Shown: one piece after another, positions 1-64,000 of the stretch
Layout: each line of letters starts with the position of its first letter
Numbering within the stretch: the stretch's first letter is position 1
Assembly (NCBI RefSeq): GCF_947489565.1
Contig: NZ_CANLEA010000006.1
Span: forward strand, 124,001 to 188,000
DNA: 64,000 nucleotides
From: an uncultured Kordia sp.
GTDB taxonomy: Bacteria; Bacteroidota; Bacteroidia; Flavobacteriales; Flavobacteriaceae
Direction of reading: 5' to 3'
Made by a program: the position numbers and the translations under genes
The notes under the pieces: model-generated
Database searches by the model: none
Seen by the model: only the letters and a program-made list of their open reading frames with translations
What the model was told of the DNA's origin: nothing

Positions 1-67
1 CAATAAAAAGTGCTAAAGGAATCAGAAATTTGGCAAAACGTTGTTGGAAATCGAATAGTGTTTGCAT
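1..67 (-). CDS. Partial membrane protein, N-terminus only
   Basis: An ATG at 67-65 on the minus strand opens a reading frame that runs off the window edge after 22 codons. The visible residues begin MQTLFDFQQRFAKFLIP and continue into a hydrophobic stretch, which suggests an N-terminal transmembrane segment. It lies 100 bases downstream of the sigma-factor/membrane-protein pair on the same strand and could be the third gene of that operon. Too little is visible to name a family. Confidence 0.4.
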   Translation of the reverse strand, partial: MQTLFDFQQRFAKFLIPLALFI

Positions 68-166
68 ATCGAATTGTTTTGAGTTGGCTTCGCTAAATTA
101 GACTCATACATTGTCAATTTGTTACATAAAAACCAGACAAATTTCCAACAATATTTCGCATTGCTT

Positions 167-787
167 TTACGCTTGTTTCAAACGCTCTATATCACTGATT
201 AATTGACTTAATTTATTTAGAATTGGACCATAACCAGTTTTAAAAGCGATATGATAAATGGCTATCGTAAAAATGGTTCCTAAAGGGATGAAAGCAAATA
301 ACCATTCGTTGGGATAATTCAAACTTTCCAGACCAAAAATTTCACCAAAATTTTTATCGTATTGATTGTAATACGTGTAAATTACCAACGGAACAAGCAT
401 TGCAGGCGCGGCAATCCAAAGCAATCTTGCGGTTGCTGCTTTTCGTTGCAATAGGAGTCTGTGTAATGACTTTAAAAAGTCATAACAATTGGTTTCTTTC
501 GTTGCGACTTCAATTTTCTGAACTTGTTTTTTTGTGATGAAATACCAAATGATACACCAAATAGAAGCAATACTTCCTGACCAAAGACTATTGCCAATGG
601 CATAATTTCCGATAAAGAAAATAACGGCCATTAAAAGTAATGTTTGAGGTTCTGCATGTATGACACGCATGATTTTATCGCCTAAATGTTGTGATTTTTG
701 ATTGTATAAATTTTCAATTCTAGGTGCTACCAAGGTTTCGGTACTCATAAAACCTTCTTTCCAGATATGTTCAATTGATTTTTCCAT
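167..787 (-). CDS. Four-TM membrane protein coupled to ECF sigma factor
   Basis: This 206-residue protein has four hydrophobic segments, at roughly residues 49-66, 70-86, 121-140 and 162-181, with a charged cytoplasmic-looking stretch (about 87-118) in the middle. I do not recognise a named family. Its start codon lies inside the 3' end of the upstream sigma-factor gene (17-base overlap), so the two are very likely co-transcribed and translationally coupled. By position it could modulate the sigma factor, as membrane proteins encoded beside ECF sigma factors often do. However, it has no visible anti-sigma zinc motif (HxxxCxxC), so that role is inference only. Confidence 0.75.
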   Translation of the reverse strand: MEKSIEHIWKEGFMSTETLVAPRIENLYNQKSQHLGDKIMRVIHAEPQTLLLMAVIFFIGNYAIGNSLWSGSIASIWCIIWYFITKKQVQKIEVATKETNCYDFLKSLHRLLLQRKAATARLLWIAAPAMLVPLVIYTYYNQYDKNFGEIFGLESLNYPNEWLFAFIPLGTIFTIAIYHIAFKTGYGPILNKLSQLISDIERLKQA

Positions 788-1265
788 GTACTAATTTTTT
801 AAGCTGTTCTTTGATTCGATTGATGCGAACGCCAATAGTATTGGCATTCATTCCCATAATGCTAGCAATTTCTTGATACGATTTCTCCTCCAAATACAAT
901 AGAATGATGGCTCTGTTAATTTCATTCAATTGCTTGATGGCTTTGTAGAGTTCGTTTAAAGAACCTTTTTTAAAAAACGTTTGACTGTCGTCTTGCACAT
1001 CTTTTGGAATCGCGTCCGATACAAAAGTGTTTGCGTTTTTCTTGTCTTTCTTTAATAAGGTTAAACATACGTTTAAGGATACTCTGTAAATCCATGTTGA
1101 CCATTCTGATTTCCCACTAAAATTGTTGCGACTGCGCCAAATTTGTAAACAAACCTCCTGATAATAATCTTCAAAATCTTCTTGCGAATTGCTGTATGCA
1201 CGACAAATCTTAATAATGATTGCCGCATGCGGAAGAATATGAGAAGTATAAAAATCGTGACTCAT
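771..1265 (-). CDS. ECF-type RNA polymerase sigma factor
   Basis: A 164-residue sigma-70 family protein of the extracytoplasmic function type. Region 2 (about residues 28-72) holds the core-binding and -10-melting helices, with FEDYYQEVCLQIWRS and the WSTWIYRVSLNVCL helix typical of ECF sigmas. Region 4 (about 112-160) carries the helix-turn-helix SYQEIASIMGMNANTIGVRI. There is no region 1.1 or 3, as expected for this class. It is the first gene of a short minus-strand operon and overlaps the next gene, a four-TM protein. The regulon cannot be read from the window, and no clear TAnnTTTG box was found upstream. Confidence 0.9.
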   Translation of the reverse strand: MSHDFYTSHILPHAAIIIKICRAYSNSQEDFEDYYQEVCLQIWRSRNNFSGKSEWSTWIYRVSLNVCLTLLKKDKKNANTFVSDAIPKDVQDDSQTFFKKGSLNELYKAIKQLNEINRAIILLYLEEKSYQEIASIMGMNANTIGVRINRIKEQLKKLVHGKIN

Positions 1266-1440
1266 CTAACAAATTTTCTTGATCAGTGTATGAATAATTT
1301 TTTGGTTGAGAATACGTGCTAACATTATACCTTTTTTAAGTTTTTACAAACTGTCTTTACTACGTTAGTGGCTCAAAGTGAATTTTATTACATGAAGTTT
1401 TCATTTTTTTTTAAAGTAGAAGTAAATACGCTGTAAACCT

Positions 1441-1473
1441 AAAAAAGACAACTCATAACGAGTTGTCTTTTTT
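1441..1473 (-). terminator. Rho-independent terminator
   Basis: A 14-bp perfect stem (arms 1441-1454 and 1460-1473) with a 5-base loop has GACAACTC/GAGTTGTC at its core and A/T runs on both flanks. It lies about 30 bases past the stop of the arylsulfotransferase-like gene on the minus strand. Confidence 0.85.
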
Positions 1474-1504
1474 ATATATACTGTCTTTTAAAATTAGTTA
1501 GAAT

Positions 1505-2815
1505 TTATAATCCGAAACCTGCGATAATAGGATCGTCTACTTCATAGTCATAGGCTCTCCAAAAGAAAGAACCTTCGCCACCATTATATTTCCATACAAG
1601 TTCTTTATCAGGTGTAACTTCCCAGAAACCAAAATCACCTTCGCAAATTAAAGTGTTTCCATTCTTTAAACGTTCTGCACCAGAAATCTTACTTGAAAAT
1701 ATGTCTGGGTTTGAGTAAAACCAAACTACATTAGGTTCATTGTCAGTATTTGGAGTTAGCGAAAATGTTGCTGGCATTTCCAATTCGTATACAGTAGAAA
1801 AACCTGCGGCAAATCCGTTGACATATAATAAAATGTTTCCTTCTCCTTGAACGCCATTTTCTAATAAATTAGGATAGTGATTTCGATCGCCTCGTACTTC
1901 TCCCATCATATTGTCATACGCACGTGGATTTCCAAATCGATACACTAAATCTCCACCTTTTCCGTAATTTCCACCAGTACCAGTTGCAGCTTCAGCAGTT
2001 GTTGTACTGTGATCAATTACCCAAACTTCACTAAAAAAGTTAATACTTAAGTAGATAATATCTTTATTTTCATCATAATCCAAACCGTTTGCATGCATGA
2101 TATCTCCATTGGCAATAGGATTATAATTAACGTTTACTTTATGCGGATTATCGGCTACAACGCCATAATTTGGAAGTGAAGGATCATCATCTTGAATAAT
2201 ATGATCGTAACTTCTCCATTGCCATACGACAGAGTTTGTTTCCGTGTTAATTTCCATTAATGTTTCTGGATAAATATCGCCAGGATTGGCAGATCCTTGT
2301 GCTGCAGCTTCTGCTTCAGGAATACGTTCCCAAACTAAGAGTAGCACATTTCCATTAGGTAACATTTCTACATCATGATGTAACACAAAATTTTCGTTAC
2401 TCAAGGTGTATTCCCATTCTACAGTTCCATTAATGTTTAAGATTTTTACAATACCACCATAACCACCAAATTCAATTTGAGCATTTGGATCTTTAAAGAT
2501 TCCTAAAAGTTTTCCGTTTGGTAATATTTCTAAGTCATTTCCTAAAGGTTCATCAAAAGTAAATTCGTGTACTTTTTGACCAGTTTTATTAGCTAAAAAC
2601 GCAGAATTTTTACCTGCATTTACAGCCAGTGTTAAGTTGTTATGAACTTTATCAGCGTCATAAACTTCTACTTCAGGAGTTAAACTTACTGGATCTGGAA
2701 TAGTAGGTGTTTCCCCTTCGGGTGTAATAATTACAGAATCATCATCTGAGCAGCTTGCAAATGCAAATAATAATGCACAGGCTACATATTTTAAGGTTGG
2801 CGTAAATTTCATCAT
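1505..2815 (-). CDS. Arylsulfotransferase (ASST)-family lipoprotein
   Basis: This 436-residue protein begins with a lipoprotein signal peptide (lipobox AFASC, Cys22), followed by an acidic and proline-rich linker typical of Bacteroidota surface lipoproteins. The rest resembles the arylsulfotransferase family, a beta-propeller recognisable by recurring 'xMLPNGNxLL' and 'xNGDIMHANGLDYDxxxD' blade signatures, the His-rich LHHDVEMLPNG and the RNHYPNLLENG segment. Family members transfer sulfate between aryl donors and acceptors, and many homologues are uncharacterised. There are no partner genes here: it stands alone, with its own terminator at 1441-1473. The propeller fold is well supported; the enzymatic activity is inferred from family. 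Confidence 0.8.
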   Translation of the reverse strand: MMKFTPTLKYVACALLFAFASCSDDDSVIITPEGETPTIPDPVSLTPEVEVYDADKVHNNLTLAVNAGKNSAFLANKTGQKVHEFTFDEPLGNDLEILPNGKLLGIFKDPNAQIEFGGYGGIVKILNINGTVEWEYTLSNENFVLHHDVEMLPNGNVLLLVWERIPEAEAAAQGSANPGDIYPETLMEINTETNSVVWQWRSYDHIIQDDDPSLPNYGVVADNPHKVNVNYNPIANGDIMHANGLDYDENKDIIYLSINFFSEVWVIDHSTTTAEAATGTGGNYGKGGDLVYRFGNPRAYDNMMGEVRGDRNHYPNLLENGVQGEGNILLYVNGFAAGFSTVYELEMPATFSLTPNTDNEPNVVWFYSNPDIFSSKISGAERLKNGNTLICEGDFGFWEVTPDKELVWKYNGGEGSFFWRAYDYEVDDPIIAGFGL

Positions 2816-3139
2816 AGCTTCAATTAGTAGGCTAAAAATAGATAATTCTCGAATAAGTTCATCAAGAAAATGTCTAAGATTTTACCTTTTTAGTCGTATT
2901 CAATTCGTTTTTTAACGTTTAGAAACCATTTTTATACTTTTTTGGACGTTTTTTAAGCGAAAAGTTAGTCATAGCTGTATCTCATCTAGCTTAAAAAGCT
3001 TCAATTTTTTTAAGATGAAATGTGTTTGATGATCGTAATAATTGGGTAGAAGTTGCTTTTTGTACGATAGAATAATTATTTTAGCAAAAGAACCGAATTA
3101 TAAACCATACCGAAAGGCATATTTCTTAAATTACTGCTA
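2816..3139. other. Intergenic region, divergent promoters expected
   Basis: This 324-base AT-rich gap lies between a minus-strand lipoprotein gene and a plus-strand peptidase gene. A near match to the Bacteroidota -7 box (TATTTTTA on the minus strand, 2834-2841) could serve the lipoprotein gene. A small hairpin AGCTTAAAAAGCT is visible near 2988-3000. No ORF or RNA gene was recognised. Confidence 0.4.
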
Positions 3140-3886
3140 TTGCTACTAGACTACCTTAAAGGATTTATTTATCAAAAAACTGACTTGTATCGTTTTGTTT
3201 TATTTGCGAAAAAATTTACCGATAGACAACGTGCAGTCATTTCAGAAGAAATATCTTTTTATAACAAATTGACAGCAAAAGAAAAGCGTGTTTTTGAACA
3301 TCGAGTGCTGCGTTTTATTGATAGTCATACATTTGTAGGTCGAGAAGATTTATTGGTCACAGAACGCATGCAATTGTTAATTTCATGTACGGCAGTTATG
3401 ATTACGTTTGGATACAGACGCTACTTGCTTTCTCGTTTTGAAACAATTTTGGTATATCCGGAACATTACTTTTCTAATATTACACAACAATACCACAAAG
3501 GAGAAGCCAACCCGACGTACAAAACGTTAGTATTTTCATGGGAAGATTTTGAAGAAGGTATCAAAATTGAAGATGACAATCTCAATCTTGGTATTCATGA
3601 ATTTACCCATGCTGTACACTTTAGTTTTTTGACAGAAAGTAGTTATAGTGCTCGCTCATTTTTAAAACACTACAAATTATTGCTTGTTTCCTTAACTGAT
3701 AAAGATGCACAAAAGCGCTTGATAAAAATTGGCTATTTACGCGATTATGCATTTGAGAATCAGTATGAATTTTTATCTGTTTTGATAGAACATTTCTTTG
3801 AAACACCTGAAGAATTCAAGGCAAAATTGCCTAATATTTATAACAGAGTAAAATTGATGCTAAATATGAATGTCGCTGATTTTTAA
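3140..3886 (+). CDS. M90/MtfA-like zinc-dependent peptidase
   Basis: This protein of about 248 residues carries the zincin motif HEFTH at residues 153-157 in the context LGIHEFTHAVHF, with a downstream helical region rich in E/D. The arrangement matches the MtfA (DgsA anti-repressor) / PF06167 peptidases, which in E. coli bind the glucose-repression regulator Mlc and cleave amino-terminal peptides. Flavobacterial homologues lack Mlc, so the substrate is unknown. No ATG lies near the 5' end. The frame is open from about 3104, and TTG at 3140 is the most reasonable start. The 3' end overlaps the convergent kinase gene by 4 bases. The protein is probably cytosolic or membrane-peripheral; no signal peptide is seen. 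Confidence 0.75.
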   Translation: MLLDYLKGFIYQKTDLYRFVLFAKKFTDRQRAVISEEISFYNKLTAKEKRVFEHRVLRFIDSHTFVGREDLLVTERMQLLISCTAVMITFGYRRYLLSRFETILVYPEHYFSNITQQYHKGEANPTYKTLVFSWEDFEEGIKIEDDNLNLGIHEFTHAVHFSFLTESSYSARSFLKHYKLLLVSLTDKDAQKRLIKIGYLRDYAFENQYEFLSVLIEHFFETPEEFKAKLPNIYNRVKLMLNMNVADF

Positions 3887-4536
3887 ATCTGAATTAAGGG
3901 AATTCTAAGACAACTTTGCGTTCCTGCAACGATGCCATCATTGCGTAACGTTCGTACATCCAAAAGTTTTTGCTCACAGGTTGAACCGTTTATTATTTTT
4001 AAACGTTCGTTAATATTTTCAAGGGAAATTCCTGAGCCTTCGTTTAATTCTTTTTTTGTTTTTGTGATGCCTTCACCATTGTCGGTAATGCATGCGTATA
4101 ACATTTCTTTTTCTAGCATTATGGAAATCTTCAATTCGCCTTTTCCGTTGCGTTTCATACCTTTTAAGCCATGAACTATTGCATTTTCTATAAGAGGTTG
4201 CAAAATTAATGGTGGCACTTTGGTATGTTCTAGATCTTCTTTCAAGTCTTCATCAATCACAATAGTATAAGCGAAACCTTTTTCAAAAAGATCGCGTTGT
4301 AATTCGATATATAACTTTGAAATTTCAATCTCGTCTTGTAAATCTATCAATTTATGTTTGGTAGATTTTTGAACGAGTCGGTACAAATGTGAGAGCCTGT
4401 TTAGCCAGTTGATAGACTGATTCACATTTCCTTTGGTAATAGCGTTACAGATACTTTGAATTGCATTATTAATAAAATGCGGATTCATCTGGGAATTCAA
4501 AAGATCGTATCGTAACGATAATTCATTTGATGACAT
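3883..4536 (-). CDS. LytS/YehU-type sensor histidine kinase lacking a sensor domain
   Basis: This 217-residue protein is essentially only the catalytic half of the LytS-family (His_kinase, PF06580) kinases. The phospho-acceptor H-box is LLNSQMNPHFINNAI with His20. The N-box LILQPLIENAIVHGL carries Asn118, followed by DNGEG (152-156) and the G-box GSGISLEN (167-174). Relatives normally have N-terminal membrane or 7TMR segments and a LytTR response regulator encoded next door. Here the H-box starts at residue 12 and no regulator is adjacent. The ATG at 4536 is preceded by about 600 bases without a recognisable gene. It may therefore be a soluble orphan kinase, or the surviving remnant of a larger gene. 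Confidence 0.8.
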   Translation of the reverse strand: MSSNELSLRYDLLNSQMNPHFINNAIQSICNAITKGNVNQSINWLNRLSHLYRLVQKSTKHKLIDLQDEIEISKLYIELQRDLFEKGFAYTIVIDEDLKEDLEHTKVPPLILQPLIENAIVHGLKGMKRNGKGELKISIMLEKEMLYACITDNGEGITKTKKELNEGSGISLENINERLKIINGSTCEQKLLDVRTLRNDGIVAGTQSCLRIPLIQI

Positions 4537-5151
4537 TCAATACATTTTTTTTAGAGTTAACATTTGTTATGCTGGCTTTAGGGATTACTATCAAATAGGT
4601 ATATGTAAATGTACTATTGTTACAGGCAAAAGACAATAGGTTTTTGTCCCTTTTCGCGAAAACGGACTCTATATTCACGGAAAGTAGAATGTTTTTTTTA
4701 CAGTGTACTGTTTTGGTTGTTAGTTGATTATGGTCTTTTTAAAGAAATTTGTTTGAAAAATAGTAAATTCAGTAAATCATCATTAAAAAAGCACTCTTTT
4801 GACTGTAAAAAGGACATTATTTTACTTCAGGAATCAGTAAAAAAATGATAGTCATATGAAAATAAATATTCTTTTTTGTGAAAAATTGATGAAGAAAATC
4901 ACTGTGAAATTTAAATTTTTGGAAAGCTAATAGGCTTCTTAATGAGTTGATTATTGTGTGTGTTTTGTAAAATAAATATAAAAAAAGTATGATTTGTATT
5001 GATTTTTTCTTTACTTGAAATGTATTGCTAATTTTACATCTTTCTTTTCCCTCAAACATTCGTAAAATAGCGACTTGTCAGATATTTAACATTCAATTAT
5101 TATCGAATGTATGCATATATATTACTTTTATTTTCTGAAATAGAAATTGTT
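4537..5151. other. Long AT-rich intergenic region
   Basis: About 615 bases separate the truncated kinase gene from the T9SS cargo operon. The short open frames on both strands here lack family signatures, plausible starts and codon bias, so I treat them as chance. The promoter of the plus-strand operon should lie near the right end, but I see no exact TAnnTTTG box there. The stretch could hold decayed sequence of the missing kinase N-terminus. Confidence 0.4.
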
Positions 5152-5934
5152 ATGATTAAAAAAATACTATTTACTTTATTATTAGGTATAACGCTACAAC
5201 TACAAGGACAAAGCTTTGTAAATGATGGCGCAGAATTAATGCTTCAAGAATCGGCGCTTATATACAGTACTGAGAGTTTTGCAAATAAAAATGACGGACA
5301 AATTCAAGGCGATGGTGTTATGGATTTTTCCGTAGCTAGGAATTTTGCTGTAATTAATCCTGGAGTAGTTATTGGCGATTTAAGTTTTAATTCTTCTTTG
5401 AGTAATAGTCCGGATGCAGGATTTATGCTAGACATTCAAGGAAATGCAGGAATTGGAATAGAAAACGGACATGATCACGTTTTTATTGATGGCGATTTAG
5501 TAACGAATGGAGTTTTAAATATTGCAACTATTGATGGTTTTATTCCAGCAACAACCGATTCGTTTACCATTATATCCTACACTGGAAATCTTTCTGGAGA
5601 ATTTGCAAACGTAAATCTAGGTGCAAACCTTTCTAATTTTGCATTAGATTATACCTTGCCAGGACAAATTCGATTGGTACACCAAACTGTTTTAAGTATA
5701 GAGGAAGCAACTATTGAATCATTACAAGTATTCCCTAATCCAACAAATGATATTATTTACATTCGATCTTTAGACAAAATTGACAAAGTAGAAGTATACA
5801 ATTTATTAGGAAAACAGATATTAAGCACCAGTAAAACGGATAGCGTAGATTTAGGAAGACTAGCTAAAGGACTCTACTTAGTGAAAGTGTACAGTCAAGA
5901 TAAGTTTAGTGTGAAGAAAATTAAAGTACAATAA
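5152..5934 (+). CDS. T9SS type A sorting-domain secreted protein
   Basis: Counting from the ATG at 5152, this 260-residue protein has a signal peptide ([20 protein letters not shown]) followed by a beta-rich domain with repeated asparagine/glycine turns. It ends in a type IX secretion C-terminal sorting domain of about 75 residues. The CTD is recognised by [12 protein letters not shown], the [12 protein letters not shown] strand, [10 protein letters not shown] and a basic end (KKIKVQ). A longer frame from the ATG at 5107 adds 15 residues before the signal peptide, so the 5152 start is preferred. Cargo of this class is exported across the outer membrane and attached to the surface or released. 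The central domain matches no family I can name. It is the first gene of the operon with the three LRR proteins. Confidence 0.85.
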
Positions 5935-5950
5935 CAAAAGCATTCTACAG

Positions 5951-7417
5951 ATGAAAAAAATACTTTTAATTATTTTAATAATTAAACTGCTGGGAATTAG
6001 TCAACAGGCATTTGCTCGACAAGTACAATGTAGTACAAATTATGTTACACTTGCTACGCAAGAAGATGTAGACAATTTTGTGACCACTTATGCGGGTACT
6101 TGTAATTATGTGCTTTTTCTTACCATTGGGAACTTTAGTGAACCAAATTCAATTACAGATATTTCTGGATTATCTTTTTTAACAGAAGTTATTACTTTGA
6201 ATTTAAATAACCTTCAAGCTTTGTCATCCTTTGACGGGTTACAAAATATCCAAACTGCTAGAGGTTTAGAAATTTTTAATTGTGATCTTATCACTACAAT
6301 CTCACTTCCCAATCTCGTAATTAATGATGTGAATGGTACCCTAAACATTAGTGGATGTAATAATCTACAATCTGTAACGCTTAACCAAACTACAAATCAT
6401 TCCATTAGAAATGGTCCATTAATTAGAAATAATCCACAGTTGGAAAACTTAAACTTTACTGTAGCGTCAACGTCTTCATTCTCATTTGGTGCTGATATCA
6501 CAAATAATGATAGTTTATCTTCATTAGCTTTTCTAGGAAATATATCCAATTATGGAACGATATTAATAGAAGGAAATGCCTCTTTAACAAGTTTGACTAG
6601 TCTGCAAGTTGAAGATCAATTGAATAACCTGATGTTGATTAATAATCCTTTGCAAAATTTGAATGGTTTAGAGAATTTGACGGCTATTGATAATTTGGAG
6701 ATTAAGCAAAGCAATCTTTCAGACTTACAAGGTTTGGAGAATCTAATTTTAGTTTCCGAAAAACTTGAATTATCATCTAATGCATCACTTACAAGTTTAG
6801 CTGGTTTGGAAAGTGTGGCAAACATGGGGAGATTAGAAATAACAAATAATAACACACTTACAGATATTTCAGCAATAAGTAGTTTTCTTTCACTCAATAA
6901 TTTACAACTAATATTGGAAAACAATACACAATTGTCAAATTGTTGTGTTATAGAAGAGCTTATGGAGCGTGGCGTTGATTATTCAGTAGTCACATTAAAT
7001 AATAATGGATCTACCTGTTCGGATATATTTATAACTCTTGAAAATTGCACAGAAGATGGACTTACGGTTGGTGTTGACAATTGTGATAATATTTCAAATC
7101 CTGATCAAACAGACACAGACAACGATGGCGTGGGTGATCCGTGTGATAACTGTCCATCAATAGCAAACAACAATCAACTAGATACAGACAATGACGGAAT
7201 TGGTGATGCATGTCAAGGACAAGCAGGTACCAATACAGGGTTTGTAGGAATAAGCACAAATAATCCACTTGCTAAATTTCATGTAGAAGATGGCGATGTA
7301 TTTATCAGTAATATCAATCGCGGAATTATTATGAAAACAGCATCTGGAAAATGCTTTCGATATAAACCTAACGAGCAAGGAATATTAGTCGGACAAGAAA
7401 TTTTATGTCCGCAATAA
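5951..7417 (+). CDS. Secreted LRR / thrombospondin type 3 repeat protein, copy 1
   Basis: This 488-residue protein has a signal peptide (about 1-22, cleavage near AFA-RQ). A long region of degenerate leucine-rich units follows (about 30-350; for example [20 protein letters not shown] and [10 protein letters not shown]), similar to receptor-L-domain/LRR proteins of Bacteroidota. Thrombospondin type 3 repeats come next (about 375-428), with the calcium-binding acidic pattern [15 protein letters not shown]. The last 60 residues form a conserved C-terminal module (TGFVGIST..., GKCFRY, ending CPQ) shared with the next two genes. It is the first of three tandem paralogues and is probably exposed at the cell surface for binding or adhesion. 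The C-terminal module is not a standard T9SS type A domain, so the export route is uncertain. Confidence 0.8.
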
Positions 7418-7437
7418 AAAATAATATAAGAATTATG

Positions 7438-9036
7438 ATGAAAAAAATTACCCTATTATTCATTTGTGTTTTTTTTGGAATACAGCAAAAAGTGTTAGCA
7501 CAACTATGCACCGATTCATCAATTATAACACTAACAACGCAACAGGAAGTTGATGATTTTGTAGCAACCTATGCTGGAACCTGTACTTCGGTGAATAATC
7601 TTAGAATTGTAAACTTTGCAGATCCAAATGCAGTTACAGATCTTTCAGGACTTTCTTTTCTTACAGAAATCACAGGATATTTTCAAATAGTGTCACAACA
7701 AAGTCTTCCTTCTTTAGCAGGGCTCGAAAATATTCAAAGCATAGAAGGCAATCTTCGGATTGTAAATTGTGATTTGCTTACAACAATTTCACTACCAAGT
7801 CTAACAGGTGTCGTGGCAAATATTGAAGTTAGTAATAATGACAACTTACAATCGATTATTTTAGGAAATGGAACCGGAAATATTATAACACGCAGCGGTC
7901 CTATAATGAAAAACAACCAACAATTATCTTCTTTAGATTTCACATTGTCTTATACACCTACAGCATCTGGGACAACAGAAATTTTTAATAATGATAATAT
8001 CACTTCCATAGCATTTTTAGGGAATTTATCTAATAATGATAGTCTTATACTTATAGAAGGAAATGCGTCTTTAACAAGTTTAAGTGATTTACAGTTAGGA
8101 ACAATAATACACAAGCTGACGCTGATCAATAATCCAATACAAAACATGGAAGGCTTTGAAACTGTAACCACCATTGTAGACATGGAAATCAGGCAAAGTA
8201 GTATCACTAGCTTATCGGGTCTTCAAAATGTAACGAGCATTGGAGACATGGAGATCAGGCAAAGCAGTTTGAATAATTTATTAGGTCTTCAAAGTGTAGA
8301 AGAAGTAGATGAACTCATTATTGAAGATACTAATATTACAGATTTACAAGGTCTAAACAACTTGGTTTCGGTTTCTAACAAAGTTGAATTATTAGCAAAT
8401 GCATCGCTCACAAGTTTAGCTGGCTTAGATAGCATGGCAGATATGGGAGTATTTAGAATCATAAATAATAATGCGCTTACCGATATTTCCGGAATAGCTA
8501 GTTTTCTCTCGTTTAATAGCTTAACATTAATATTAGAAAACAATTTGATATTATCGGATTGTTGTGCACTGCAAGAACTTATAGAACGCGGTGTAGATTA
8601 TTCCGAAATCAGATTAAATAATAATGCTTTTACTTGTTCGGATGTATTTGTTGCGCTTTCTAATTGTACTGATGATGGACTTTCTATTGCAGATGATAAC
8701 TGTGATGGTATTTCAAATCCAGATCAATTAGATACAGATAACGATGGTGTTGGTGATCCGTGTGATAACTGTCCGACAGTTGCCAATAACAATCAATTAG
8801 ATACGGACGGAAATGGAGTAGGAGACGCTTGTCAAGCACAAGCTGGAGCAGATACAGGTTTTGTCGGAATCAGTACTACAAATCCAGCGAGTAAACTACA
8901 TGTAGAAGATGGCGATGTATTTATCAGCAATATTAATCGTGGAATCATAATGAAATCAGCAGATGGAAAATGCTTCCGTTATCAACCCAATACAAATGGC
9001 ATGCTTGTCGGAACACAAATTGTATGTCCACAATAA
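7438..9036 (+). CDS. Secreted LRR / thrombospondin type 3 repeat protein, copy 2
   Basis: The second tandem paralogue is about 532 residues from the ATG at 7438. The frame opens at 7405, but that start lies inside the end of the previous gene and before the signal peptide [17 protein letters not shown], so a start at 7435/7438 is preferred. Its order matches its neighbours: LRR units, [15 protein letters not shown]-type thrombospondin 3 repeats, then the 60-residue C-terminal module ([19 protein letters not shown]). It is closer to copy 3 than to copy 1 (shared [13 protein letters not shown]-like and [14 protein letters not shown] segments), which suggests a later duplication. The acidic repeats should bind Ca2+. 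The ligand is unknown. Confidence 0.8.
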
Positions 9037-9063
9037 GCATACGTATATCTTTAAAAAAGACTT

Positions 9064-10731
9064 ATGAAAAAAAGCATACTTATATTAATCTGCCTTCTGG
9101 TTGGTATTCAACAACAAGTTTTAGCGCAATCATGTGGTAGTAGCAATTCAACGATATACCTATCTACACAACAAAATGTTGATGATTTTGTAGCCACCTA
9201 CGCAGGTACTTGTACTTCCGTAAATAACCTAAAAATCGGAAGTTTTCTGGATCCTAATGGTGTTACAGATATCTCAGGACTTTCTTTCTTAACAGAAATA
9301 ACAGGATTTTTGCAAATAGAAATACAACAAAGTCTTCCATCGTTAGCTGGATTAGAAAATATTCAAAGTATAGAAGGTGAAATTCGAATTGTAAATTGTG
9401 ATCTTCTTACAACAATTTCATTACCAAGCTTAACAGGTGTTGTATCTTCGATTAAAATTAATAATAATGATAATTTGCAATCAATTATTTTGGGAGATGG
9501 AACCACAAATATTATAACACGAATTGGTCCTAGTATAAAAAATAATGCACAGTTATCTAATTTAGATTTCACATTGTCTTACACGCCTACTGCGATAGGA
9601 GCAATAGAAATCTTTAATAATGATAGTCTCACTTCTATAGGATTCTTAGGGAATATATCTAATTTTAACAATCCTATCTATATTGAAGGAAATGCATCGT
9701 TGACGAGTTTAGGTTTGCTGACAGGATCAACAATACATCGTGTAAGTCTTATCAACAATCCAATACAAAACCTAGATGGTTTAGAGAACGTAACGATTAT
9801 AGGATATTTAGAAATCAGACAAAGCGACTTGATAAATGTACAAGGACTTCAAAATGTACAGCAAATCACTTCGGTCATTATTGAAGATTCTGATCTTATA
9901 AGTTTAGATGGATTAGAAAACCTAACAAACATCGGATACATGGAGATTAGAAATAGTAGCCTAACAAACCTTCTAGGACTTCAAAATGTAACAGAAATCA
10001 ATACGCTTATCATTGAAGATTCGAATTTGACTAATTTAGAGGGTTTAAGTAATATTCAAGATGTCACAGATAAACTAGAATTCTCTTCTAATACATTGCT
10101 AACAACTATTTCAGGATTAAATGTAAGCCGTTTTAATTATGGTTTGGAGTTAAGGAATAATCCAGGACTAACAGACATTTTACCTTTAAGAGACATGAGT
10201 TTTGTGGGTTTGAATTTAGTGATTGAAAATAATCCTCAACTAGAAGAATGTTGTGTGTTAGAAATCCTTTTAAACAGAAATGTTTCGCCATCAGAAATTA
10301 TACTCAATAACAATGGAGCTACGTGTTCAGATATAACAATAGCAACGACAAATTGTACTAGTGATGGACTTTCCACTGCTATAGATAATTGTGATGATAT
10401 TCTAAACCCAGATCAATTGGATGATGATAATGATGGTGTAGGAAATCCGTGTGACAATTGCCGTTATGTGGCCAACAATGATCAAATAGATGCAAATAAT
10501 GATGGTATTGGAGATGCATGTCAAACACAAGCTGGAGCAAATACAGGTTTTGTAGGAATCAGTACTACGAATCCAACGTCGAAACTCCAAGTAGAAGATG
10601 GCGATGTATATATAAGTAATATCTACCGCGGAATCATTCTAAAATCAGTTGATGGCAAATGTTTCCGATACAAACCCAATGCAAATGGTTCTTTAATTGG
10701 AATACAAATCACATGCCCAGAAGAAAATTAA
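9064..10731 (+). CDS. Secreted LRR / thrombospondin type 3 repeat protein, copy 3
   Basis: The third tandem paralogue has 555 residues. Its signal peptide ends near QVLAQS. It has the longest run of leucine-rich units of the three, with repeated LEIRQSDLINVQGLQNV and VIIEDSDLISLDGLENL strands, which indicates expansion by unit duplication. The thrombospondin type 3 region is DDDNDGVGNPCDNC followed by a second acidic repeat. The C-terminal module ends in CPEEN rather than CPQ. It follows copy 2 by 27 bases on the same strand and closes the operon before the terminator at 10739-10778. The likely role is a surface or secreted binding protein; the specificity cannot be read from sequence. Confidence 0.8.
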   Translation: MKKSILILICLLVGIQQQVLAQSCGSSNSTIYLSTQQNVDDFVATYAGTCTSVNNLKIGSFLDPNGVTDISGLSFLTEITGFLQIEIQQSLPSLAGLENIQSIEGEIRIVNCDLLTTISLPSLTGVVSSIKINNNDNLQSIILGDGTTNIITRIGPSIKNNAQLSNLDFTLSYTPTAIGAIEIFNNDSLTSIGFLGNISNFNNPIYIEGNASLTSLGLLTGSTIHRVSLINNPIQNLDGLENVTIIGYLEIRQSDLINVQGLQNVQQITSVIIEDSDLISLDGLENLTNIGYMEIRNSSLTNLLGLQNVTEINTLIIEDSNLTNLEGLSNIQDVTDKLEFSSNTLLTTISGLNVSRFNYGLELRNNPGLTDILPLRDMSFVGLNLVIENNPQLEECCVLEILLNRNVSPSEIILNNNGATCSDITIATTNCTSDGLSTAIDNCDDILNPDQLDDDNDGVGNPCDNCRYVANNDQIDANNDGIGDACQTQAGANTGFVGISTTNPTSKLQVEDGDVYISNIYRGIILKSVDGKCFRYKPNANGSLIGIQITCPEEN

Positions 10732-10738
10732 ACATAAA

Positions 10739-10778
10739 AAAAGAAGCTGTCTAAAATATTTTTCAGACAACTTCTTTT
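10739..10778. terminator. Bidirectional terminator between LRR operon and rpe
   Basis: The stem AAAAGAAG-c-TGTCT (10739-10752) pairs with AGACA-a-CTTCTTTT (10765-10778), with one mismatch, a 12-base loop and A/T runs on both sides. It sits between convergent genes and can serve both. Confidence 0.8.
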
Positions 10779-10802
10779 ATAAAATCTTAGAGGTCTATTT
10801 TT

Positions 10803-11462
10803 TTAAGAAACTAGCTGCTTCAAATTCTGAATCGTCTCTGTTGGATTCTCAGATTTAAAAACAAAACTTCCAGCAACCAATACGTCTGCACCAGCATCAA
10901 CCAATGCTTTTGCATTTTTATCATTTACGCCGCCATCAATTTCAATTTCGGTTGCAGCTCCTTTTTCAGTAATCAAGGCTTTTAGTTTTTTAACTTTATC
11001 ATACGTATTCTCAATAAACGATTGTCCTCCAAAACCAGGATTCACACTCATAATACATACCAAGTCAATATCTTGAATAACGTCTTCTAAGAGACTAATA
11101 TTTGTATGAGGATTCAATGCTACACCAGCTTTCATTCCGGCAGCTTTAATCGCCTGTAGCGTTCTGTGCAAGTGTGTGCAAGCTTCGTAATGTACAGTTA
11201 AAACATCTGCGCCTAAATCGGCAAAAGTTTGAATATAACGATCAGGATCAACGATCATTAAATGCACATCAATAGTTTTGGTAGCATGTTTATTAATTGC
11301 TTTTAAAACGGGCATTCCAAAGGAAATGTTCGGCACAAAAACGCCGTCCATAATATCAATATGAAACCAATCGGCTTCACTATTGTTTACCATTTCAATA
11401 TCGCGTTGTAAGTTGGCAAAATCTGCAGCCAAGATCGATGGCGCAATTCGTTTTGTAGACAT
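10803..11462 (-). CDS. rpe: Ribulose-phosphate 3-epimerase
   Basis: A 219-residue TIM-barrel enzyme that interconverts D-ribulose 5-phosphate and D-xylulose 5-phosphate in the pentose phosphate pathway. Diagnostic segments are APSILAADFANL at the N-terminus, the metal-binding HIDIMDGVFVPNISFG, VHLMIVDPDRYI, MSVNPGFGGQSF and the phosphate-binding EIDGGV...GADVLVAGS near the end. The frame extends upstream to 11537. The extra 25 residues are unrelated to the family and run through the rpoD terminator hairpin, so the ATG at 11462 (MSTKRIAPS) is the start. A TACTTTTG -7 box lies 31 bases upstream. Confidence 0.96.
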   Translation of the reverse strand: MSTKRIAPSILAADFANLQRDIEMVNNSEADWFHIDIMDGVFVPNISFGMPVLKAINKHATKTIDVHLMIVDPDRYIQTFADLGADVLTVHYEACTHLHRTLQAIKAAGMKAGVALNPHTNISLLEDVIQDIDLVCIMSVNPGFGGQSFIENTYDKVKKLKALITEKGAATEIEIDGGVNDKNAKALVDAGADVLVAGSFVFKSENPTETIQNLKQLVS

Positions 11463-11492
11463 AATTTGTAGTGTGTGTTGTTTGTTTGCCGA

Positions 11493-11500
11493 CAAAAGTA
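11493..11500 (-). promoter_or_regulatory. rpe promoter, -7 box TACTTTTG
   Basis: A perfect match to the Bacteroidota TAnnTTTG box on the minus strand, 31 bases before the rpe ATG. A TTG lies 20 bases upstream, inside the rpoD terminator hairpin. Confidence 0.65.
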
Positions 11501-11511
11501 CTATAAAATAA

Positions 11512-11534
11512 ACGCTCTCGCAATGCGAGAGCGT
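11512..11534 (-). terminator. rpoD terminator
   Basis: A perfect 10-bp GC-rich stem (ACGCTCTCGC / GCGAGAGCGT) has a 3-base loop. On the minus strand it is followed by TTATTTTATAG. It lies downstream of rpoD and immediately before the rpe promoter. Confidence 0.8.
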
Positions 11535-11600
11535 CATTCATCAATCAAAAAACGAACAGTTATGTTATAAAAACTAAACTGCTGTGCGGTTTATAGGAGA

Positions 11601-12464
11601 TTATCCTAAATATGTTTTTAATATTTTACTTCGTGATGTGTGCTTTAAACGACGAATCGCTTTTTCTTTAATTTGACGTACACGTTCACGAGTTAAGTCG
11701 AAAGTTTCTCCAATTTCTTCCAAAGTCATTGGATGTTGATTTCCTAATCCGAAATATAAACGGATTACATCTGCTTCTCTCGGCGTCAATGTCTCTAATG
11801 CACGCTCAATCTCTGTCTTTAAAGATTCATGTAATAATTCTTTATCAGGATTTGGCGATTCACCAGAATTCAATACGTCATACAAGTTCGAATCTTCTCC
11901 TTCAACCAATGGCGCATCCATTGATACGTGGCGTCCAGAATTTTTCATCGACTCTTTTACATCATTCACAGTCATGTCTAATTCCTTTGCAATTTCTTCT
12001 GCAGAAGGGATACGTTCATGACTTTGCTCAAGATACGCAAAAGTTTTATTAATTTTATTAATAGAACCAATTTTGTTCAAAGGCAAGCGTACAATACGCG
12101 ATTGTTCCGCTAATGCTTGCAAGATAGATTGTCTAATCCACCATACAGCATATGAAATAAATTTAAAACCACGCGTTTCATCAAAACGTTGTGCGGCTTT
12201 AATTAGACCCAAATTTCCTTCATTGATCAAATCAGGAAGTGTTAATCCTTGATTTTGATACTGCTTTGCAACCGATACTACGAAACGAAGGTTAGCTTTT
12301 GTTAATTTTTCTAGAGCAATTTGATCTCCAGCCTTGATTCTTTGAGCTAATTCTACTTCCTCGTCTGCTGTAATAAGGTCAACTTTACCGATTTCTTGAA
12401 GATATTTGTCTAAGGATGCAGTTTCCCTGTTGGTAACCTGCTTGGTAATTTTAAGTTGTCTCAT
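11601..12464 (-). CDS. rpoD: Primary RNA polymerase sigma factor (RpoD/SigA type)
   Basis: This 287-residue protein is the short housekeeping sigma factor typical of Bacteroidota, lacking the long acidic region 1.1 insertion of E. coli RpoD. Region 1.2 begins at about residue 14 ([14 protein letters not shown]). Region 2 contains [18 protein letters not shown] and the -10 recognition helix [13 protein letters not shown]. Region 3 spans roughly 130-200. Region 4 ends with [29 protein letters not shown], the -35/-33 recognition helix. This class reads the TTTG / TAnnTTTG promoters seen elsewhere in the window. It is monocistronic, with a strong hairpin terminator at 11512-11534. Confidence 0.97.
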
Positions 12465-12599
12465 GTAATCTACTTGGGATTTTATTCTTTGTGCATACGC
12501 TACTAGTTATACGTACGAATGTGTGCAAATGTTACAAAAAGGTAAAAAATATTTTAAATAAAGTTTTCTTAAAAATGTAACTTTTTAATAATTAGCAAA

Positions 12600-13361
12600 T
12601 TACACGCCTCTTTTGTCGCCATAAATATGTACGTGCAATCGGTCAGTATAGTGAAATTGATATTTTTTGCAGACTTCAATCAACCATTGTTGCTTCTTTT
12701 TTAAGGCTTCTGGCTTGGTTCCTTCGGGCATTAAGTACACTTTTTCGTTGGGAATTTTATACTTCTGGCAGATGTCTAACACTTCCGTGAGATCGTTCTC
12801 AGCCGAAATTACAAACTTAAAAACAGCCTTTTTGTTCGTAGAAAAGTATTCGTATGCTTCTGACTTTTCGCGCAATTTCTTCGGATTGTTTGAGTTGGCC
12901 AATTTCGGCGATACATTATATTGATCAATCAAAGTTTCAAAAGTAGCATCTGGTAAAAGTGTTCCGTTGGTTTCAATCTCAAAAAAATAATCATCCGCTT
13001 TTGTATTGAAAAATTCGATTAAAGCAGAAAGCTCTTGCAGTTGCATCATCGGTTCTCCACCAGTTAATACAATATTCTTGCAACCTGTTTTTGCGACTTC
13101 TTCATAGATTTCTTCCAGCGTAAGCGAAATAATCATTTCCTCCATTTTATACTTTGTATACGTTGGATCTTCGTCTTTTACATGCGAAAAACGCGTTTTC
13201 TCCCAATTCCACGTATAATCAGTATCGCACCAAATACAATGCAAATTGCAAAGCGATGTTCGAATAAACACGCTTGGTTGTCCCATATTTTTTCCTTCTC
13301 CTTGGATAGAGTGGAAAATTTCAGGTTTCCCGTCCAGATTTGCAATTTTCAATTTGGTCAT
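12600..13361 (-). CDS. queE: 7-carboxy-7-deazaguanine synthase (radical SAM)
   Basis: A 253-residue radical SAM enzyme that contracts 6-carboxytetrahydropterin to 7-carboxy-7-deazaguanine in queuosine (preQ0) biosynthesis. The QueE signature is clear: EIFHSIQGEG near the N-terminus, the [4Fe-4S] cysteines in SLCNLHCIWCDTDYTW (Cys38, Cys42, Cys45, CxxxCxxC spacing), and NIVLTGGEPMMQ for SAM/substrate binding. The frame extends 9 codons upstream, but MTKLKIANLDGKPEIF at 13361 is the natural start. Three TAnnTTTG boxes lie within 60 bases upstream. No other queuosine genes are in the window. Confidence 0.93.
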   Translation of the reverse strand: MTKLKIANLDGKPEIFHSIQGEGKNMGQPSVFIRTSLCNLHCIWCDTDYTWNWEKTRFSHVKDEDPTYTKYKMEEMIISLTLEEIYEEVAKTGCKNIVLTGGEPMMQLQELSALIEFFNTKADDYFFEIETNGTLLPDATFETLIDQYNVSPKLANSNNPKKLREKSEAYEYFSTNKKAVFKFVISAENDLTEVLDICQKYKIPNEKVYLMPEGTKPEALKKKQQWLIEVCKKYQFHYTDRLHVHIYGDKRGV

Positions 13362-13372
13362 ACACAATGCTT

Positions 13373-13421
13373 CAAAAGTAAACCACAAAATTAAAGCATT
13401 CCTTTTTGAGAGACAAAACTA
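13373..13421 (-). promoter_or_regulatory. Cluster of three -7 boxes upstream of queE
   Basis: Minus-strand TAnnTTTG matches occur at 13373-13380 (TACTTTTG), 13386-13393 (TAATTTTG) and 13414-13421 (TAGTTTTG). The outer two are better placed for an mRNA with a leader. Which is used cannot be decided from sequence. Confidence 0.45.
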
Positions 13422-13498
13422 TATGAAACTGAATGAAAATTGAATTGATATTTGTGAAAATCGCAAAAAATAAATTTTTCATTTGTGCTGATCGGGAT

Positions 13499-13526
13499 TT
13501 TGACTGTGATTATTGCAATAGATTTG
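13499..13526 (+). promoter_or_regulatory. Promoter of the HMG-CoA reductase lipid operon
   Basis: A TAGATTTG -7 box (13519-13526) is preceded by TTTG (13499-13502) with a 16-base spacer, somewhat short for the usual spacing. It ends 24 bases before the ATG at 13551. Confidence 0.5.
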
Positions 13527-13550
13527 ATATAGTATTAAAACTTAGAACTT

Positions 13551-15860
13551 ATGGAAATACCGATTATACCAGGAAGAGGACTTGTAACAAGCACTGCGAC
13601 CAACATGCGTTTGGATTTTTTAACGGCAAATGCTATTGAAACGAATGTAATTTCAGAAACTAGATTAGAATACCAAGACATTCGCGGAAATATTGAATCC
13701 TATATAGGAAGTACTGAAATTCCGTTGGGAATTGTTGGTCCGTTATTATTTAATGACAACGGAACACAAGAATTGACCTATTGTACCGCAGGAACTTTAG
13801 AAGGCGCTTTGATTGCAAGTATGAATAGAGGCGCCAAAGTCATTAGCAAAAGCAATGGTTTTTCAGCAGAAGTCAAATGGCAAAAAATGACACGCTCGCC
13901 GATGTTTATTTTTGAGAAAGCGAAAGAAGCAACAATTTTTAAACACTACATAAAAGATACATTTAGCAATATCAAAGCAGCAGCAGAAGCGCATTCCAAT
14001 CATGGAAAATTAATTGAAATCGATTGTATTCAAGATGCTACAGTTGTACATGCAAAGTTTAGCTATGAAACCGGCGATGCTTCTGGGCAAAATATGACAA
14101 CAACCTGTACGTGGCACGCCATGCTGTATTTGGTAGAAGCGTTTACAAAAGCAACGGGAATTGTGCCTGTTGATTTTGTGATTGAAGGAAATGGTGCATG
14201 CGATAAAAAAGTATCACAATATAATATAGATTCGGGAAGAGGAATTCATGTTGTTGCCGAATGTACAATTCCAGAAGAAATCATTACAAAAGTATTGCGA
14301 ACTACTTCTGAGAAGTTGATGCGTTGCTTTCATCCGTCTAAAAAATTAGCAGCAAAAGACGGAATGGTAGGTTATAATATTAATGTAGCCAATGCCATTG
14401 CGGCCATTTTTGTGGCAACGGGACAAGATTTGGCTTCCATTCACGAATCGAGTGTTGGCATTTTGCATTTGGCACAAAAAAATGGCGGATTGTATATGCA
14501 GTTAACCTTGCCAAATTTGGTCATTGGTAGTATTGGTGGCGGAACTTCTTTGCCAAGACAAGCACAAGCTTTGGAAATTATGGATTGCTATGGAAGCGGA
14601 AAAGTGAATCGATTTGCAAAGCTCATTGCAGGTTTTGCGTTAGGATTGGAAATTTCAACATATTCGGCAATTGTTAGTGGTGAATTCGCGAAAGCACATG
14701 AAAAACTAGGCAGAAACAAACCTGTACAATGGTTGTTGCCTTCGGAAGTGACTTCGAATTTTGTACAATCGAGTTTGAATGGTTTTTTTGAAGACAAGCA
14801 AATTCAGAACATACAACCGAAATCGCACGATGTATTGGAGAATGGAATTCTGACCAACATCGCATCAAAGGTTAATAAAAAAATCATTGGTTTTTTGCCG
14901 TTTCAAATTGATTATACACAACAAAACGGAAAAGCACAGACCAAAGATGTGCTGATAAAATCAAAACCGCTAGACGATGAGGTAATTAAAGGTTTGCATA
15001 CCATTGCGGCTTCTATTAATCCTGAGTTGTCGGATGTGTTGAAGAAATCAAAAAGGCATTTAGAATATCACAATTGTCATTTAAAAGAAATCGAAGTGTA
15101 TTCGTATTTACATAAAAACGGATTTGAAAATATGCCAAAATATTTTGGAAAACATGTCAATCCGAAACGTGAGATTTTCATGCTGATTCAAGAGTTTTTA
15201 CCTGTTGAGGAGATGAAAATTATGAATTCAGAGAATCATCCTGAATGTTGGAAACCTGGCGATATTATTTCGGTACTGAAAACAATTACGAAGTTTCATC
15301 AGTATACCAACGTGACTGATTTTTCACATGTGCCAGAATTTAAACCTTGGAATGCTGCGGCATTGTACAAAAAAATGATGCAGATTTTAATTGCGGAATG
15401 TGCTACAGAAAAAGATCAATTCACATTGCAAAAATTATTGAATGAGATTGATGATTTGCAATATCAAGCAAGTAAAATTTCGATAGAAAAAACCATCATT
15501 CATAATGATTTCAATCCAAGAAATATTGCCATACGAAAAGATGATGTTCCTGTTATTTACGATTGGGAATTGGCAGTAATCGATTTTCCTCAAAGAGATA
15601 TTGTAGAGTTTTTAAGTTTTACACTATTGCCAAATTTCAAAAAAGACGAACTCTACTTTTATCTAAAAACACAGTATCAAATGTACGATGGTGTGGGTTG
15701 GAATGAATGGTTAAAAGCATGCAGATATTCCTTAAAAGTATACATTATTACAAGACTTTCTTTTTATGAAGTTTCAGGAATTTTGATTGCGTACGATTTT
15801 TCAAAACGCGTTTTGCAAACAGCATTGCAAATGCTTACTTATTTAGAAGCTGATGCATAG
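13551..15860 (+). CDS. HMG-CoA reductase fused to APH/choline-kinase-like domain
   Basis: This 769-residue two-domain protein has an HMG-CoA reductase at about residues 1-410. The full catalytic set can be placed: Glu84 in TAGTLEGALIAS, Lys219 in CDKKVSQYN, Asp293 in ATGQDLAS and His383 in AKAHEKLGR. The NAD(P)-binding GDASGQNM (175-182) and IGSIGGGTSLPRQ (326-338) segments are also present. These point to an active class I-like reductase making mevalonate. Residues about 430-769 form an aminoglycoside-phosphotransferase/choline-kinase fold: a possible ATP lysine in VLIKSKP (470/472), the catalytic loop HNDFNPRN (His651, Asp653, Asn658) and the metal Asp671 in YDWE. Such a fusion is not a standard HMGR architecture. 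It heads a lipid-type operon, and its stop overlaps the next gene's start by 8 bases. The kinase substrate is unknown. Confidence 0.9.
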   Translation: MEIPIIPGRGLVTSTATNMRLDFLTANAIETNVISETRLEYQDIRGNIESYIGSTEIPLGIVGPLLFNDNGTQELTYCTAGTLEGALIASMNRGAKVISKSNGFSAEVKWQKMTRSPMFIFEKAKEATIFKHYIKDTFSNIKAAAEAHSNHGKLIEIDCIQDATVVHAKFSYETGDASGQNMTTTCTWHAMLYLVEAFTKATGIVPVDFVIEGNGACDKKVSQYNIDSGRGIHVVAECTIPEEIITKVLRTTSEKLMRCFHPSKKLAAKDGMVGYNINVANAIAAIFVATGQDLASIHESSVGILHLAQKNGGLYMQLTLPNLVIGSIGGGTSLPRQAQALEIMDCYGSGKVNRFAKLIAGFALGLEISTYSAIVSGEFAKAHEKLGRNKPVQWLLPSEVTSNFVQSSLNGFFEDKQIQNIQPKSHDVLENGILTNIASKVNKKIIGFLPFQIDYTQQNGKAQTKDVLIKSKPLDDEVIKGLHTIAASINPELSDVLKKSKRHLEYHNCHLKEIEVYSYLHKNGFENMPKYFGKHVNPKREIFMLIQEFLPVEEMKIMNSENHPECWKPGDIISVLKTITKFHQYTNVTDFSHVPEFKPWNAAALYKKMMQILIAECATEKDQFTLQKLLNEIDDLQYQASKISIEKTIIHNDFNPRNIAIRKDDVPVIYDWELAVIDFPQRDIVEFLSFTLLPNFKKDELYFYLKTQYQMYDGVGWNEWLKACRYSLKVYIITRLSFYEVSGILIAYDFSKRVLQTALQMLTYLEADA

Positions 15861-16368
15861 TTTTTTACACCATATATATATTGTGTTGCTGCCGTTAATC
15901 ATTTCGAATGTATTGCATATGTTCGTGATTAAAAAAGATATATTTCCGCAGTTAACGCGTCCAATTTCTCAAAAACTGTTTGGTGAAAACAAAACTTGGA
16001 GAGGTTTTGTCTTTGTTCCTATTGTGAATGCTGTTTTATTATATTGGATAAATTTCACTTTTGATCTTCAACTGCCGCAAGCTTTCTATATAGGATTCTT
16101 GCTTGGCTTTACGTATATGTTGTTTGAGTTGCCAAATTCATGGATGAAACGAAGACTCGGAATTCAGGCTGGACAACAAGCAACTTCTCATCAACTACTA
16201 TTTGCAATGATTGATAAAATGGATTCCGCTTTTGGCGTGACTTTGCTATATTTTGTAATAGGTTTTATCTCGCTTCCGCATGCGTTATTGCTCTTTGTTA
16301 TTTGTAGCGCTACGCATATCATGATCAGTCAACTCTTAGTTCAATTCAACATTAAAAAATCATTTTAA
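15853..16368 (+). CDS. CarS-like CDP-archaeol synthase / CTP:lipid cytidylyltransferase homologue
   Basis: A 171-residue polytopic membrane protein with about five hydrophobic segments. It shows the CarS/DUF46 signatures: KLFGENKTWRGF (residues 41-52), FELPNSWMKRRLGIQAG (91-107) and the acidic MIDKMDSAFG (119-128), where Asp121 and Asp124 would bind metal. Archaeal CarS transfers CMP from CTP to unsaturated archaetidic acid. Bacterial homologues are less well understood and may activate another phosphatidic-acid-like lipid. The start ATG lies within the last codons of the upstream HMGR-kinase gene, which indicates translational coupling. A phosphatidyltransferase follows after 1 base, consistent with its making the CDP-lipid that enzyme uses. 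Confidence 0.8.
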   Translation: MHSFLHHIYIVLLPLIISNVLHMFVIKKDIFPQLTRPISQKLFGENKTWRGFVFVPIVNAVLLYWINFTFDLQLPQAFYIGFLLGFTYMLFELPNSWMKRRLGIQAGQQATSHQLLFAMIDKMDSAFGVTLLYFVIGFISLPHALLLFVICSATHIMISQLLVQFNIKKSF

Positions 16369-16369
16369 C

Positions 16370-16957
16370 ATGCAAAAAGAAAATATATACAACGTTCCTA
16401 ACTTTTTAAGTTTTTACCGATTGCTTACGTTTCCATTAATTTTATGGTTTATCTATACAGGAGAAGAAAGTTTATTTGCTATATTTTTATGTGTGAATTT
16501 AATCACGGACATTCTAGACGGATTGATTGCACGAAGTTTCAATCTGCAAACCAAATTTGGCGCACGATTAGATTCACTCGCCGACAACGGAACATTCATT
16601 GCAGCTTTTATTGGAGTTTTTACATTTAAAATTGATGATTTTGCAAACTCTATTTGGATGCTTTGGTTGTTTATTGGTTTCTATATCTTAGGTTTGATTG
16701 TTTCTTTTATCAAATTCAAACAATATCCAAGTCTACACTTATACACCACAAAAATTGGAGGTTATGTACAAGGAATCTTCATTTTTATACTATTTGCGTG
16801 GAGTTACAACGAATATATGTTCTACATCGCAATGATTATTGGATACATTTCACATATAGAAGAAATCACGATTTTGCTCATTTCAAACGAAATGAAAACG
16901 GACGCCAAAGGTTTGTATTGGATTTTAAAAGAACAGAAAAAGTTAGTTACTCAATAA
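16370..16957 (+). CDS. CDP-alcohol phosphatidyltransferase family protein
   Basis: A 195-residue membrane enzyme with the complete CDP-OH-P family motif D-x2-D-G-x2-A-R-x8-G-x3-D-x3-D at residues 47-72 (Asp47, Asp50, Gly51, Ala54, Arg55, Gly64, Asp68, Asp72). The four aspartates bind the metal ions, and Asp72 is the expected general base. About six TM helices follow the usual pattern. The family moves a phosphatidyl (or archaetidyl) group from a CDP-lipid to an alcohol such as glycerol phosphate, inositol phosphate or serine. The acceptor cannot be read from sequence. It begins 1 base after the CarS-like gene, and the two probably act in sequence. Confidence 0.88.
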   Translation: MQKENIYNVPNFLSFYRLLTFPLILWFIYTGEESLFAIFLCVNLITDILDGLIARSFNLQTKFGARLDSLADNGTFIAAFIGVFTFKIDDFANSIWMLWLFIGFYILGLIVSFIKFKQYPSLHLYTTKIGGYVQGIFIFILFAWSYNEYMFYIAMIIGYISHIEEITILLISNEMKTDAKGLYWILKEQKKLVTQ

Positions 16958-16963
16958 AATAGT

Positions 16964-17043
16964 AATGTCAAATCGAGCGCAGTCGAGATTTCTTAATAAC
17001 GATCGTGGTTCTATAGTTTCTGGACTGTGCTCGAAGTGACACT
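16964..17043. repeat. REP-like imperfect inverted repeat
   Basis: Two arms of about 25 bases (from AATGTCAAATCGAGCGCAG at 16964 and ending CTGTGCTCGAAGTGACACT at 17043) are imperfect reverse complements, separated by about 30 bases. The core TCGAGCGCAGTCGA resembles palindromic intergenic repeats that are common in Flavobacteriaceae. It sits between the phosphatidyltransferase and GtrA-like genes. Confidence 0.6.
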
Positions 17044-17092
17044 GAATTTAAAATTTTTAACAGCAATAGTACATTGTAAACTATTCTTAATT

Positions 17093-17503
17093 ATGACTTT
17101 TAATTTTTACAAACAATCAGAAAATGTACGAATGCTTGTCATAGCAACGATTGGCATGATTTTGAGTTTGCTTACCTATGAAATCATATACTATCTCAAT
17201 CCGTTTTCGCCCAAAGCCACAATTAGTTGGACAATTGCTTTTATTATTGGAACGGCGCGACAACATGCGCTACATAGATACTTTACATTTTTACACAAAG
17301 GTTCTTATTTCAAAAGTTTATACCGAGCGTATATTGTAGATATTGGCGGTTTGGTGTTTACCACAGGACTCAATTGGTTTTTGTCCGAATTTTTACAAGT
17401 TCACCATCGTTTCGTTTGGGCATGTTGTGTAGCGGCTACGGCATTGATTGGTTTGGTGTTTCTTAAAAAATATATATTCAAACCTGTTGCCAATGCAGTG
17501 TAA
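17093..17503 (+). CDS. GtrA-like family membrane protein
   Basis: This 136-residue protein starts at the ATG at 17093 (MTFNFYKQSENVRM); the frame is open from 17027, but the upstream part overlaps a repeat. It has four TM segments and a GtrA-family feature, the aromatic/basic loop ARQHALHRYFTFLHKG after the second helix. GtrA proteins are associated with moving polyprenyl-phosphate-linked sugars across the membrane. The gene lies 136 bases after the CDP-alcohol transferase on the same strand and may share its transcript, although the inverted repeat between them could attenuate it. A transport role for a lipid made by the upstream enzymes is inference. Confidence 0.7.
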   Translation: MTFNFYKQSENVRMLVIATIGMILSLLTYEIIYYLNPFSPKATISWTIAFIIGTARQHALHRYFTFLHKGSYFKSLYRAYIVDIGGLVFTTGLNWFLSEFLQVHHRFVWACCVAATALIGLVFLKKYIFKPVANAV

Positions 17504-17587
17504 ATTACTCTAACTATTCTTATAAACACATAGCTGATTTCCATTAAAATGGGCAACTTTCTAGAGTTGTGAAAATTTAGTTCAAAA

Positions 17588-17643
17588 AAGGAGGTAACAA
17601 AATGATGAATTCAAAACTTGGTAATATAACAGAAGTTGTTTAA
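17588..17643 (+). other. Perfect Shine-Dalgarno followed by a 13-codon ORF
   Basis: AAGGAGGT near 17588-17595 precedes an ATG at 17602 by 6 bases, and the frame encodes MMNSKLGNITEVV then TAA. Strong Shine-Dalgarno sites are rare in Bacteroidota, which makes this stand out. It lies about 90 bases upstream of the AraC-type gene and could be a leader peptide or chance. Confidence 0.3.
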
Positions 17644-17733
17644 AATTTATTTTTGATAAACTCTTGTTAAATAAAGCTCAAAATTATTTCAAGTTTACGT
17701 TGAGTTTCCTACTTTCACGACAAAGAAAAAGTA

Positions 17734-18849
17734 ATGGATTCAAACTTTTTTAATTTCTTATTGATAGCTGGAGCTGTTCAAGGTTTCATCTTTAATGGTT
17801 TCACATTATTTTCTAAAAAGAAAGTAGATCATGTGATCATTTTTTTGAATCTCACAGTTTTCTTTTTATCACTTAATAATTTACAAGCATGGTTGATTGC
17901 GAAAGATTTTCGTTTTGACTTCTTCTTTTTACGACAATTTTTAGTGCCTTGGTATATGTTTATTATGCCAATGTTTTATATGTTTCTAATTCATTATTTA
18001 AAGATTCAGGACAAAGTATCGAGCTATTTAAAACTAGCAGTTGCTTTGTTTGCGATAGAATTGATTGTACGCAGTATTTTTATTTTGAATGCTTCGGAAG
18101 CAGATGTTTCTTCGATTAAAATGTATACAACTATTGAAGAAATGGTGAATGCAGCGTTTTCAATTTTTCTTTTTTATAGATGTCTTCGAATTGTATTTAA
18201 AGAAAGCAAACTCCTTGATTTTATTGTAGATTATGACGATATAAAATGGTTGAAAATCTTTTTGATTCTAGGTGGATTCGTTATTACATTTTGGGTGTTG
18301 GCCATTGTGTTGAATACGTATTTTAAAGATGCACGCGCGTATTATCCGTTGCGTTTGGCGACTTCAGTATTGTTGTATTGGATCGGTTATCAAGGAACAT
18401 CGCGATATACTTTATTGCATGATCGAATTATGTTGCGTGGAAAATTGGCAGCATTAAAGCCGGAAACAACAGAAAAGATAGCGCAAGAAGCTGAAAATAA
18501 TTTATCAGAAAAGCATCAACAGGAATTTGAAACCATTGCTAACTATATTATTTCCAAACAACGCTACTTAGATTCAAAATTGAGTTTGGAGCAATTGTCT
18601 GATGAACTCGAAATTAGTGCGGGACATTTATCAAAATTGATCAATAATCATAGTGAATATAACTTTTCCGATTATATAAATTCGTTGCGAGTAGCACAGG
18701 CAAAAGCATTGCTCAAAGATGACGATTTTGACAATTATACGATTGTTGCTATTGGTTTGGAATGTGGATTTAATTCACGATCTACTTTTTACACAGCTTT
18801 CAAAAAGTTTACAGATCTTACACCTTCCGAATATCGAAAAACACATTAA
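17734..18849 (+). CDS. Membrane-anchored AraC-family transcriptional regulator
   Basis: A 371-residue protein with six or seven hydrophobic helices in the first ~235 residues, then a cytoplasmic linker and a C-terminal AraC/XylS DNA-binding domain (about 265-371). The first helix-turn-helix is LSLEQLSDELEISAGHLSKLINN, given here in parts: LEQLSDELEIS and AGHLSKLINN. The second includes IVAIGLECGFNSRSTFYTAFKK and the family-defining LTPSEYRK end. This polytopic-plus-AraC layout is widespread in Flavobacteriia and is thought to couple a membrane signal to transcription. The adjacent convergent gene is a hybrid histidine kinase; any functional link is unproven. No exact TAnnTTTG box was found, although TACTTTCA lies about 15 bases upstream. 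Confidence 0.88.
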   Translation: MDSNFFNFLLIAGAVQGFIFNGFTLFSKKKVDHVIIFLNLTVFFLSLNNLQAWLIAKDFRFDFFFLRQFLVPWYMFIMPMFYMFLIHYLKIQDKVSSYLKLAVALFAIELIVRSIFILNASEADVSSIKMYTTIEEMVNAAFSIFLFYRCLRIVFKESKLLDFIVDYDDIKWLKIFLILGGFVITFWVLAIVLNTYFKDARAYYPLRLATSVLLYWIGYQGTSRYTLLHDRIMLRGKLAALKPETTEKIAQEAENNLSEKHQQEFETIANYIISKQRYLDSKLSLEQLSDELEISAGHLSKLINNHSEYNFSDYINSLRVAQAKALLKDDDFDNYTIVAIGLECGFNSRSTFYTAFKKFTDLTPSEYRKTH

Positions 18850-18885
18850 AGGCTTCTGAATCGTTCGTTATGTGGAGATAACTTT

Positions 18886-21033
18886 TTAAATGTTGTCTTG
18901 TGAATCAAAACTCAAAAAACTATTTAATTTTTTAAAAAACACTTCTTTTTTAAAGGGTTTAACAATAACATCATTCATTCCAGAGTTGAAAATTTTTTCC
19001 TTATTCTCATCTAGTTTTACTGCAGTTAATGCAATGATAGGAACTGTAGGATTAAATTTTCGAATATGTTCTGTGGCGGTGTAACCATTCATATTTGGCA
19101 TGTGTATGTCCATTAAAATAACATCAAAATTGTACTCTTGAGCAGCTTTTATAGCATCTACACCAGAACTTACAACAGTTACTTTCGTATTTTTCTTTTT
19201 AAGAATGCGTTGGGTTATCATTTGATTGATGGGATTATCATCAACCACTAAAATGTGTTTGGAAGCTAAATCAGATATGTCAGTATCGTTTGATGTTGTA
19301 GTAACAGAAAGATTATGAGTTTCTTCTAATACAATATCAAAAAAGAACTTAGAACCTTTGTTTTTATCACTTTCCACATGAATAGTACTTCCCAAAGCTT
19401 TTATCAATCGTTGCACAATAGCTAAACCTAAACCTGTACCTTCATAATTACGCTCCAATTGCATTGATTCTTGGTAAAAGTCCTCAAAAATTTTTGATTG
19501 AATTTCTTTAGAGATTCCTATGCCGTCATCTGCGATACTAAAATGCAATTTTACTTTGGAATCTTCTTTTTCAACTAAATTAACATCGAGCCAGATATTT
19601 CCATTTTGTGTAAATTTTAAAGCATTACTTAACAGGTTTATAATAATCTGTGACAGCTTTAAAGAATCTCCTTTTAAATGCGTAGGAACATTGTTGCTAA
19701 TATCAATATGAATGGTGTTATTATTTTGTTCTGTTAGATACGAAAGTGAGTTTGTAATACCAGTCACAAGTGTTTTTAAATCAAAATCTACTTTATGAAT
19801 CTTTACTTTATCTGCGTCAAATTTGTTTATCTGTAGTACATTATTAATGAGCGATAATAAGTATTCTCCAGATGATTTAAGATTTTGTAAGTATTTTTTT
19901 TGTTCTGCTTTTGGACTGTCTTCAATGAGAATATCTGTAATTCCAGCAACCGCATATAATGGAGTTCTTAATTCGTGACTAATGGTTGAGAAAAAATTAG
20001 TTTTCAAATCAGAAGCGTATTTTAATTCTTTATTTTTCACTACGATTTTTTGATACAGCTTTTTTCTTTTTAAATTATTTCTATAGTGTAAATAAAGTAA
20101 AACTGCAGTAATGATGAATAAAACAAAAATGATAATGCTAAACCAACGAGTTTGTACAATTGTTTTTTCTTGTTCAATAATTTGTTGCTGTAATTTGGTT
20201 TTACGCTCAATAGATCGGGCATTTTCTTCTGAAGAATCTTCTAAATATTCTACCTTTTTTAAAAGTGATTTGTTGGCCAATACATACTCTTTTTTGGCTT
20301 CGTAAATCTGATACTTTAAATCTTCAGCGATGATTAATTGAGAGTATTTACCACTAATATTTGCTAATGAATCTACAGGTTTTATATTTTTTAAAGCATC
20401 ATCATACTGCTCTTTTTTTATATAAATTGAATTTATGATTTTATAACATTGTATAAGGATTTCTATATTATGATCTGTATTGGGTTGAAAATATTTTAGT
20501 GCATCTTTGAGTTGCTTTAGCGCTAAATCATATTCCCCATCTTTAAAATTTAGAGCTCCAATATTATAAGATGGCCAAAAAGCATGGTACGTTGAATTGA
20601 TTTCTGCAGCAATAGCGATAGATTTTTGGTATTGTTGTTTACACGCTTCAATCTTTTCCTGTAGGTAATATAAAGTTGCCATATTATTATGATGGTACAC
20701 CATATATGACTTATAATTTGCTTTCTTCAAAAACAAAAAAGATTGTTTGTAATTGAATTCCGCTTTTTCATAATTTTTTAATTGACAAAAAGTACCACCT
20801 AAACAATCATAAGCTTCTCCAATAATAGAATCATTTTTTTTAAGTTCTCCCCATTTCAAAGCAAAATTTTGAAGCTCAAGCGCTTTTTCATATTCTCCAG
20901 TGTATGTTTTTTTATAAGACTCATCCAAAATCTTTACAATACTATCTTTCGATATTGAAAAATCTTGTAATTGGGTATTTTGAGCCCATAAAATAAAAGG
21001 AGCAAATAATAAGAATAGAAAGGGGCTTTTCAT
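18886..21033 (-). CDS. TPR-containing hybrid histidine kinase / response regulator
   Basis: A 715-residue hybrid two-component protein. A signal peptide (1-17) leads into a periplasmic region of tetratricopeptide-like repeats (about 40-260), then a coiled stretch and one TM helix (about 297-317). The kinase core has the H-box FFSTISHELRTPLYAVAGI with His353, the N-box INLLSNALKF (Asn470), DDGIGIS (502-508) and GTGLGLAIV (532-540). The C-terminal receiver (about 592-708) has Asp598/Asp599, phospho-acceptor Asp642 in LMDIHMPNMNG, and Lys692. There is no attached DNA-binding domain, so phosphate may pass to another protein or the receiver may be regulatory. The gene is monocistronic and convergent with the AraC gene. 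Confidence 0.93.
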   Translation of the reverse strand: MKSPFLFLLFAPFILWAQNTQLQDFSISKDSIVKILDESYKKTYTGEYEKALELQNFALKWGELKKNDSIIGEAYDCLGGTFCQLKNYEKAEFNYKQSFLFLKKANYKSYMVYHHNNMATLYYLQEKIEACKQQYQKSIAIAAEINSTYHAFWPSYNIGALNFKDGEYDLALKQLKDALKYFQPNTDHNIEILIQCYKIINSIYIKKEQYDDALKNIKPVDSLANISGKYSQLIIAEDLKYQIYEAKKEYVLANKSLLKKVEYLEDSSEENARSIERKTKLQQQIIEQEKTIVQTRWFSIIIFVLFIITAVLLYLHYRNNLKRKKLYQKIVVKNKELKYASDLKTNFFSTISHELRTPLYAVAGITDILIEDSPKAEQKKYLQNLKSSGEYLLSLINNVLQINKFDADKVKIHKVDFDLKTLVTGITNSLSYLTEQNNNTIHIDISNNVPTHLKGDSLKLSQIIINLLSNALKFTQNGNIWLDVNLVEKEDSKVKLHFSIADDGIGISKEIQSKIFEDFYQESMQLERNYEGTGLGLAIVQRLIKALGSTIHVESDKNKGSKFFFDIVLEETHNLSVTTTSNDTDISDLASKHILVVDDNPINQMITQRILKKKNTKVTVVSSGVDAIKAAQEYNFDVILMDIHMPNMNGYTATEHIRKFNPTVPIIALTAVKLDENKEKIFNSGMNDVIVKPFKKEVFFKKLNSFLSFDSQDNI

Positions 21034-21467
21034 TTAGAATCATTTGGAGTTCCAAAATAATGAAAAAATCTGATAACCAAAAGATTAGTGTTTTTTAAAG
21101 TTATTTATTTTTTTAAAATACGACATCATTTAGAGGTAATCTGTCAATAGTAATGGTTTTTTAATTTTTTCTAAATATTTAAAAAAGAACCATAATTCAT
21201 CCTGATTTTTCATCCGAATAAGATTTCGGACATATTGAAAAGCTTCAATTTTTAGATACTTTGAGTTGATCCTATTTATAAATAATATTTTTAATAAACT
21301 GCTTTGAGCTTAGTATTTATAGGCTTTTGCATACTTTTCTAATCGAACATTTTAACTCAAAAAAATGCTAAAAAGCATCCGAATTTTTCTGCAAACCATG
21401 ATTTCGGATATTGAAATTTGGAATGGTACTTACTTTCGTTTCATATCAATTTTAAAACTGTACTATT
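21034..21467. other. Divergent intergenic region
   Basis: This 434-base AT-rich gap lies between the hybrid kinase gene (minus) and two small envelope genes (plus). A 61-codon frame at 21365 overlaps the next gene out of frame and lacks family features. No exact promoter box, hairpin or RNA gene was recognised. Confidence 0.4.
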
Positions 21468-21971
21468 ATGAAGAAGTGTATTGTTATACTACTATTATTA
21501 CCCTTATTAGGTTTTTCACAAACGAAAGACGAAGGTGTCAAATTTGAATCAATTTCTTTAAATCCTCTGTCTATTTATATAGGCGGATCAGGAGGTCTTT
21601 CATTGAGTGGAGATATTGGTTTGTCCTATAAAGAAAACAATTTTCTAGTGTCTGCACAATTTGGAGAAGAATTAAATCTGTTTGGATCTGAAGATGATTC
21701 TTTCGCAGAATTAAGTCTGTCTTGGGGAAAAAAATCTGAATTAACCAGTTGGTTGCAATGGGAAGGCTTTGTTGGGTTGTCTTACTTTAATTACAAAAGA
21801 AAAAACTTTAATGCTCCAGATGATAGAAGCATAACGGTAGGAGTTCCAATAATGACAAAATTGAAACTTATGATTGGAAATTTTTTTTCTATAGGACCGC
21901 AATTGCGTGTCAATTTAAATGCTGTACAATCAGTGATGAGTGGCGGATTATCTTTTCAAGTAGATTTTTAA
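21468..21971 (+). CDS. Small secreted beta-rich protein, probable outer membrane
   Basis: A 167-residue protein with a signal peptide (MKKCIVILLLLPLLGFSQ). The mature part has alternating hydrophobic strands separated by glycine, asparagine and aspartate turns (for example SIYIGGSGGLSLSGDIGLSY) and ends in an aromatic residue (FQVDF), as do outer-membrane beta-barrels. I recognise no named family. It is followed 7 bases later by a small lipoprotein gene, so the two are probably an operon for the cell envelope. Confidence 0.65.
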   Translation: MKKCIVILLLLPLLGFSQTKDEGVKFESISLNPLSIYIGGSGGLSLSGDIGLSYKENNFLVSAQFGEELNLFGSEDDSFAELSLSWGKKSELTSWLQWEGFVGLSYFNYKRKNFNAPDDRSITVGVPIMTKLKLMIGNFFSIGPQLRVNLNAVQSVMSGGLSFQVDF

Positions 21972-21978
21972 AAATAGG

Positions 21979-22347
21979 ATGATGAAACATATTCAAAAAT
22001 ATTCAAAAGTAATTTCTGGAATCATAGTATTATTAGTATTGCTTCAAAGCTGTACAATATACAGAAGCGCATCTGCAACCTTAGATGAAGCCGTTGCGAG
22101 CAAACGAAAAGTGAAAATACACCTCATATCAGGAACACGTGTAAAATATAAAGAAGTGTTTAAAAAAGATGCGTTGTATTATGGAATATATAAAAGAGAT
22201 ACAATTCAAATTAACCCTAAGAATATTGAACGAATCCGATTAAAAAACAGAACACTCTCTACCATTGGGACTGTTATCATATCTGGAGTGAGTGCACTCG
22301 CTATTCTTACAGGTGTCGCGTTATGGGGATTATCTGCGGGAATTTAA
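21979..22347 (+). CDS. Small lipoprotein with C-terminal hydrophobic segment
   Basis: A 122-residue protein. The N-terminal signal ends in a lipobox (VLLQSC, Cys26 counting from the first ATG). The mature part contains a short beta-rich domain (HLISGTRVKYKEV ... DTIQINPKNIERIRLK) that looks like an SH3-like or bacterial 'conserved loop' fold. A glycine-rich hydrophobic C-terminus (ISGVSALAILTGVALWGLSAG) is probably a TM helix. Start at 21979 or 21982 cannot be decided. No family name can be given with confidence. It shares a bidirectional terminator with pnp. Confidence 0.65.
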   Translation: MMKHIQKYSKVISGIIVLLVLLQSCTIYRSASATLDEAVASKRKVKIHLISGTRVKYKEVFKKDALYYGIYKRDTIQINPKNIERIRLKNRTLSTIGTVIISGVSALAILTGVALWGLSAGI

Positions 22348-22366
22348 TGTATATAATCAAACAAAA

Positions 22367-22394
22367 AAAACGCCTCGAAATTTCGAGGCGTTTT
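22367..22394. terminator. Bidirectional terminator
   Basis: A perfect 28-base palindrome (AAAACGCCTCGAAA / TTTCGAGGCGTTTT) lies between the convergent small lipoprotein gene and pnp and serves both directions. Confidence 0.9.
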
Positions 22395-22415
22395 GTATAG
22401 TATGAATTGAAAAAA

Positions 22416-24653
22416 TTAATTTTCTTTCTTGTCTTCTCTAGGTTTGCGATTATCACGTCCGCGATTATCTCTTCCTCTATTGTCACGTCCACCACCTTTA
22501 TTATCTCTTGGTGGTCTTGCAACATATCCTTCTGGTTTTGGTAAGATTGCTTTACGAGAAACTTTATCTTTTCGTGTTTTTGGATCAATTCCAAAATATT
22601 TCACGTCTAAAATGTCTCCCATTTTTACGATATCGCTTACGTTATCAGTACGCTCCCAAGCCAATTCAGAAATGTGTAGTAAAACTTCGTTTCCTGGTGC
22701 TTCTGTATATTCTACAACAGCTCCAAAATCTAACATTTTTACCACTTTTACTTCGTAAATACTTCCTTTTTCAGGTTTGAAAGTAATTGCTTGAATTTTA
22801 GCCAATACAGCATCAATTCCTTCTTGATCTGTTCCTAAGATCTCAACAATTCCTTCTTCTGTTACAGGATCTTCATTAATTACAATCGTAGTATTTGTCT
22901 CTTTTTGTAACTCTTGAATTACTTTTCCTCCAGGTCCAATCAATGCTCCAATATAATCTCCAGGAATAGTTCTGGTAATCATTTTTGGTGCATGTGCTTT
23001 TACATCTTCGTTTGGAGCTTCAATAGTATCGGTCAATTTACTTAAAATATGTAAACGTCCGTCACGTGCTTGTTTTAAAGCATTTACAAGAATCTCATAT
23101 GACAATCCTTTTACTTTAATATCCATCTGACAAGCCGTAATTCCGTCAGCAGTTCCTGTTACTTTAAAGTCCATATCTCCTAAATGATCTTCATCACCTA
23201 AGATATCAGATAAAACTGCATAGTTTCCAGAATCAGCATCAGAAATTAATCCCATTGCAATACCAGAAACTGGTTTCTTTAATTGTACACCAGCATCCAT
23301 TATTGCCATAGTTCCAGCACAAACAGTTGCCATAGAAGATGAACCATTAGATTCTAAAACTTCAGAAACGACACGTACTGTATATGGACAATCATCAGGA
23401 ACCATACCTTTTAAGGCACGTTGCGCTAAGTTACCATGTCCTACTTCACGACGAGATGTTCCACGAATTGGTCGTGCTTCACCTGTTGAAAAAGGAGGGA
23501 AGTTATAATGTAAATAGAAACGCTCTTCACCTTCATAAGATGGCATATCTATTTGGTTTGCTTCTCTAGATGTTCCTAAAGTAACCGTAGCTAATGCTTG
23601 AGTTTCTCCACGAGTAAAGATAGACGATCCGTGTGTTGATGGTAAATAATCAACCTCACACCAAATTGGTCTGATTTCGTCAGTCTTACGACCATCTAAA
23701 CGCAATCCTTCATTCAAAGTTAAATCACGAATTGCAGCTTTTTCAGCTTTTGCATAGTATTTAGAAACTAATCCGCCGAAATCTTCTAATTCTTCTTCCG
23801 TAAAAGTAGCTTTGATTTCTTCTTTAATTTCTCCAAATGCAGTACTTCTTTCATGTTTAGCAGATCCAGCTTTTGCAATAGCATAGACTTTATCGTATGC
23901 CATATCATGAATTTTTTGAGCTAACTCCTCATCAGCTCTTTCAGGATCATACTCACGTACTTCTTTCTTTCCGAATGCTTCTGCCAAACGAAGTTGTGCC
24001 GCACATTGTACTTTAATAGCTTCGTGAGCAAACTTGATAGCTTCTGTCATTTCTTCTTCAGAAATCTCATCCATTTCACCTTCAACCATCATCACAGAAT
24101 CTGCAGAAGCTCCAATCATCATATCGATGTCAGATTCTTCTAATTGTGCTCTAGTTGGGTTGATGATAAATTCTCCATTAATACGTCCAACTCTTGCTTC
24201 AGAAATAGCGCATTCAAATGGGAAATCAGATAATTGAATAGCTGCAGACGCTGCTAAACCTGCCATTGCATCAGGCATTACATTTTCGTCATGAGACATT
24301 AACTGAATCATCACTTGTGTTTCTGCGTGATAATCTTTTGGGAATAGTGGACGTAATACACGGTCTACCAAACGCATTGTTAATACTTCACCATCACTAG
24401 GTCTAGCTTCTCTTTTGAAGAAACCACCTGGATAACGACCAGCCGCTGCAAATTTTTCACGGTAGTCAACTGTTAAAGGTAAAAAGTCAACGTCGCTTTG
24501 TTTGTAGTTAGAAACAACCGTACATAATAACATACATTTTCCTGACTGTACGACTACGCTACCATGCGCTTGCTTCGCTAATTTTCCGGTTTCGATAGAA
24601 ATTTCTCTACCGTCGCCAAGGTCTATGACCTCTTTAAAAACTTTTGGAATCAT
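22416..24653 (-). CDS. pnp: Polyribonucleotide nucleotidyltransferase (PNPase)
   Basis: A 745-residue 3'-5' phosphorolytic exoribonuclease of RNA decay. There are two RNase PH domains: the first near the N-terminus ([20 protein letters not shown], given in part), the second from [20 protein letters not shown] with [15 protein letters not shown] domain follows ([19 protein letters not shown]), then an S1 domain ([20 protein letters not shown] ... VLLHISEL). The final ~45 residues are a low-complexity basic tail with repeated [13 protein letters not shown], an RGG-like RNA-binding extension seen in Bacteroidota PNPases. It lies downstream of rpsO on the same strand, the conserved bacterial arrangement, with a terminator between them. 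Confidence 0.97.
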
Positions 24654-24793
24654 AAATTTTCTTTAATTCTAATTAAACAAAGGTCGTTGTGTTGTTGTTG
24701 TGTGTAGTTGTTGTATTGACCCAATGAAAAACCAGTAATTATAGCTTTTTATAACTTCTTACAAACTGTAAAAAGTGTGTTTATATAATTAAA

Positions 24794-24816
24794 AAAAGAG
24801 GCACGAAGCCTCTTTT
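24794..24816 (-). terminator. rpsO terminator / attenuator before pnp
   Basis: The stem AAAAGAGGC / GCCTCTTTT (24794-24802, 24808-24816) has a 5-base loop and is followed by an A/T run. It lies a few bases past the rpsO stop and probably reduces read-through into pnp. Confidence 0.8.
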
Positions 24817-24819
24817 CTT

Positions 24820-25089
24820 TTATTTTCTTAATCCTAATTCTTTTACGATTGCACGATATCTGTTGATTTCTTTCTTCTTTAGGTAGTCAAGTAAACTTCT
24901 TCTTTTACCTACTAACTTTACAAGAGAACGCTCAGTATTAAAATCTTTACGATTTTTCTTTAAATGCTCCGTTAAGTGATTAATTCTGTGCGTAAATAAT
25001 GCAATTTGACCTTCTGGTGAACCGGTGTCTGTTCCAGACTTTCCGTGCTTTGCGAAGATCTCTTCTTTAACTTCTTTAGTTAAGTACAT
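24820..25089 (-). CDS. rpsO: 30S ribosomal protein S15
   Basis: An 89-residue protein of normal length for bS15/uS15. The first helix is followed by the conserved GSPEGQIALFTHRINHLTEH, and HLKKNRKDFNTERSLVKLVG and KRRSLLDYLKK follow, the helices that contact 16S rRNA helix 22. It is a primary binding protein of the small subunit platform. The best-formed promoter in the window lies 54 bases upstream. In many bacteria S15 represses its own mRNA; the 55-base leader is too short to judge whether that holds here. Confidence 0.98.
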   Translation of the reverse strand: MYLTKEVKEEIFAKHGKSGTDTGSPEGQIALFTHRINHLTEHLKKNRKDFNTERSLVKLVGKRRSLLDYLKKKEINRYRAIVKELGLRK

Positions 25090-25143
25090 GCCAATATTGT
25101 TTTAATAATTTTTATGTATTAATACGACTATCGTATCAAGCCG

Positions 25144-25173
25144 CAAATATACTACTATTTTTTAGAATGCAAA
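25144..25173 (-). promoter_or_regulatory. rpsO promoter (TTTG-N18-TATATTTG)
   Basis: On the minus strand a -33 TTTG (25170-25173) and a -7 TATATTTG (25144-25151) are separated by exactly 18 bases. This is the best match in the window to the Bacteroidota primary-sigma consensus. Confidence 0.85.
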
Positions 25174-25257
25174 TGAATAATTAAACCTTTTTGATTTGCA
25201 ACAGTCCTAAGAACATAATTGTTAAAAAACGTTAAATATGTAATGCGCCTTAACAAT

Positions 25258-25265
25258 TAGTTTTG
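25258..25265 (+). promoter_or_regulatory. Candidate -7 box TAGTTTTG for the lipoprotein gene
   Basis: A perfect TAnnTTTG match lies 70 bases before the lipoprotein ATG at 25335. No clear TTTG is seen at the expected distance upstream. Confidence 0.5.
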
Positions 25266-25334
25266 GTACCGAATTAAAAAGATTACAGGCGAATTCCATC
25301 TGACAAAAATTAAAAACTTTTAAAACAAAAACAG

Positions 25335-26162
25335 ATGAAAACCAAATTCAAAAAGCAACAAGGGATTTTATTCGTATTAATGAGTCTCTTTTTAATGACA
25401 GCTTGTCAAAATGAAACAGCAACAGAAACAGCAGAAGATGAAGTTGCCATAGATGACCAACTTGCACTACGCAGTGCAGAAATAGATTTGATATCGGATG
25501 ATATTGGATTGATTGTAGACGATGCCGCACAGGAAACAGAATCCACAGTGTCATTTTTACCACCATGTGTAACGATTACCGTAGAAATTAGCGCAGGTTT
25601 TAGACAAAAAACACTCGATTTTGGCGACGGATGTGAATTACCCAATGGAAATATAGTAAGTGGAATTATTATGATGAGTCATGAAGTGGATGCAAGTCCT
25701 GCACGAAGAGAGATTGCCGTCACTTTTGACAATTTTACCAGAAATGGAGTGTTGGTCGCAGGAACGCGCAGTGTAGAACGCGTATTATCAAACGATGCAG
25801 GAAATCCGCAATCCACAGCGCAGGTAAATATGCAGGTAACTTGGCCAGACGAAACTACGGCCACTCGTGAAGGAACTAGAGTCCGCGAATGGATTGAAGG
25901 TTTTGGCTCAGGAACTTGGGTAGATAATGCATTTTTGATTACAGGAAATGCTACGACAACTGGACGACTTGGAAATACACATGCAGCTACGATTACAGAT
26001 GCATTGCGCAGGGAAGCAGTATGTGCTTTTATCGTAAGCGGAACGGTTGAATTATCACGTAATGACAACACCGGGATTTTAGCATACGGAGACGGAACTT
26101 GTGACGGAGAAGCCACTTGGACAAATCCAAACGGAGATACCATTACAATTTATTTAGATTAG
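25335..26162 (+). CDS. Lipoprotein of unknown function
   Basis: A 275-residue protein with a lipoprotein signal (SLFLMTAC, Cys24), an acidic, threonine-rich linker (about 25-70), then a beta-rich domain of about 200 residues. Cysteines are spaced through the mature domain (FLPPCVTITV, FGDGCELPNG, AVCAFIVSG, YGDGTCDGE), and the recurring 'DFGDGC...NG' / 'YGDGTCDG' pattern suggests two structurally related halves, possibly disulfide-bonded. I recognise no characterised family. The gene is monocistronic with a candidate -7 box at 25258 and a terminator at 26193-26219. Confidence 0.75.
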   Translation: MKTKFKKQQGILFVLMSLFLMTACQNETATETAEDEVAIDDQLALRSAEIDLISDDIGLIVDDAAQETESTVSFLPPCVTITVEISAGFRQKTLDFGDGCELPNGNIVSGIIMMSHEVDASPARREIAVTFDNFTRNGVLVAGTRSVERVLSNDAGNPQSTAQVNMQVTWPDETTATREGTRVREWIEGFGSGTWVDNAFLITGNATTTGRLGNTHAATITDALRREAVCAFIVSGTVELSRNDNTGILAYGDGTCDGEATWTNPNGDTITIYLD

Positions 26163-26192
26163 CAATCTTGAGTAATTTTAGTTTTAGGCAAC

Positions 26193-26219
26193 AAAAGGCT
26201 TCCAATTTGGAAGCCTTTT
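26193..26219. terminator. Terminator shared by lipoprotein and RhiA-like genes
   Basis: A 12-bp stem (AAAAGGCTTCCA / TGGAAGCCTTTT) has a 3-base loop. It lies between convergent genes and is nearly identical in sequence to the hairpin at 26966-26991. Confidence 0.85.
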
Positions 26220-26240
26220 TATATGAAGTATGCGTTGTAT

Positions 26241-26849
26241 TTATGTTGTCGGAGCAATGGACCAAGTATCATCAGCATTTAGGATTGCTGTCATCTTAAA
26301 AATACCTGGAGAATAATTGACAGCAACCGCTTTATTGAGTGTGGCAGTATCAATGATTTCTCCTTCTTTAATATCAGTAAAAGCAATCCAGTATTCTGTT
26401 TTAGGCGTAAATATGCTATTCATATTTGGAATTGCGTCCATTGAACCAATGGCTTTCTTTGCAATACAAATTCCAACAGTAGCTTGATTGGGTTCTACAG
26501 AACTGTCACAATCTATAACAATAGAACCATCATTCTTTGCATCGGTAGTTTGATCTATGAATTGATAGGCATCATCTTTTTTTGTCAACGTGACTTTGTT
26601 TTGTTTTTTTAAACCCGCAGGTATGTTTTGCGAAGAGGTAATCGTAATGCCTTTTTCTTCTGTTTTCTCAGACCAGAACACACTATACTCAATTTCCCAT
26701 TCGAATTCGATGTTTGTATGAGGGTTTGCTGGTTTTGAAAACCATGCTAACGATTGATAATTGTTGTTGTTTGGTGGTTTTTGAAATATGGTAAAATTCC
26801 CGGAATTGTTACTATTGTTTTCAAAAATTAATTCAAAACTGGTTGCCAT
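26241..26849 (-). CDS. RhiA-like (rhizosphere-induced protein) family protein
   Basis: A 202-residue protein without signal peptide or TM helix, predicted all-beta. The N-terminus (FELIFENNSNNSGNFTIFQK) and the block SLAWFSKPANPHTNIEFEW followed by YSVFWSE resemble proteins annotated as RhiA, originally a quorum-sensing-controlled, abundant protein of Rhizobium leguminosarum with no firm biochemical function. I place it there from the pattern 'NNS...SG...FQ...SLAWF...P.T...F.W...Y.FVWSE', not from a search. It is a lone gene between the lipoprotein gene and accD, with shared terminators on both sides. Confidence 0.55.
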   Translation of the reverse strand: MATSFELIFENNSNNSGNFTIFQKPPNNNNYQSLAWFSKPANPHTNIEFEWEIEYSVFWSEKTEEKGITITSSQNIPAGLKKQNKVTLTKKDDAYQFIDQTTDAKNDGSIVIDCDSSVEPNQATVGICIAKKAIGSMDAIPNMNSIFTPKTEYWIAFTDIKEGEIIDTATLNKAVAVNYSPGIFKMTAILNADDTWSIAPTT

Positions 26850-26965
26850 AATTGTAAAGAGTATAAGTGATTGTATGTCTTGTGAGACGAATTTAGCTGT
26901 TTTCTATTTAGGATACTAAGGTATTACTACTCGTTTTTAAACTAGAGTTATGTCCTACAAACAAC

Positions 26966-26991
26966 AAAGGCTTCCATATTTGGAAGCCTTT
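26966..26991 (-). terminator. accD terminator
   Basis: The stem AAAGGCTTCCA / TGGAAGCCTTT with a 4-base loop lies 25 bases past the accD stop. Confidence 0.85.
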
Positions 26992-27015
26992 TGATTTATG
27001 TGTTGTAAACAAAAA

Positions 27016-27873
27016 TTACGCGCGTATTGGCTGATTTTGAATCAAGTCAATATACAAGTTGATTTTGTTTTTGAGTTCTTTTCTGTGCGAGATAAAATCT
27101 AAGAATCCGTGTTCTAGTAAGAATTCTGAAGTTTGGAAACCTTCTGGTAAATCTTTTCCTGTAGTGTCGCGAACTACACGCGGTCCTGCAAAACCGATTA
27201 ACGCTCCTGGTTCCGAGATATTAATGTCTCCTAGCATGGCAAAAGAAGCAGTTGTTCCTCCAGTTGTTGGATCGGTACATAGTGAAATGTATGGAATTCC
27301 AGCATCTGCCAATTGTGCTAATTTTGCAGAAGTTTTTGCCAATTGCATTAATGATAATGCAGCTTCCATCATACGTGCTCCACCAGATTTTGAAATAATC
27401 ATGAATGGAATGTTGTTTTTAAGTGAATAATCTGCCGCACGTGCAATTTTTTCTCCCACAACACTTCCCATAGAACCTCCGATAAATTTGAAGTCCATAC
27501 AGGCAATGACTAAATCTTTTCCTTTCGATTTTCCAACGGCTGTACGAACAGCATCTTTTAATCCAGTTTTTTCTTTAGCAGCTTTAAGTCTGTCAACGTA
27601 TTTTTTACTGTCCTCAAATTTTAGAGGATCTTTTGATGTTAAATTTTTATCGAGTTCTTTAAATTTATCATCATCAAATAATATTTCGAAATATTCTTTA
27701 CTTCCTATACGAACGTGGTATCCATCTTCAGGACTTACGTAAAAGTTTTTCATTAATTCTTCAGAATCAACGATTTTTCCTGTTGGCGATTTGTACCAAA
27801 GTCCTTTGGGCGTATCTCTTTTTTCCTCTGTTGAGGTTTGGATTCCTTTTTCTTTTCTTTTAAACCAAGCCAT
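27016..27873 (-). CDS. accD: Acetyl-CoA carboxylase carboxyltransferase subunit beta
   Basis: A 285-residue carboxyltransferase beta subunit for malonyl-CoA synthesis, the first step of fatty acid synthesis. The crotonase-fold core shows [20 protein letters not shown], the oxyanion segment [17 protein letters not shown] and [16 protein letters not shown]. Canonical AccD has an N-terminal zinc ribbon with four cysteines. Here the aligned positions in [13 protein letters not shown] and [11 protein letters not shown] are Ser29, Gly32, Ser47 and Asp50, so the metal site is gone while the surrounding sequence is kept. The substitution appears lineage-typical for flavobacterial AccD, but I cannot confirm its breadth. 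accA and the biotin subunits are not in the window. Confidence 0.95.
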
Positions 27874-27969
27874 AATGATTTGTGAATTACGATTTACAAT
27901 GTTAGACTGTGTGTCACAATCTGTATCGTACGATCAATTAGTTAGTTAGTTTTCCTTTTAGTTAGGCGA

Positions 27970-27977
27970 CAAAATTA
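27970..27977 (-). promoter_or_regulatory. Candidate accD -7 box TAATTTTG
   Basis: A perfect minus-strand TAnnTTTG match lies about 97 bases before the accD ATG, with a TTTG 14 bases upstream (short spacing). Confidence 0.5.
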
Positions 27978-28046
27978 CTGTTTTTATTAATCAAACTCAA
28001 AATTTGAATTGGCTATCTATCGTTTCAATTTTTTTTAAGTCTAAAA

Positions 28047-28085
28047 AACCTCGTTAACATGTTGTTTATCAGTGTTAACGAGGTT
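28047..28085. terminator. Long hairpin in the accD-fbaA gap
   Basis: A 13-bp perfect stem (AACCTCGTTAACA / TGTTAACGAGGTT) has a 13-base loop and A/T-rich flanks. It lies downstream of fbaA and its structured element on the minus strand and is the likely fbaA transcript end. Confidence 0.75.
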
Positions 28086-28117
28086 GTTTTTTAGTTTTTT
28101 ACTTTCGTAAGAACTTC

Positions 28118-28192
28118 GGCGTTAGGGATAGAGGCGGCATCCTTTTTTGTTAAAAAAGATATAGCCGAAAGCCCGACCTAACGGGTAACGCC
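28118..28192 (-). ncRNA. Structured intergenic element abutting fbaA 3' end
   Basis: This compact element starts 6 bases beyond the fbaA stop codon. Nested pairings are visible: GGCGTTA (28118-28124) with TAACGCC (28186-28192), CGTTAGG (28120-28126) with CCTAACG (28177-28183), CGGC (28135-28138) with GCCG (28164-28167) and CTTTTTT with AAAAAAG. The first two stems share bases, so they may be alternatives. The sequence (GGGCGTTACC...GTCGGGCTTTCGGCTATATC on the minus strand) resembles an element I recall as widespread between genes in Flavobacteriaceae, possibly the Flavo-1 motif. That assignment is from memory and untested. Confidence 0.55.
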
Positions 28193-28198
28193 CAACTA

Positions 28199-29266
28199 TT
28201 ATAAAGTATTTACGTTATTTAAGTCTTCAAATGCTTGCTTTAAACGCGTTTTGAATGTCAATTCACCTTCACGTAACCATTTTCTTGGATCGTATGTTTT
28301 TTTGTTAGGAATGTCGTCTCCATCAGGATTTCCAATTTGTTGTGCCAAGTAATCTTGCTTCGTTAACATATAGTCGCGAATTCCAGACATGAATGCAAAT
28401 TGTAAATCTGTATCAATGTTCATTTTGATCACTCCGTATCCAATAGCTTCTCTGATTTCTTCAAGTGTAGAACCAGATCCTCCGTGGAATACAAAGTCAA
28501 TATGATTGTGACCAACATTGTATTTTTCTGAGATGTATTCTTGCGAATTTTTTAAGATTTTTGGTGTCAACTTTACGTTTCCAGGCTTGTATACTCCGTG
28601 CACATTACCAAAAGCAGCCGCAATTGTAAATTTAGGACTCACTTTCATTAACTCTTCATACGCATAGGCAACTTCTTCAGGTTGTGTGTACAATTTAGAA
28701 TCGTCCACATCGCTATTGTCAACTCCATCTTCTTCACCACCTGTAATTCCCAATTCGATTTCTAAGGTCATGCCCATTTTGCTCATGCGCGCTAGGTATT
28801 CTTTACAGATTTCGATGTTTTCTTCTAATGGTTCTTCCGAAAGATCGATCATGTGTGAGCTGTATAATGGTTTTCCAGTTTCAGCAAAATGCTTTTCACT
28901 TGCGTCTAACAAACCATCAATCCAAGGCAATAATTTTTTAGCACAGTGATCTGTGTGTAAAATTACAGGAACACCATAAGCTTCTGCCATTTCATGTACA
29001 TGTTTTGCACCGGCAACAGAACCTGCGATTGCTGCTTTTTGTCCTTCGTTACTTAATCCTTTTCCTGCGTTGAATTGTGCGCCTCCATTCGAAAACTGAA
29101 TGATGACAGGAGAATTTAATTCGGCAGCAGTTTCCAACACTCCATTAATAGAGTTTGAACCTACTACATTTACTGCTGGTAAAGCAAAGCCTTTTTCTTT
29201 GGCTAGGTTGAATATTTCTTGTACTTCATCTCCAGTAGCAACTCCTGCTTTGATATTGTGACTCAT
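28199..29266 (-). CDS. fbaA: Class II fructose-bisphosphate aldolase
   Basis: A 355-residue zinc-dependent aldolase of glycolysis and gluconeogenesis, of the class IIA (E. coli FbaA) type by length. The signature VPVILHTDHCAKKLLPWIDG carries the metal and catalytic residues (Asp-His-Cys context). MTLEIELGITGGEEDGVDN, the Zn-ligand His in AAAFGNVHGVYKPGNV and HIDFVFHGGSGSTLEEI for phosphate binding follow. A TACTTTTG box lies 26 bases upstream of the ATG, and the 3' end runs directly into a structured element. Confidence 0.97.
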   Translation of the reverse strand: MSHNIKAGVATGDEVQEIFNLAKEKGFALPAVNVVGSNSINGVLETAAELNSPVIIQFSNGGAQFNAGKGLSNEGQKAAIAGSVAGAKHVHEMAEAYGVPVILHTDHCAKKLLPWIDGLLDASEKHFAETGKPLYSSHMIDLSEEPLEENIEICKEYLARMSKMGMTLEIELGITGGEEDGVDNSDVDDSKLYTQPEEVAYAYEELMKVSPKFTIAAAFGNVHGVYKPGNVKLTPKILKNSQEYISEKYNVGHNHIDFVFHGGSGSTLEEIREAIGYGVIKMNIDTDLQFAFMSGIRDYMLTKQDYLAQQIGNPDGDDIPNKKTYDPRKWLREGELTFKTRLKQAFEDLNNVNTL

Positions 29267-29292
29267 CGTCTTTGGTTTTTTTGTTTGGATTA

Positions 29293-29300
29293 CAAAAGTA
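29293..29300 (-). promoter_or_regulatory. fbaA -7 box TACTTTTG
   Basis: A perfect minus-strand TAnnTTTG match lies 26 bases before the fbaA ATG. The -33 element is not obvious. Confidence 0.6.
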
Positions 29301-29515
29301 ATAAAATTGTGATGAGTTTTTACGTAGTTGACAATTTTAGAAGAGCTAATGAAGTCACTTTTGCGAATTTGATAATTTCGGGTGTTTTTGCGACGGTTTT
29401 GCTATGGAAATTTTTGTGTTTTTGAGGAAATATTGATTTGTTGTTTGTGTTTTTGAAAAGAAATTTTCATGCTGTTTTTTAGCGCAAACGTTTTAGTTTC
29501 AGCTAGAAAAATATA

Positions 29516-30172
29516 TTACACAATTGTAACCGTTAAATTCCAGAACATATGGAGTAGGATAGCAGGTATGATGGATTTTGATTTGAATGAAAGTACTCCT
29601 AAGATGTATCCTCCAAAAAATGTAATATATGCATGATGCCAATTGATATATGCATCATCAAATATTGCACCTTCAACTTGAAGATGAATATACGCAAACA
29701 ATAAGGATGTAAAAAATATTGCTAAGTAAGGTTTGTATTTTTGGATGAGTTCACGTTGAAGAAAATTCCTAAAAAAAAGTTCTTCTACAAAGGGAGCAAT
29801 TATAATAGACCTGAAGGTATCGATAGATTTTAGATTTTCTGGCGCAAATTTATAATTGTAAAGATCTGGTGCAACTTCGAAATAGTATACAAAATCAAGT
29901 ATGGTTTGAAAAAAAACAAATCCAATTCCTAGTATAATTCCTAAAATGTAAAATTTCGGAGCAGTCGCATTAAATTCAAACACATCTTTTCTTTTGAGAC
30001 TTATGAAAAGAATGATAAGTATACTCGCGAAAACACAATCGCTTACTAAATTATATATATCTAATGTGTTGATGGAGTCAATAACATCGACCGATACATA
30101 ATACCAAGGCCAAGTGAATTCATGGAGAACACAAAATAATATTGTAATTAAAAATGCTTTGAAAACATTCAT
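29516..30172 (-). CDS. CPBP-family intramembrane metalloprotease
   Basis: A 218-residue polytopic protein with about six TM helices. It has the CPBP (CAAX protease and bacteriocin-processing) motifs: EExxxR as Glu130-Glu131-Arg135 in FVEELFFRNFLQRE, His163 in FAYIHLQ, and His208...Asn212 in ILLHMFWN. Members are membrane glutamic-type proteases; in bacteria some process or give immunity to bacteriocin-like peptides. No obvious substrate gene is adjacent: the RiPP-like peptide at 48141 is 18 kb away. It lies 48 bases downstream of a BatD-like gene on the same strand and may be co-transcribed with it. Confidence 0.85.
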   Translation of the reverse strand: MNVFKAFLITILFCVLHEFTWPWYYVSVDVIDSINTLDIYNLVSDCVFASILIILFISLKRKDVFEFNATAPKFYILGIILGIGFVFFQTILDFVYYFEVAPDLYNYKFAPENLKSIDTFRSIIIAPFVEELFFRNFLQRELIQKYKPYLAIFFTSLLFAYIHLQVEGAIFDDAYINWHHAYITFFGGYILGVLSFKSKSIIPAILLHMFWNLTVTIV

Positions 30173-30220
30173 GGAGCGCTTGCGTTAACTTTTTAAATTG
30201 AAAAAAGATTCGTTAGAAAA

Positions 30221-30949
30221 TTATTTTTTTAATTCAATATAATCAATAGGAAAATCTTTCGGTAAATTTTCAAAATCTTTTTCAGTGATGGTGTAACTTC
30301 CTTTGAAGTCGCGATCAAATTCAACTTTGTATTTTTGGATAGAATAGGAGAAGCCAGGCGAACTAAAATCTTCTTCATTCACTCTTTTTGTACTACTTGA
30401 TGACATGTACTTTCGAATTGTAATTCCTAGAGCGATTTCATTTTTTAATTCTGCAAACACTGTACCTGCAGGTTTTACTCCACCAATAGTGTATGAAACC
30501 TTATTGTCCGTACTTTTCTTATTTGATTCATTTCTTATGAGTTGCTCCAGAATCAAAAGTGTTTCGCCTTCATGTTCTTTGATTCGAATCCAAACACCTG
30601 CTTCCAGCTTCAATTCGGGCAATACATCTACGTCAATAGTTGTGGTGGTATATTTAGTGCCATTAAACTCAAAATTAAAAGGTCCGATGGTATATTTTTT
30701 TGCTTCTTTAAAAATGATGATTCTCTCAAAACTATTAGATGATTTTCCAAAAACAGAAGTTGAATTTGTGAGTTCTATGTCGCTATCCATTTGCTTTTGT
30801 AAGTAATCTGTAAAGAAATCGCTATTAATAGAAAGTTTTATTTCCTGACCAACTCTAGGACTTGGATTGTCTATTGTAAGCGTTATTTTTTCTTGTGCAA
30901 TGCTGTATGATGCACATAGTATAATGAGTAGGAAGGTAATTTTTTTCAT
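30221..30949 (-). CDS. BatD-like exported protein
   Basis: A 242-residue protein with a signal peptide (MKKITFLLIILCASYSIAQ). The mature part starts with an Ig-like beta domain ITLTIDNPSPRVGQEIKLSI, the typical opening of BatD (oxygen tolerance) proteins, and contains KYTIGPFNFEFNGTKYTT, also BatD-like. It is much shorter than full BatD (about 500-600 residues) and has only one to two domains and no C-terminal TM helix. No batA, batB, batC or MoxR genes are near, so it is a stand-alone relative of unknown role. Confidence 0.6.
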   Translation of the reverse strand: MKKITFLLIILCASYSIAQEKITLTIDNPSPRVGQEIKLSINSDFFTDYLQKQMDSDIELTNSTSVFGKSSNSFERIIIFKEAKKYTIGPFNFEFNGTKYTTTTIDVDVLPELKLEAGVWIRIKEHEGETLLILEQLIRNESNKKSTDNKVSYTIGGVKPAGTVFAELKNEIALGITIRKYMSSSSTKRVNEEDFSSPGFSYSIQKYKVEFDRDFKGSYTITEKDFENLPKDFPIDYIELKK

Positions 30950-30990
30950 GTGGTAAGTATGTTTAATCTTAATGGTTAATATCTTTTTTC

Positions 30991-31045
30991 ATAGGATATC
31001 TCGATACAAATTTTCTTTGAAAATTCACTCGATATGACGTTTGGG
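30991..31045. repeat. REP-like palindromic repeat, copy A
   Basis: The arms TATCTCGATACAAATTTTC and GAAAATTCACTCGATATGA are imperfect inverted repeats around a short loop. The minus-strand form, starting CGTCATATCGAGTGAATTTT, closely matches the element at 40697-40750. Confidence 0.65.
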
Positions 31046-31105
31046 AATAACGAATTTAAAATGTAAAACGCTACATATAAAATGACAAAGTATTTTCCCT
31101 ACCAC

Positions 31106-33661
31106 CTAGAAAGGATAATTAATACCAATATTATACACCGCATTTCCGAAGTTATAATCCTTAAACCAACGATTGCCAAGTTCATACGCAGGATCGTAGG
31201 TTTTAAAGCCGACATCAAAACGCAATACAAAGAAGCTGAAATCGTAGCGGATACCAAAACCTGTTCCTAAAGCAATATCTTTTAAGGATTCCAAACCGTT
31301 GAACTTTCGATCTTCATCTTCAATATCGTCAAAAACATTCCAAATATTTCCTGCATCGGCAAATAATGCGCCTTTAAAGCTACCGAATAAATCAAAACGA
31401 TATTCTATGTTTGAAGTTAACTTTAAGTTGGCTTCGTTAAAGTCTAAAACACTTGCCGAACGTCCTGGACCTAATTGATACGCGCTCCATGCTCTGTTGT
31501 CATTGGATCCACCACCAAAATAACTTCGGGCAAACGGAATGTTGTCTGAGTTTCCATACGGAATGGCAATTCCGAAGAAGGTTCTAAATGCTAATACATC
31601 TTGTTTTCCAGATAATTCCCAGTGTTTTATATAATCGAATTCTGTTTTTACATATTGCGTATACGGAACTCCAAAGAGTTTGTAGTTTCCTCGAGAATCT
31701 TTTTCCAAGTTAGCAACACTGGCAATGGCAGATAAGAAGTTTCCGGCGAGCTCCAATTCAGTTCGAAACTGGAAAAATGTATTGTCGGAAATGTTTTCTT
31801 TACTGTTGTGTAAAAAGTTGATTTTTGAAGCGGCAATCAAGTTGTCTTGCGTCAATCGAAATTGTCGCTGTGCTACACTTAATACAGTAGAAAGCTCACC
31901 ATCTGTTACGGCAAAATTGTTAAAAATTACATCATCAATAAATTGATCTGGTTGCCCCGATTCAATATTTAACGATTCGTCTGTGCCTACATAATTAGAG
32001 CTAAGTGCTACCGAATTCAATCGATCATACGAACTCGTGTATACATTAAAATAATTGCTTGTATTTAAGTTTCGAATGAATTGCAGATTGAACAATTCTA
32101 AATTGAACGTATTCTTTTTAGAAGGTCGCCAATTGTAACGTATAAATCCCGTAAACGTTTGTCGGTCTAAACCAATATTTTGTTGTACACTAGTTCCTAA
32201 AGATAAAACTGTGGTTGGCAACATGTATTTCGGAATGATTTTATCGGTATTGAACGGAAAGAAGAATCGCGGAAAATTCAATCGGATATCGGCACCAATT
32301 TCAGAGATATTAAAGAATTGATCTTCCGAATCGGCAACATCTTTGGAAGCTCCTAAAGTTCCTCTGGCAGCAATTTCTAAGGTTTCTGCACCACGAAAAA
32401 CATTTCGGCTAATCAACGATGTACTAAACGAAAAACCGTAATCCTGAATATTGGAATGTGTAATATCGATATCAAAACCTAATGAGAATTTCTTTCGCGG
32501 TTGTAAATAGATATTTGTCACCAAATCTGTAAGACTATCATTGACGTATTCGTACTGAATGTTTGGATACTTAAATGTGCGTAAATTGCTAATGTGTTTG
32601 TATGTCAGTGTTCTGTCTTGATCTTTATACACATCGCCTGCGTGAATAAAAATAGCATCAGTAATAGCTTTTGGACGAAAACGCAATTTGTCATTTGAAT
32701 AAATAGTAAAATCTTCATAGGTAACAGAATCTACATATTTTGAACGCGAATTTGCAAAGGTGTAATCTGTATAAATATTTACTTTTTTAATCCGATGTAC
32801 CTTGTATTCTTTCTCAATAATAGAATCGTTTTGTCGCTCGTTGAGGTTATTGATTTTTAATAAAATAGGCATTTTATAATCTCCTGTGGCAGAATCTGTC
32901 CGTACAGAATCAATTCCAACAGTGGGTTTAATCGAGTTCAACTGAAAATTATAAATTCCCGAATTTCTAAATAAAACGGTTAATCGTTCACGCTCATTAT
33001 AAAAATCGGATGTATTGTATTGCTTTCCTTGCTTTAAAAAAGATTTGTCTTTGTGTAGATTGTAGATGGAATCTAAATCGGGCGATTTAATCGTTACATA
33101 CAAACTATCTAAAAAATAAGGCTTCCCAGTTTCTACACTATAATTAATATTTGCTCTGTTGGGTTTTTCCAAAGGGACAATCTCGTACTTCGCTTTTGCA
33201 TTAAAAAAACCTTTGTTTTGGTAATATGCTTTTAAACGTTTGGTCGTTTTTTTTGTTTTTTTCTCATCAATAACCACGGGAGCTTCTCCTGTTTTTCGAA
33301 GCCAATTATTGAAGCCAACTTTATAGTTGCCAAGCTCTCTTACTTGTTTTTCTGATAATTTATTTTTCAAACGACCTGGACGCTTCGGATTTTGATTTAG
33401 CCAAGCTTGAAAAGTTGAATCTGGATTTTTTTCAGCAAGATTATACACATGCAATCGAATAGGCAGCGATAAAAAACGCGTATTCGGTTTTTGGTACATT
33501 TGACTCAACGCATCTGGATCACTTGAAGTTTCTCCATTCACCATTAAATCGTTCTCCATCAAAAGTAATTCATCATCTTTTACATATTTGATGGTATTAC
33601 AAGAATGAAGAAATGCGCCAATTATAATAAATAATGATATTTTTGCTAAAAAGGATTTCAA
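31106..33661 (-). CDS. tamL: TamL-type outer-membrane lipoprotein (BamA/TamA superfamily)
   Basis: An 851-residue Omp85-superfamily protein. Unlike proteobacterial TamA it has a lipoprotein signal (FLHSC, Cys21), the hallmark of the Bacteroidota TamL branch. Residues about 100-440 contain POTRA-like repeats (for example KRLKAYYQNKGFFNAKAKYE). From about 450 to the end is a 16-strand beta-barrel with SFGGGSNDNRAW-type loop 6 features (YFGGGSNDNRAWSAYQLGPG) and the RFD motif in VLRFDVGFKTYDP. It ends in YNIGINYPF with a terminal Phe. The role is inferred to be outer membrane protein or lipid transport with TamB. A divergent SpoU methylase gene lies upstream. Confidence 0.88.
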   Translation of the reverse strand: MKSFLAKISLFIIIGAFLHSCNTIKYVKDDELLLMENDLMVNGETSSDPDALSQMYQKPNTRFLSLPIRLHVYNLAEKNPDSTFQAWLNQNPKRPGRLKNKLSEKQVRELGNYKVGFNNWLRKTGEAPVVIDEKKTKKTTKRLKAYYQNKGFFNAKAKYEIVPLEKPNRANINYSVETGKPYFLDSLYVTIKSPDLDSIYNLHKDKSFLKQGKQYNTSDFYNERERLTVLFRNSGIYNFQLNSIKPTVGIDSVRTDSATGDYKMPILLKINNLNERQNDSIIEKEYKVHRIKKVNIYTDYTFANSRSKYVDSVTYEDFTIYSNDKLRFRPKAITDAIFIHAGDVYKDQDRTLTYKHISNLRTFKYPNIQYEYVNDSLTDLVTNIYLQPRKKFSLGFDIDITHSNIQDYGFSFSTSLISRNVFRGAETLEIAARGTLGASKDVADSEDQFFNISEIGADIRLNFPRFFFPFNTDKIIPKYMLPTTVLSLGTSVQQNIGLDRQTFTGFIRYNWRPSKKNTFNLELFNLQFIRNLNTSNYFNVYTSSYDRLNSVALSSNYVGTDESLNIESGQPDQFIDDVIFNNFAVTDGELSTVLSVAQRQFRLTQDNLIAASKINFLHNSKENISDNTFFQFRTELELAGNFLSAIASVANLEKDSRGNYKLFGVPYTQYVKTEFDYIKHWELSGKQDVLAFRTFFGIAIPYGNSDNIPFARSYFGGGSNDNRAWSAYQLGPGRSASVLDFNEANLKLTSNIEYRFDLFGSFKGALFADAGNIWNVFDDIEDEDRKFNGLESLKDIALGTGFGIRYDFSFFVLRFDVGFKTYDPAYELGNRWFKDYNFGNAVYNIGINYPF

Positions 33662-33681
33662 TCAGAGGTGTTTTTCAAATT

Positions 33682-33689
33682 CAAAATTA
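33682..33689 (-). promoter_or_regulatory. tamL -7 box TAATTTTG
   Basis: A perfect minus-strand TAnnTTTG match lies 21 bases before the tamL ATG, within the 38-base gap to the divergent methylase gene. Confidence 0.6.
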
Positions 33690-33699
33690 AACTATTTGC

Positions 33700-34428
33700 A
33701 TGATTAGCAAAAGACAAATAAAAATAATAACGAGTCTACAGCAAAAAAAGTATCGAAAATCAACAGGACTCTTTTTGGCGGAGGGAAAAAAGGTGATTCA
33801 AGAGTTTCTGAATTCTAATTTTGAGCTAGATACACTATTTACTACAGATGAAAGTTTGTTTGCTTTCCATTCAAAAGTAACATTAATTTCTGAAGCAGAA
33901 TTAAAAAAGATCAGTTTCTTAAAAACGCCCAACAAAGCATTGGCGCTTTTTAAAATTTCGGAACCTATTTTGTTAGAAAATAAAGGTTTGATAGTTGCTT
34001 TGGATGCGATTCGCGATCCGGGGAATTTAGGAACTATTATTCGTTTGTGCGATTGGTTTGGTGTAAAACATCTTGTATGTTCTGAAACGACTGTCGATTG
34101 CTACAACCCAAAAGTAATTCAAGCAACGATGGGCTCATTGACACGCGTGAATGTAGTGTATACCGATTTGAAAAATTATTTATCAGAAACCAAATTGCCC
34201 GTTTTTGGAGCCTTTATGGATGGAAATAATGTTTATAAATCAATCTTGCCCAAAGATGGAATTTTAGTCATGGGGAATGAAGCCAATGGTGTTTCGGACG
34301 AAATTGCAGCATTGATCACTGAAAAAATTGCGATTCCGCGTTTTGGAGACATGCAACAAACAGAAAGTTTAAATGTTGCCATGGCCACAGGAATTTTATT
34401 AAATGAGTTTAAGCGTGGTGAGTTTTAA
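33700..34428 (+). CDS. SpoU/TrmH-family RNA methyltransferase
   Basis: A 242-residue SPOUT-class methyltransferase. An N-terminal RNA-binding (L30e-like substrate-binding) domain of about 90 residues precedes the knotted catalytic domain. That domain has motif 1 IVALDAIRDPGNLGTIIRLC, motif 2 GILVMGNEANGVSDEI and motif 3 IPRFGDMQQTESLNVAMATG. Members 2'-O-methylate ribose in 23S rRNA or tRNA; which nucleotide is modified cannot be told. The gene is divergent from tamL with a 38-base gap, an arrangement I recall in other flavobacteria. Confidence 0.92.
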   Translation: MISKRQIKIITSLQQKKYRKSTGLFLAEGKKVIQEFLNSNFELDTLFTTDESLFAFHSKVTLISEAELKKISFLKTPNKALALFKISEPILLENKGLIVALDAIRDPGNLGTIIRLCDWFGVKHLVCSETTVDCYNPKVIQATMGSLTRVNVVYTDLKNYLSETKLPVFGAFMDGNNVYKSILPKDGILVMGNEANGVSDEIAALITEKIAIPRFGDMQQTESLNVAMATGILLNEFKRGEF

Positions 34429-34437
34429 GGCTGAGTA

Positions 34438-35001
34438 TTATTCAGATTTAAACTGTTTTAAACTCCATTTTGTAGCATAAAATAGGTATCGAATTCCAAA
34501 GAAAATGATTACGAATATAATTATCAGTTCTTCAATCTCTCTATTTGATATACCGTTATTAAAAAATGAGTTTTGAACATGTCTTAGCTTATTCTCTTGT
34601 AAAGAAATCTTTTTTAAATAATTTTCAGATTTATTATCCTTAACTATTTTTCTGAAAAAATCTTGCTTGGAAATAGTTATTTCATTATCGTGTTTTTTTA
34701 ATAAACTAAAAATGTTATAAGCAAAAAGAGAATCTTTTTTTAGACTAGATATGAATTCTATCGAGCTAATTTTTCTGTTTTCATAATCAATATTTTCTTT
34801 TACAAAAAGTAGAACTTTAAGTCTGTAAGGCATATTTTCATATTCCTTGAGTTGATTGATTTCAATTTGTATTTTTTCTTGCTTATCCCTATTTATTTTA
34901 CCTAAATAAAGCCAAATAAAAAAAGTTGCGAAAAATAGTATTGTAGATCCGAGGAGAAATAAAAATTCACGGGCTATAACTTTTTTATATACTTGTTTCA
35001 T
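34438..35001 (-). CDS. Membrane protein of unknown function
   Basis: A 187-residue protein with a TM helix near each end (about 11-33 and 160-178) and a charged, helical, probably coiled-coil region between, rich in Lys, Glu and Ile. The two-helix hairpin layout would put the central domain on one side of the membrane. No family is recognised. It is convergent with the SpoU gene (9-base gap) and upstream of nothing obvious. Its AT-rich, Lys/Ile-heavy composition differs a little from the conserved neighbours, so it may be lineage-specific. Confidence 0.6.
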   Translation of the reverse strand: MKQVYKKVIAREFLFLLGSTILFFATFFIWLYLGKINRDKQEKIQIEINQLKEYENMPYRLKVLLFVKENIDYENRKISSIEFISSLKKDSLFAYNIFSLLKKHDNEITISKQDFFRKIVKDNKSENYLKKISLQENKLRHVQNSFFNNGISNREIEELIIIFVIIFFGIRYLFYATKWSLKQFKSE

Positions 35002-35117
35002 TTGGGAGTTTTTTTATTTTGAAAGTTTAAAAAAACAAGTAACAAATATAAGAAACATTAGTTTAACGACTTTCTTTGAGTAGTATGCATTTAATGATTA
35101 TTATGAAGATATATATG

Positions 35118-35837
35118 CTACTGAAACGTAAAATTGATAAAAATTCCACGAGTTTGCATTTTCTGAATATTGCTGGTCCACGGACTGTTTGGATCAATAT
35201 CACGAACCAATTCGTCGTTCAAAGCAAATACTCCACGAATAGAAGGTGTAAATTTAAAGTAGTACAAATAGAAATCGACTCCGAAACCTAACTCATAATA
35301 AAAGGTTCTTTGTTTCATACGAAATTGCCCATTAAAGTTATCATCTGGGTTTTTCTCATTACTCGATAAGTTCAAAGAAGTAGAAAATCCACCTACAATA
35401 AAAGGCTTAAAATTATTGATACGCTTGGTTCCAATTTTTAATAATAGCGGAATGTGCACATAACTCGATTTTATTTCACGTTCTCTATCTACAAGATCAA
35501 CCAAACCGTAGCTTTCAGGATATTCAATAGTACGTGTGGTAAAGAAAATTCCTGGTTCCAAACGTAAATTCATATAGTCATTCAACTTTACGTCTCCAAC
35601 CAAACCAACATTAAAACCTGCAGCAGGTTTTAACTGAATAGCATCTGCGTTTTGATTATAAGTAAATTTAAAATCATAACTATTAAATCCTAAAAAATAA
35701 CCCCAAGTAAGCGTGTTATTGTCTATCTGACCATTTCCGCCACTTGCATCATTTCTAACTTTTTTCTTGCTAAATAATTGCGAATGTGCAGATTGCATAG
35801 CAAAAATACAACAGATGATGAGCAAAATCTTCTTCAT
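35118..35837 (-). CDS. porT: PorT-family T9SS outer membrane beta-barrel
   Basis: A 239-residue protein with a signal peptide ([20 protein letters not shown]) and eight-stranded-barrel-like alternation. The mature protein shows the PorT pattern: WGYFLGFNSYDFKFTY near the start, GFNVGLVGDVKLNDYMNLRLEPG, and a C-terminal strand ending GIFINFTFQ. PorT (SprT) is an outer membrane component needed for the type IX secretion system, which exports the CTD proteins found in this window. Its position directly downstream of ubiE (5-base gap) matches the arrangement known in other flavobacteria and supports the assignment. Confidence 0.87.
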   Translation of the reverse strand: MKKILLIICCIFAMQSAHSQLFSKKKVRNDASGGNGQIDNNTLTWGYFLGFNSYDFKFTYNQNADAIQLKPAAGFNVGLVGDVKLNDYMNLRLEPGIFFTTRTIEYPESYGLVDLVDREREIKSSYVHIPLLLKIGTKRINNFKPFIVGGFSTSLNLSSNEKNPDDNFNGQFRMKQRTFYYELGFGVDFYLYYFKFTPSIRGVFALNDELVRDIDPNSPWTSNIQKMQTRGIFINFTFQ

Positions 35838-35842
35838 AAAAT

Positions 35843-36571
35843 CTATTTTGTTGCGGTGTAAATACTCGCTACACCAAACGTTTGTGGTTTATCTTTCACA
35901 TCTATAAACCCAATTTTTCGTAAAATATTGTTGAAATTTTCTCCATAAGGAAAAGCTGCTGCCGATTCAGACAAATATCCGTACGCAGAATTGTCTTTTG
36001 AAAACAGTTTTCCAATTAATGGTAAAATGTACTTTGTGTAAAATTTGTAAAATTGTTTAAAAGGAGTTTTCGTTGGTACAGATGTTTCCAAGACTACAAA
36101 AATTCCTTTAGGTTTTAATACTCTTAAAATTTCCTGCAAGCCTTGTTCTAAGTTTTCAAAGTTTCGGACTCCAAAAGCTACCGTAATGGCATCGAACGAA
36201 TTGTCTACAAATGGTAACTTTTCACCATCGCCTAATACCATTTCAATTTTATCGTTCAGTGCTTTTTTCTTAATTTTTTGTTTTCCAACTTCCAACATTC
36301 CTGGTGAAATATCCAAACCAACAATGCGTTCAGCATTGGTTTCTGCTAAATTAATTGCTAAATCAGCAGTTCCGGTTGCAATATCTAAAATTGTCTTCGG
36401 ATTGGTTGCGCCAACCATACGTACCACTTTTTTTCGCCATTTAATGTCGATACCAAAAGAAATCACGCGGTTCAATCCGTCATAATTCTTCGAAATGGTA
36501 TCAAACATCTCTGTAACCTGTTCTTTCTTGCCAAGTTTTGACTCTTTGTATGGTGTTACATTCTTCGACAT
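35843..36571 (-). CDS. ubiE: Demethylmenaquinone methyltransferase (UbiE/MenG)
   Basis: A 242-residue SAM-dependent methyltransferase. The UbiE signatures are VTEMFDTISKNYDGLNRVIS, KTILDIATGTADLAINL (SAM-binding), GLDISPGMLEVGKQK and DAITVAFGVRNFENLEQGL. It methylates demethylmenaquinone to menaquinone, the main respiratory quinone in this phylum and the electron acceptor for the Na+-NQR encoded at the right end of the window. The frame starts 13 codons earlier; MSKNVTPYKE at 36571 is the accepted family start. Confidence 0.95.
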   Translation of the reverse strand: MSKNVTPYKESKLGKKEQVTEMFDTISKNYDGLNRVISFGIDIKWRKKVVRMVGATNPKTILDIATGTADLAINLAETNAERIVGLDISPGMLEVGKQKIKKKALNDKIEMVLGDGEKLPFVDNSFDAITVAFGVRNFENLEQGLQEILRVLKPKGIFVVLETSVPTKTPFKQFYKFYTKYILPLIGKLFSKDNSAYGYLSESAAAFPYGENFNNILRKIGFIDVKDKPQTFGVASIYTATK

Positions 36572-36699
36572 ATAGAAAATTTTGGCAAATATAAATAATC
36601 CTATCATCAAAGTTGTGTTGTATAGCCTATAATTTGTCTAGGTTTTATAAATCTGATATTCAAGCAGGAAACTATTAGCAAAAGATTCCTTTTTTCTCG

Positions 36700-36707
36700 T
36701 ATATTTG
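36700..36707 (+). promoter_or_regulatory. trkA -7 box TATATTTG
   Basis: A perfect TAnnTTTG match lies 25 bases before the trkA ATG. No clear -33 TTTG was identified. Confidence 0.6.
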
Positions 36708-36732
36708 TATACTTTTTCAATAAGTTAACTCA

Positions 36733-38082
36733 ATGAAGATTATAATTGCGGGAGCTGGTGAGGTAGGATATCATTTGGCGAAACTACTTTCTTATGAATC
36801 TCAAGATATTACCTTAATAGATTGCAATAAGGAAAATTTAGAATATGCAGATGCGCATCTAGACATTCGTGTCATTAGAGGTGATGCAACTTCTATTAGT
36901 ATTTTAAAAGATGCTAGAGTCGCTACGGCAGATTTAGTAATTACGGTTACTTCTTCCGAAACTACCAATATTACGATTTGTGTACTGGCCAAGCAATTGG
37001 GTTGTAGACGAACGATTGCTCGAATTTCAAATACAGAATTCATCGATAATCAAGAAGAGCTAAAATTTACAGATTTAGGAATTGATGAATTAATTTCTCC
37101 TGAAAAATTAGCTGCTGCCGAGATAAAATTACTCTTAGATCAATCTGCTTTTAATGATAGTTATGAGTTTGAAGATGGAGCTTTAACCATGGTAGGTACT
37201 ATTTTGCAACGTACCGCGCCGTTTGTGGGGAAAAGTGTTAAAGAAGCTGCAAGTATTTTTCCAGAATTACATTTTGTACCGATTGCGATTCAACGCTTTG
37301 GAACACAATATACCTTGATTCCGCGTGGTGATACGCTTTTTAAGGAAGGCGATCAAGTATACTTTGTCATTTCGAAAGAAGGAGTAGAAGAATTATACAA
37401 ATTGATCGGAAAGCAACGGGAAGACATCAAGAATGTAATGATTCTTGGCGGAAGTAATATTGGACATAAAACAGCTAGAGATCTTTGTAAAAATAAATTC
37501 AATGTAAAATTGATTGAAAAAGATAAAGAGAAAGCTTTTGAGTTGGCCGATCAATTACCAAATGCATTGATTATTCAAGGAGATGGACGTAACGTGGAGC
37601 TTCTGGAAGAAGAAGGTGTATACGATATGGATGCGTTTATTGCCGTAACAGGAAACTCTGAAACAAATATTATGTCCTGTTTGGTAGCGAAGTCTAAAAG
37701 TATACGTAAAACCATTGCGTTGGTAGAAAATATGGATTACTTTCAATTGTCACAATCTATTGGAATTGATACATTGATTAATAAAAAACTACTGGCAGCA
37801 AATAATATTTTCCGACATATTCGTAAAGGTGACGTTGTTGATATGACACGTGTAAACAATATGAATGCGGAATTGTTAGAATTTATTGTAAAGCCAACTT
37901 CGCGCGTATGCAATAAAAAAGTAAAAGACTTAGATTTTCCTCGATCTGCTATTATTGGCGGTGTAATTAGAGAAGGCGAAGGTTTAATCGCTTTGGGCGA
38001 TTTTCATATCAAATCTGGCGATAGAGTTGTCGTCTGTAGTTTACCACAATCCATCAACAAAGTAGAACGCATGTTTCTCTAA
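36733..38082 (+). CDS. trkA: Trk potassium uptake regulatory protein TrkA
   Basis: A 449-residue cytosolic regulator with two tandem RCK units. The first NAD-binding domain starts at residue 1 (MKIIIAGAGEVGYHLAKLLS, GxGxxG), followed by a TrkA_C domain (about 140-220). The second NAD domain is at about 230 (VMILGGSNIGHKTARDL), with a second TrkA_C domain at the end. TrkA gates the TrkH channel in response to nucleotides. The trkH gene follows 9 bases downstream in the same operon. Confidence 0.96.
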   Translation: MKIIIAGAGEVGYHLAKLLSYESQDITLIDCNKENLEYADAHLDIRVIRGDATSISILKDARVATADLVITVTSSETTNITICVLAKQLGCRRTIARISNTEFIDNQEELKFTDLGIDELISPEKLAAAEIKLLLDQSAFNDSYEFEDGALTMVGTILQRTAPFVGKSVKEAASIFPELHFVPIAIQRFGTQYTLIPRGDTLFKEGDQVYFVISKEGVEELYKLIGKQREDIKNVMILGGSNIGHKTARDLCKNKFNVKLIEKDKEKAFELADQLPNALIIQGDGRNVELLEEEGVYDMDAFIAVTGNSETNIMSCLVAKSKSIRKTIALVENMDYFQLSQSIGIDTLINKKLLAANNIFRHIRKGDVVDMTRVNNMNAELLEFIVKPTSRVCNKKVKDLDFPRSAIIGGVIREGEGLIALGDFHIKSGDRVVVCSLPQSINKVERMFL

Positions 38083-38091
38083 CTTCGGATA

Positions 38092-39582
38092 ATGAGGGTA
38101 AATTATAAAATCATATTTCACTTGATGGGACTGCTGTTGGTTTGCAACGGCGGATTTATGTTGCTTGCAACTTTAGTGAGTTACTTCTATGAAGATGGTG
38201 TCACATTTAAGCTGTTTTTAGCGGGATTGGTAACCATCATTGCTGGAGCGCTTTTTATGTTGACGACCAAAGATCATAAAAAAGAAATCAAAAAGCGTGA
38301 AGGGTATATTGTAGTGACGTTTGGTTGGATTTTTATGTCCCTTTCGGGAACGTTTCCGTACTTATTTACCAAAACCATCCCACAATTTACCAATGCGTTC
38401 TTTGAAACCATGTCTGGTTATACCACAACTGGAGCGACTATTTTAGAAAAAATAGAAGGATTACCAGAAGGAATTCTCTTTTGGCGAAGCATGACACATT
38501 GGATAGGAGGTATGGGGATTATTGTACTTGCCATTGCTATTTTACCTTTGTTAGGAATAGGAGGAATGCAGTTGTTTGCTGCAGAAGCGCCTGGACCAAG
38601 TGCCGATAAATTGCATCCCAGAATTACAGATACTGCCAAGCGTTTGTGGTTGATTTATGTTGGATATACAGTTGCAGAAACTATCTTATTGCAAGTAGCA
38701 GGAATGTCCTTTTTTGATGCCATAAATCATGCGCTATGTACTTTGTCCACGGGAGGATTTTCTACAAAAGACGCTAGTGTTGCGCATTGGAATGGCGATC
38801 CTATCATACAATATATCATCATTTTCTTTATGTTTTTGGCAGGAACAAACTTTGTATTAAGTTATTTTGCCTTCAAAGGAAAAATTCAAAAAGTACTTCG
38901 AGATGAAGAATTTCGAGTCTACGCCATCTTTATCATCATCTTTACAATAATTGCAACGGTAATCATATATGCACAAGTAAATGTAACGCAATCAGACTAT
39001 CATCCAATGGTTTGGGGCGAACTGGAAAGTGATTTTCGACATTCGCTATTTTCAGTGGTTGCCGTCATTACAACGACAGGATTTGTAACCGCAGATTTTA
39101 CATCTTGGACCACATTTTTAACCATTTTCTTCTTTGGTCTAATGTTTCTTGGTGGTTCGGCAGGTTCAACTTCGGGAGGTGTAAAAGTCGTCCGGCATTT
39201 ATTAATGATCAAAAATGGCTTGCTAGAGTTTAAACGAACCTTGCATCCAAGAGCAATTATTCCTGTGCGATATAATAACAGGTCTGTTTCTGAGCATATT
39301 GTCTACAATATTTTAGGATTCTTTATTCTGTATATGTTGTTGTTTATTATTGGAGCTTTGGTGTTAGGATTTGTAGGATTAGATTTTGAATCGGCCATTG
39401 GTGGAGCAGCTTCTTCTTTAGGAAACGTCGGTCCTGCGTTAGGTGATTTGAATCCGCTTGAAAATTACAATTCGATACATCCTTTTGGAAAGTGGTGGTG
39501 TACTTTTTTAATGCTTCTTGGACGATTGGAATTATTTACGGTATTAATTCTAATCACGCCATTTTTCTGGAGAAACCGTTAA
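38092..39582 (+). CDS. trkH: Trk-type potassium transporter membrane subunit TrkH
   Basis: A 496-residue polytopic K+ channel-like transporter. It contains four repeats of the M1-P-M2 type with selectivity-filter segments such as MSGYTTTGATIL, LCTLSTGGFSTKD, VITTTGFVTADF and SSLGNVGPALGD. GGMGIIVLAIAILPLLG and GSAGSTSGGVKV are further TrkH signatures. The unit works with TrkA, encoded immediately upstream. No terminator was clearly recognised in the short region after it. Confidence 0.96.
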   Translation: MRVNYKIIFHLMGLLLVCNGGFMLLATLVSYFYEDGVTFKLFLAGLVTIIAGALFMLTTKDHKKEIKKREGYIVVTFGWIFMSLSGTFPYLFTKTIPQFTNAFFETMSGYTTTGATILEKIEGLPEGILFWRSMTHWIGGMGIIVLAIAILPLLGIGGMQLFAAEAPGPSADKLHPRITDTAKRLWLIYVGYTVAETILLQVAGMSFFDAINHALCTLSTGGFSTKDASVAHWNGDPIIQYIIIFFMFLAGTNFVLSYFAFKGKIQKVLRDEEFRVYAIFIIIFTIIATVIIYAQVNVTQSDYHPMVWGELESDFRHSLFSVVAVITTTGFVTADFTSWTTFLTIFFFGLMFLGGSAGSTSGGVKVVRHLLMIKNGLLEFKRTLHPRAIIPVRYNNRSVSEHIVYNILGFFILYMLLFIIGALVLGFVGLDFESAIGGAASSLGNVGPALGDLNPLENYNSIHPFGKWWCTFLMLLGRLELFTVLILITPFFWRNR

Positions 39583-39689
39583 CTCACAGTGGTTTAAGAG
39601 GTGGTCTTTTAAAATTTTTTTGAAATTTGTTGTAACATTTTTTTTGTTGATACGTCATATAAGTGTAAATCAATCAAAAAACAATAATC

Positions 39690-39947
39690 ATGACATCAAC
39701 AAATTACACACACAGAAATTTAGTTCCAGTCGAACCCATTCAAACAAATGAAAACTATATAAATAGAGGGATTTTGACTTCATCTTACAAAGAAGAAATT
39801 AAAGAAAATTTTAATAATTCTGAATCAAATTCTTTGTTCCGCTTAAAGCAACGAGTTCGTACAAATCAACATAGATTGACTCCAGCTGCAGGAACGATTT
39901 TAAAAGTTTCAGTATTTGTAATCGCTTACATAATTGCATTTATTTAA
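39690..39947 (+). CDS. Small protein with C-terminal TM helix
   Basis: An 85-residue protein. The first ~65 residues are polar and rich in Asn, Glu and Arg, and the last ~18 (ILKVSVFVIAYIIAFI) form a single C-terminal TM helix, suggesting a tail-anchored membrane protein. No family is recognised. It is a lone gene with an AT-rich upstream region and a strong hairpin 90 bases past its stop, which supports it being transcribed as a unit. Confidence 0.6.
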   Translation: MTSTNYTHRNLVPVEPIQTNENYINRGILTSSYKEEIKENFNNSESNSLFRLKQRVRTNQHRLTPAAGTILKVSVFVIAYIIAFI

Positions 39948-40036
39948 TTAGCTACACTTTATACAAATCATTTGAGTTCTACATAGAACTTCATACATAA
40001 AAGCACTAAACTTTTAAATATCAAGATTTATCACTG

Positions 40037-40089
40037 CGAGTGCAGAAGAGAAATAAACCAACATTTTAATTGGTTCTCTACTGCACTCG
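40037..40089 (+). terminator. Large stem-loop terminator
   Basis: CGAGTGCAGAAGAG (40037-40050) pairs with CTCTACTGCACTCG (40076-40089), with one A:A mismatch, and an inner AACCAA/TTGGTT stem. It is followed by TTTTTATGTTTTTT on the plus strand, 90 bases after the 85-aa gene. Confidence 0.8.
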
Positions 40090-40229
40090 ATTTTTATGTT
40101 TTTTCTGTAAAACATGAATTCTTTCAAACAGTCTTACATAAAAAAGGGGGAAAATCCCCTGCCAAAGGGTTTTTTAACTTCGGATGTTTTATAGATATTT
40201 ACACCAGTGAAACAAAAGATTAAAAACAA

Positions 40230-40529
40230 ATGCTTAAGAAGTTTAATTTTCTGGAATTCTGCTGGTTAGTTACAGTTGTTTTGCTAACGAGTACGGTGGT
40301 AACGATCTTTGTAAATACAGATCTTACAGGAGAAACATCTGCGCCAGTTAGAACGCTTTTCGGGATAGATCTTAAGTATTGTGTTGTTATCTTCTACGCT
40401 TTTAATACTTTTTTATTCTTTGGAATTAAAGAGTTTTTTTGGAGATACGAACGAAAGTTTCCAAACACCATTATTATGTTTAGTGGTGCGATATTGACAA
40501 TTTCACTTTTAATACTTAATATTATTTAG
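40230..40529 (+). CDS. Small three-TM membrane protein
   Basis: A 99-residue protein with three hydrophobic helices (about 10-29, 48-65 and 78-98) and a short charged loop (KEFFWRYERKFPN) between the second and third. It has no signal peptide and no family I can name. It is monocistronic, with an excellent terminator just past the stop, which argues that the frame is a genuine gene. Confidence 0.65.
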   Translation: MLKKFNFLEFCWLVTVVLLTSTVVTIFVNTDLTGETSAPVRTLFGIDLKYCVVIFYAFNTFLFFGIKEFFWRYERKFPNTIIMFSGAILTISLLILNII

Positions 40530-40541
40530 TTAATCTCAACC

Positions 40542-40578
40542 AAGCCAAAAGATGTCTTTATCACACATCTTTTGGCTT
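40542..40578 (+). terminator. Rho-independent terminator
   Basis: A 14-bp perfect stem (AAGCCAAAAGATGT / ACATCTTTTGGCTT) has a 9-base loop and is followed by ATTGTTTTTC. It lies 12 bases past the stop of the three-TM protein gene. Confidence 0.9.
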
Positions 40579-40806
40579 ATTGTTTTTCGTAAAAACTTTT
40601 TAGATTATTAGTATCGCTGTCGCTTTTAGAAGTGGCTTCGCTAGTTAGTATTCTAGGTATTTAGTATATCCTTTACCTGCTTTTGTGTATTACTTCTATA
40701 CGTCACTTCGAGTGGTTTTTCGCAGAAAAAATGTATCAAGAAGTACTTTGATATAGCTGTTTTTTGAAAATTCTCATGCATCTATTTGTAAAGAGATATC
40801 ATAAAA
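40579..40806. other. Intergenic region with REP-like repeat
   Basis: Between the terminators of the convergent three-TM and aminotransferase genes there is no ORF. The stretch holds repeat copy B (40697-40750) and otherwise AT-rich sequence. Confidence 0.4.
40697..40750. repeat. REP-like palindromic repeat, copy B
   Basis: The element starts TACGTCACTTCGAGTGG and ends near GTATCAAGAAGTACTTTG. It aligns with the minus-strand form of copy A (30991-31045) over about 49 bases with roughly three quarters identity, judged by eye. Confidence 0.6.
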
Positions 40807-40837
40807 AAAAGCTGCTTCTCAAAGAGAAACAGCTTTT
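40807..40837 (-). terminator. Aminotransferase gene terminator
   Basis: AAAAGCTGcTTCTC / GAGAAaCAGCTTTT with a 3-base loop and one mismatch lies 23 bases past the stop on the minus strand. Confidence 0.85.
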
Positions 40838-40859
40838 ACTTATATTGTAAATTCTTTTT

Positions 40860-42044
40860 TTATTGTAGTGCTTCTTTAATTTGTTGAATCGCTTTACGTA
40901 ATTCTTCTTCAGAAGCTGCATACGAAATACGAATACAGTTAGGATTTCCAAACGCATCACCAGTTACAGTCGCCACTAAAGCTTCATCCAGTAAATACAA
41001 AGAAAAATCGGTTGCATTGTTGATTGTTTTTCCGCGCAATGTTTTTCCAAAGAATGAAGAAATATCTGGGAATACATAAAATGCACCTTCAGGAACATTA
41101 ATAGTAAAGCCATCAATTTCACCTAACAATCCTAAGACAATATCTCTACGCTTCAAGAACTCATCCATCATGTATTGAATTTTGTCTTTAGAAGCTTCTA
41201 ATGCAGCAATAGTTGCACGTTGCGCAATACAATTAGCTCCACTAGTTACTTGTCCTTGAATTTTGTTACACGCTCTCGCTATTTTTTCTGGAGCACCGAT
41301 ATATCCAATTCTCCATCCTGTCATAGCAAACGCTTTAGAAACTCCGTTTACCGTAATGGTACGATCGTACATTGAAGGAATTCGTGCAATACTGAAATGC
41401 TCGCTTGTAAAGTTGATATGTTCGTAAATTTCGTCAGAAACTACATAGATATTTGGATGTTTTTCTAAAACGGAAGCCAACGCTTTTAATTCTGCTTCAC
41501 TATATACAGAACCGCTTGGATTACATGGAGAGCTGAACCAAATCATCTTTGTTTTTGGAGTAATTGCTGCTTCCAATTGCTCAGGCGTCATTTTAAAATC
41601 AGTGTCAATAGATGTCGCTACTTGTACAGGAACACCTTCTGCTAATTTTACAATATCACTATAGCTTACCCAAAAAGGAGCAGGAAGAATTACTTCGTCA
41701 CCTTCGTTCAATAAAACCATGGCTACATTTGCTAAGGACTGTTTTGCGCCCGTAGAAACGACAATTTGACTTGGAGTATAGCTAAGACTGTTATCGCGCT
41801 TAAACTTATTGATAATCGCTTCTTTTAAATCGGCATAACCATCTACAGGTGTATAACTGTTATAGTTATCGTTAATGGCTTGAATGGCAGCTTCTTTTAC
41901 AAATTCTGGTGTGTTGAAATCTGGTTCTCCAAGACTAAGTCCGATAATATTTTTGCCTTCGTTTCTTAGTTCTCTTGCTTTCGCTGCCATTGCTAAGGTA
42001 GCGGAAGTAGACATGTTTAAAACTCTTTCAGATAATAATGACAT
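40860..42044 (-). CDS. Class I/II PLP aminotransferase, aspartate aminotransferase type
   Basis: A 394-residue fold-type I PLP enzyme. The Schiff-base Lys237 is in NGVSKAFAMTGWRIGYIG. Asn175-Pro176 in SSPCNPSGSV and Asp204/Tyr207 in VVSDEIYEH contact the cofactor, and the C-terminal Arg in NCIRISYA binds the substrate carboxylate. The sequence follows the subgroup I-gamma aspartate/prephenate aminotransferases, so the preferred substrates are probably aspartate and 2-oxoglutarate. Related functions cannot be excluded. The gene is monocistronic. Confidence 0.92.
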   Translation of the reverse strand: MSLLSERVLNMSTSATLAMAAKARELRNEGKNIIGLSLGEPDFNTPEFVKEAAIQAINDNYNSYTPVDGYADLKEAIINKFKRDNSLSYTPSQIVVSTGAKQSLANVAMVLLNEGDEVILPAPFWVSYSDIVKLAEGVPVQVATSIDTDFKMTPEQLEAAITPKTKMIWFSSPCNPSGSVYSEAELKALASVLEKHPNIYVVSDEIYEHINFTSEHFSIARIPSMYDRTITVNGVSKAFAMTGWRIGYIGAPEKIARACNKIQGQVTSGANCIAQRATIAALEASKDKIQYMMDEFLKRRDIVLGLLGEIDGFTINVPEGAFYVFPDISSFFGKTLRGKTINNATDFSLYLLDEALVATVTGDAFGNPNCIRISYAASEEELRKAIQQIKEALQ

Positions 42045-42211
42045 TGTTGTTTGTGTGTTGTGTTATTTTGTTTTAAAAACTGAATGGTGCGAAATTAGGT
42101 ATTTTATCATTTAGGAAGAAACAATGTAGGGACTAATTGCTTGGTTTTCTGTAATGAGTTTTAGTTTTTACCTAAACACTGTAAATTCACTGTTGATTAT
42201 TACAGAAATAA

Positions 42212-42239
42212 AAAAAAGCCTGCGAAATGCAGACTTTTT
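42212..42239 (-). terminator. Desaturase gene terminator
   Basis: AAAAAGCCTGC / GCAGACTTTTT, with one mismatch and a 5-base loop, lies just past the desaturase stop on the minus strand. Confidence 0.75.
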
Positions 42240-42256
42240 GTAAGTGAATTTATTTT

Positions 42257-43303
42257 TTAGTTTGCGAAACGCATTTTTTCTAGTTTGTAGTATTCTCTAA
42301 ATGTAATCATACGTTGTTGTTCTTCGTCCCAAAGTTTTAAAAACATCATTTTCAATCCGTCTTTAAACGATAATGTGGTTACGTATTTAGATAAGATTTT
42401 ATTTTCTGTGATACACTTTCTTAAGTTGTAATTTGGAATTCTACTATTTAAATGGTGAATGTGGTGAATGCCAATATGACCTGTAAACCATTCCATAACT
42501 CTAGGTAATTTTAAATATGTACTTCCTTTGATGGCAGACAACAAAAAGTCCCAATCTTTTTTCCATTTCTTATAAGAGAACTCGTGTTGGTGTTGAATGT
42601 AAAAAAACCAAAACGCAATAATTCCAAAGAAAAATAGAATGATAAACTGAACGGCAAAAAAGTCTGCCCAACCTACAAAGTATCCAATAATTAAATATGG
42701 AATGATGATGATGAGGTTATCTTTTAAAAGCGTCAATGTAATTTTTTGCCACTTATTAAATTGTAAAAACGGATATTTTGTAGTTACAATTAAGTAGTAT
42801 GCAGGAGCAATCACGAAAATTACGATAGGACTTCTAAAAATTTTGTATTTAAATTTTCCCCACCAACTTTTAGCACGAAATTCTTTTACCGTTAAGGTTG
42901 GCATATCACCAACTTGTCTTGTTTCTAATTGTCCGTTATGTCCGTGGTGAAACGTATGTGTTTCTGCCCAATACTTAAATGGTAAAAAGCTAAATACACT
43001 ACATACATACCCAATAATATCACTAGCTTTCTTCGATTTTATAAAGGAGCCATGTCCGCAATCGTGCTGAATGATAAAAATTCGCACCAAAAAGAAAGCA
43101 TTTAAAATTCCTAATAAAATGGTTAGGGTAAGTGAAAATTCGAGGGTAAAATACATCAATACCCAAACGGCTATGAATGGTAAAAAGGAAGAGGCTATTT
43201 GACCAATGGCCTTTTTTGTATTTTTTTTCTTGTACTTAGATATGATTGATCTCCAGTTTTTAAGAGCTTCTTTGATCTCTTTGTCAATATTTTTTTGCGC
43301 CAT
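42257..43303 (-). CDS. Membrane fatty acid desaturase
   Basis: A 348-residue polytopic di-iron desaturase. The three histidine boxes are HDCGH (80-84), HTFHH (116-120) and HIHH (281-284, preceded by His280), with a further pair at YIQHQHEFSY (His238, His240). Hydrophobic stretches at about 41-77, 160-175, 195-212 and 215-235 give the usual four-TM layout. The pattern suits an acyl-lipid desaturase such as delta-9 or omega-3 type rather than an acyl-CoA one, although substrate and position cannot be read. Cold adaptation of membrane lipids is the usual role. It is divergent from rsmG. Confidence 0.92.
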   Translation of the reverse strand: MAQKNIDKEIKEALKNWRSIISKYKKKNTKKAIGQIASSFLPFIAVWVLMYFTLEFSLTLTILLGILNAFFLVRIFIIQHDCGHGSFIKSKKASDIIGYVCSVFSFLPFKYWAETHTFHHGHNGQLETRQVGDMPTLTVKEFRAKSWWGKFKYKIFRSPIVIFVIAPAYYLIVTTKYPFLQFNKWQKITLTLLKDNLIIIIPYLIIGYFVGWADFFAVQFIILFFFGIIAFWFFYIQHQHEFSYKKWKKDWDFLLSAIKGSTYLKLPRVMEWFTGHIGIHHIHHLNSRIPNYNLRKCITENKILSKYVTTLSFKDGLKMMFLKLWDEEQQRMITFREYYKLEKMRFAN

Positions 43304-43407
43304 GGAGGGAACTATTTAATCTTTAGAATGAATTTAAATTGCGACTACAATATATTGCAAATATCGTAATTTGGAAACAATAAATTTACATAATCACAAA
43401 TAAAGAT

Positions 43408-43415
43408 TAGTTTTG
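43408..43415 (+). promoter_or_regulatory. rsmG -7 box TAGTTTTG
   Basis: A perfect TAnnTTTG match lies only 8 bases before the rsmG ATG, implying a very short or absent leader on the mRNA. Confidence 0.55.
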
Positions 43416-43423
43416 CCGCATAT

Positions 43424-44053
43424 ATGGAAATAATACAAAAATATTTTACAGATATAACACCGACTCAAATTGAGCAAATTGAGCAGTTAGAAACGTTATA
43501 TAAAGAGTGGAATGCGCAAATTAATGTGATATCGCGTAAAGATATTGACGAATTGTATGTGCGTCACGTATTGCATGCGTTGGCCATTGCAAAAGTGCAA
43601 CCATTTGTAGCAGGTTCAAAAGTTTTGGATGTTGGAACAGGTGGCGGTTTTCCTGGAATTCCGTTAGCGATTTTATTTCCAGAAGTCAAATTTGTATTGG
43701 TGGATGCGATAGGAAAAAAAATAAAAGTTGTAAACGCTGTTGCCGAAAGTATTGGTTTGACAAATGTAGAAGGACATCATATGCGTGCAGAAAAGGTAAA
43801 AGGCGAATTTGACTTCATTGTCAGTAGAGCGGTAACCAATATGCCAGATTTTGTAAAATGGGTTCGTAAAAAAGTAGCTAAAAAACAGCGACATGAATTG
43901 AAGAACGGAATTTTGTACTTAAAAGGTGGCGATTTAACCGAAGAGCTGAAAGATTTTCCAAAAGCAACTTTGTATTCGATTCCTGATTACTTTGAAGAAG
44001 ATTTCTTTGAAACAAAAAAAGTAGTACATCTTCCTTTAAAATATAAACCTTAA
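43424..44053 (+). CDS. rsmG: 16S rRNA (guanine527-N7)-methyltransferase
   Basis: A 209-residue SAM-dependent methyltransferase (GidB/RsmG) that makes m7G527 in the 530 loop of 16S rRNA. The family markers are LYKEWNAQINVISRKDID, the SAM-binding VLDVGTGGGFPGIPLAI (residues 67-83), the acidic motif LVDAIGKKIKVVNA and SRAVTNMPDFVKW. It is a lone gene between the desaturase and the DUF6029 gene. Confidence 0.95.
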   Translation: MEIIQKYFTDITPTQIEQIEQLETLYKEWNAQINVISRKDIDELYVRHVLHALAIAKVQPFVAGSKVLDVGTGGGFPGIPLAILFPEVKFVLVDAIGKKIKVVNAVAESIGLTNVEGHHMRAEKVKGEFDFIVSRAVTNMPDFVKWVRKKVAKKQRHELKNGILYLKGGDLTEELKDFPKATLYSIPDYFEEDFFETKKVVHLPLKYKP

Positions 44054-44058
44054 AAAGT

Positions 44059-44092
44059 AAAATCCCCTAAGTACGAATACTTAAGGGATTTT
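44059..44092 (+). terminator. rsmG terminator
   Basis: AAAATCCCCTAAGTA / TACTTAAGGGATTTT, one mismatch, CGAA tetraloop, then TTG. It lies 6 bases past the rsmG stop. Confidence 0.85.
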
Positions 44093-44164
44093 TTGTAGTT
44101 AGTTGGTTGGTTTGGTTATTGAGAGTTCTTTATATCTTAATAGATATTATTTTTTATTTCTGAA

Positions 44165-45853
44165 TTAGAACGCAGTTGTAATGTTAAAAGTGACACCTGT
44201 ACTTTGTGGTACAAATCGGCAAACACCTCCAACACATACTAATCCACCACGTTGTCTTCCGTAGTTAACAGCAAAACGCGTTGCGCCTCGTGCAAAACTA
44301 CCTCCAACATTGTAATAGTGAATTTGCTCATCTTCGTTATCGTTTCCGTAATTATAAATATCATTTACATAGAATGATAATCTTGGTGTTACATTAAATT
44401 CTATAGTTCCACCAGCCCAGTTTTTATTATCAGTTTCTGTCCATAAGTGTTGTAACTCAGCACGAATAGATCGTCTTGAGTTAATTCTATAGGTAGATTC
44501 AACTACTGCAATATTTGATTTAACAATATCACGTTGATCTGTAATAAAACGTTGGTTGTAGTATTGATTTACATAGTAAAAGATACTTTGCCACTTGCGA
44601 CTCCATTTTTTACGAACTTCCATGCTAAATTCTGAGAAATACTTTTGTCCGAATCCGAAAAATTCAACTTCAGAATCTCTGTCTGTAAAGTTAAAATCTC
44701 CTTTTAATCCAGCCCAGTAAGCACCATTCAAAGCAACTTTAGTTCCGTACTTTCCTCCAAGTGCTGTTCCTTTTTTGAAGTTGTAGAATAAATCTATTTG
44801 TCCTCCAATTTCTCCATACTTTAATAAAGAAGGATCTGGAACGGAAATAGCAGGTTGTGCTTGGTATACGTAAATGTTTGTCAACAAGTAATCATGTTGT
44901 TTTGTCAATCCTGGCAAATAATTCATGATATTTTCATTGAATACATTTCCAGAAGCTTCTCTTTCAGAAAAGAAATTCATGTTTTCTAATCTTCTAAAAG
45001 TAGCATCAATACCTAATCCTTTTTGTGAATAACCGAAGTTAACTAAAAGTGCATTTCCACTTTCCACAAAATTTTCAATAAATCGTTGCGAGTTTACAAT
45101 GATGTCATTGCTTTTTGTAATGTATTCTACTCCTGAGTAAAATGAATTTCCAGAATAATCAAGTCGTGCAGAAAAGGCATTTGTCATTTCGTCGAAATCA
45201 TTATTTTGGACTGCTTCAGGAATATCTTCTTTTCTTCCAACATAGCTAAATCCAGCTGAAAGCGATGAAGTTTGTAATTTGAATAAATTGGTAAGATCAA
45301 TTTCTGAATTGAAAGCAAAAATTTCACCTTCCGATACTTCAAAACCATCACGCTGTCTTGCGTACATTCCAGTGAATGCTAATGAATTTGAAGGTTGGTA
45401 CTTTACGCGTCCACCTCTAAAAGAGTTATTAATCCCTAAAGGTCTATTTTCCCATCCACGCAAAATAAGTCCACTACCAAATTGCTCATAAAAATATCCT
45501 GCGGTAACTTCTAGCTTTTTTGTTTTATACATTGCATAATATTGTGCAATGCCTGAATCGTCTAGTTTTGGAGAGTAGTTTAATAAAGGCATTGGTGCAT
45601 ACGATTCTACTTGAATTCCAGCAAACCAATTTCCATAATTATAATCTAATTTTAAATAATTGTTAGATCGTACGTGTTCGTCTTCGGCAAATTTCCCAAG
45701 ACCTGTATCATCATTATACCATTGAACAATTGATTCAAATCCACCTGTCAATGTTCCCCAGTCTTTCTTATCTTCATCTTCACTTTGGTTTTGATTTTGT
45801 GCAAATCCAACAGTGCAAGCTAATGCTAAAGAAAGGTATAGTAATTTCTTCAT
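44165..45853 (-). CDS. DUF6029-like outer membrane beta-barrel
   Basis: A 562-residue protein with a signal peptide (about 1-18), an acidic start to the mature protein (NQSEDEDKKDWG) and then long alternation of amphipathic strands. Several end in aromatic residues (for example AGYFYEQFGSGLILRG and SFYVNDIYNYGNDNEDEQ), and the last strand ends FNITTAF. The layout is that of a large outer membrane barrel and fits the DUF6029 family of Bacteroidota. Its role is unknown. It lies 48 bases downstream of a TlpA-like thioredoxin gene and near an Omp28-like gene, a neighbourhood that suggests a shared envelope function. Confidence 0.78.
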   Translation of the reverse strand: MKKLLYLSLALACTVGFAQNQNQSEDEDKKDWGTLTGGFESIVQWYNDDTGLGKFAEDEHVRSNNYLKLDYNYGNWFAGIQVESYAPMPLLNYSPKLDDSGIAQYYAMYKTKKLEVTAGYFYEQFGSGLILRGWENRPLGINNSFRGGRVKYQPSNSLAFTGMYARQRDGFEVSEGEIFAFNSEIDLTNLFKLQTSSLSAGFSYVGRKEDIPEAVQNNDFDEMTNAFSARLDYSGNSFYSGVEYITKSNDIIVNSQRFIENFVESGNALLVNFGYSQKGLGIDATFRRLENMNFFSEREASGNVFNENIMNYLPGLTKQHDYLLTNIYVYQAQPAISVPDPSLLKYGEIGGQIDLFYNFKKGTALGGKYGTKVALNGAYWAGLKGDFNFTDRDSEVEFFGFGQKYFSEFSMEVRKKWSRKWQSIFYYVNQYYNQRFITDQRDIVKSNIAVVESTYRINSRRSIRAELQHLWTETDNKNWAGGTIEFNVTPRLSFYVNDIYNYGNDNEDEQIHYYNVGGSFARGATRFAVNYGRQRGGLVCVGGVCRFVPQSTGVTFNITTAF

Positions 45854-45901
45854 GTAAGTATTATAAATAGTTTAGTTTAGTATTTGGTTGGTCAGTTTTC
45901 T

Positions 45902-46390
45902 TTACTTCGCGTTTTTCTTAACTACCTCGTAAAGTTCATCTTCGGCTCCCATTTGGTATCCTGTATGGCGCCAAACAATCTTTCCATCCTTAATAACAAT
46001 TACATGTGGAATGACAGTAATATTTAATGAACGTTGTAATTCTTGATTTTCATCTAAGAGAATTTTGTATTCCCATCCTTTACCATTAATTAATGGTTTT
46101 ACTCTTTTCTTAGTTCGAGCATCATCTGTAGCGATTGCAATTAACTCCACATTGGTTTCATCGATCCAATCGTCATACACTTCGCTAATGGCATCCAATT
46201 CATTAATACAAGGCACACACCAAGTAGCCCAAAAGCTAATGATTTTGACACCTTCTCCTTTAGTGATTTCGTCCATATTTAATGAACTTCCATCTAAATT
46301 TTTTACTGAAATATTCGGGACTTCTTTTTGTGCATTTGCTTGCAGTGTAAACATTAAGAATACAATAGCAATACTCATAATTGACTTCAT
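45902..46390 (-). CDS. TlpA-like periplasmic thioredoxin
   Basis: A 162-residue exported thioredoxin-fold protein with a signal peptide (about 1-20). The redox motif FWATWCVPCINE has Cys58 and Cys61. The cis-Pro loop is seen as TVIPHVIVIKDGKIVW. It belongs to the AlkC/TSA-TlpA family of periplasmic thiol-disulfide oxidoreductases. It is transcribed with the DUF6029 barrel gene. The divergent neighbour across 230 bases is an Omp28-like lipoprotein with its own CGWC motif, so disulfide chemistry at the cell surface may link the three. Confidence 0.88.
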   Translation of the reverse strand: MKSIMSIAIVFLMFTLQANAQKEVPNISVKNLDGSSLNMDEITKGEGVKIISFWATWCVPCINELDAISEVYDDWIDETNVELIAIATDDARTKKRVKPLINGKGWEYKILLDENQELQRSLNITVIPHVIVIKDGKIVWRHTGYQMGAEDELYEVVKKNAK

Positions 46391-46620
46391 ATTTTTTAGT
46401 TTAATAGTGAGAATGCTGTAAATATATAAAAGCTTACGTTAAAATAACAAGAAAAACAAAATAATTCGATTTTTGCATTTTCCCCATATTCTCTATATAA
46501 ATTATAGGTTATTTCTTTGATTAACTGTTTATTAGATTTTTCTTTTTTTTAACAAAAATTTAATATAAATTAGTCCCAAATTATACCATAAACCAAACTT
46601 TATAAACAAAAAAAAGTCTT

Positions 46621-47925
46621 ATGAAAACAAAAAACATTTTACAATTTTTAGTTGTCATAGTCGCTTTATTCATGTATTCATGTAGTAGTGATTCTGATAA
46701 TGAACCAGGAGAGCCAACAAACCCAGGCGGTGGTGGATCAGGAATTACTTCTATCACAGTAACTGCAAGCGCGAACTCAGTAGAATTAGGAGGTTCAGTA
46801 ACTTTTACAGTAACTGCAAACGACGGATCTAATGTAACGTCTAGCTCGAGTATATTAGTGAATAATACTGCTATTCAAGGAGTAGAGTATACTCCAACAG
46901 CGACAGGAAACTACCAAATTACTGCTAAATACGAAAGTATTACTAGTGGAGCAATTAACGTTGAGGTAACACCTCCAGTAATTACAGCTTTACGAGTAGA
47001 AAGTACAGTTTCTAGTATTAAAATTGGAGATACTGCTGATTTTATCGTAATTGGAACTGATGCTTCAAACAACGAATATACGATTACTGATTCTGCTTCT
47101 CTTACTGTAAACGGAACACAAATCACTGGTAATAGATTTATGGCTACTACTACAGATGATTTACAAGTAACAGCTACGAAAGACGGAATTGATTCGCCAG
47201 TATTTGATTTACCAGTAAATGATGAAACTGCACCAGGAACTTTCTCGCAAAATTCTTATGTAGAAGATTTCACAGGAACATGGTGTGGATGGTGTACTAG
47301 AGTTTCTTTTGCTATTGAGCAAGTAGAAGCTGCTACAGATAGAGCTTATGTTGTTGCTGCACACATCGGAGATGGAATGCAAAACAGCTATAGCCAAGCT
47401 TTAGATAATGTGTATGTTACTTCAGGATATCCAACAGCAGTTATCAATAGAGATGTTGATTGGACATTCCCAGAGCCAAGTAATGTTGATCAAGTTACAA
47501 ACTTAGCAATGGGTAATACTTCATTAGGTTTATCTGTAAACTCTATGGTAGTTGGAAACAATTTACAAGTATATGTAAGTGCAGCATTTGCTCAAAACAC
47601 AACTGGTGCTAAATTAGTAGTAATGGTTCTTGAAGATGGAATCGTTGCTTCTCAAGCAAACTACACTAGTTATTATGGAGGTGTTGATCCTCTTCCAAAC
47701 TTTGTTCACAACCATGTGTTGAGACATTCTCTTACAGATGTATTTGGAGATGCTATCCCAACTACAGGAGCTGGACAAAAGCACACAGAAGTGTACGACA
47801 TTCCAATTCCAAGTACAGTATCTGATAACACAAAAATGTCTGTTGTAGCTATGATTGTAGGTGCAGACAATAAAGTATTAAACGTATCAGGAGATCATAC
47901 TGGAGTTGATAAAGACTTCCATTAA
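46621..47925 (+). CDS. Omp28-related lipoprotein with Ig-like domains and CGWC motif
   Basis: A 434-residue lipoprotein (lipobox FMYSC, Cys21) followed by a glycine-rich linker. Two Ig-like beta domains come first (about 40-125 and 125-205; for example TSITVTASANSVELGGSVTF and ALRVESTVSSIKIGDTADF). An Omp28-type thioredoxin-like domain (about 210-434) has VEDFTGTWCGWCTRVSF, with Cys222 and Cys225. Omp28 proteins are outer-surface lipoproteins of Bacteroidota; here the CxxC suggests a redox or metal-binding role. It is divergent from the TlpA-DUF6029 pair. A terminator is at 47968-47995. Confidence 0.85.
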   Translation: MKTKNILQFLVVIVALFMYSCSSDSDNEPGEPTNPGGGGSGITSITVTASANSVELGGSVTFTVTANDGSNVTSSSSILVNNTAIQGVEYTPTATGNYQITAKYESITSGAINVEVTPPVITALRVESTVSSIKIGDTADFIVIGTDASNNEYTITDSASLTVNGTQITGNRFMATTTDDLQVTATKDGIDSPVFDLPVNDETAPGTFSQNSYVEDFTGTWCGWCTRVSFAIEQVEAATDRAYVVAAHIGDGMQNSYSQALDNVYVTSGYPTAVINRDVDWTFPEPSNVDQVTNLAMGNTSLGLSVNSMVVGNNLQVYVSAAFAQNTTGAKLVVMVLEDGIVASQANYTSYYGGVDPLPNFVHNHVLRHSLTDVFGDAIPTTGAGQKHTEVYDIPIPSTVSDNTKMSVVAMIVGADNKVLNVSGDHTGVDKDFH

Positions 47926-47967
47926 GATTAATTATAATTAGCTAGAATTCTTTATAATTCTTTATAT

Positions 47968-47995
47968 AAAAAGCAGTCCATTTGGACTGCTTTTT
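47968..47995 (+). terminator. Omp28-like gene terminator
   Basis: AAAAAGCAGTCCA / TGGACTGCTTTTT with a 2-base loop and more T residues after lies 43 bases past the stop. Confidence 0.9.
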
Positions 47996-48140
47996 TTGTT
48001 TACACCAATTCTTCCTTGTAGTTGTATGGAAATAAAATGGTTATATTTATTTGGCAGTTAGTTAATTATGGTAAAACCGTAGTAAGAAAAAAGTATGATT
48101 GGTTACATTTATAATTATTAACCATTAAACTTTACTTATT

Positions 48141-48290
48141 ATGAAAAAAAGAAGTTTGAAAAATTTAGGCTTGAACAGAAAAACAATTTCTACATTCAAA
48201 GTAGAAAAACTAAAAGGAGGAGCACTCAGTGATTTATGGCATCAAGATGAAGGTGGATATTGGGTATGTTGCTCAGTTTTTGGTTGCTAG
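48141..48290 (+). CDS. Small double-glycine (class I lanthipeptide-like) precursor peptide
   Basis: A 49-residue peptide, MKKRSLKNLGLNRKTISTF... with leader positions KVEKLKGGALS (20-30). The leader, rich in Lys, Asn and Leu and ending in Gly-Gly at 26-27, matches the pattern of Bacteroidota GG-type natural-product precursors (MKKxxLKxLxLxKxxIxxL...xxxGG). The core after GG is ALSDLWHQDEGGYWVCCSVFGC: three cysteines near the C-terminus and two serines, one N-terminal (Ser30) and one beside the Cys pair (Ser45). No lanthipeptide dehydratase, cyclase or peptidase-containing ABC transporter is in the window. It lies between the Omp28-like gene and a T9SS cargo gene, with a terminator 54 bases past its stop. 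Confidence 0.75.
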   Translation: MKKRSLKNLGLNRKTISTFKVEKLKGGALSDLWHQDEGGYWVCCSVFGC

Positions 48291-48343
48291 AAAAATCTAA
48301 AATTTTTTAATTTTAGTCAATAATAACTATACTTAAAGAACGG

Positions 48344-48368
48344 AAAAGCCAGCTTAATACTGGCTTTT
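48344..48368. terminator. Bidirectional terminator
   Basis: AAAAGCCAG / CTGGCTTTT with a 7-base loop lies between the convergent precursor peptide and T9SS hydrolase genes and has T runs on the plus strand. Confidence 0.85.
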
Positions 48369-48372
48369 TTGT

Positions 48373-50790
48373 TTATTCTATAATGAGCTTTTTAATTTCT
48401 TTTTTCCCTTCGTATGATAAATGTGCTAAATATACACCGCTTTGAAGTGAAATAGGGACTTCTAATGTTGATTGGATGGAAGTTTCTGTTGTTGCAAAAA
48501 TATTTCTTCCAGAAACATCATATATGGAAATAGCTAGTTCGTCAATAGGTTTCTTGATAATTAATTTTAAGGAATTCTTAATTGGATTTTCTGCTAATTG
48601 TATGGTATTGCTTTGTTCGAATATTGGTGTGCTTAAGGTTGGAGCTACAATTTCATTCCAAGCAAATTGTACGTTTGGATCTGTTAAGATAACATGACCT
48701 TCATTTGTTGGTGGCATATACCAAGCGTCAAAAGGAGATTCATTTACGATACTTCCATTGTTTGGATTGGGAACAGCATACCAATTGTTCTGATTTTTTA
48801 ATCCCATACTACTAATGGTAGGAATAAAGTTGAAATAATCTGTTTGTAATCCTGCAAAGAAAGCATCAATTGTAGGATCGCCACCTGCAAAACTTCCAGA
48901 TAAAGCGCCTAAATCAAACAATCCGCCCATAGCAGCATCAATTCCATTAGAATAACTGTGCGAACGAGAATTTGCATTGGCATTGATATCGCAAAAACAT
49001 AAAAAAGGTGCATCAATCCAAATATTGCTTACTTCATCATTTACATTTGCATCGTGCGTATACCAAACCTTTAAATGTGCATCAGTGAGTAATGCAACGC
49101 CATTTATAGTTACATCCAAAACTTGTCTTCCAGGTAACACATTTGCTCCGTTTTTATCTTGATAATAAGCTCCATTTCCACTTCCATTAATGATGGAAAT
49201 TTTACGTAAACTTTCTGGGTAACCGGAAGTTGTGAGCCCATTAATGCGATTAAAAAATAATCCACTAAAAGGATGTGCTGTAGGCAATACAATACTATTA
49301 TCAAACTCTGCAATTTGACCACTTTGTAAATGCGCTTCCATATGATCGGTTAGCATTTGTCTGGCTGCTGGCGATTTTAACATGCCATCTACAATTGGAC
49401 GTAGAGATTCTACGCTAAAATCTCCTACCCAAGTATCCAATCCGTAAGCGAGATAGTTGAACAAATGTTGAAATCCAATCGGAACATTCGCGCCCAAATG
49501 AGGAGAATCAAACGAAATCCACAAGCGAGTATCATGATCTAAAGTTGGTGCATTCTCCATATAATTTAAAGCATATCTCGAAATCAACCCGCCCATGCTT
49601 GGACCAATAATCACATTTTGTTCAGTGCCTACTTTTTGACTGTTTATAGTGTTAATGAGTTCTACTAAAATCATAGCATTGCGCTCAATATAATCGGCGC
49701 CACCATCAACCAATGTACTTCCAGCAGGATAATCATTTTCGTCAATAATCATGTCGTTATTAGTATCAGTGACATCGCTGAGTAGTTGTAATGTATTATC
49801 CGCCAATCGTAAATATTGCGGTAGGTTTAAAACAATGACATCAAAGTTTTCTTCAGCTCTAATTCTATCGGCTAAATTTTGCGTCATTCCGTTGTTGTCT
49901 GTATAGGTAAGTAAGTCATAAACATCGCTAATGCCTCTTGTGTCAGAAGGATCAAAACCATCAATCACAATAATTGGTTTAATAATGTCGGTATTGCCAG
50001 CGCCTAAAAAGACTTGATATTCGCCCAAGCCTGCAAAACTGGTAGCGCCAGTATAAATTGACAAATCGGGACTTATAGAAGCTTGAATTCCTTGAGAGTT
50101 TTCTGGATTCTCAGCTTGTGAGTTTCCATGAACAATAAGTTGTGCACTCGTAATTTTCTGTTCACCAGAAGTCAAACGTACTTTAAATTGGAGTTGCTTT
50201 TTTCCTGCTGAATTGTAATTGATCAATATCGGGGCATCAAAGTCAATCAATTGAAAACCGTCTCCATTGTCAAAATCAATAAAAAACTGAGCAAAATTTT
50301 CGATAGCTTCTGTATTGAATAAATTACGATCCACATAAAAAGTAGTAAACATACCATGTTTATGAGTACTCAATGGTGAAATAATAAGTTCCTCTTTTTT
50401 GGTAAAGACAGTTTCAGAAGCACTTTGACGCACTTTATAGGTGTTACCTTCTAAAATGACATCGTTGTTTGTAATGGCTTCCGGATTTACCATTTCATAT
50501 TCAGCATACAATCCTCCAATTTTGATGGTTTCATTGTACGAAGTAATGCGCATGTTGTTTTCTATGGATAGAAAAGGTGTCGTTTTTCCGGCATGCGATA
50601 ACTCTTTTGCGGCTTGCAACAAACTATGCATGCTTTGATAGTCCGCATGATTTTTTAAAACAGAAAAAGGCGCGGTTTCTGTAACGAGTGTTTCGGTTTG
50701 TTTAGGAATGGAATTTAATTCTACATAATTACTATTTACTTGCGCCAAAAGACAGAGCGGAAATAGAAATACAAGTAACTTCAACTTCAT
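48373..50790 (-). CDS. T9SS-exported alpha/beta-hydrolase-like protein
   Basis: An 805-residue protein starting at MKLKLLVFLFPLCLLAQ (ATG at 50790; the frame is open 14 codons earlier). The signal peptide precedes a large beta-rich N-terminal region (about 20-260). A central domain then has a lipase-like nucleophile elbow, GPSMGGLISRYALNY, with Ser398, preceded by the strand FDVIVLNLPQYL and PIIVIDGFDPSD. The last ~80 residues are a type IX secretion CTD (IYDVSGRNIFATTETS, LQSGVYLAHLSYEGKKEIKK). It is probably an exported lipase or esterase; the substrate is unknown and the catalytic Asp/His were not assigned. Confidence 0.82.
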   Translation of the reverse strand: MKLKLLVFLFPLCLLAQVNSNYVELNSIPKQTETLVTETAPFSVLKNHADYQSMHSLLQAAKELSHAGKTTPFLSIENNMRITSYNETIKIGGLYAEYEMVNPEAITNNDVILEGNTYKVRQSASETVFTKKEELIISPLSTHKHGMFTTFYVDRNLFNTEAIENFAQFFIDFDNGDGFQLIDFDAPILINYNSAGKKQLQFKVRLTSGEQKITSAQLIVHGNSQAENPENSQGIQASISPDLSIYTGATSFAGLGEYQVFLGAGNTDIIKPIIVIDGFDPSDTRGISDVYDLLTYTDNNGMTQNLADRIRAEENFDVIVLNLPQYLRLADNTLQLLSDVTDTNNDMIIDENDYPAGSTLVDGGADYIERNAMILVELINTINSQKVGTEQNVIIGPSMGGLISRYALNYMENAPTLDHDTRLWISFDSPHLGANVPIGFQHLFNYLAYGLDTWVGDFSVESLRPIVDGMLKSPAARQMLTDHMEAHLQSGQIAEFDNSIVLPTAHPFSGLFFNRINGLTTSGYPESLRKISIINGSGNGAYYQDKNGANVLPGRQVLDVTINGVALLTDAHLKVWYTHDANVNDEVSNIWIDAPFLCFCDINANANSRSHSYSNGIDAAMGGLFDLGALSGSFAGGDPTIDAFFAGLQTDYFNFIPTISSMGLKNQNNWYAVPNPNNGSIVNESPFDAWYMPPTNEGHVILTDPNVQFAWNEIVAPTLSTPIFEQSNTIQLAENPIKNSLKLIIKKPIDELAISIYDVSGRNIFATTETSIQSTLEVPISLQSGVYLAHLSYEGKKEIKKLIIE

Positions 50791-50906
50791 ATATTTTGAT
50801 TTAGGGGTTAAAAAAACGCAGAAAATTAACATAATTATTGTTAAATATGAATTTTTAGACCTCTAAATATTAGAATTAAGTAAAATTGACTGTTGTTTGA
50901 AACAAA

Positions 50907-50933
50907 AAAAGCTGAAGTCAAACTTCAGCTTTT
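50907..50933 (-). terminator. pruA terminator
   Basis: A perfect 12-bp stem (AAAAGCTGAAGT / ACTTCAGCTTTT) with a CAA loop lies 21 bases past the pruA stop. Confidence 0.9.
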
Positions 50934-50953
50934 CTAATATGATGTGTGATTAA

Positions 50954-52579
50954 TTATCCTAAAAATGGATATCTGTAATCTGTTGGTGTTACGAATGTTT
51001 CCTTGATCAATCTTGGAGAAACCCAACGCAATAAGTTTTGTGCAGAACCTGCTTTGTCATTTGTTCCAGAAGCTCTAGCGCCTCCAAATGGCTGCTGCCC
51101 TACAACGGCTCCAGTTGGTTTGTCGTTTACGTAGAAGTTTCCAGCGCAGTTTTCCAATGCTTTCGTAGCTTCATCAATTGCATAACGATCTCCAGAAAAT
51201 ACAGCTCCAGTTAATGCGTACTCAGAAGTTCCATCAACTAATTGTAATGTTTCTGTCCAATCAGCATCTTCATATACATATATAGTTACTACAGGACCAA
51301 ATAATTCAGTTTCCATAGTTGTATATTTTGGATCTGTAGTTACAATCACTGTTGGCTCAATAAAGTATCCTTTTGATTTGTCATAGTTTCCACCAGCAAA
51401 TACTTCTGCATTTGCGTCAGCTTTCGCTTGATCGATATAAGAAGCTAATTTGTGAAATGAACCTTCGTGAATTACCGCAGTAATAAAATTGCTTAAATCG
51501 CCAGGAGAACCCATTTTGAAAGAAGCAATATCTTCTTTTACATAGTTTAATACTTCATTAGCGATTGACTTTGGTAAGTATACTCTTGAAGCAGCACTAC
51601 ATTTTTGACCTTGGAATTCAAAAGCTCCACGCGAAATTCCTGTAGCAACTTGCTTAGGATTTGCACTTGGATGCGCAACGATGAAATCTTTTCCTCCAGT
51701 TTCACCTACAATTTTTGGATAAGTTTTATAAGTGTGAATATTGTTTCCGATTTTCTTCCAAAGTTCTTTAAATACATATGTAGAACCTGTAAAGTGAACT
51801 CCTGCAAAATCAGGACTTTCTAAAATAGTATCTGTAATCATTACTGGATCACCATACACAACGTTAATTACGCCATCTGGTACACCAGCTTCTTTAAAGA
51901 TATCTACAATTACTTTTGCTGAGAAAATTTGACTATCACTTGGTTTCCAAACAACAGTATTTCCCATCATCGCTGCACTTGCAGGTAAGTTGGCTGCGAT
52001 AGCTGTGAAGTTAAAAGGTGTAATTGCATAAATAAAACCTTCTAGTGGTCTGTATTCAACACGATTCCAAATTCCTTCCGCAGAATCTGGTTGCTCTTCA
52101 TAAATCTGAGACATGAATTCTACGTTAAAACGTAAAAAGTCAATCAGTTCACAAGCGGCATCAATTTCTGCTTGGTGCACTGTTTTCGATTGTGCAATCA
52201 TAGTAGCAGCATTGATTTTTGCTCTGTATGGTCCAGCGATTAATTCAGCAGCTTTTAAAAAGATTGCTGCACGTTGTTCCCATGTCAATTGCGCCCACTT
52301 TTTTCTAGCTTCTAAAGCACTCTCAATTGCTTGAGTTACGTGACTCTTTTCGGCTAAATGGTAGGTTCCAACCACATGTTTGTGATCGTGTGGAGGAGAC
52401 ATTGTATTAGTGTTTCCTGTTTTTATTTCGTCACTTCCAATATACATTGGCACATCTACATTTCCATTAAAATATGCTTCGTATTGAGCAGTAACAGCAG
52501 CTCTTTCTGGAGTTCCAGGAGCGTATGACTTTACTGGCTCATTGATGGCTGTCGGAACTTGAAAAAATCCTTTTCCCAT
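50954..52579 (-). CDS. pruA: L-glutamate gamma-semialdehyde dehydrogenase
   Basis: A 541-residue NAD-dependent aldehyde dehydrogenase of the delta-1-pyrroline-5-carboxylate type, oxidising glutamate semialdehyde to glutamate in proline breakdown. The catalytic Cys327 is in EFQGQKCSAASRVYLP and Glu293 in KIVGETGGKDFIV. The NAD-binding VVWKPSDSQ and FTGSTYVFKELW are also present, with QQPFGGARASGTNDKAGS near the end. The frame extends upstream to 52651, but that part overlaps the -7 box TATCTTTG, so MGKGFFQVPTAINEPV at 52579 is the start. No proline dehydrogenase gene is adjacent. Confidence 0.95.
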   Translation of the reverse strand: MGKGFFQVPTAINEPVKSYAPGTPERAAVTAQYEAYFNGNVDVPMYIGSDEIKTGNTNTMSPPHDHKHVVGTYHLAEKSHVTQAIESALEARKKWAQLTWEQRAAIFLKAAELIAGPYRAKINAATMIAQSKTVHQAEIDAACELIDFLRFNVEFMSQIYEEQPDSAEGIWNRVEYRPLEGFIYAITPFNFTAIAANLPASAAMMGNTVVWKPSDSQIFSAKVIVDIFKEAGVPDGVINVVYGDPVMITDTILESPDFAGVHFTGSTYVFKELWKKIGNNIHTYKTYPKIVGETGGKDFIVAHPSANPKQVATGISRGAFEFQGQKCSAASRVYLPKSIANEVLNYVKEDIASFKMGSPGDLSNFITAVIHEGSFHKLASYIDQAKADANAEVFAGGNYDKSKGYFIEPTVIVTTDPKYTTMETELFGPVVTIYVYEDADWTETLQLVDGTSEYALTGAVFSGDRYAIDEATKALENCAGNFYVNDKPTGAVVGQQPFGGARASGTNDKAGSAQNLLRWVSPRLIKETFVTPTDYRYPFLG

Positions 52580-52621
52580 AGGTGTTATATTTAATAGTGT
52601 TTTGATTAGAATTTTAAGCTG

Positions 52622-52629
52622 CAAAGATA
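52622..52629 (-). promoter_or_regulatory. pruA -7 box TATCTTTG
   Basis: A perfect minus-strand TAnnTTTG match lies 42 bases before the pruA ATG and supports that start over the longer frame. Confidence 0.6.
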
Positions 52630-52789
52630 CAAAAAAAAAGCACCTTCGCATTGAAAACCATTTTTGATATTTTTATGGTTTCGTAAATATTTGTGAGTTA
52701 TCTTATTTGAAATTATACTATTGATAGTTTATACTGCTATCTGATGAAAATTTTGTAAGTTGTCAACCTAAAGACAGACCAAAGCTACT

Positions 52790-53518
52790 ATGTGTACAGT
52801 TAGTTTTTTTTATAAAGGAAATGATGAGTTTGTGCTCACTTCCAATCGTGATGAATCGCCCAACAGGGAAACAAAAAAACCTGAAATTTATCAGGCTTCT
52901 AATACAAAATTAGTGTTTCCAAAAGATGTTGTTGGTGGTGGAACTTGGATTGGAATGAGCGACCAAAAACGAGTGGTTTGCCTGTTAAATGGTGGTTTTG
53001 AAAAACACAGACGCTTGCCAAAATATCGTCACAGTCGTGGAATTGTGGTGAATGACTTTTTAACGACTTCAAATATTGAAGAAACAGTTGTAGACTATAA
53101 TCTTGATATGATTGAACCTTTTACGGTTGTGATTGTCGATTGGAATACATCATTACAACTTTTTGAACTGGTTTGGGATGGTACACAAAAACATTTTCAA
53201 AAACTACCGTTGTCTACACCGCATATTTGGTCTTCTTCAACCTTGTATACGCAACCGATGAAGGAATTGCGTCGCGATTGGTTTGCAAAGTTTCAGCAAA
53301 AAGAAAATTTGAATGCGACTTCTTTGCTTCAATTTCATAAAACAGCTGGTATTGGCGATCCAAATGTGGATGTGATTATGGATAGAGTTGTGGTGAAAAC
53401 AATTAGCATCACACAAATAGAAAAAACAAATGATGCGCTGGCAATGCATTATCACGATTTCACAAAAGATGCCGAAAGTATTATTGAATTCAATCCGGTA
53501 GAAGTATTGCATGAATAA
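52790..53518 (+). CDS. NRDE (TANGO2-like) family protein
   Basis: A 242-residue protein of the NRDE / transport-and-Golgi-organization-2 family. It starts MCTVSFFYKG with the potential Ntn-type nucleophile Cys2, followed by the eponymous Asn19-Arg20-Asp21-Glu22 (LTSNRDESPNRETKK). VGGGTWIGMSDQKRVVCLLNG is also typical. Family members occur in bacteria and eukaryotes; human TANGO2 deficiency affects metabolism and it may handle acyl-CoA or heme, but the bacterial function is unsettled. Its stop overlaps the start of the next gene by 8 bases. Confidence 0.9.
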   Translation: MCTVSFFYKGNDEFVLTSNRDESPNRETKKPEIYQASNTKLVFPKDVVGGGTWIGMSDQKRVVCLLNGGFEKHRRLPKYRHSRGIVVNDFLTTSNIEETVVDYNLDMIEPFTVVIVDWNTSLQLFELVWDGTQKHFQKLPLSTPHIWSSSTLYTQPMKELRRDWFAKFQQKENLNATSLLQFHKTAGIGDPNVDVIMDRVVVKTISITQIEKTNDALAMHYHDFTKDAESIIEFNPVEVLHE

Positions 53519-54524
53519 TTCTGGAATAATATTAGTCCTTGCATATCCTGATACCATTGTAAGAACTTCTGAAGAATGGTATTCTCCCTATTTGCGATAT
53601 ATGGGAATGGGCACCAAAAACTATATCCGTGCAGGTCATGCGGCTTTAGTCCTCATTGAAAAATCTACAGGAAAACTTGATTATTATGATTTTGGACGTT
53701 ATGTGACGAAGCTGTCTTACGGACGTGTGCGTTCTAAAGAGCGCGATCGTGAATTGGATTTTCCGCTAAAAGCGATACTACGCAATGGCGAAATAGTCAA
53801 TTTGGATGAATTGTTACATTTCTTAGGAAACAATCCAAAATTAACACACGGTGAAGGAAAAATGGTGGCTTCTGTCTGTGATCAAATCGATTATGAAATT
53901 GCCAATCAGTATATTCAATATTGTTTGCGTCAAGGTTCGTTCAATTATGCAGCTTTTGTGAAAAATGCTTCCAATTGTGCACGATTTGTGACCGATACTT
54001 TAATTGCATCAGTGACCAATCCGAAAATAAAAAAACGACTTAAAAAATCGAAAAGATTTACGCCAAGTACCGTTAGTAACGTAGTTTTAGCAAGTACTAC
54101 TAAAAATAGTTACGAGGTTTTGGGCGATGATATTCGTGTTTTCAATTCGACTTCACGCAAAGAAACGGTGCGTTGTTTTTTAGATCGTTTAAAAGAACAT
54201 CAACCTAATTTACAAGGAAATATTGAGCCTAAAAAACTTTCTACACTTTCAGAAAATGCACAATGGCTTTCAGGAATTGGTTCTGGAGTCTGGTTTGAAA
54301 TCTTTGGATTACCCGCACAACCTTTTTGTTACCGAATTCGACGCATTTCTCCTTATGGAACGATAGATGTAGATGGTGTTTTTAAAGTCAACGATCCGCA
54401 ATTTGATTTAGCACAATCATATAAATTTGTGTACGATTCTAATTGTGCTTTTTGTTCTATTCTTCAGCGTGAAAAGGTGTATTATTTTACGTTTTTGGAA
54501 GATTACAAGTTATCTATTGAATAA
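53511..54524 (+). CDS. DUF6695-like protein, possible permuted papain-fold hydrolase
   Basis: A 337-residue protein without signal peptide or TM helices. It seems to match an uncharacterised Bacteroidota family (DUF6695, assigned from memory). A His in IRAGHAALVLIEKSTG (His43) followed by a later Cys in KNASNCARFVTDTL (Cys156) recalls the His-then-Cys order of circularly permuted NlpC/P60 (YiiX/DUF4105-like) folds. That would make it a cysteine hydrolase or amidase, which is inference. A second Cys-containing segment (CAFCSILQREKV) is near the C-terminus. It is translationally coupled to the NRDE gene (8-base overlap), so the two probably work together. Confidence 0.65.
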   Translation: MNNSGIILVLAYPDTIVRTSEEWYSPYLRYMGMGTKNYIRAGHAALVLIEKSTGKLDYYDFGRYVTKLSYGRVRSKERDRELDFPLKAILRNGEIVNLDELLHFLGNNPKLTHGEGKMVASVCDQIDYEIANQYIQYCLRQGSFNYAAFVKNASNCARFVTDTLIASVTNPKIKKRLKKSKRFTPSTVSNVVLASTTKNSYEVLGDDIRVFNSTSRKETVRCFLDRLKEHQPNLQGNIEPKKLSTLSENAQWLSGIGSGVWFEIFGLPAQPFCYRIRRISPYGTIDVDGVFKVNDPQFDLAQSYKFVYDSNCAFCSILQREKVYYFTFLEDYKLSIE

Positions 54525-54545
54525 TTTAATGCGTTTGAATATGTT

Positions 54546-55130
54546 TTATAGTGACGGATTTATTCTTTTGTAAAAATGAAAACGGTTGAAACCTCTACTT
54601 GCTACAAAAAAAATGAAAGAGCCAAAGCTGTCATGAGCGTAATTTAATAAAAGATCATCATTTTTTGAGATGCCAATGCGCATTTTGTCACTTGTAATGC
54701 CTCCTACAAGAAGCGGAATGCCTTTTACTTTTACATGTTTATTTTTTAAATGAAGAAAACCGTTTGATCTCAATTTCATTTTGATTGTTCTTTCAGAAAC
54801 AAATACGTCATTACGTTTAAAGGTAAAAGATATTTTGTCTTTTGATACAATTTTTACTTCTACAGTATGTTTAATTGGGTTTAATGATAGTCTTGTGCCT
54901 AAAATATAATAATCTAAGTTTTCGATATCATTATCAACATCATACATTGATTTTCTATTTGCTTCAAATGTTCTAAAAGCTTGATACTCGTAGACTCCTT
55001 CTATTTTTTGAATATTATTTTTAGTTAGCTTAAGGCGTTCTTTTTTTGAAATTTTGTTTGAATATGAAGCACAACTTGTGAAACTAAATGCTGAAATAAT
55101 CAATAATAATATGAGTTGTATTTTTTTCAT
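54546..55130 (-). CDS. Small lipoprotein of unknown function
   Basis: A 194-residue lipoprotein (lipobox SFTSC, Cys20) with a Lys- and Ser-rich start to the mature part, followed by a beta-rich domain (about 70-190) with a repeated 'xHTVEVKIVSKDKISFTF' strand pattern. It resembles lipocalin-like or calycin folds in layout but no family can be named. A TAATTTTG box lies 28 bases upstream. It is convergent with the DUF6695-like gene (21-base gap). Confidence 0.65.
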   Translation of the reverse strand: MKKIQLILLLIISAFSFTSCASYSNKISKKERLKLTKNNIQKIEGVYEYQAFRTFEANRKSMYDVDNDIENLDYYILGTRLSLNPIKHTVEVKIVSKDKISFTFKRNDVFVSERTIKMKLRSNGFLHLKNKHVKVKGIPLLVGGITSDKMRIGISKNDDLLLNYAHDSFGSFIFFVASRGFNRFHFYKRINPSL

Positions 55131-55157
55131 GATAACTGATTGTTTTAATGTTTAGAT

Positions 55158-55165
55158 CAAAATTA
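55158..55165 (-). promoter_or_regulatory. Candidate -7 box TAATTTTG for the lipoprotein gene
   Basis: A perfect minus-strand TAnnTTTG match lies 28 bases before the ATG at 55130. The -33 region is not clear. Confidence 0.5.
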
Positions 55166-55237
55166 TTGCAATAATTACAATATAAAACGTAGGAATAACA
55201 ATTGAGAATATTTATTTTTGTGAAAATCACAAATGGC

Positions 55238-56200
55238 ATGCAGGAGTTTTTTCTATCAAAAATTAAAGAAGTCTTACCCAAAAATATTTCATTGATTGAT
55301 ACTGTTGCCGAGGTTTTGGATATTAGTTATGACGCTGCACACAGACGAACAAGTTTGAAAAGTAAGTTGTCGCTAGAAGAAGCTATCAAATTGTCACGTC
55401 ATTTTAATATGTCTATTGATAAACTATATGAAGTTGGGTTGCAAAATGTAGTTGCAGTTGAAAAGACCTTGATTATTTCCTCGCAAGAAGATTTAGAAAT
55501 TTACTTCAAAGCTTCGTATGAAAATTTAAAGCAAATCTTGGTAATGAAAGATTCAGAAATCATTTATTCAGCGAAAGATTTGCCAATATTTTATACTTCG
55601 TCAGATAATATATTGTCGCGTTTTAAAATGTATGTGTGGTTGCAGTTATTGAGTGAAAATCAAAATGCAGTTGCTTTTGAAAACTTTGCGCCATCTGTAT
55701 CTTTGGTGACTGCGGCTTCTAGTTTGGGCGAGTTGTATGCAAATTTGAAAGTGACCGAAATTTGGGATGTTACTACTATAAACAGTACGTTGAAACAGAT
55801 TCATTTTTATTATAAATCCGCCTTATTAACGGAAACAATGGCGTTGCAGTTGTGTGATGATTTGCGGGAATTGATAGAATCTATAGAAATGAAAGTGGTA
55901 AATGATCCGCAATATCAATTGTTTTACAACGAATTGTTGTTAATGAATAACACAGTATTGGTGAAAACGCCTGTTATAAAAACTTTGTTTGTTCCGTATA
56001 CCATACTATCATATTACAAAACCAGTGATACGGAAACATTAGTACAAGTGGATAAGCATTTGAAGCGACAAATGCGAAATTCCAAATTACTATCTACCGC
56101 AGGAAAAAAAGAGCAGCGTATCTTTTTCAATAAAATGTACAAAAAGATTGATGCGTTACGCTATTTGATTGAAGCTGAAAATGTGTTGGATTTTGAGTAG
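55238..56200 (+). CDS. HTH-containing putative transcriptional regulator
   Basis: A 320-residue protein from the ATG at 55238; the frame is open from a TTG at 55202, but a TATTTTTG box at 55213-55220 argues for the later start. The first ~65 residues form a helix-turn-helix resembling XRE/BetR domains (LIDTVAEVLDISYDAAHRR, EAIKLSRHFNMSIDKLYEVG). The remaining ~250 residues are helical with no named domain and no membrane segment. It is probably a DNA-binding regulator; the ligand is unknown. Its 3' end overlaps a decayed lipoprotein gene on the opposite strand. Confidence 0.65.
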   Translation: MQEFFLSKIKEVLPKNISLIDTVAEVLDISYDAAHRRTSLKSKLSLEEAIKLSRHFNMSIDKLYEVGLQNVVAVEKTLIISSQEDLEIYFKASYENLKQILVMKDSEIIYSAKDLPIFYTSSDNILSRFKMYVWLQLLSENQNAVAFENFAPSVSLVTAASSLGELYANLKVTEIWDVTTINSTLKQIHFYYKSALLTETMALQLCDDLRELIESIEMKVVNDPQYQLFYNELLLMNNTVLVKTPVIKTLFVPYTILSYYKTSDTETLVQVDKHLKRQMRNSKLLSTAGKKEQRIFFNKMYKKIDALRYLIEAENVLDFE

Positions 56201-56826
56201 TTTTTAATTTTTTTAAATGTCGTTTTTGTAATATGATTTTCAGCTAGACTAATATTTAATACCATTTCAGAAGTGCTTAATAGTCCTTCAAATTTGAGGC
56301 CTGTTTTATAATCTTTAAACGATATTTTGTTTTTTTCGTGCTTAAAATCACTTACCCAATAGGTTCCGAGCATAGGATACACAGTATAGCTGCTATTTAC
56401 TTCTTTCATTGATAGTTTTAAATCATTTGGATTTAAATGACGATATCCCGATAAGTTCCAATTTCCAACATAAAATTTCCCTTTTTTGTATAGCTTTATT
56501 GGGTAAAAATCTCTTTTTGATCCCATAAATCCAGTTATTATCGATTTGTCCTGATTAACTACCCCATTAAATCTAAGATTGTCATCTAGTACAAGATTAA
56601 TTTTATTGCTGAATTTGAACTTGTTAGTTATGATGTCTTTGTTTTTTGAAAGTTTGAAAACTGCATTTTCTTCTTTCAATTCAATGGTTAGTTCTAAGTT
56701 GAGATCATTGACATTTGTTAGATTTCCTTCCTATTCGCCTATATAGTCATCTATACTTGTTTGTTGGGCGCAACTAGAAAAAGAAGACAATAAAAGGAAT
56801 AACAAAAAGGCTACATTTTTAAACAT
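56161..56826 (-). pseudogene. Lipoprotein gene interrupted by in-frame TAG
   Basis: An ATG at 56826 starts a lipoprotein signal peptide (MFKNVAFLLFLLLSSFSSCA, lipobox Cys19) and the frame continues QQTSIDDYIGE. It is then stopped by TAG at 56731-56733 and resumes in the same frame with EGNLTNVNDLNLELTIELKE, running to 56161. Trp would be natural at this spot (GEWEG), so a single TGG to TAG change would explain it. The C-terminal 172 residues form an open frame that could only start from a TTG. The product would be a beta-rich lipoprotein of about 220 residues, of unknown function. The open frames on both sides suggest recent inactivation. Confidence 0.75.
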
Positions 56827-56895
56827 AATTTAAGTTTTGATTGAGTTCAAAATTAACATAACAATGTTACTAAAAATTGTATCAGATTAACATTG

Positions 56896-57621
56896 CTATT
56901 TTTTGTTGAATTCTTTTCTATATAAACTGGGATTCATATTAAAATAAGAATTAAAAACACGGTTAAAATGACTTTGGTCTGAAAAACCTGTTTGATATGC
57001 AATTTTAGTCAACGAATTATTAGGGTCAAGTAATAGTGGAATCGCTTTTTTTAATTTATGTTGTCTAATATACTCTCCAAGACTTGTAGAGAGATATTTT
57101 GGTGCTGCCCTTGAGATATGAACAGGATGGACTCCAAGTTGATCTGAAATGTATTGCAAGCTAAGATTTGAATTATCGAAATGTAGTAATTCTTTTAGAC
57201 CATTTACCTAGTTAGGAACATTCTTGATATTAGTTTCTATTAAGTCACCTAATGCTTCGCTAATTTGCAATAATAGAACTTCTACAGTGAGCTCACTGTA
57301 TTGATCTGAGTTTATAAATTCATAGTATAACTTTGCGAAAAGAAAATGCACTTGAGGATTTTGAATTAATTGACTCCCTTCAAGTAAATTCAAATCTATT
57401 CCGTTAGTATCAAACCATTCTTTTTGAAACTCTAAATGGAAGCCATTAGCATTTTTAGAATGTTTAGAACCATAATGAGCTTCTTGCCAATTATTAAACA
57501 TTAAACTTCCCGATGGGCATAAGGTTTTTACTTTCTTATTGCAATCCATCATATCTCCATTTAGAACAAACCAGAAATAAGGATTATCGCATATACATTG
57601 TTGTAAGCAGTTATATTTTAA
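56896..57621 (-). pseudogene. AraC-family regulator gene interrupted by in-frame TAG and lacking its start
   Basis: Two open pieces lie in one frame. The upstream piece (to 57208) encodes a cupin-like sensor part (NPYFWFVLNG, CPSGSLMFNNWQEAHYGSKH, ANGFHLEFQKEWFD). The downstream piece encodes the DNA-binding domain, with LGVHPVHISRAAPKYLSTSL, GEYIRQHKLKKA and FSDQSHFNRVF. They are separated by TAG at 57208-57210, then VNGLKELLHFDNSNLSLQYI. Relatives have Trp where the TAG is (PxW-xxLKELLH), so TGG to TAG is likely. The 5' end is also broken: the frame opens after a TAA at about 57622, and about 30-40 N-terminal residues with the start codon are missing. Confidence 0.8.
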
Positions 57622-57650
57622 TTAACTTGAAGTCTCTCTTCAATTCTTGT

Positions 57651-58493
57651 CTAAGGAGTGCAGGAACTAACATCAATTTCACTGTATAAATTTGGGTCTT
57701 GGTTTGGGTCTTCGACCGTGTTAGCCATCATTGAAATTTTAACAATTTCATCACTTGTAGAAAAACAAAGTTGGTGAAAGTTGTCGTTGTCATTTATATC
57801 TGCTATCGAAATAGGTACATGTGGAATTAGAACTCCTGAACTATCAGAATAACCAATATAGTATTGAAATAAGTCAGATTCGGTATCACCACTTATAAAT
57901 GGTGTAATGCCACCATTCCAAGCAACTTGAATCGTTTGTGTTCCTGAACTACACTCATTCAGAGTACCATCAATTTTTTGGGCAAAAAATAGACTTGGAC
58001 CATCAGCGAGCGGAATAACATTCGTGGTAGTGATTCCATTTAGATTTAGGATTTCTGAACAAGCGGACTCTCCTGAAAAAGTATCAGTTGTAAATAAATC
58101 CCCCACAATTCTTACCTCAACGGGTGGATTTGTAACAGCGGTTCCAAACTCACCTATCAATAGCACTGTTCGATTTTCTCCATTTTCATTAGCTGGTGCT
58201 AAAAGAGCACACATTGGGATGTGATTATTTCCAAGGCTATCTACAACTTCAAAATCAGTTTCCGATAAACTGGATGCATCTAATGGAAATTTAAAATTAA
58301 CAGGCATACCATCTAACAGGCTTCCTAGTTGATTACACAATAGACTTGGTAGTGCATTATCAAGTCCAAAAAAAGCTGACACAAGAGCATCTTGATTAAC
58401 CTGTTCTTGAGGAGTATCTGGGTTAATCTGTTCTTCATTTTTGCTACATGAAAACAAGAGGATTACTGTAAATAATTTAAATAGATTTCTCAT
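57651..58493 (-). CDS. Lipoprotein of unknown function
   Basis: A 280-residue lipoprotein (MRNLFKLFTVILLFSC, Cys16) with an acidic/Gln-rich linker (NEEQINPDTPQEQVNQD), then a beta-rich domain. Cysteines are scattered through it (LLCNQLGSLL, HIPMCALL, SACSEILN, LNECSSGTQ, FHQLCFST, DVSSCTP) and may pair. No family is recognised. It lies upstream of the decayed AraC gene on the same strand. A perfect 20-base palindrome lies about 70 bases before its ATG. Confidence 0.7.
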   Translation of the reverse strand: MRNLFKLFTVILLFSCSKNEEQINPDTPQEQVNQDALVSAFFGLDNALPSLLCNQLGSLLDGMPVNFKFPLDASSLSETDFEVVDSLGNNHIPMCALLAPANENGENRTVLLIGEFGTAVTNPPVEVRIVGDLFTTDTFSGESACSEILNLNGITTTNVIPLADGPSLFFAQKIDGTLNECSSGTQTIQVAWNGGITPFISGDTESDLFQYYIGYSDSSGVLIPHVPISIADINDNDNFHQLCFSTSDEIVKISMMANTVEDPNQDPNLYSEIDVSSCTP

Positions 58494-58561
58494 ATTTTAT
58501 TAATTTATTTTTAGCTTAGACTCTTTTTATCTGGTTTGGTTTAATTGCTTACAACGTATGT

Positions 58562-58581
58562 ATAACAGGAATTCCTGTTAT
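58562..58581. promoter_or_regulatory. Perfect 20-base palindrome, possible operator
   Basis: ATAACAGGAATTCCTGTTAT is its own reverse complement with no loop, which suits a dimeric DNA-binding protein better than a hairpin terminator. It lies about 70 bases upstream of the lipoprotein gene at 57651-58493. Confidence 0.45.
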
Positions 58582-58755
58582 TTCTATTATAACCAAACCT
58601 GTTTTCCTTTAAAAATTTAGTAATTGATAAAGCTATGGTATTCTTGTTAAAATCAAAAACCTCCAAAGGGTTTAAAATAAGAGTTTGAGAAATAGAAGTA
58701 TTGTTTAAAAATATTGTGTGGAGTTATCTAATGCCTAATTCCCAGGACCTAATAC

Positions 58756-59142
58756 CTAATTAAGCGCAAAAGGAGCACTCAGCTTAAAAGTAGGAATAAA
58801 AACTCTGAATTTCTTTGTAGTTGTGAAATTCACCATATTGTAATGTCCGCGCATAGCACCAATAGGAGAAGCAAGTAAACAACCTGATTGATACGTATGT
58901 GATTCTCCTGGCTTTAATACAGGTTTTTTACCAATAACACCTTCGCCATCTACAATCTCAATACTATTTAAAGCATCAAAAATTTGCCAATGTCTTGAGG
59001 TGAGTTGTACGGAATCTTTGCTTTGGTTTTCAATCGTGATTTTATAACCAAAAGCAAAATGCATCTTGTAGTTTTTGAAGAAAGTGCCTTCAAAACTAGT
59101 CTCTACGGAAATTTTTATGCCTCTAGTTACCTGTTGAATCAT
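58756..59142 (-). CDS. apaG: ApaG family protein
   Basis: A 128-residue single-domain protein with the immunoglobulin/fibronectin-like ApaG fold. Markers are VTRGIKISVETSF at the start, FGYKITIENQSKDSVQLTSRHWQIFD (shown in part: VQLTSRHWQIFDA), EGVIGKKPVLKPGESHTYQS and the C-terminal MRGHYNMVN. E. coli ApaG (CorD) affects Co2+ resistance and Mg2+ efflux; the biochemical role is not settled. A DUF5103 gene precedes it on the same strand. Confidence 0.93.
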   Translation of the reverse strand: MIQQVTRGIKISVETSFEGTFFKNYKMHFAFGYKITIENQSKDSVQLTSRHWQIFDALNSIEIVDGEGVIGKKPVLKPGESHTYQSGCLLASPIGAMRGHYNMVNFTTTKKFRVFIPTFKLSAPFALN

Positions 59143-59213
59143 CTGTTGTATTTAGCGTGTTTAAAGCGTTTATAATTAAAACGTCACATAATCACATTAC
59201 AATCAAAAATACG

Positions 59214-59221
59214 AATTTTAT
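59214..59221 (-). promoter_or_regulatory. Candidate apaG -7 box TATTTTTG
   Basis: A perfect minus-strand TAnnTTTG match lies 72 bases before the apaG ATG, in the gap after the DUF5103 gene. Confidence 0.5.
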
Positions 59222-59279
59222 ATATATGATCTTAAAAGTCGTTAAAATTTTAACGATTTTTAAGGAAAAATAAGCTTTT

Positions 59280-60539
59280 CTAGTTTTTTATCACGCTTGA
59301 GTTTGTAGAACCAATACCAATAATACGATCGTAGATTTCTCCAAATTTTCTAAAATATACAATGATCAAATATTCGTTTTCTGTCTCAAAATTAGAACCG
59401 CTAATCTTTACAGGATCAACTTCTCCCTTTTCATTCACTACTACATATCTATAATTATAAAACCCTTGTTTTAGTAATAGTGGTGCTTCGTACAAATCTG
59501 TCTCTTCGTTATAAAATAACTGATTCTCTTCATTAATAGCGTAATTATTAAAGCGTCCTTGAACATATATTTTACTTCCTGTCAAATTCATATAATTGGC
59601 TAGTGAGAAGTGGATTACTGCATAATCGGCTTCTATAGAAGGATCGTCTCCTTGAATGGTATTGATTAAAAAATCTCCATTAATATCTGGATTAAAAGTA
59701 TAAGGTTCGCCAGCGCGAGTAGCATTAGTATGTAAATAATTATGGTATAGATCTTTGAGTTCAATGCTAGCGATACTTACATTTCCACCACGAATTTCTT
59801 TATTATCAAAATTATAATACTCATTTCCGCCGGGGAAACTGGTCTCTGTATTGTAGCGATACACAAACCGTGTACCCAATGTGTATTGTGGCTTAATGTC
59901 GGTAATGGCAGTTTTCCATTGATAGTTCTGTAAAATAGCTACTTTCAACTCGCGTTCTGGGTTGCGAAGTCGCATACTAGAAGTGTTGATTTCAAATTGA
60001 ATCAGTTGATCTTGTTGAATTGTACTCAAGTCACGTGTTCTATGAACAGCGGCAGCAACACCTACAGAATTCTCATATACAATGAACTTTCTTGAGAACA
60101 TTAGCTCGTCTTCATCATTATAAATAGAAAGCATATAATTTCCTGAAAGCAATAATGTTGTAAAGCGATTCGGAATTGTTAATCGGTAATTTGAATACAA
60201 TTGAAGCGTATTAAACGAATTTTCATAATTGATGATACGCTGATTGTCCATGCCTCGCATATATTGTGCTTTCGCTAGATTGGAAGGTGTCCAATCATAA
60301 TTGCAATGCACTATTTTATAATAATAATCAGCTTCATCACCATTGATATCGTCAAAATTAACTTTCAAAGGTTCACCTAATTTCAATATTGGAAACTGAT
60401 CTCCGTTGTTGGTTCCGGCAAGTTCAATACTTTTAATAAAATAAGGCGGATCAACTTCTTCTAGTGGCGCTTTTTGTGCATGTATAAAAAAACTTACAAG
60501 CGCAAAGAGTGCTGAGATATAGAAAGTGCGAGATATCAT
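59280..60539 (-). CDS. DUF5103-domain exported protein
   Basis: A 419-residue protein starting at MISRTFYISALFALVSFF (60539; the frame is open to 60617). A signal peptide ending at HAQ precedes a beta-rich protein with sequence typical of DUF5103, a Bacteroidota family of unknown function. Characteristic segments are the start PPYFIKSIELAG, ADYYYKIVHCNYDWTPSNL, DNQRIINYENSFNTLQ, and YMNLTGSKIYVQGRFNNYA with QGFYNYRYVVV near the C-terminus, which looks like a carbohydrate-binding-type fold. It is upstream of apaG on the same strand. A TATCTTTG box lies 17 bases before the ATG. Confidence 0.85.
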   Translation of the reverse strand: MISRTFYISALFALVSFFIHAQKAPLEEVDPPYFIKSIELAGTNNGDQFPILKLGEPLKVNFDDINGDEADYYYKIVHCNYDWTPSNLAKAQYMRGMDNQRIINYENSFNTLQLYSNYRLTIPNRFTTLLLSGNYMLSIYNDEDELMFSRKFIVYENSVGVAAAVHRTRDLSTIQQDQLIQFEINTSSMRLRNPERELKVAILQNYQWKTAITDIKPQYTLGTRFVYRYNTETSFPGGNEYYNFDNKEIRGGNVSIASIELKDLYHNYLHTNATRAGEPYTFNPDINGDFLINTIQGDDPSIEADYAVIHFSLANYMNLTGSKIYVQGRFNNYAINEENQLFYNEETDLYEAPLLLKQGFYNYRYVVVNEKGEVDPVKISGSNFETENEYLIIVYFRKFGEIYDRIIGIGSTNSSVIKN

Positions 60540-60555
60540 TCGTTTAGATTTTTTA

Positions 60556-60563
60556 CAAAGATA
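60556..60563 (-). promoter_or_regulatory. DUF5103 gene -7 box TATCTTTG
   Basis: A perfect minus-strand TAnnTTTG match lies 17 bases before the ATG at 60539, with TTTG 15 bases upstream. It supports the short start. Confidence 0.6.
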
Positions 60564-60693
60564 TGCAAAATACGTGCCCAAATGCAGGACTCGTCTATGG
60601 AGTAACAAAACATACATGGAAAGTATTAATTTAGAATCAGTATAAATAAATTTTATAGTGCTCTATTGGCTTTTAGATGAGTGTATAAATGTT

Positions 60694-60701
60694 TAAATTT
60701 G
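60694..60701 (+). promoter_or_regulatory. nqr operon -7 box TAAATTTG
   Basis: A perfect TAnnTTTG match lies 30 bases before the nqrA ATG. A TTGG at 60666 is 25 bases upstream, longer than ideal. Confidence 0.55.
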
Positions 60702-60731
60702 CACGATTTTTAGATAAAAATTCCATAAACT

Positions 60732-62081
60732 ATGTCAAAAGACATTCGCATAAAAAAAGGCTTAGATATTAAGCTTGTGGGCGAAGCAGAAAAAACTACG
60801 GTCGCTGCTAAAGCAAGTAGTTATTATGCAGTCAAGCCCGAAGATTTTCACAGTATCATTCCTAAAATGTTAGTGAAAGTTGGTCACAAAGTCAAAGCCG
60901 GTCAGGCACTATTCCATTCTAAACTAGACGAAACATTACTATTTCCTTCTCCTGTAAGCGGAGAGATTTCAGAGATTGTTCGTGGAGCAAAACGTAAAAT
61001 TTTAGAGATTAGAATTTTAGCAGATGCAACACAAGCTCATGAAGATTTCGGGAAAAAGGATGCTGCAAAAATGTCTGGTGATGAGGTAAAAACACACTTG
61101 CTTGCTGCAGGATGTTGGCCTTTCATCAAACAACGTCCATATGACGTTATTGCAAATCCATCGAAGTCGCCAAAAGCGATTTTTGTTTCAGGTCACGATA
61201 GTTCGCCATTAGCGGCAGATTTGGATTATGTGTTAACAGGGAAAGAAGCTGAGTTGACTGCTGCTTTAACAGCATTGACAAAACTTACTGAAGGAAGCGT
61301 TCATGTAGTTACAAAGAAAGGTGGAAATTCTCCACTTGCCAATGTAGCAGGAACTACTTCTCATACAGTTTCTGGACCGCATCCAGCAGGAAATGTTGGA
61401 ACGCACATCAACAAGATTGATCCTGTAAATAAAGGAGAAGTGGTTTGGACAGTCGCTGCAAAAGATTTGATAATTATCGGAGAAGTTTTACTTACGGGTA
61501 AATTCAACGCTACCAGAACAATTGCAGTAACAGGATCGCAAATTACAAAACCTCAATACATCACAGCTATTGCAGGAGCAAGCATGAAAGACGTACTTGC
61601 TGGCAATGTAAATCTTGATAATACAAGAATTATTAGTGGTAATGTATTGTCTGGAAGACAAGAAAGTGAAGATGGTGTATTAGGTTACTACGACAATCAA
61701 ATTACTGCAATTCCAGAAGGAGACGATTACGAATTTTTCGGATGGAATAAGCCAATCTTTAACAAGATAAGTGTATCAAGAGCATTTACGTTCTCATGGT
61801 TAAATCCAAATAAAAAATACGATCTAAACACAAATACAAATGGAGAGCACCGTGCATTCGTAACAACAGGAACGTACGAGGAAGTTTTTCCATTAGATAT
61901 TTATCCAATGCAAACCTTGAAGGCATGTATGTATGCTGATTTAGATGAAATGGAAGCTTTAGGAATGTATGAAGTAGCTCCTGAAGATTTTGCATTGACA
62001 GAATTTGTGTGTGTGTCTAAACAACCACATCAAAAGATTATTAGAGAAGGTTTAGATTTAATGCTTAAAGAAATAGGATAG
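60732..62081 (+). CDS. nqrA: Na+-translocating NADH:quinone reductase subunit A
   Basis: A 449-residue NqrA. It starts MSKDIRIKKGLDIKLVGEAE with the lipoyl/barrel-sandwich-like N-terminal domain (VGHKVKAGQALFHSKLDETL, FPSPVSGEISEIVRG). Middle segments such as FVSGHDSSPLAADLDYVLTG and VSGPHPAGNVGTHINKID and the C-terminal LKACMYADLDEMEALGMYEV are family-typical. NqrA is the cytoplasmic subunit near the quinone site. It is the first gene of the nqr operon, with nqrB following 4 bases later. The sodium pump fits a marine lifestyle. Confidence 0.97.
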   Translation: MSKDIRIKKGLDIKLVGEAEKTTVAAKASSYYAVKPEDFHSIIPKMLVKVGHKVKAGQALFHSKLDETLLFPSPVSGEISEIVRGAKRKILEIRILADATQAHEDFGKKDAAKMSGDEVKTHLLAAGCWPFIKQRPYDVIANPSKSPKAIFVSGHDSSPLAADLDYVLTGKEAELTAALTALTKLTEGSVHVVTKKGGNSPLANVAGTTSHTVSGPHPAGNVGTHINKIDPVNKGEVVWTVAAKDLIIIGEVLLTGKFNATRTIAVTGSQITKPQYITAIAGASMKDVLAGNVNLDNTRIISGNVLSGRQESEDGVLGYYDNQITAIPEGDDYEFFGWNKPIFNKISVSRAFTFSWLNPNKKYDLNTNTNGEHRAFVTTGTYEEVFPLDIYPMQTLKACMYADLDEMEALGMYEVAPEDFALTEFVCVSKQPHQKIIREGLDLMLKEIG

Positions 62082-62085
62082 TGCT

Positions 62086-63294
62086 ATGAGCTTAAAAAAT
62101 AAATTACACAATATAAAGGAGAAGTATAAAGGGAAAAAAATGGCGCCTGCATTCAATGCATTGCATACATTTTTATACTTACCTAACGAAACAACACACA
62201 ATGGAACGCATGTTAAGGCAGCAGATGACTTAAAGCGTACCATGAATACTGTGATTATGGCATTGGTTCCATGTTTAATTTTTGGAATCTTTAATGCAGG
62301 ATATCAACATTACTTAGCTACGGGAGCCATAGAAGCTTCTCACGGATTTTTGGGAGGTACATTTTGGACATTCGACAATCTAATTCACGGAGCATGGAAA
62401 GTATTGCCTTTGGTAATCGTTTCCTATGGTGTTGGTTTGGCTGTTGAATTCTTATTCGCAGTAATTAAAGGACATGAAGTAGAAGAAGGATACTTAGTAA
62501 CGGGAATGTTAGTTCCATTAATTGTTCCAATTGATATTCCATTATGGATGTTAGCAGTAGCCGTTATTTTCGGTGTTGTGATTGGAAAAGAAGTATTTGG
62601 AGGAACAGGAATGAATATCTTAAATCCAGCATTAACTATCAGAGCCTTTTTATTCTTCGCCTATCCAACTTGGATGTCAGGAGATAAGGTTTGGGTAAGT
62701 GAAGCTGTAGAAAGAGCAGGAACTGCAGATGCAATTTCAGGAGAAACCATCTTAGGAGCCTACGCGCAAAACAATACCTTGCCCGGAATAGATCAATGGG
62801 ATATGTTTTGGGGATTAATTCCAGGTTCTATTGGAGAGACTTCAAAATTCTTAATCATCATTGGAGCATTATTCTTAATCTTTACCAAAATTGGAAGTTG
62901 GAGAATTATGTTGAGTACTGTTATTGGTGCTTTGGTAATGGGATTAATATTCAACGGAGTGGTAAGTGCAGAAATTATTGGAGAATCTAGTAAATTTTAC
63001 GGATTAATGAATGTGCCGTTCTGGCAACACTTAATCATAGGAAGTGTACTATTTGGAGCTGTATATATGGCGACCGATCCAGTAACAGCAGCTCAAACAA
63101 ATAAAGGGAAATGGATTTACGGTTTCTTAATTGGTTTCATATCAATTATGATTCGTGTATTTAACCCAGCATATCCAGAAGGTGTATTCTTAGCTATTCT
63201 ATTAATGAATGTGTTTGCACCAACAATTGATCACTACGTGGTACAAGGAAATGTAAAGAAAAGAATGAAACGTCTAAAAGTAAAAACAGCTTAA
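62086..63294 (+). CDS. nqrB: Na+-translocating NADH:quinone reductase subunit B
   Basis: A 402-residue polytopic subunit that carries covalently bound FMN and riboflavin and forms part of the sodium channel. TM helices are visible from about 55 onward. Core signatures include GKEVFGGTGMNILNPALTIR (168-187) and VYMATDPVTAAQTNKGKWIY. The flavinylation site, normally SGAT, reads Ser218-Gly219-Glu220-Thr221 here. The acceptor Thr221 is kept but the Ala is Glu. The adjacent nqrC starts 3 bases after the stop. Confidence 0.96.
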   Translation: MSLKNKLHNIKEKYKGKKMAPAFNALHTFLYLPNETTHNGTHVKAADDLKRTMNTVIMALVPCLIFGIFNAGYQHYLATGAIEASHGFLGGTFWTFDNLIHGAWKVLPLVIVSYGVGLAVEFLFAVIKGHEVEEGYLVTGMLVPLIVPIDIPLWMLAVAVIFGVVIGKEVFGGTGMNILNPALTIRAFLFFAYPTWMSGDKVWVSEAVERAGTADAISGETILGAYAQNNTLPGIDQWDMFWGLIPGSIGETSKFLIIIGALFLIFTKIGSWRIMLSTVIGALVMGLIFNGVVSAEIIGESSKFYGLMNVPFWQHLIIGSVLFGAVYMATDPVTAAQTNKGKWIYGFLIGFISIMIRVFNPAYPEGVFLAILLMNVFAPTIDHYVVQGNVKKRMKRLKVKTA

Positions 63295-63296
63295 CG

Positions 63297-64000
63297 ATGG
63301 AAAAAAGAACAGATAAAAACTCGTACACCATCCTATTCGCTGTCGGAATGGTATTAGTAGTTGGTTCCTTATTAGCCTTTTTAGCAGGATTCCTAAAACC
63401 AACAATCGAAGAAAACAAACGTTTGGAAAAGCAGCAAAACATTTTGTACACCATGGGTGTAAACAACAATGAAGCTGGAAGTGCTGTTTTTGTTTCTACT
63501 GATGAAGCACCAGCATTATTTGAGAAATACATCACAAAACAACTTGTACTTGAAGTTGAAAATGGAGAAGTTACTTCAGAAGTAGGTAGAGAGGAATATA
63601 TCAAAACGAATGGTAAAGAGCCTTATTTGATAGATGTAAAAAAACAACAAACAAGAGCTAAAGCTGGGAAAGCTAGAAAACTGCCTTTGTTTATTGGAGA
63701 AAAAGAAGGAAAAACATTCTACATCGCACCAATTCGTGGAAAAGGACTTTGGGATGCTATATGGGGATATGTAGCGATGGATGAAAATATGGTAATTCAA
63801 GGAGTATACTTTGATCACAAAGGAGAAACTCCAGGGTTAGGAGCAAACATCAAGCAACGTTATTTCATGGATGACTTTACAGGAGAGTATTTGTTGAAAG
63901 AATCTGGGGAATTCGCAGGAATTACAGTTTCAAAATCAAATGCAGATCCTATCAATGAAGACAAGAAAGATTTCGAAATTGATGCAATAGCAGGAGCAAC
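63297..64000 (+). CDS. nqrC: Na+-translocating NADH:quinone reductase subunit C (partial)
   Basis: This gene begins at 63297 (MEKRTDKNSYTILFAVGMVL) and runs off the window after 234 codons. The N-terminal TM helix (about 11-33) anchors it, and the periplasmic part shows FYIAPIRGKGLWDAIWGYVA and GVYFDHKGETPGLGANIKQR, typical of NqrC and of FMN-binding domains. The visible sequence ends at DAIAGAT, in the FMN attachment motif. The threonine that carries FMN lies at or just past the edge, so it cannot be verified here. Confidence 0.95.
   Translation, partial: MEKRTDKNSYTILFAVGMVLVVGSLLAFLAGFLKPTIEENKRLEKQQNILYTMGVNNNEAGSAVFVSTDEAPALFEKYITKQLVLEVENGEVTSEVGREEYIKTNGKEPYLIDVKKQQTRAKAGKARKLPLFIGEKEGKTFYIAPIRGKGLWDAIWGYVAMDENMVIQGVYFDHKGETPGLGANIKQRYFMDDFTGEYLLKESGEFAGITVSKSNADPINEDKKDFEIDAIAGA

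What the first reader, a model, noticed from the sequence alone, without database searches (positions are those of the whole stretch)
13551..17503. HMGR-kinase fusion heading a CarS / CDP-alcohol transferase / GtrA operon
Four plus-strand genes in tight succession encode a mevalonate-pathway reductase fused to an APH/choline-kinase fold, a CarS-like CTP:lipid cytidylyltransferase, a complete CDP-alcohol phosphatidyltransferase and a GtrA-like protein. All four HMGR catalytic residues and the kinase loop (HxD...N, DWE) are present. Together these look like a dedicated pathway for an isoprenoid-linked or otherwise unusual polar lipid. I know of no described system with this gene set. The kinase could phosphorylate mevalonate, a polyol head group or an isoprenoid alcohol. 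The joint function is inference; the domain assignments are read from motifs.
Basis: partly seen in the sequence, partly recalled or inferred. Interest (0 to 1): 0.88.

Follow-up and report, generated by a model that had tools for sequence, protein, structure and literature searches.

The report
HMGR-kinase lipid operon in marine Flavobacteria
A conserved set of genes in marine Flavobacteria joins a repurposed relative of the cholesterol-pathway enzyme HMG-CoA reductase to an alcohol kinase and two lipid-building enzymes, and probably makes a membrane lipid that has not been described yet.

Summary
13551-17503 (+) encodes an HMGR+APH fusion (769 aa), a CarS-like cytidylyltransferase homologue, a complete CDP-alcohol phosphatidyltransferase and a GtrA protein. 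Fusion, CarS and CDP-OH genes lie together in 11 of 11 related loci, with GtrA in 10.

The interpretation needs changing. The fusion's HMGR clade looks uncoupled from the mevalonate pathway: of 27 genomes examined, 21 carry it as their only HMGR and have IspH; the other 6 lack IspH but have a second HMGR. The catalytic residues remain, but two residues that contact the HMG moiety are changed: Lys735 in 56 of 56 domains, Ser684 to Glu/Asp in 55. A parallel operon combines an HMGR of another clade with an orthologous CDP-OH enzyme, a CdsA-type protein and a phytol-kinase-like protein.

Best reading: a dedicated reductase, kinase, CTP-transferase, CDP-alcohol-transferase lipid pathway whose substrate is probably not HMG-CoA. 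Substrate and product are unknown. Against a strict unit: 4 of 7 fusion genomes in one sample lack a CDP-OH orthologue, and 5 of 13 genomes with the CDP-OH orthologue lack such an HMGR.

The parts
13551..15860 (+). Fusion gene, 769 aa: class-I-like HMGR domain + choline-kinase/APH-fold kinase domain
   Evidence: full-length relatives
13605..14714 (+). HMGR-like reductase domain (residues 19-388); catalytic Glu84, Lys219, Asp293, His383; altered positions Glu212 (human Ser684), Ser263 (human Lys735), Asn278 (human His752)
   Evidence: PF00368 2.2e-95; residue mapping
14733..15857 (+). Kinase domain (residues 395-769), choline-kinase/APH fold, catalytic loop H651-N-D653...N658, D671-W-E
   Evidence: PF01636 7.2e-14; model of residues 392-769 with pLDDT 92.5; structural neighbours
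15853..16368 (+). CarS-like / CTP-transferase-clan protein, 171 aa; conserved FGxNKTWRG, ELPNSxxKR, DKxDS; start overlaps the end of the fusion gene by 8 bp
   Evidence: PF01864 1.2e-8; alignment; PDB 5guf 0.009; overlap
16370..16957 (+). CDP-alcohol phosphatidyltransferase, 195 aa, complete signature D47xxD50G51xxA54R55(x8)G64xxxD68xxxD72
   Evidence: PF01066 1.6e-24; alignments
17093..17503 (+). GtrA/DPMS-type transmembrane protein, 136 aa from the likely ATG start (the mechanical ORF starts at GTG 17027)
   Evidence: PF04138 5.1e-8; conserved block begins at this ATG
13499..13526 (+). Candidate Bacteroidetes-type promoter TTTG-N16-TAGATTTG, 24 bp before the fusion ATG (consensus TTTG...TAnnTTTG recalled, spacing slightly short)
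   Evidence: sequence, word scan (the stricter pattern with spacing 17-23 gave no match); not tested for function

Best explanation
A dedicated lipid-assembly operon. The N-terminal domain is a repurposed class-I-like HMG-CoA reductase that reduces a CoA thioester, probably not HMG-CoA, by four electrons to a primary alcohol. The fused choline-kinase-fold domain phosphorylates that alcohol. The CarS-like membrane protein turns the resulting lipid phosphate into a CDP-activated lipid with CTP, and the CDP-alcohol transferase passes the phospho-lipid unit to an alcohol, giving a phosphodiester polar lipid. GtrA is an accessory membrane (flippase-like) protein. Shown by sequence: domains, intact catalytic residues, operon conservation, changed HMG-contacting residues, genome-level separation from the mevalonate pathway, and an analogous operon with other kinase-like and cytidylyltransferase families. 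Inferred: the reaction order, that all act on one molecule, the lipophilic nature of the alcohol, and every substrate.
For: Domain order reductase-kinase / CTP-transferase / CDP-OH transferase in tight succession, conserved in 11 of 11 fetched relatives and in 2 more distant genomes (L097, L098). The HMGR clade is uncoupled from the mevalonate pathway by genome content: 21 of 27 genomes have it as sole HMGR plus IspH; 6 of 27 lack IspH and have a second HMGR; the window genome's second one is class II beside a GHMP kinase. HMG-contacting residues are changed: Lys735 absent in 56/56 domains, Ser684 acidic in 55/56, catalytic Glu559, Lys691 and Asp767 kept in 56/56; a passage of PMC9500038 gives the contacts of the HMG moiety of a bound statin. 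Analogous operon in G582, G669, G613: an unfused HMGR of a different clade, a CDP-OH orthologue (47-51% identical), a CdsA-type protein and a phytol/dolichol-kinase-like CTPk protein in place of CarS and the APH domain. In the four fusion genomes without the CDP-OH orthologue the fusion lies directly next to a fatty-acid-desaturase-family gene, and sister HMGRs lie in clusters with UbiA, BtaA-like and acyl-CoA-ligase-like genes, pointing to a lipidic alcohol. CDP-OH orthologue and class-I-like HMGR co-occur in 8 of 13 genomes against 21 of 395 overall (Fisher 1.8e-8, not corrected for relatedness).
Against: 4 of 7 fusion genomes in the Flavobacteriales sample have no CDP-OH orthologue (best hit 41 bits or less; these genomes are 74-88% complete). 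5 of 13 CDP-OH-orthologue genomes have no such HMGR at E 1e-5, and 4 of these carry a patatin-CarS-CDP-OH set instead, so the two halves can work apart. The CTPk protein has at best a sub-threshold Pfam match (CTP_transf_1, 0.022) and no NCBIfam match; its kinase role rests on motifs I recall, not on a family hit. The kinase fold's nearest structures (homoserine, choline, aminoglycoside kinases) mostly act on small polar alcohols. An acidic residue at the old Ser684 position is not what one would predict for a plain alkyl chain. The alignment around Lys735 contains a one-residue gap. No structure of the HMGR domain good enough to inspect the pocket was obtained.
Confidence: 0.42

Rival explanations
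1. Convergent pathway (phosphatidylglycerophosphate-synthase-like). The HMGR-kinase fusion makes a small phosphorylated head-group alcohol; CarS (or, in the parallel operon, CTPk plus CdsA acting as diacylglycerol kinase and CDP-diacylglycerol synthase) makes the CDP-lipid; the CDP-OH enzyme joins the two.
For: The CDP-OH protein's best NCBIfam scores are to the short ClsA/PgsA/archaetidylinositol-phosphate-synthase types, which use CDP-lipids. CarS+CDP-OH or CTPk+CdsA+CDP-OH occur without any such HMGR in 5 genomes, as expected if they are a self-sufficient lipid-activating half. The kinase's structural neighbours act mostly on small alcohols.
Against: A dedicated cytidylyltransferase beside the housekeeping one would be redundant unless the lipid is special. 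The Lys-Thr/Asn block of PgsA/ClsA (recalled) reads KIGGYVQ here. Fatty-acid-desaturase-family genes beside the fusion suggest a lipidic product of the fusion.
Confidence: 0.3
2. The fusion is a true HMG-CoA reductase plus an APH-type mevalonate kinase that feeds an isoprenoid (for example GGGP-like) lipid made by CarS and the CDP-OH enzyme.
For: All four HMGR catalytic residues, the DKK motif and the Arg590 equivalent are kept. The genome encodes a geranylgeranylglyceryl-phosphate synthase homologue above cut-off. CarS-like proteins are best known from archaeal isoprenoid lipids. In one relative (L145), CarS and CDP-OH lie near a UbiA prenyltransferase.
Against: Lys735 and Ser684 equivalents are changed throughout the clade, and the fusions also have Asn for His752. 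Score 267 against the NADPH-HMGR equivalog cut-off of 441.8. In 27 of 27 genomes examined the clade occurs either with IspH or beside a second HMGR. No other mevalonate or prenyltransferase gene is in the window's operon.
Confidence: 0.15
3. No single pathway: co-regulated but separate lipid genes that were kept together in one lineage.
For: In more distant relatives the fusion and the CarS/CDP-OH pair are found apart.
Against: Overlapping, constant gene order in relatives, and the recurrence of an orthologous CDP-OH enzyme with an HMGR of a different clade plus a CdsA-type protein.
Confidence: 0.1

Closest known systems
Class I HMG-CoA reductase (mevalonate pathway; e.g. PDB 6hr7, archaeal)
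   Same: Fold family (PF00368) and catalytic Glu, Lys, Asp, His; DKK loop; 4.8e-69 to 6hr7
   Different: Fused to a kinase; Ser684 and Lys735 equivalents changed; far below the NADPH-HMGR equivalog cut-off; the genome has another HMGR next to a GHMP kinase
Choline/ethanolamine kinase and aminoglycoside phosphotransferase superfamily
CDP-archaeol synthase (CarS) and CdsA
   Same: PF01864 above cut-off; KT..G, S..KR and D..D motifs align with 5guf
   Different: 46.6 bits against the CarS equivalog cut-off of 148; bacterial; partner of an HMGR-kinase, not of a known archaeal lipid set
Bacterial/archaeal CDP-alcohol phosphotransferases (PgsA, ClsA, archaetidylinositol phosphate synthase)
   Same: PF01066 and full signature; 195 aa
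   Different: 43-54 bits against equivalog cut-offs of 109-240; a distinct subfamily with its own PSLHLYxxKIGGYxQG and GLYW blocks
Kennedy pathway (alcohol, phospho-alcohol, CDP-alcohol, phospholipid)
   Same: Step logic kinase, CTP-transferase, CDP-OH transferase (pathway recalled)
   Different: Starts from a CoA thioester through a reductase domain; the cytidylyltransferase is a membrane CarS/CdsA-type protein
Archaeal-type lipid genes in the FCB group (Ca. Cloacimonetes, PMC7852524)
   Same: Bacterial relatives of archaeal lipid enzymes; GGGPS in the genome
   Different: The passages seen report that CarS was not detected in those MAGs; the term HMG-CoA does not occur in the paper's main text

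Membership tests
HMG-CoA reductase, class I (EC 1.1.1.34) | PF00368 fold and catalytic Glu/Lys/Asp/His | tested here: met
   2.2e-95; residues kept in the window and in the clade
HMG-CoA reductase, class I (EC 1.1.1.34) | Residues that contact the HMG moiety at its carboxylate end (Lys735, Ser684, human numbering) | tested here: not met
   Ser263 and Glu212 in the window; 0 of 56 domains have Lys735, 0 of 56 have Ser684; contacts from a PMC9500038 passage on bound statin
HMG-CoA reductase, class I (EC 1.1.1.34) | NCBIfam NADPH-HMGR equivalog cut-off (441.8 bits) | tested here: not met
   267.2 bits
HMG-CoA reductase, class I (EC 1.1.1.34) | Serves the mevalonate pathway | tested here: inconclusive
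   Genome content speaks against it: a separate class II HMGR + GHMP kinase in the window genome; 21 of 27 genomes of the clade have IspH. Flux was not measured
HMG-CoA reductase, class I (EC 1.1.1.34) | Converts HMG-CoA to mevalonate | not testable with these tools
   needs an enzyme assay
APH / choline-kinase superfamily | Fold and catalytic motifs | tested here: met
Choline/ethanolamine kinase | PF01633 curated cut-off | tested here: not met
   16.7 bits, cut-off 29
CarS (CDP-archaeol synthase) | PF01864 curated cut-off | tested here: met
   35.6 bits, cut-off 22; three distant relatives tested (L018, L145, L146) fall below it
CarS (CDP-archaeol synthase) | NCBIfam CarS equivalog cut-off | tested here: not met
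   46.6 bits, cut-off 148
CarS (CDP-archaeol synthase) | Uses unsaturated archaetidic acid and CTP | not testable with these tools
   needs an assay
CDP-alcohol phosphotransferase (PF01066) | Signature DxxDGxxAR(x8)GxxxDxxxD and family cut-off | tested here: met
   87.5 bits, cut-off 22; motif invariant in 12 sequences
PgsA or ClsA | NCBIfam equivalog cut-offs | tested here: not met
   53.1 of 109.1 and 53.5 of 240 bits
GtrA/DPMS transmembrane family | PF04138 cut-off | tested here: met
   33.6 bits, cut-off 26.1
Archaeal ether-lipid pathway | GGGPS in the genome | tested here: met
   but on another contig (C26), not linked to the operon
Archaeal ether-lipid pathway | UbiA-type DGGGP synthase linked to CarS | tested here: inconclusive
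   None in the window's operon; in one relative (L145) CarS, UbiA and CDP-OH lie within 6 kb

The most novel reading that the evidence does not exclude
The HMG-CoA reductase scaffold has been repurposed across the Bacteroidota into a reductase for another acyl-CoA (for example a 3-hydroxyacyl-CoA). In Kordia and kin it is fused to its own alcohol kinase, so that cells build a phospholipid on a long-chain alcohol or 1,3-diol phosphate (glycerol-free), activated by CarS and headed by the CDP-alcohol transferase: a new class of membrane phospholipid and a new role for a very well studied enzyme family.
Probability: 0.15. Interest if true: 0.88.

Novelty: new variant of a known kind. Interest (0 to 1): 0.68.

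Why it matters
HMG-CoA reductase is among the most studied enzymes of all, and matches to its Pfam family are easily taken for the mevalonate-pathway enzyme. Here a bacterial clade keeps the catalytic residues but has lost residues that contact HMG, sits in genomes that make isoprenoids another way or with another HMGR, and is wired into lipid operons. If right, database names for this clade are misleading, and there is at least one undescribed polar lipid class in marine Flavobacteria (Kordia includes algicidal species, recalled). The fusion carries the reductase and the presumed next step's kinase in one polypeptide, which makes the substrate question directly testable in vitro.

Tried and rejected
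Full-length fold of the fusion from 12 rows gave mean pLDDT 57 and was not used; no HMGR pocket was inspected. Search of the kinase profile against PDB sequences returned mostly Ser/Thr kinases by the short catalytic loop, not informative; the fold comparison lists many families within 2.6 Z units, so it does not name a substrate. Spread by plasmid was checked with the CDP-OH protein in the plasmid collection: no match at 1e-15. CarS as a general Bacteroidota gene: at E 1e-5, of 395 phylum genomes only the window's own has a strong match; 7 others gave weak hits in 277-367-aa frames, taken as CdsA. The order-level stretches show CarS-like genes in further Flavobacteriales (L097, L098, L145-L149).

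Literature: searches listed no paper on this gene set or on an HMGR-APH fusion. Papers were seen only in passages: PMC12419801 (mentions an HMGR beside a GHMP kinase, not this set), PMC3875450 (lists the HMGR pocket residues), PMC9500038, PMC7852524 and PMC13001223 (notes HmgR in Streptomyces with a complete MEP pathway, so 'HMGR in MEP bacteria' itself is not new). The library holds only open-licence papers and no preprints. Considered and rejected: misassembly or chance fusion (18 distinct fusion HMGR-domain sequences); degenerate kinase (motifs nearly invariant).

Limits of counts: searches used 25 of the 32 hit genomes plus G179 and G195. In the tree, 52 of the 56 HMGR domains were used plus 6hr7; L084 and L090 were labelled cluster 2 without their context having been checked, and L072 was labelled fusion+desaturase before this was confirmed. 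The tree is a quick one and warns of long branches. L060 gave no HMGR frame in my ORF filter, stopped the script, and was left out of the neighbourhood counts. G179 and L017, and G195 and L015, are probably the same genomes. The Fisher test assumes that the samples coincide. The CdsA-type name rests on Pfam above cut-off; its NCBIfam CdsA score (82 bits) is below that model's cut-off of 385.


Full report
1. What is there. The window comes from a Flavobacteriaceae genome closest to Kordia: 84% fusion identity to a Kordia MAG, and the neighbouring QueE, sigma-70 and Rpe genes stand in the same order in the five Kordia loci. Four plus-strand genes follow one another: a 769-aa fusion at 13551-15860, a 171-aa CarS-like protein at 15853-16368, a 195-aa CDP-alcohol phosphatidyltransferase at 16370-16957, and a GtrA protein up to 17503. 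Pfam confirms all of them above the curated cut-offs. In the window and in the 10 relatives checked by script (L008-L017) the CarS frame, as aligned, begins 8 bp before the end of the fusion gene (in L014 with an ATA codon there, so its true start may differ), and the CDP-OH gene begins 1-11 bp after CarS, which suggests translational coupling. In the most distant of the named relatives, L018, the genes do not overlap but follow after 9 and 10 bp. GtrA is separated by about 135 bp if it starts at ATG 17093. A promoter-like TTTG-N16-TAGATTTG lies at 13499-13526.

2. Conservation. A scan of named genomes returned 11 loci: Kordia (5), Bizionia (2), Psychroserpens, Winogradskyella, an unclassified Flavobacteriaceae and a Flavobacteriales MAG. 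All 11 have fusion + CarS + CDP-OH in this order, and 10 of 11 have GtrA next; the eleventh, L018 (48-50% identical), has an ICMT/PEMT-type methyltransferase there instead. In 10 of 11 the sigma-70 and Rpe genes lie in the same fetched stretch, so the location looks ancestral. The fusion is rare: 3 of 199 sampled family genomes, 7 of 395 sampled Flavobacteriales, one of them cut by a contig end, and, as a full-length match, 1 of 395 sampled phylum genomes.

3. The reductase domain is probably not the mevalonate-pathway enzyme. The window genome has a second HMGR, class II by NCBIfam above cut-off, directly followed by a GYDIA-family GHMP kinase. Class-I-like HMGRs related to the fusion were found in 32 of 395 phylum genomes; in that sample only the window's is fused to the kinase over the full length. 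I examined 25 of these 32, plus two more fusion genomes, for HMGR and IspH. In 21 of 27 the class-I-like gene is the only HMGR and IspH is present, so isoprenoids presumably come from the MEP pathway. In the other 6 (G000, G179, G195, G222, G259, G348) IspH is absent and a second HMGR is present. Only the window's second HMGR was typed as class II; the others are inferred from their size and score.

4. The active site. I aligned 56 distinct HMGR domains with archaeal 6hr7 (recounted). Equivalents of human Glu559, Arg590, Asp690, Lys691, Lys692, Asn755 and Asp767 are kept in 56 of 56, and His866 in 55 (one contig ends before it). Lys735 is absent in 56 of 56 (Ser 43, Ala 10, Gly 2, Cys 1), Ser684 is Glu in 53, Asp in 2 and Ala in 1, and His752 is Asn in all 18 fusion domains, His in 37 unfused ones and Gln in one. 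A passage of PMC9500038 states, for a bound statin, that the carboxylate of its HMG moiety forms a salt bridge with Lys735 and that Ser684 makes a conserved polar contact; that Ser684 too lies at the carboxylate is recalled. The archaeal, plant and human class I enzymes keep both residues in the alignments. The alignment around Lys735 has a one-residue gap; many fusions have neighbouring Lys/Arg residues, but no basic position there is constant across the 18 fusions. I read this as a change of acyl substrate with retained thioester-to-alcohol chemistry; that is inference.

6. An analogous operon. In G582, G669 and G613 an unfused HMGR stands with a CTPk protein (signature of phytol/dolichol kinases as I recall it; at best a weak CTP_transf_1 hit), a CdsA-type protein (CTP_transf_1 5e-37 to 1e-39, above cut-off; 82 bits to the NCBIfam CdsA model, below its cut-off) and a CDP-OH protein 47-51% identical to the window's. 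In the HMGR tree the fusions form one clade (SH-aLRT 100), while the HMGRs of this operon fall among the unfused ones (98) (quick tree with long-branch warnings). So the same CDP-OH subfamily stands with HMGRs of two clades, either paired anew or long diverged, each time with a kinase or kinase-like protein and a cytidylyltransferase, but from different families. This is the strongest evidence that the steps belong together.

7. Evidence against a strict unit. CDP-OH orthologues (250 bits or more; the next group is at 139 or less) occur in 13 of 391 Flavobacteriales genomes. Eight of the 13 have a class-I-like HMGR; in two of these eight (G664, G836) it lies elsewhere in the genome. Five have none at E 1e-5 (G771, G684, G688, G807, G900). 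In four of those five the set is patatin-CarS-CDP-OH; in G771 it is CTPk-CdsA-CDP-OH. Conversely, 4 of 7 fusion genomes in the sample (G823, G897, G871, G623; 74-88% complete) have only a CDP-OH hit of 41 bits or less and no CarS in the stretches fetched; in all four the fusion lies directly next to a fatty-acid-desaturase-family gene (L094, where only its end is on the contig, L095, L096, L099). The fusion and the CarS/CDP-OH pair are therefore two modules.

8. Wider setting. Unfused HMGRs of the sister clade form a conserved cluster HMGR-UbiA-PPDK-like-DUF3419(BtaA-like)-CTPk, often with a GNAT and an AMP ligase, in 12 stretches (L049, L050, L053, L054, L055, L061, L100, L105, L106, L107, L109, L110; Pfam-checked in L053). 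A third clade carries Pfam's HMG-CoA_red_N domain (tested in one member, L056); that gene lies near a long-chain acyl-CoA-ligase-like gene, but I saw no constant neighbour in the other stretches of this clade (L057, L058, L059, L062). In L051, L104 and L108 the HMGR stands alone. So a lipid context is common, not universal, in this HMGR group.

9. Verdict. Real, conserved, and not described in the papers I could search. The most likely mechanism is thioester to alcohol, alcohol phosphate, CTP activation, phosphodiester lipid, with a linear order slightly preferred over the convergent head-group order. Substrate and lipid are unknown.

Noticed in passing
L049, L050, L053, L054, L055, L061, L100, L105, L106, L107, L109, L110: Conserved Bacteroidota cluster HMGR-like + UbiA + PEP-synthase-like (PPDK_N) + DUF3419 (BtaA-like) + CTPk, often with GNAT and AMP ligase; looks like another undescribed lipid pathway.
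   Followed up: partly
loci L021-L046 with frames of about 515-612 aa (e.g. L056:9572-11113): Class-I-like HMGRs in genomes with IspH; one tested member carries Pfam's HMG-CoA_red_N domain; they share the loss of the Lys735 and Ser684 equivalents and may not be HMG-CoA reductases.
   Followed up: partly
L146-L149 (G900, G684, G688, G807): Patatin-like phospholipase + CarS-like + CDP-OH transferase set in small genomes of 1.6-1.7 Mb, without any HMGR-like gene found.
   Followed up: partly
L145 (G664) 8135-14863: CarS, UbiA, PPDK-like, ICMT-like, CDP-OH and desaturase-like genes in one 7-kb stretch; an archaeal-lipid-like assortment in a Flavobacteriales genome.
   Followed up: partly
L094, L095, L096, L099: Fusion gene overlapping or touching a fatty-acid-desaturase-family gene (L095's nearest NCBIfam model is a guanitoxin-pathway arginine hydroxylase, sub-threshold).
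   Followed up: partly
window 17734-18849: AraC-type regulator, with an N-terminal half that looks membrane-spanning, just downstream of the operon; found in 4 of 11 relatives (all Kordia), so perhaps not part of it.
   Followed up: no
G000:C26:16689-17327 (L111): Geranylgeranylglyceryl-phosphate synthase homologue above the NCBIfam cut-off in the window's genome, not linked to the operon.
   Followed up: no
G000 whole genome: Only two CDP-OH_P_transf proteins in the window's genome: the operon's and a 295-aa frame on contig C13.
   Followed up: no
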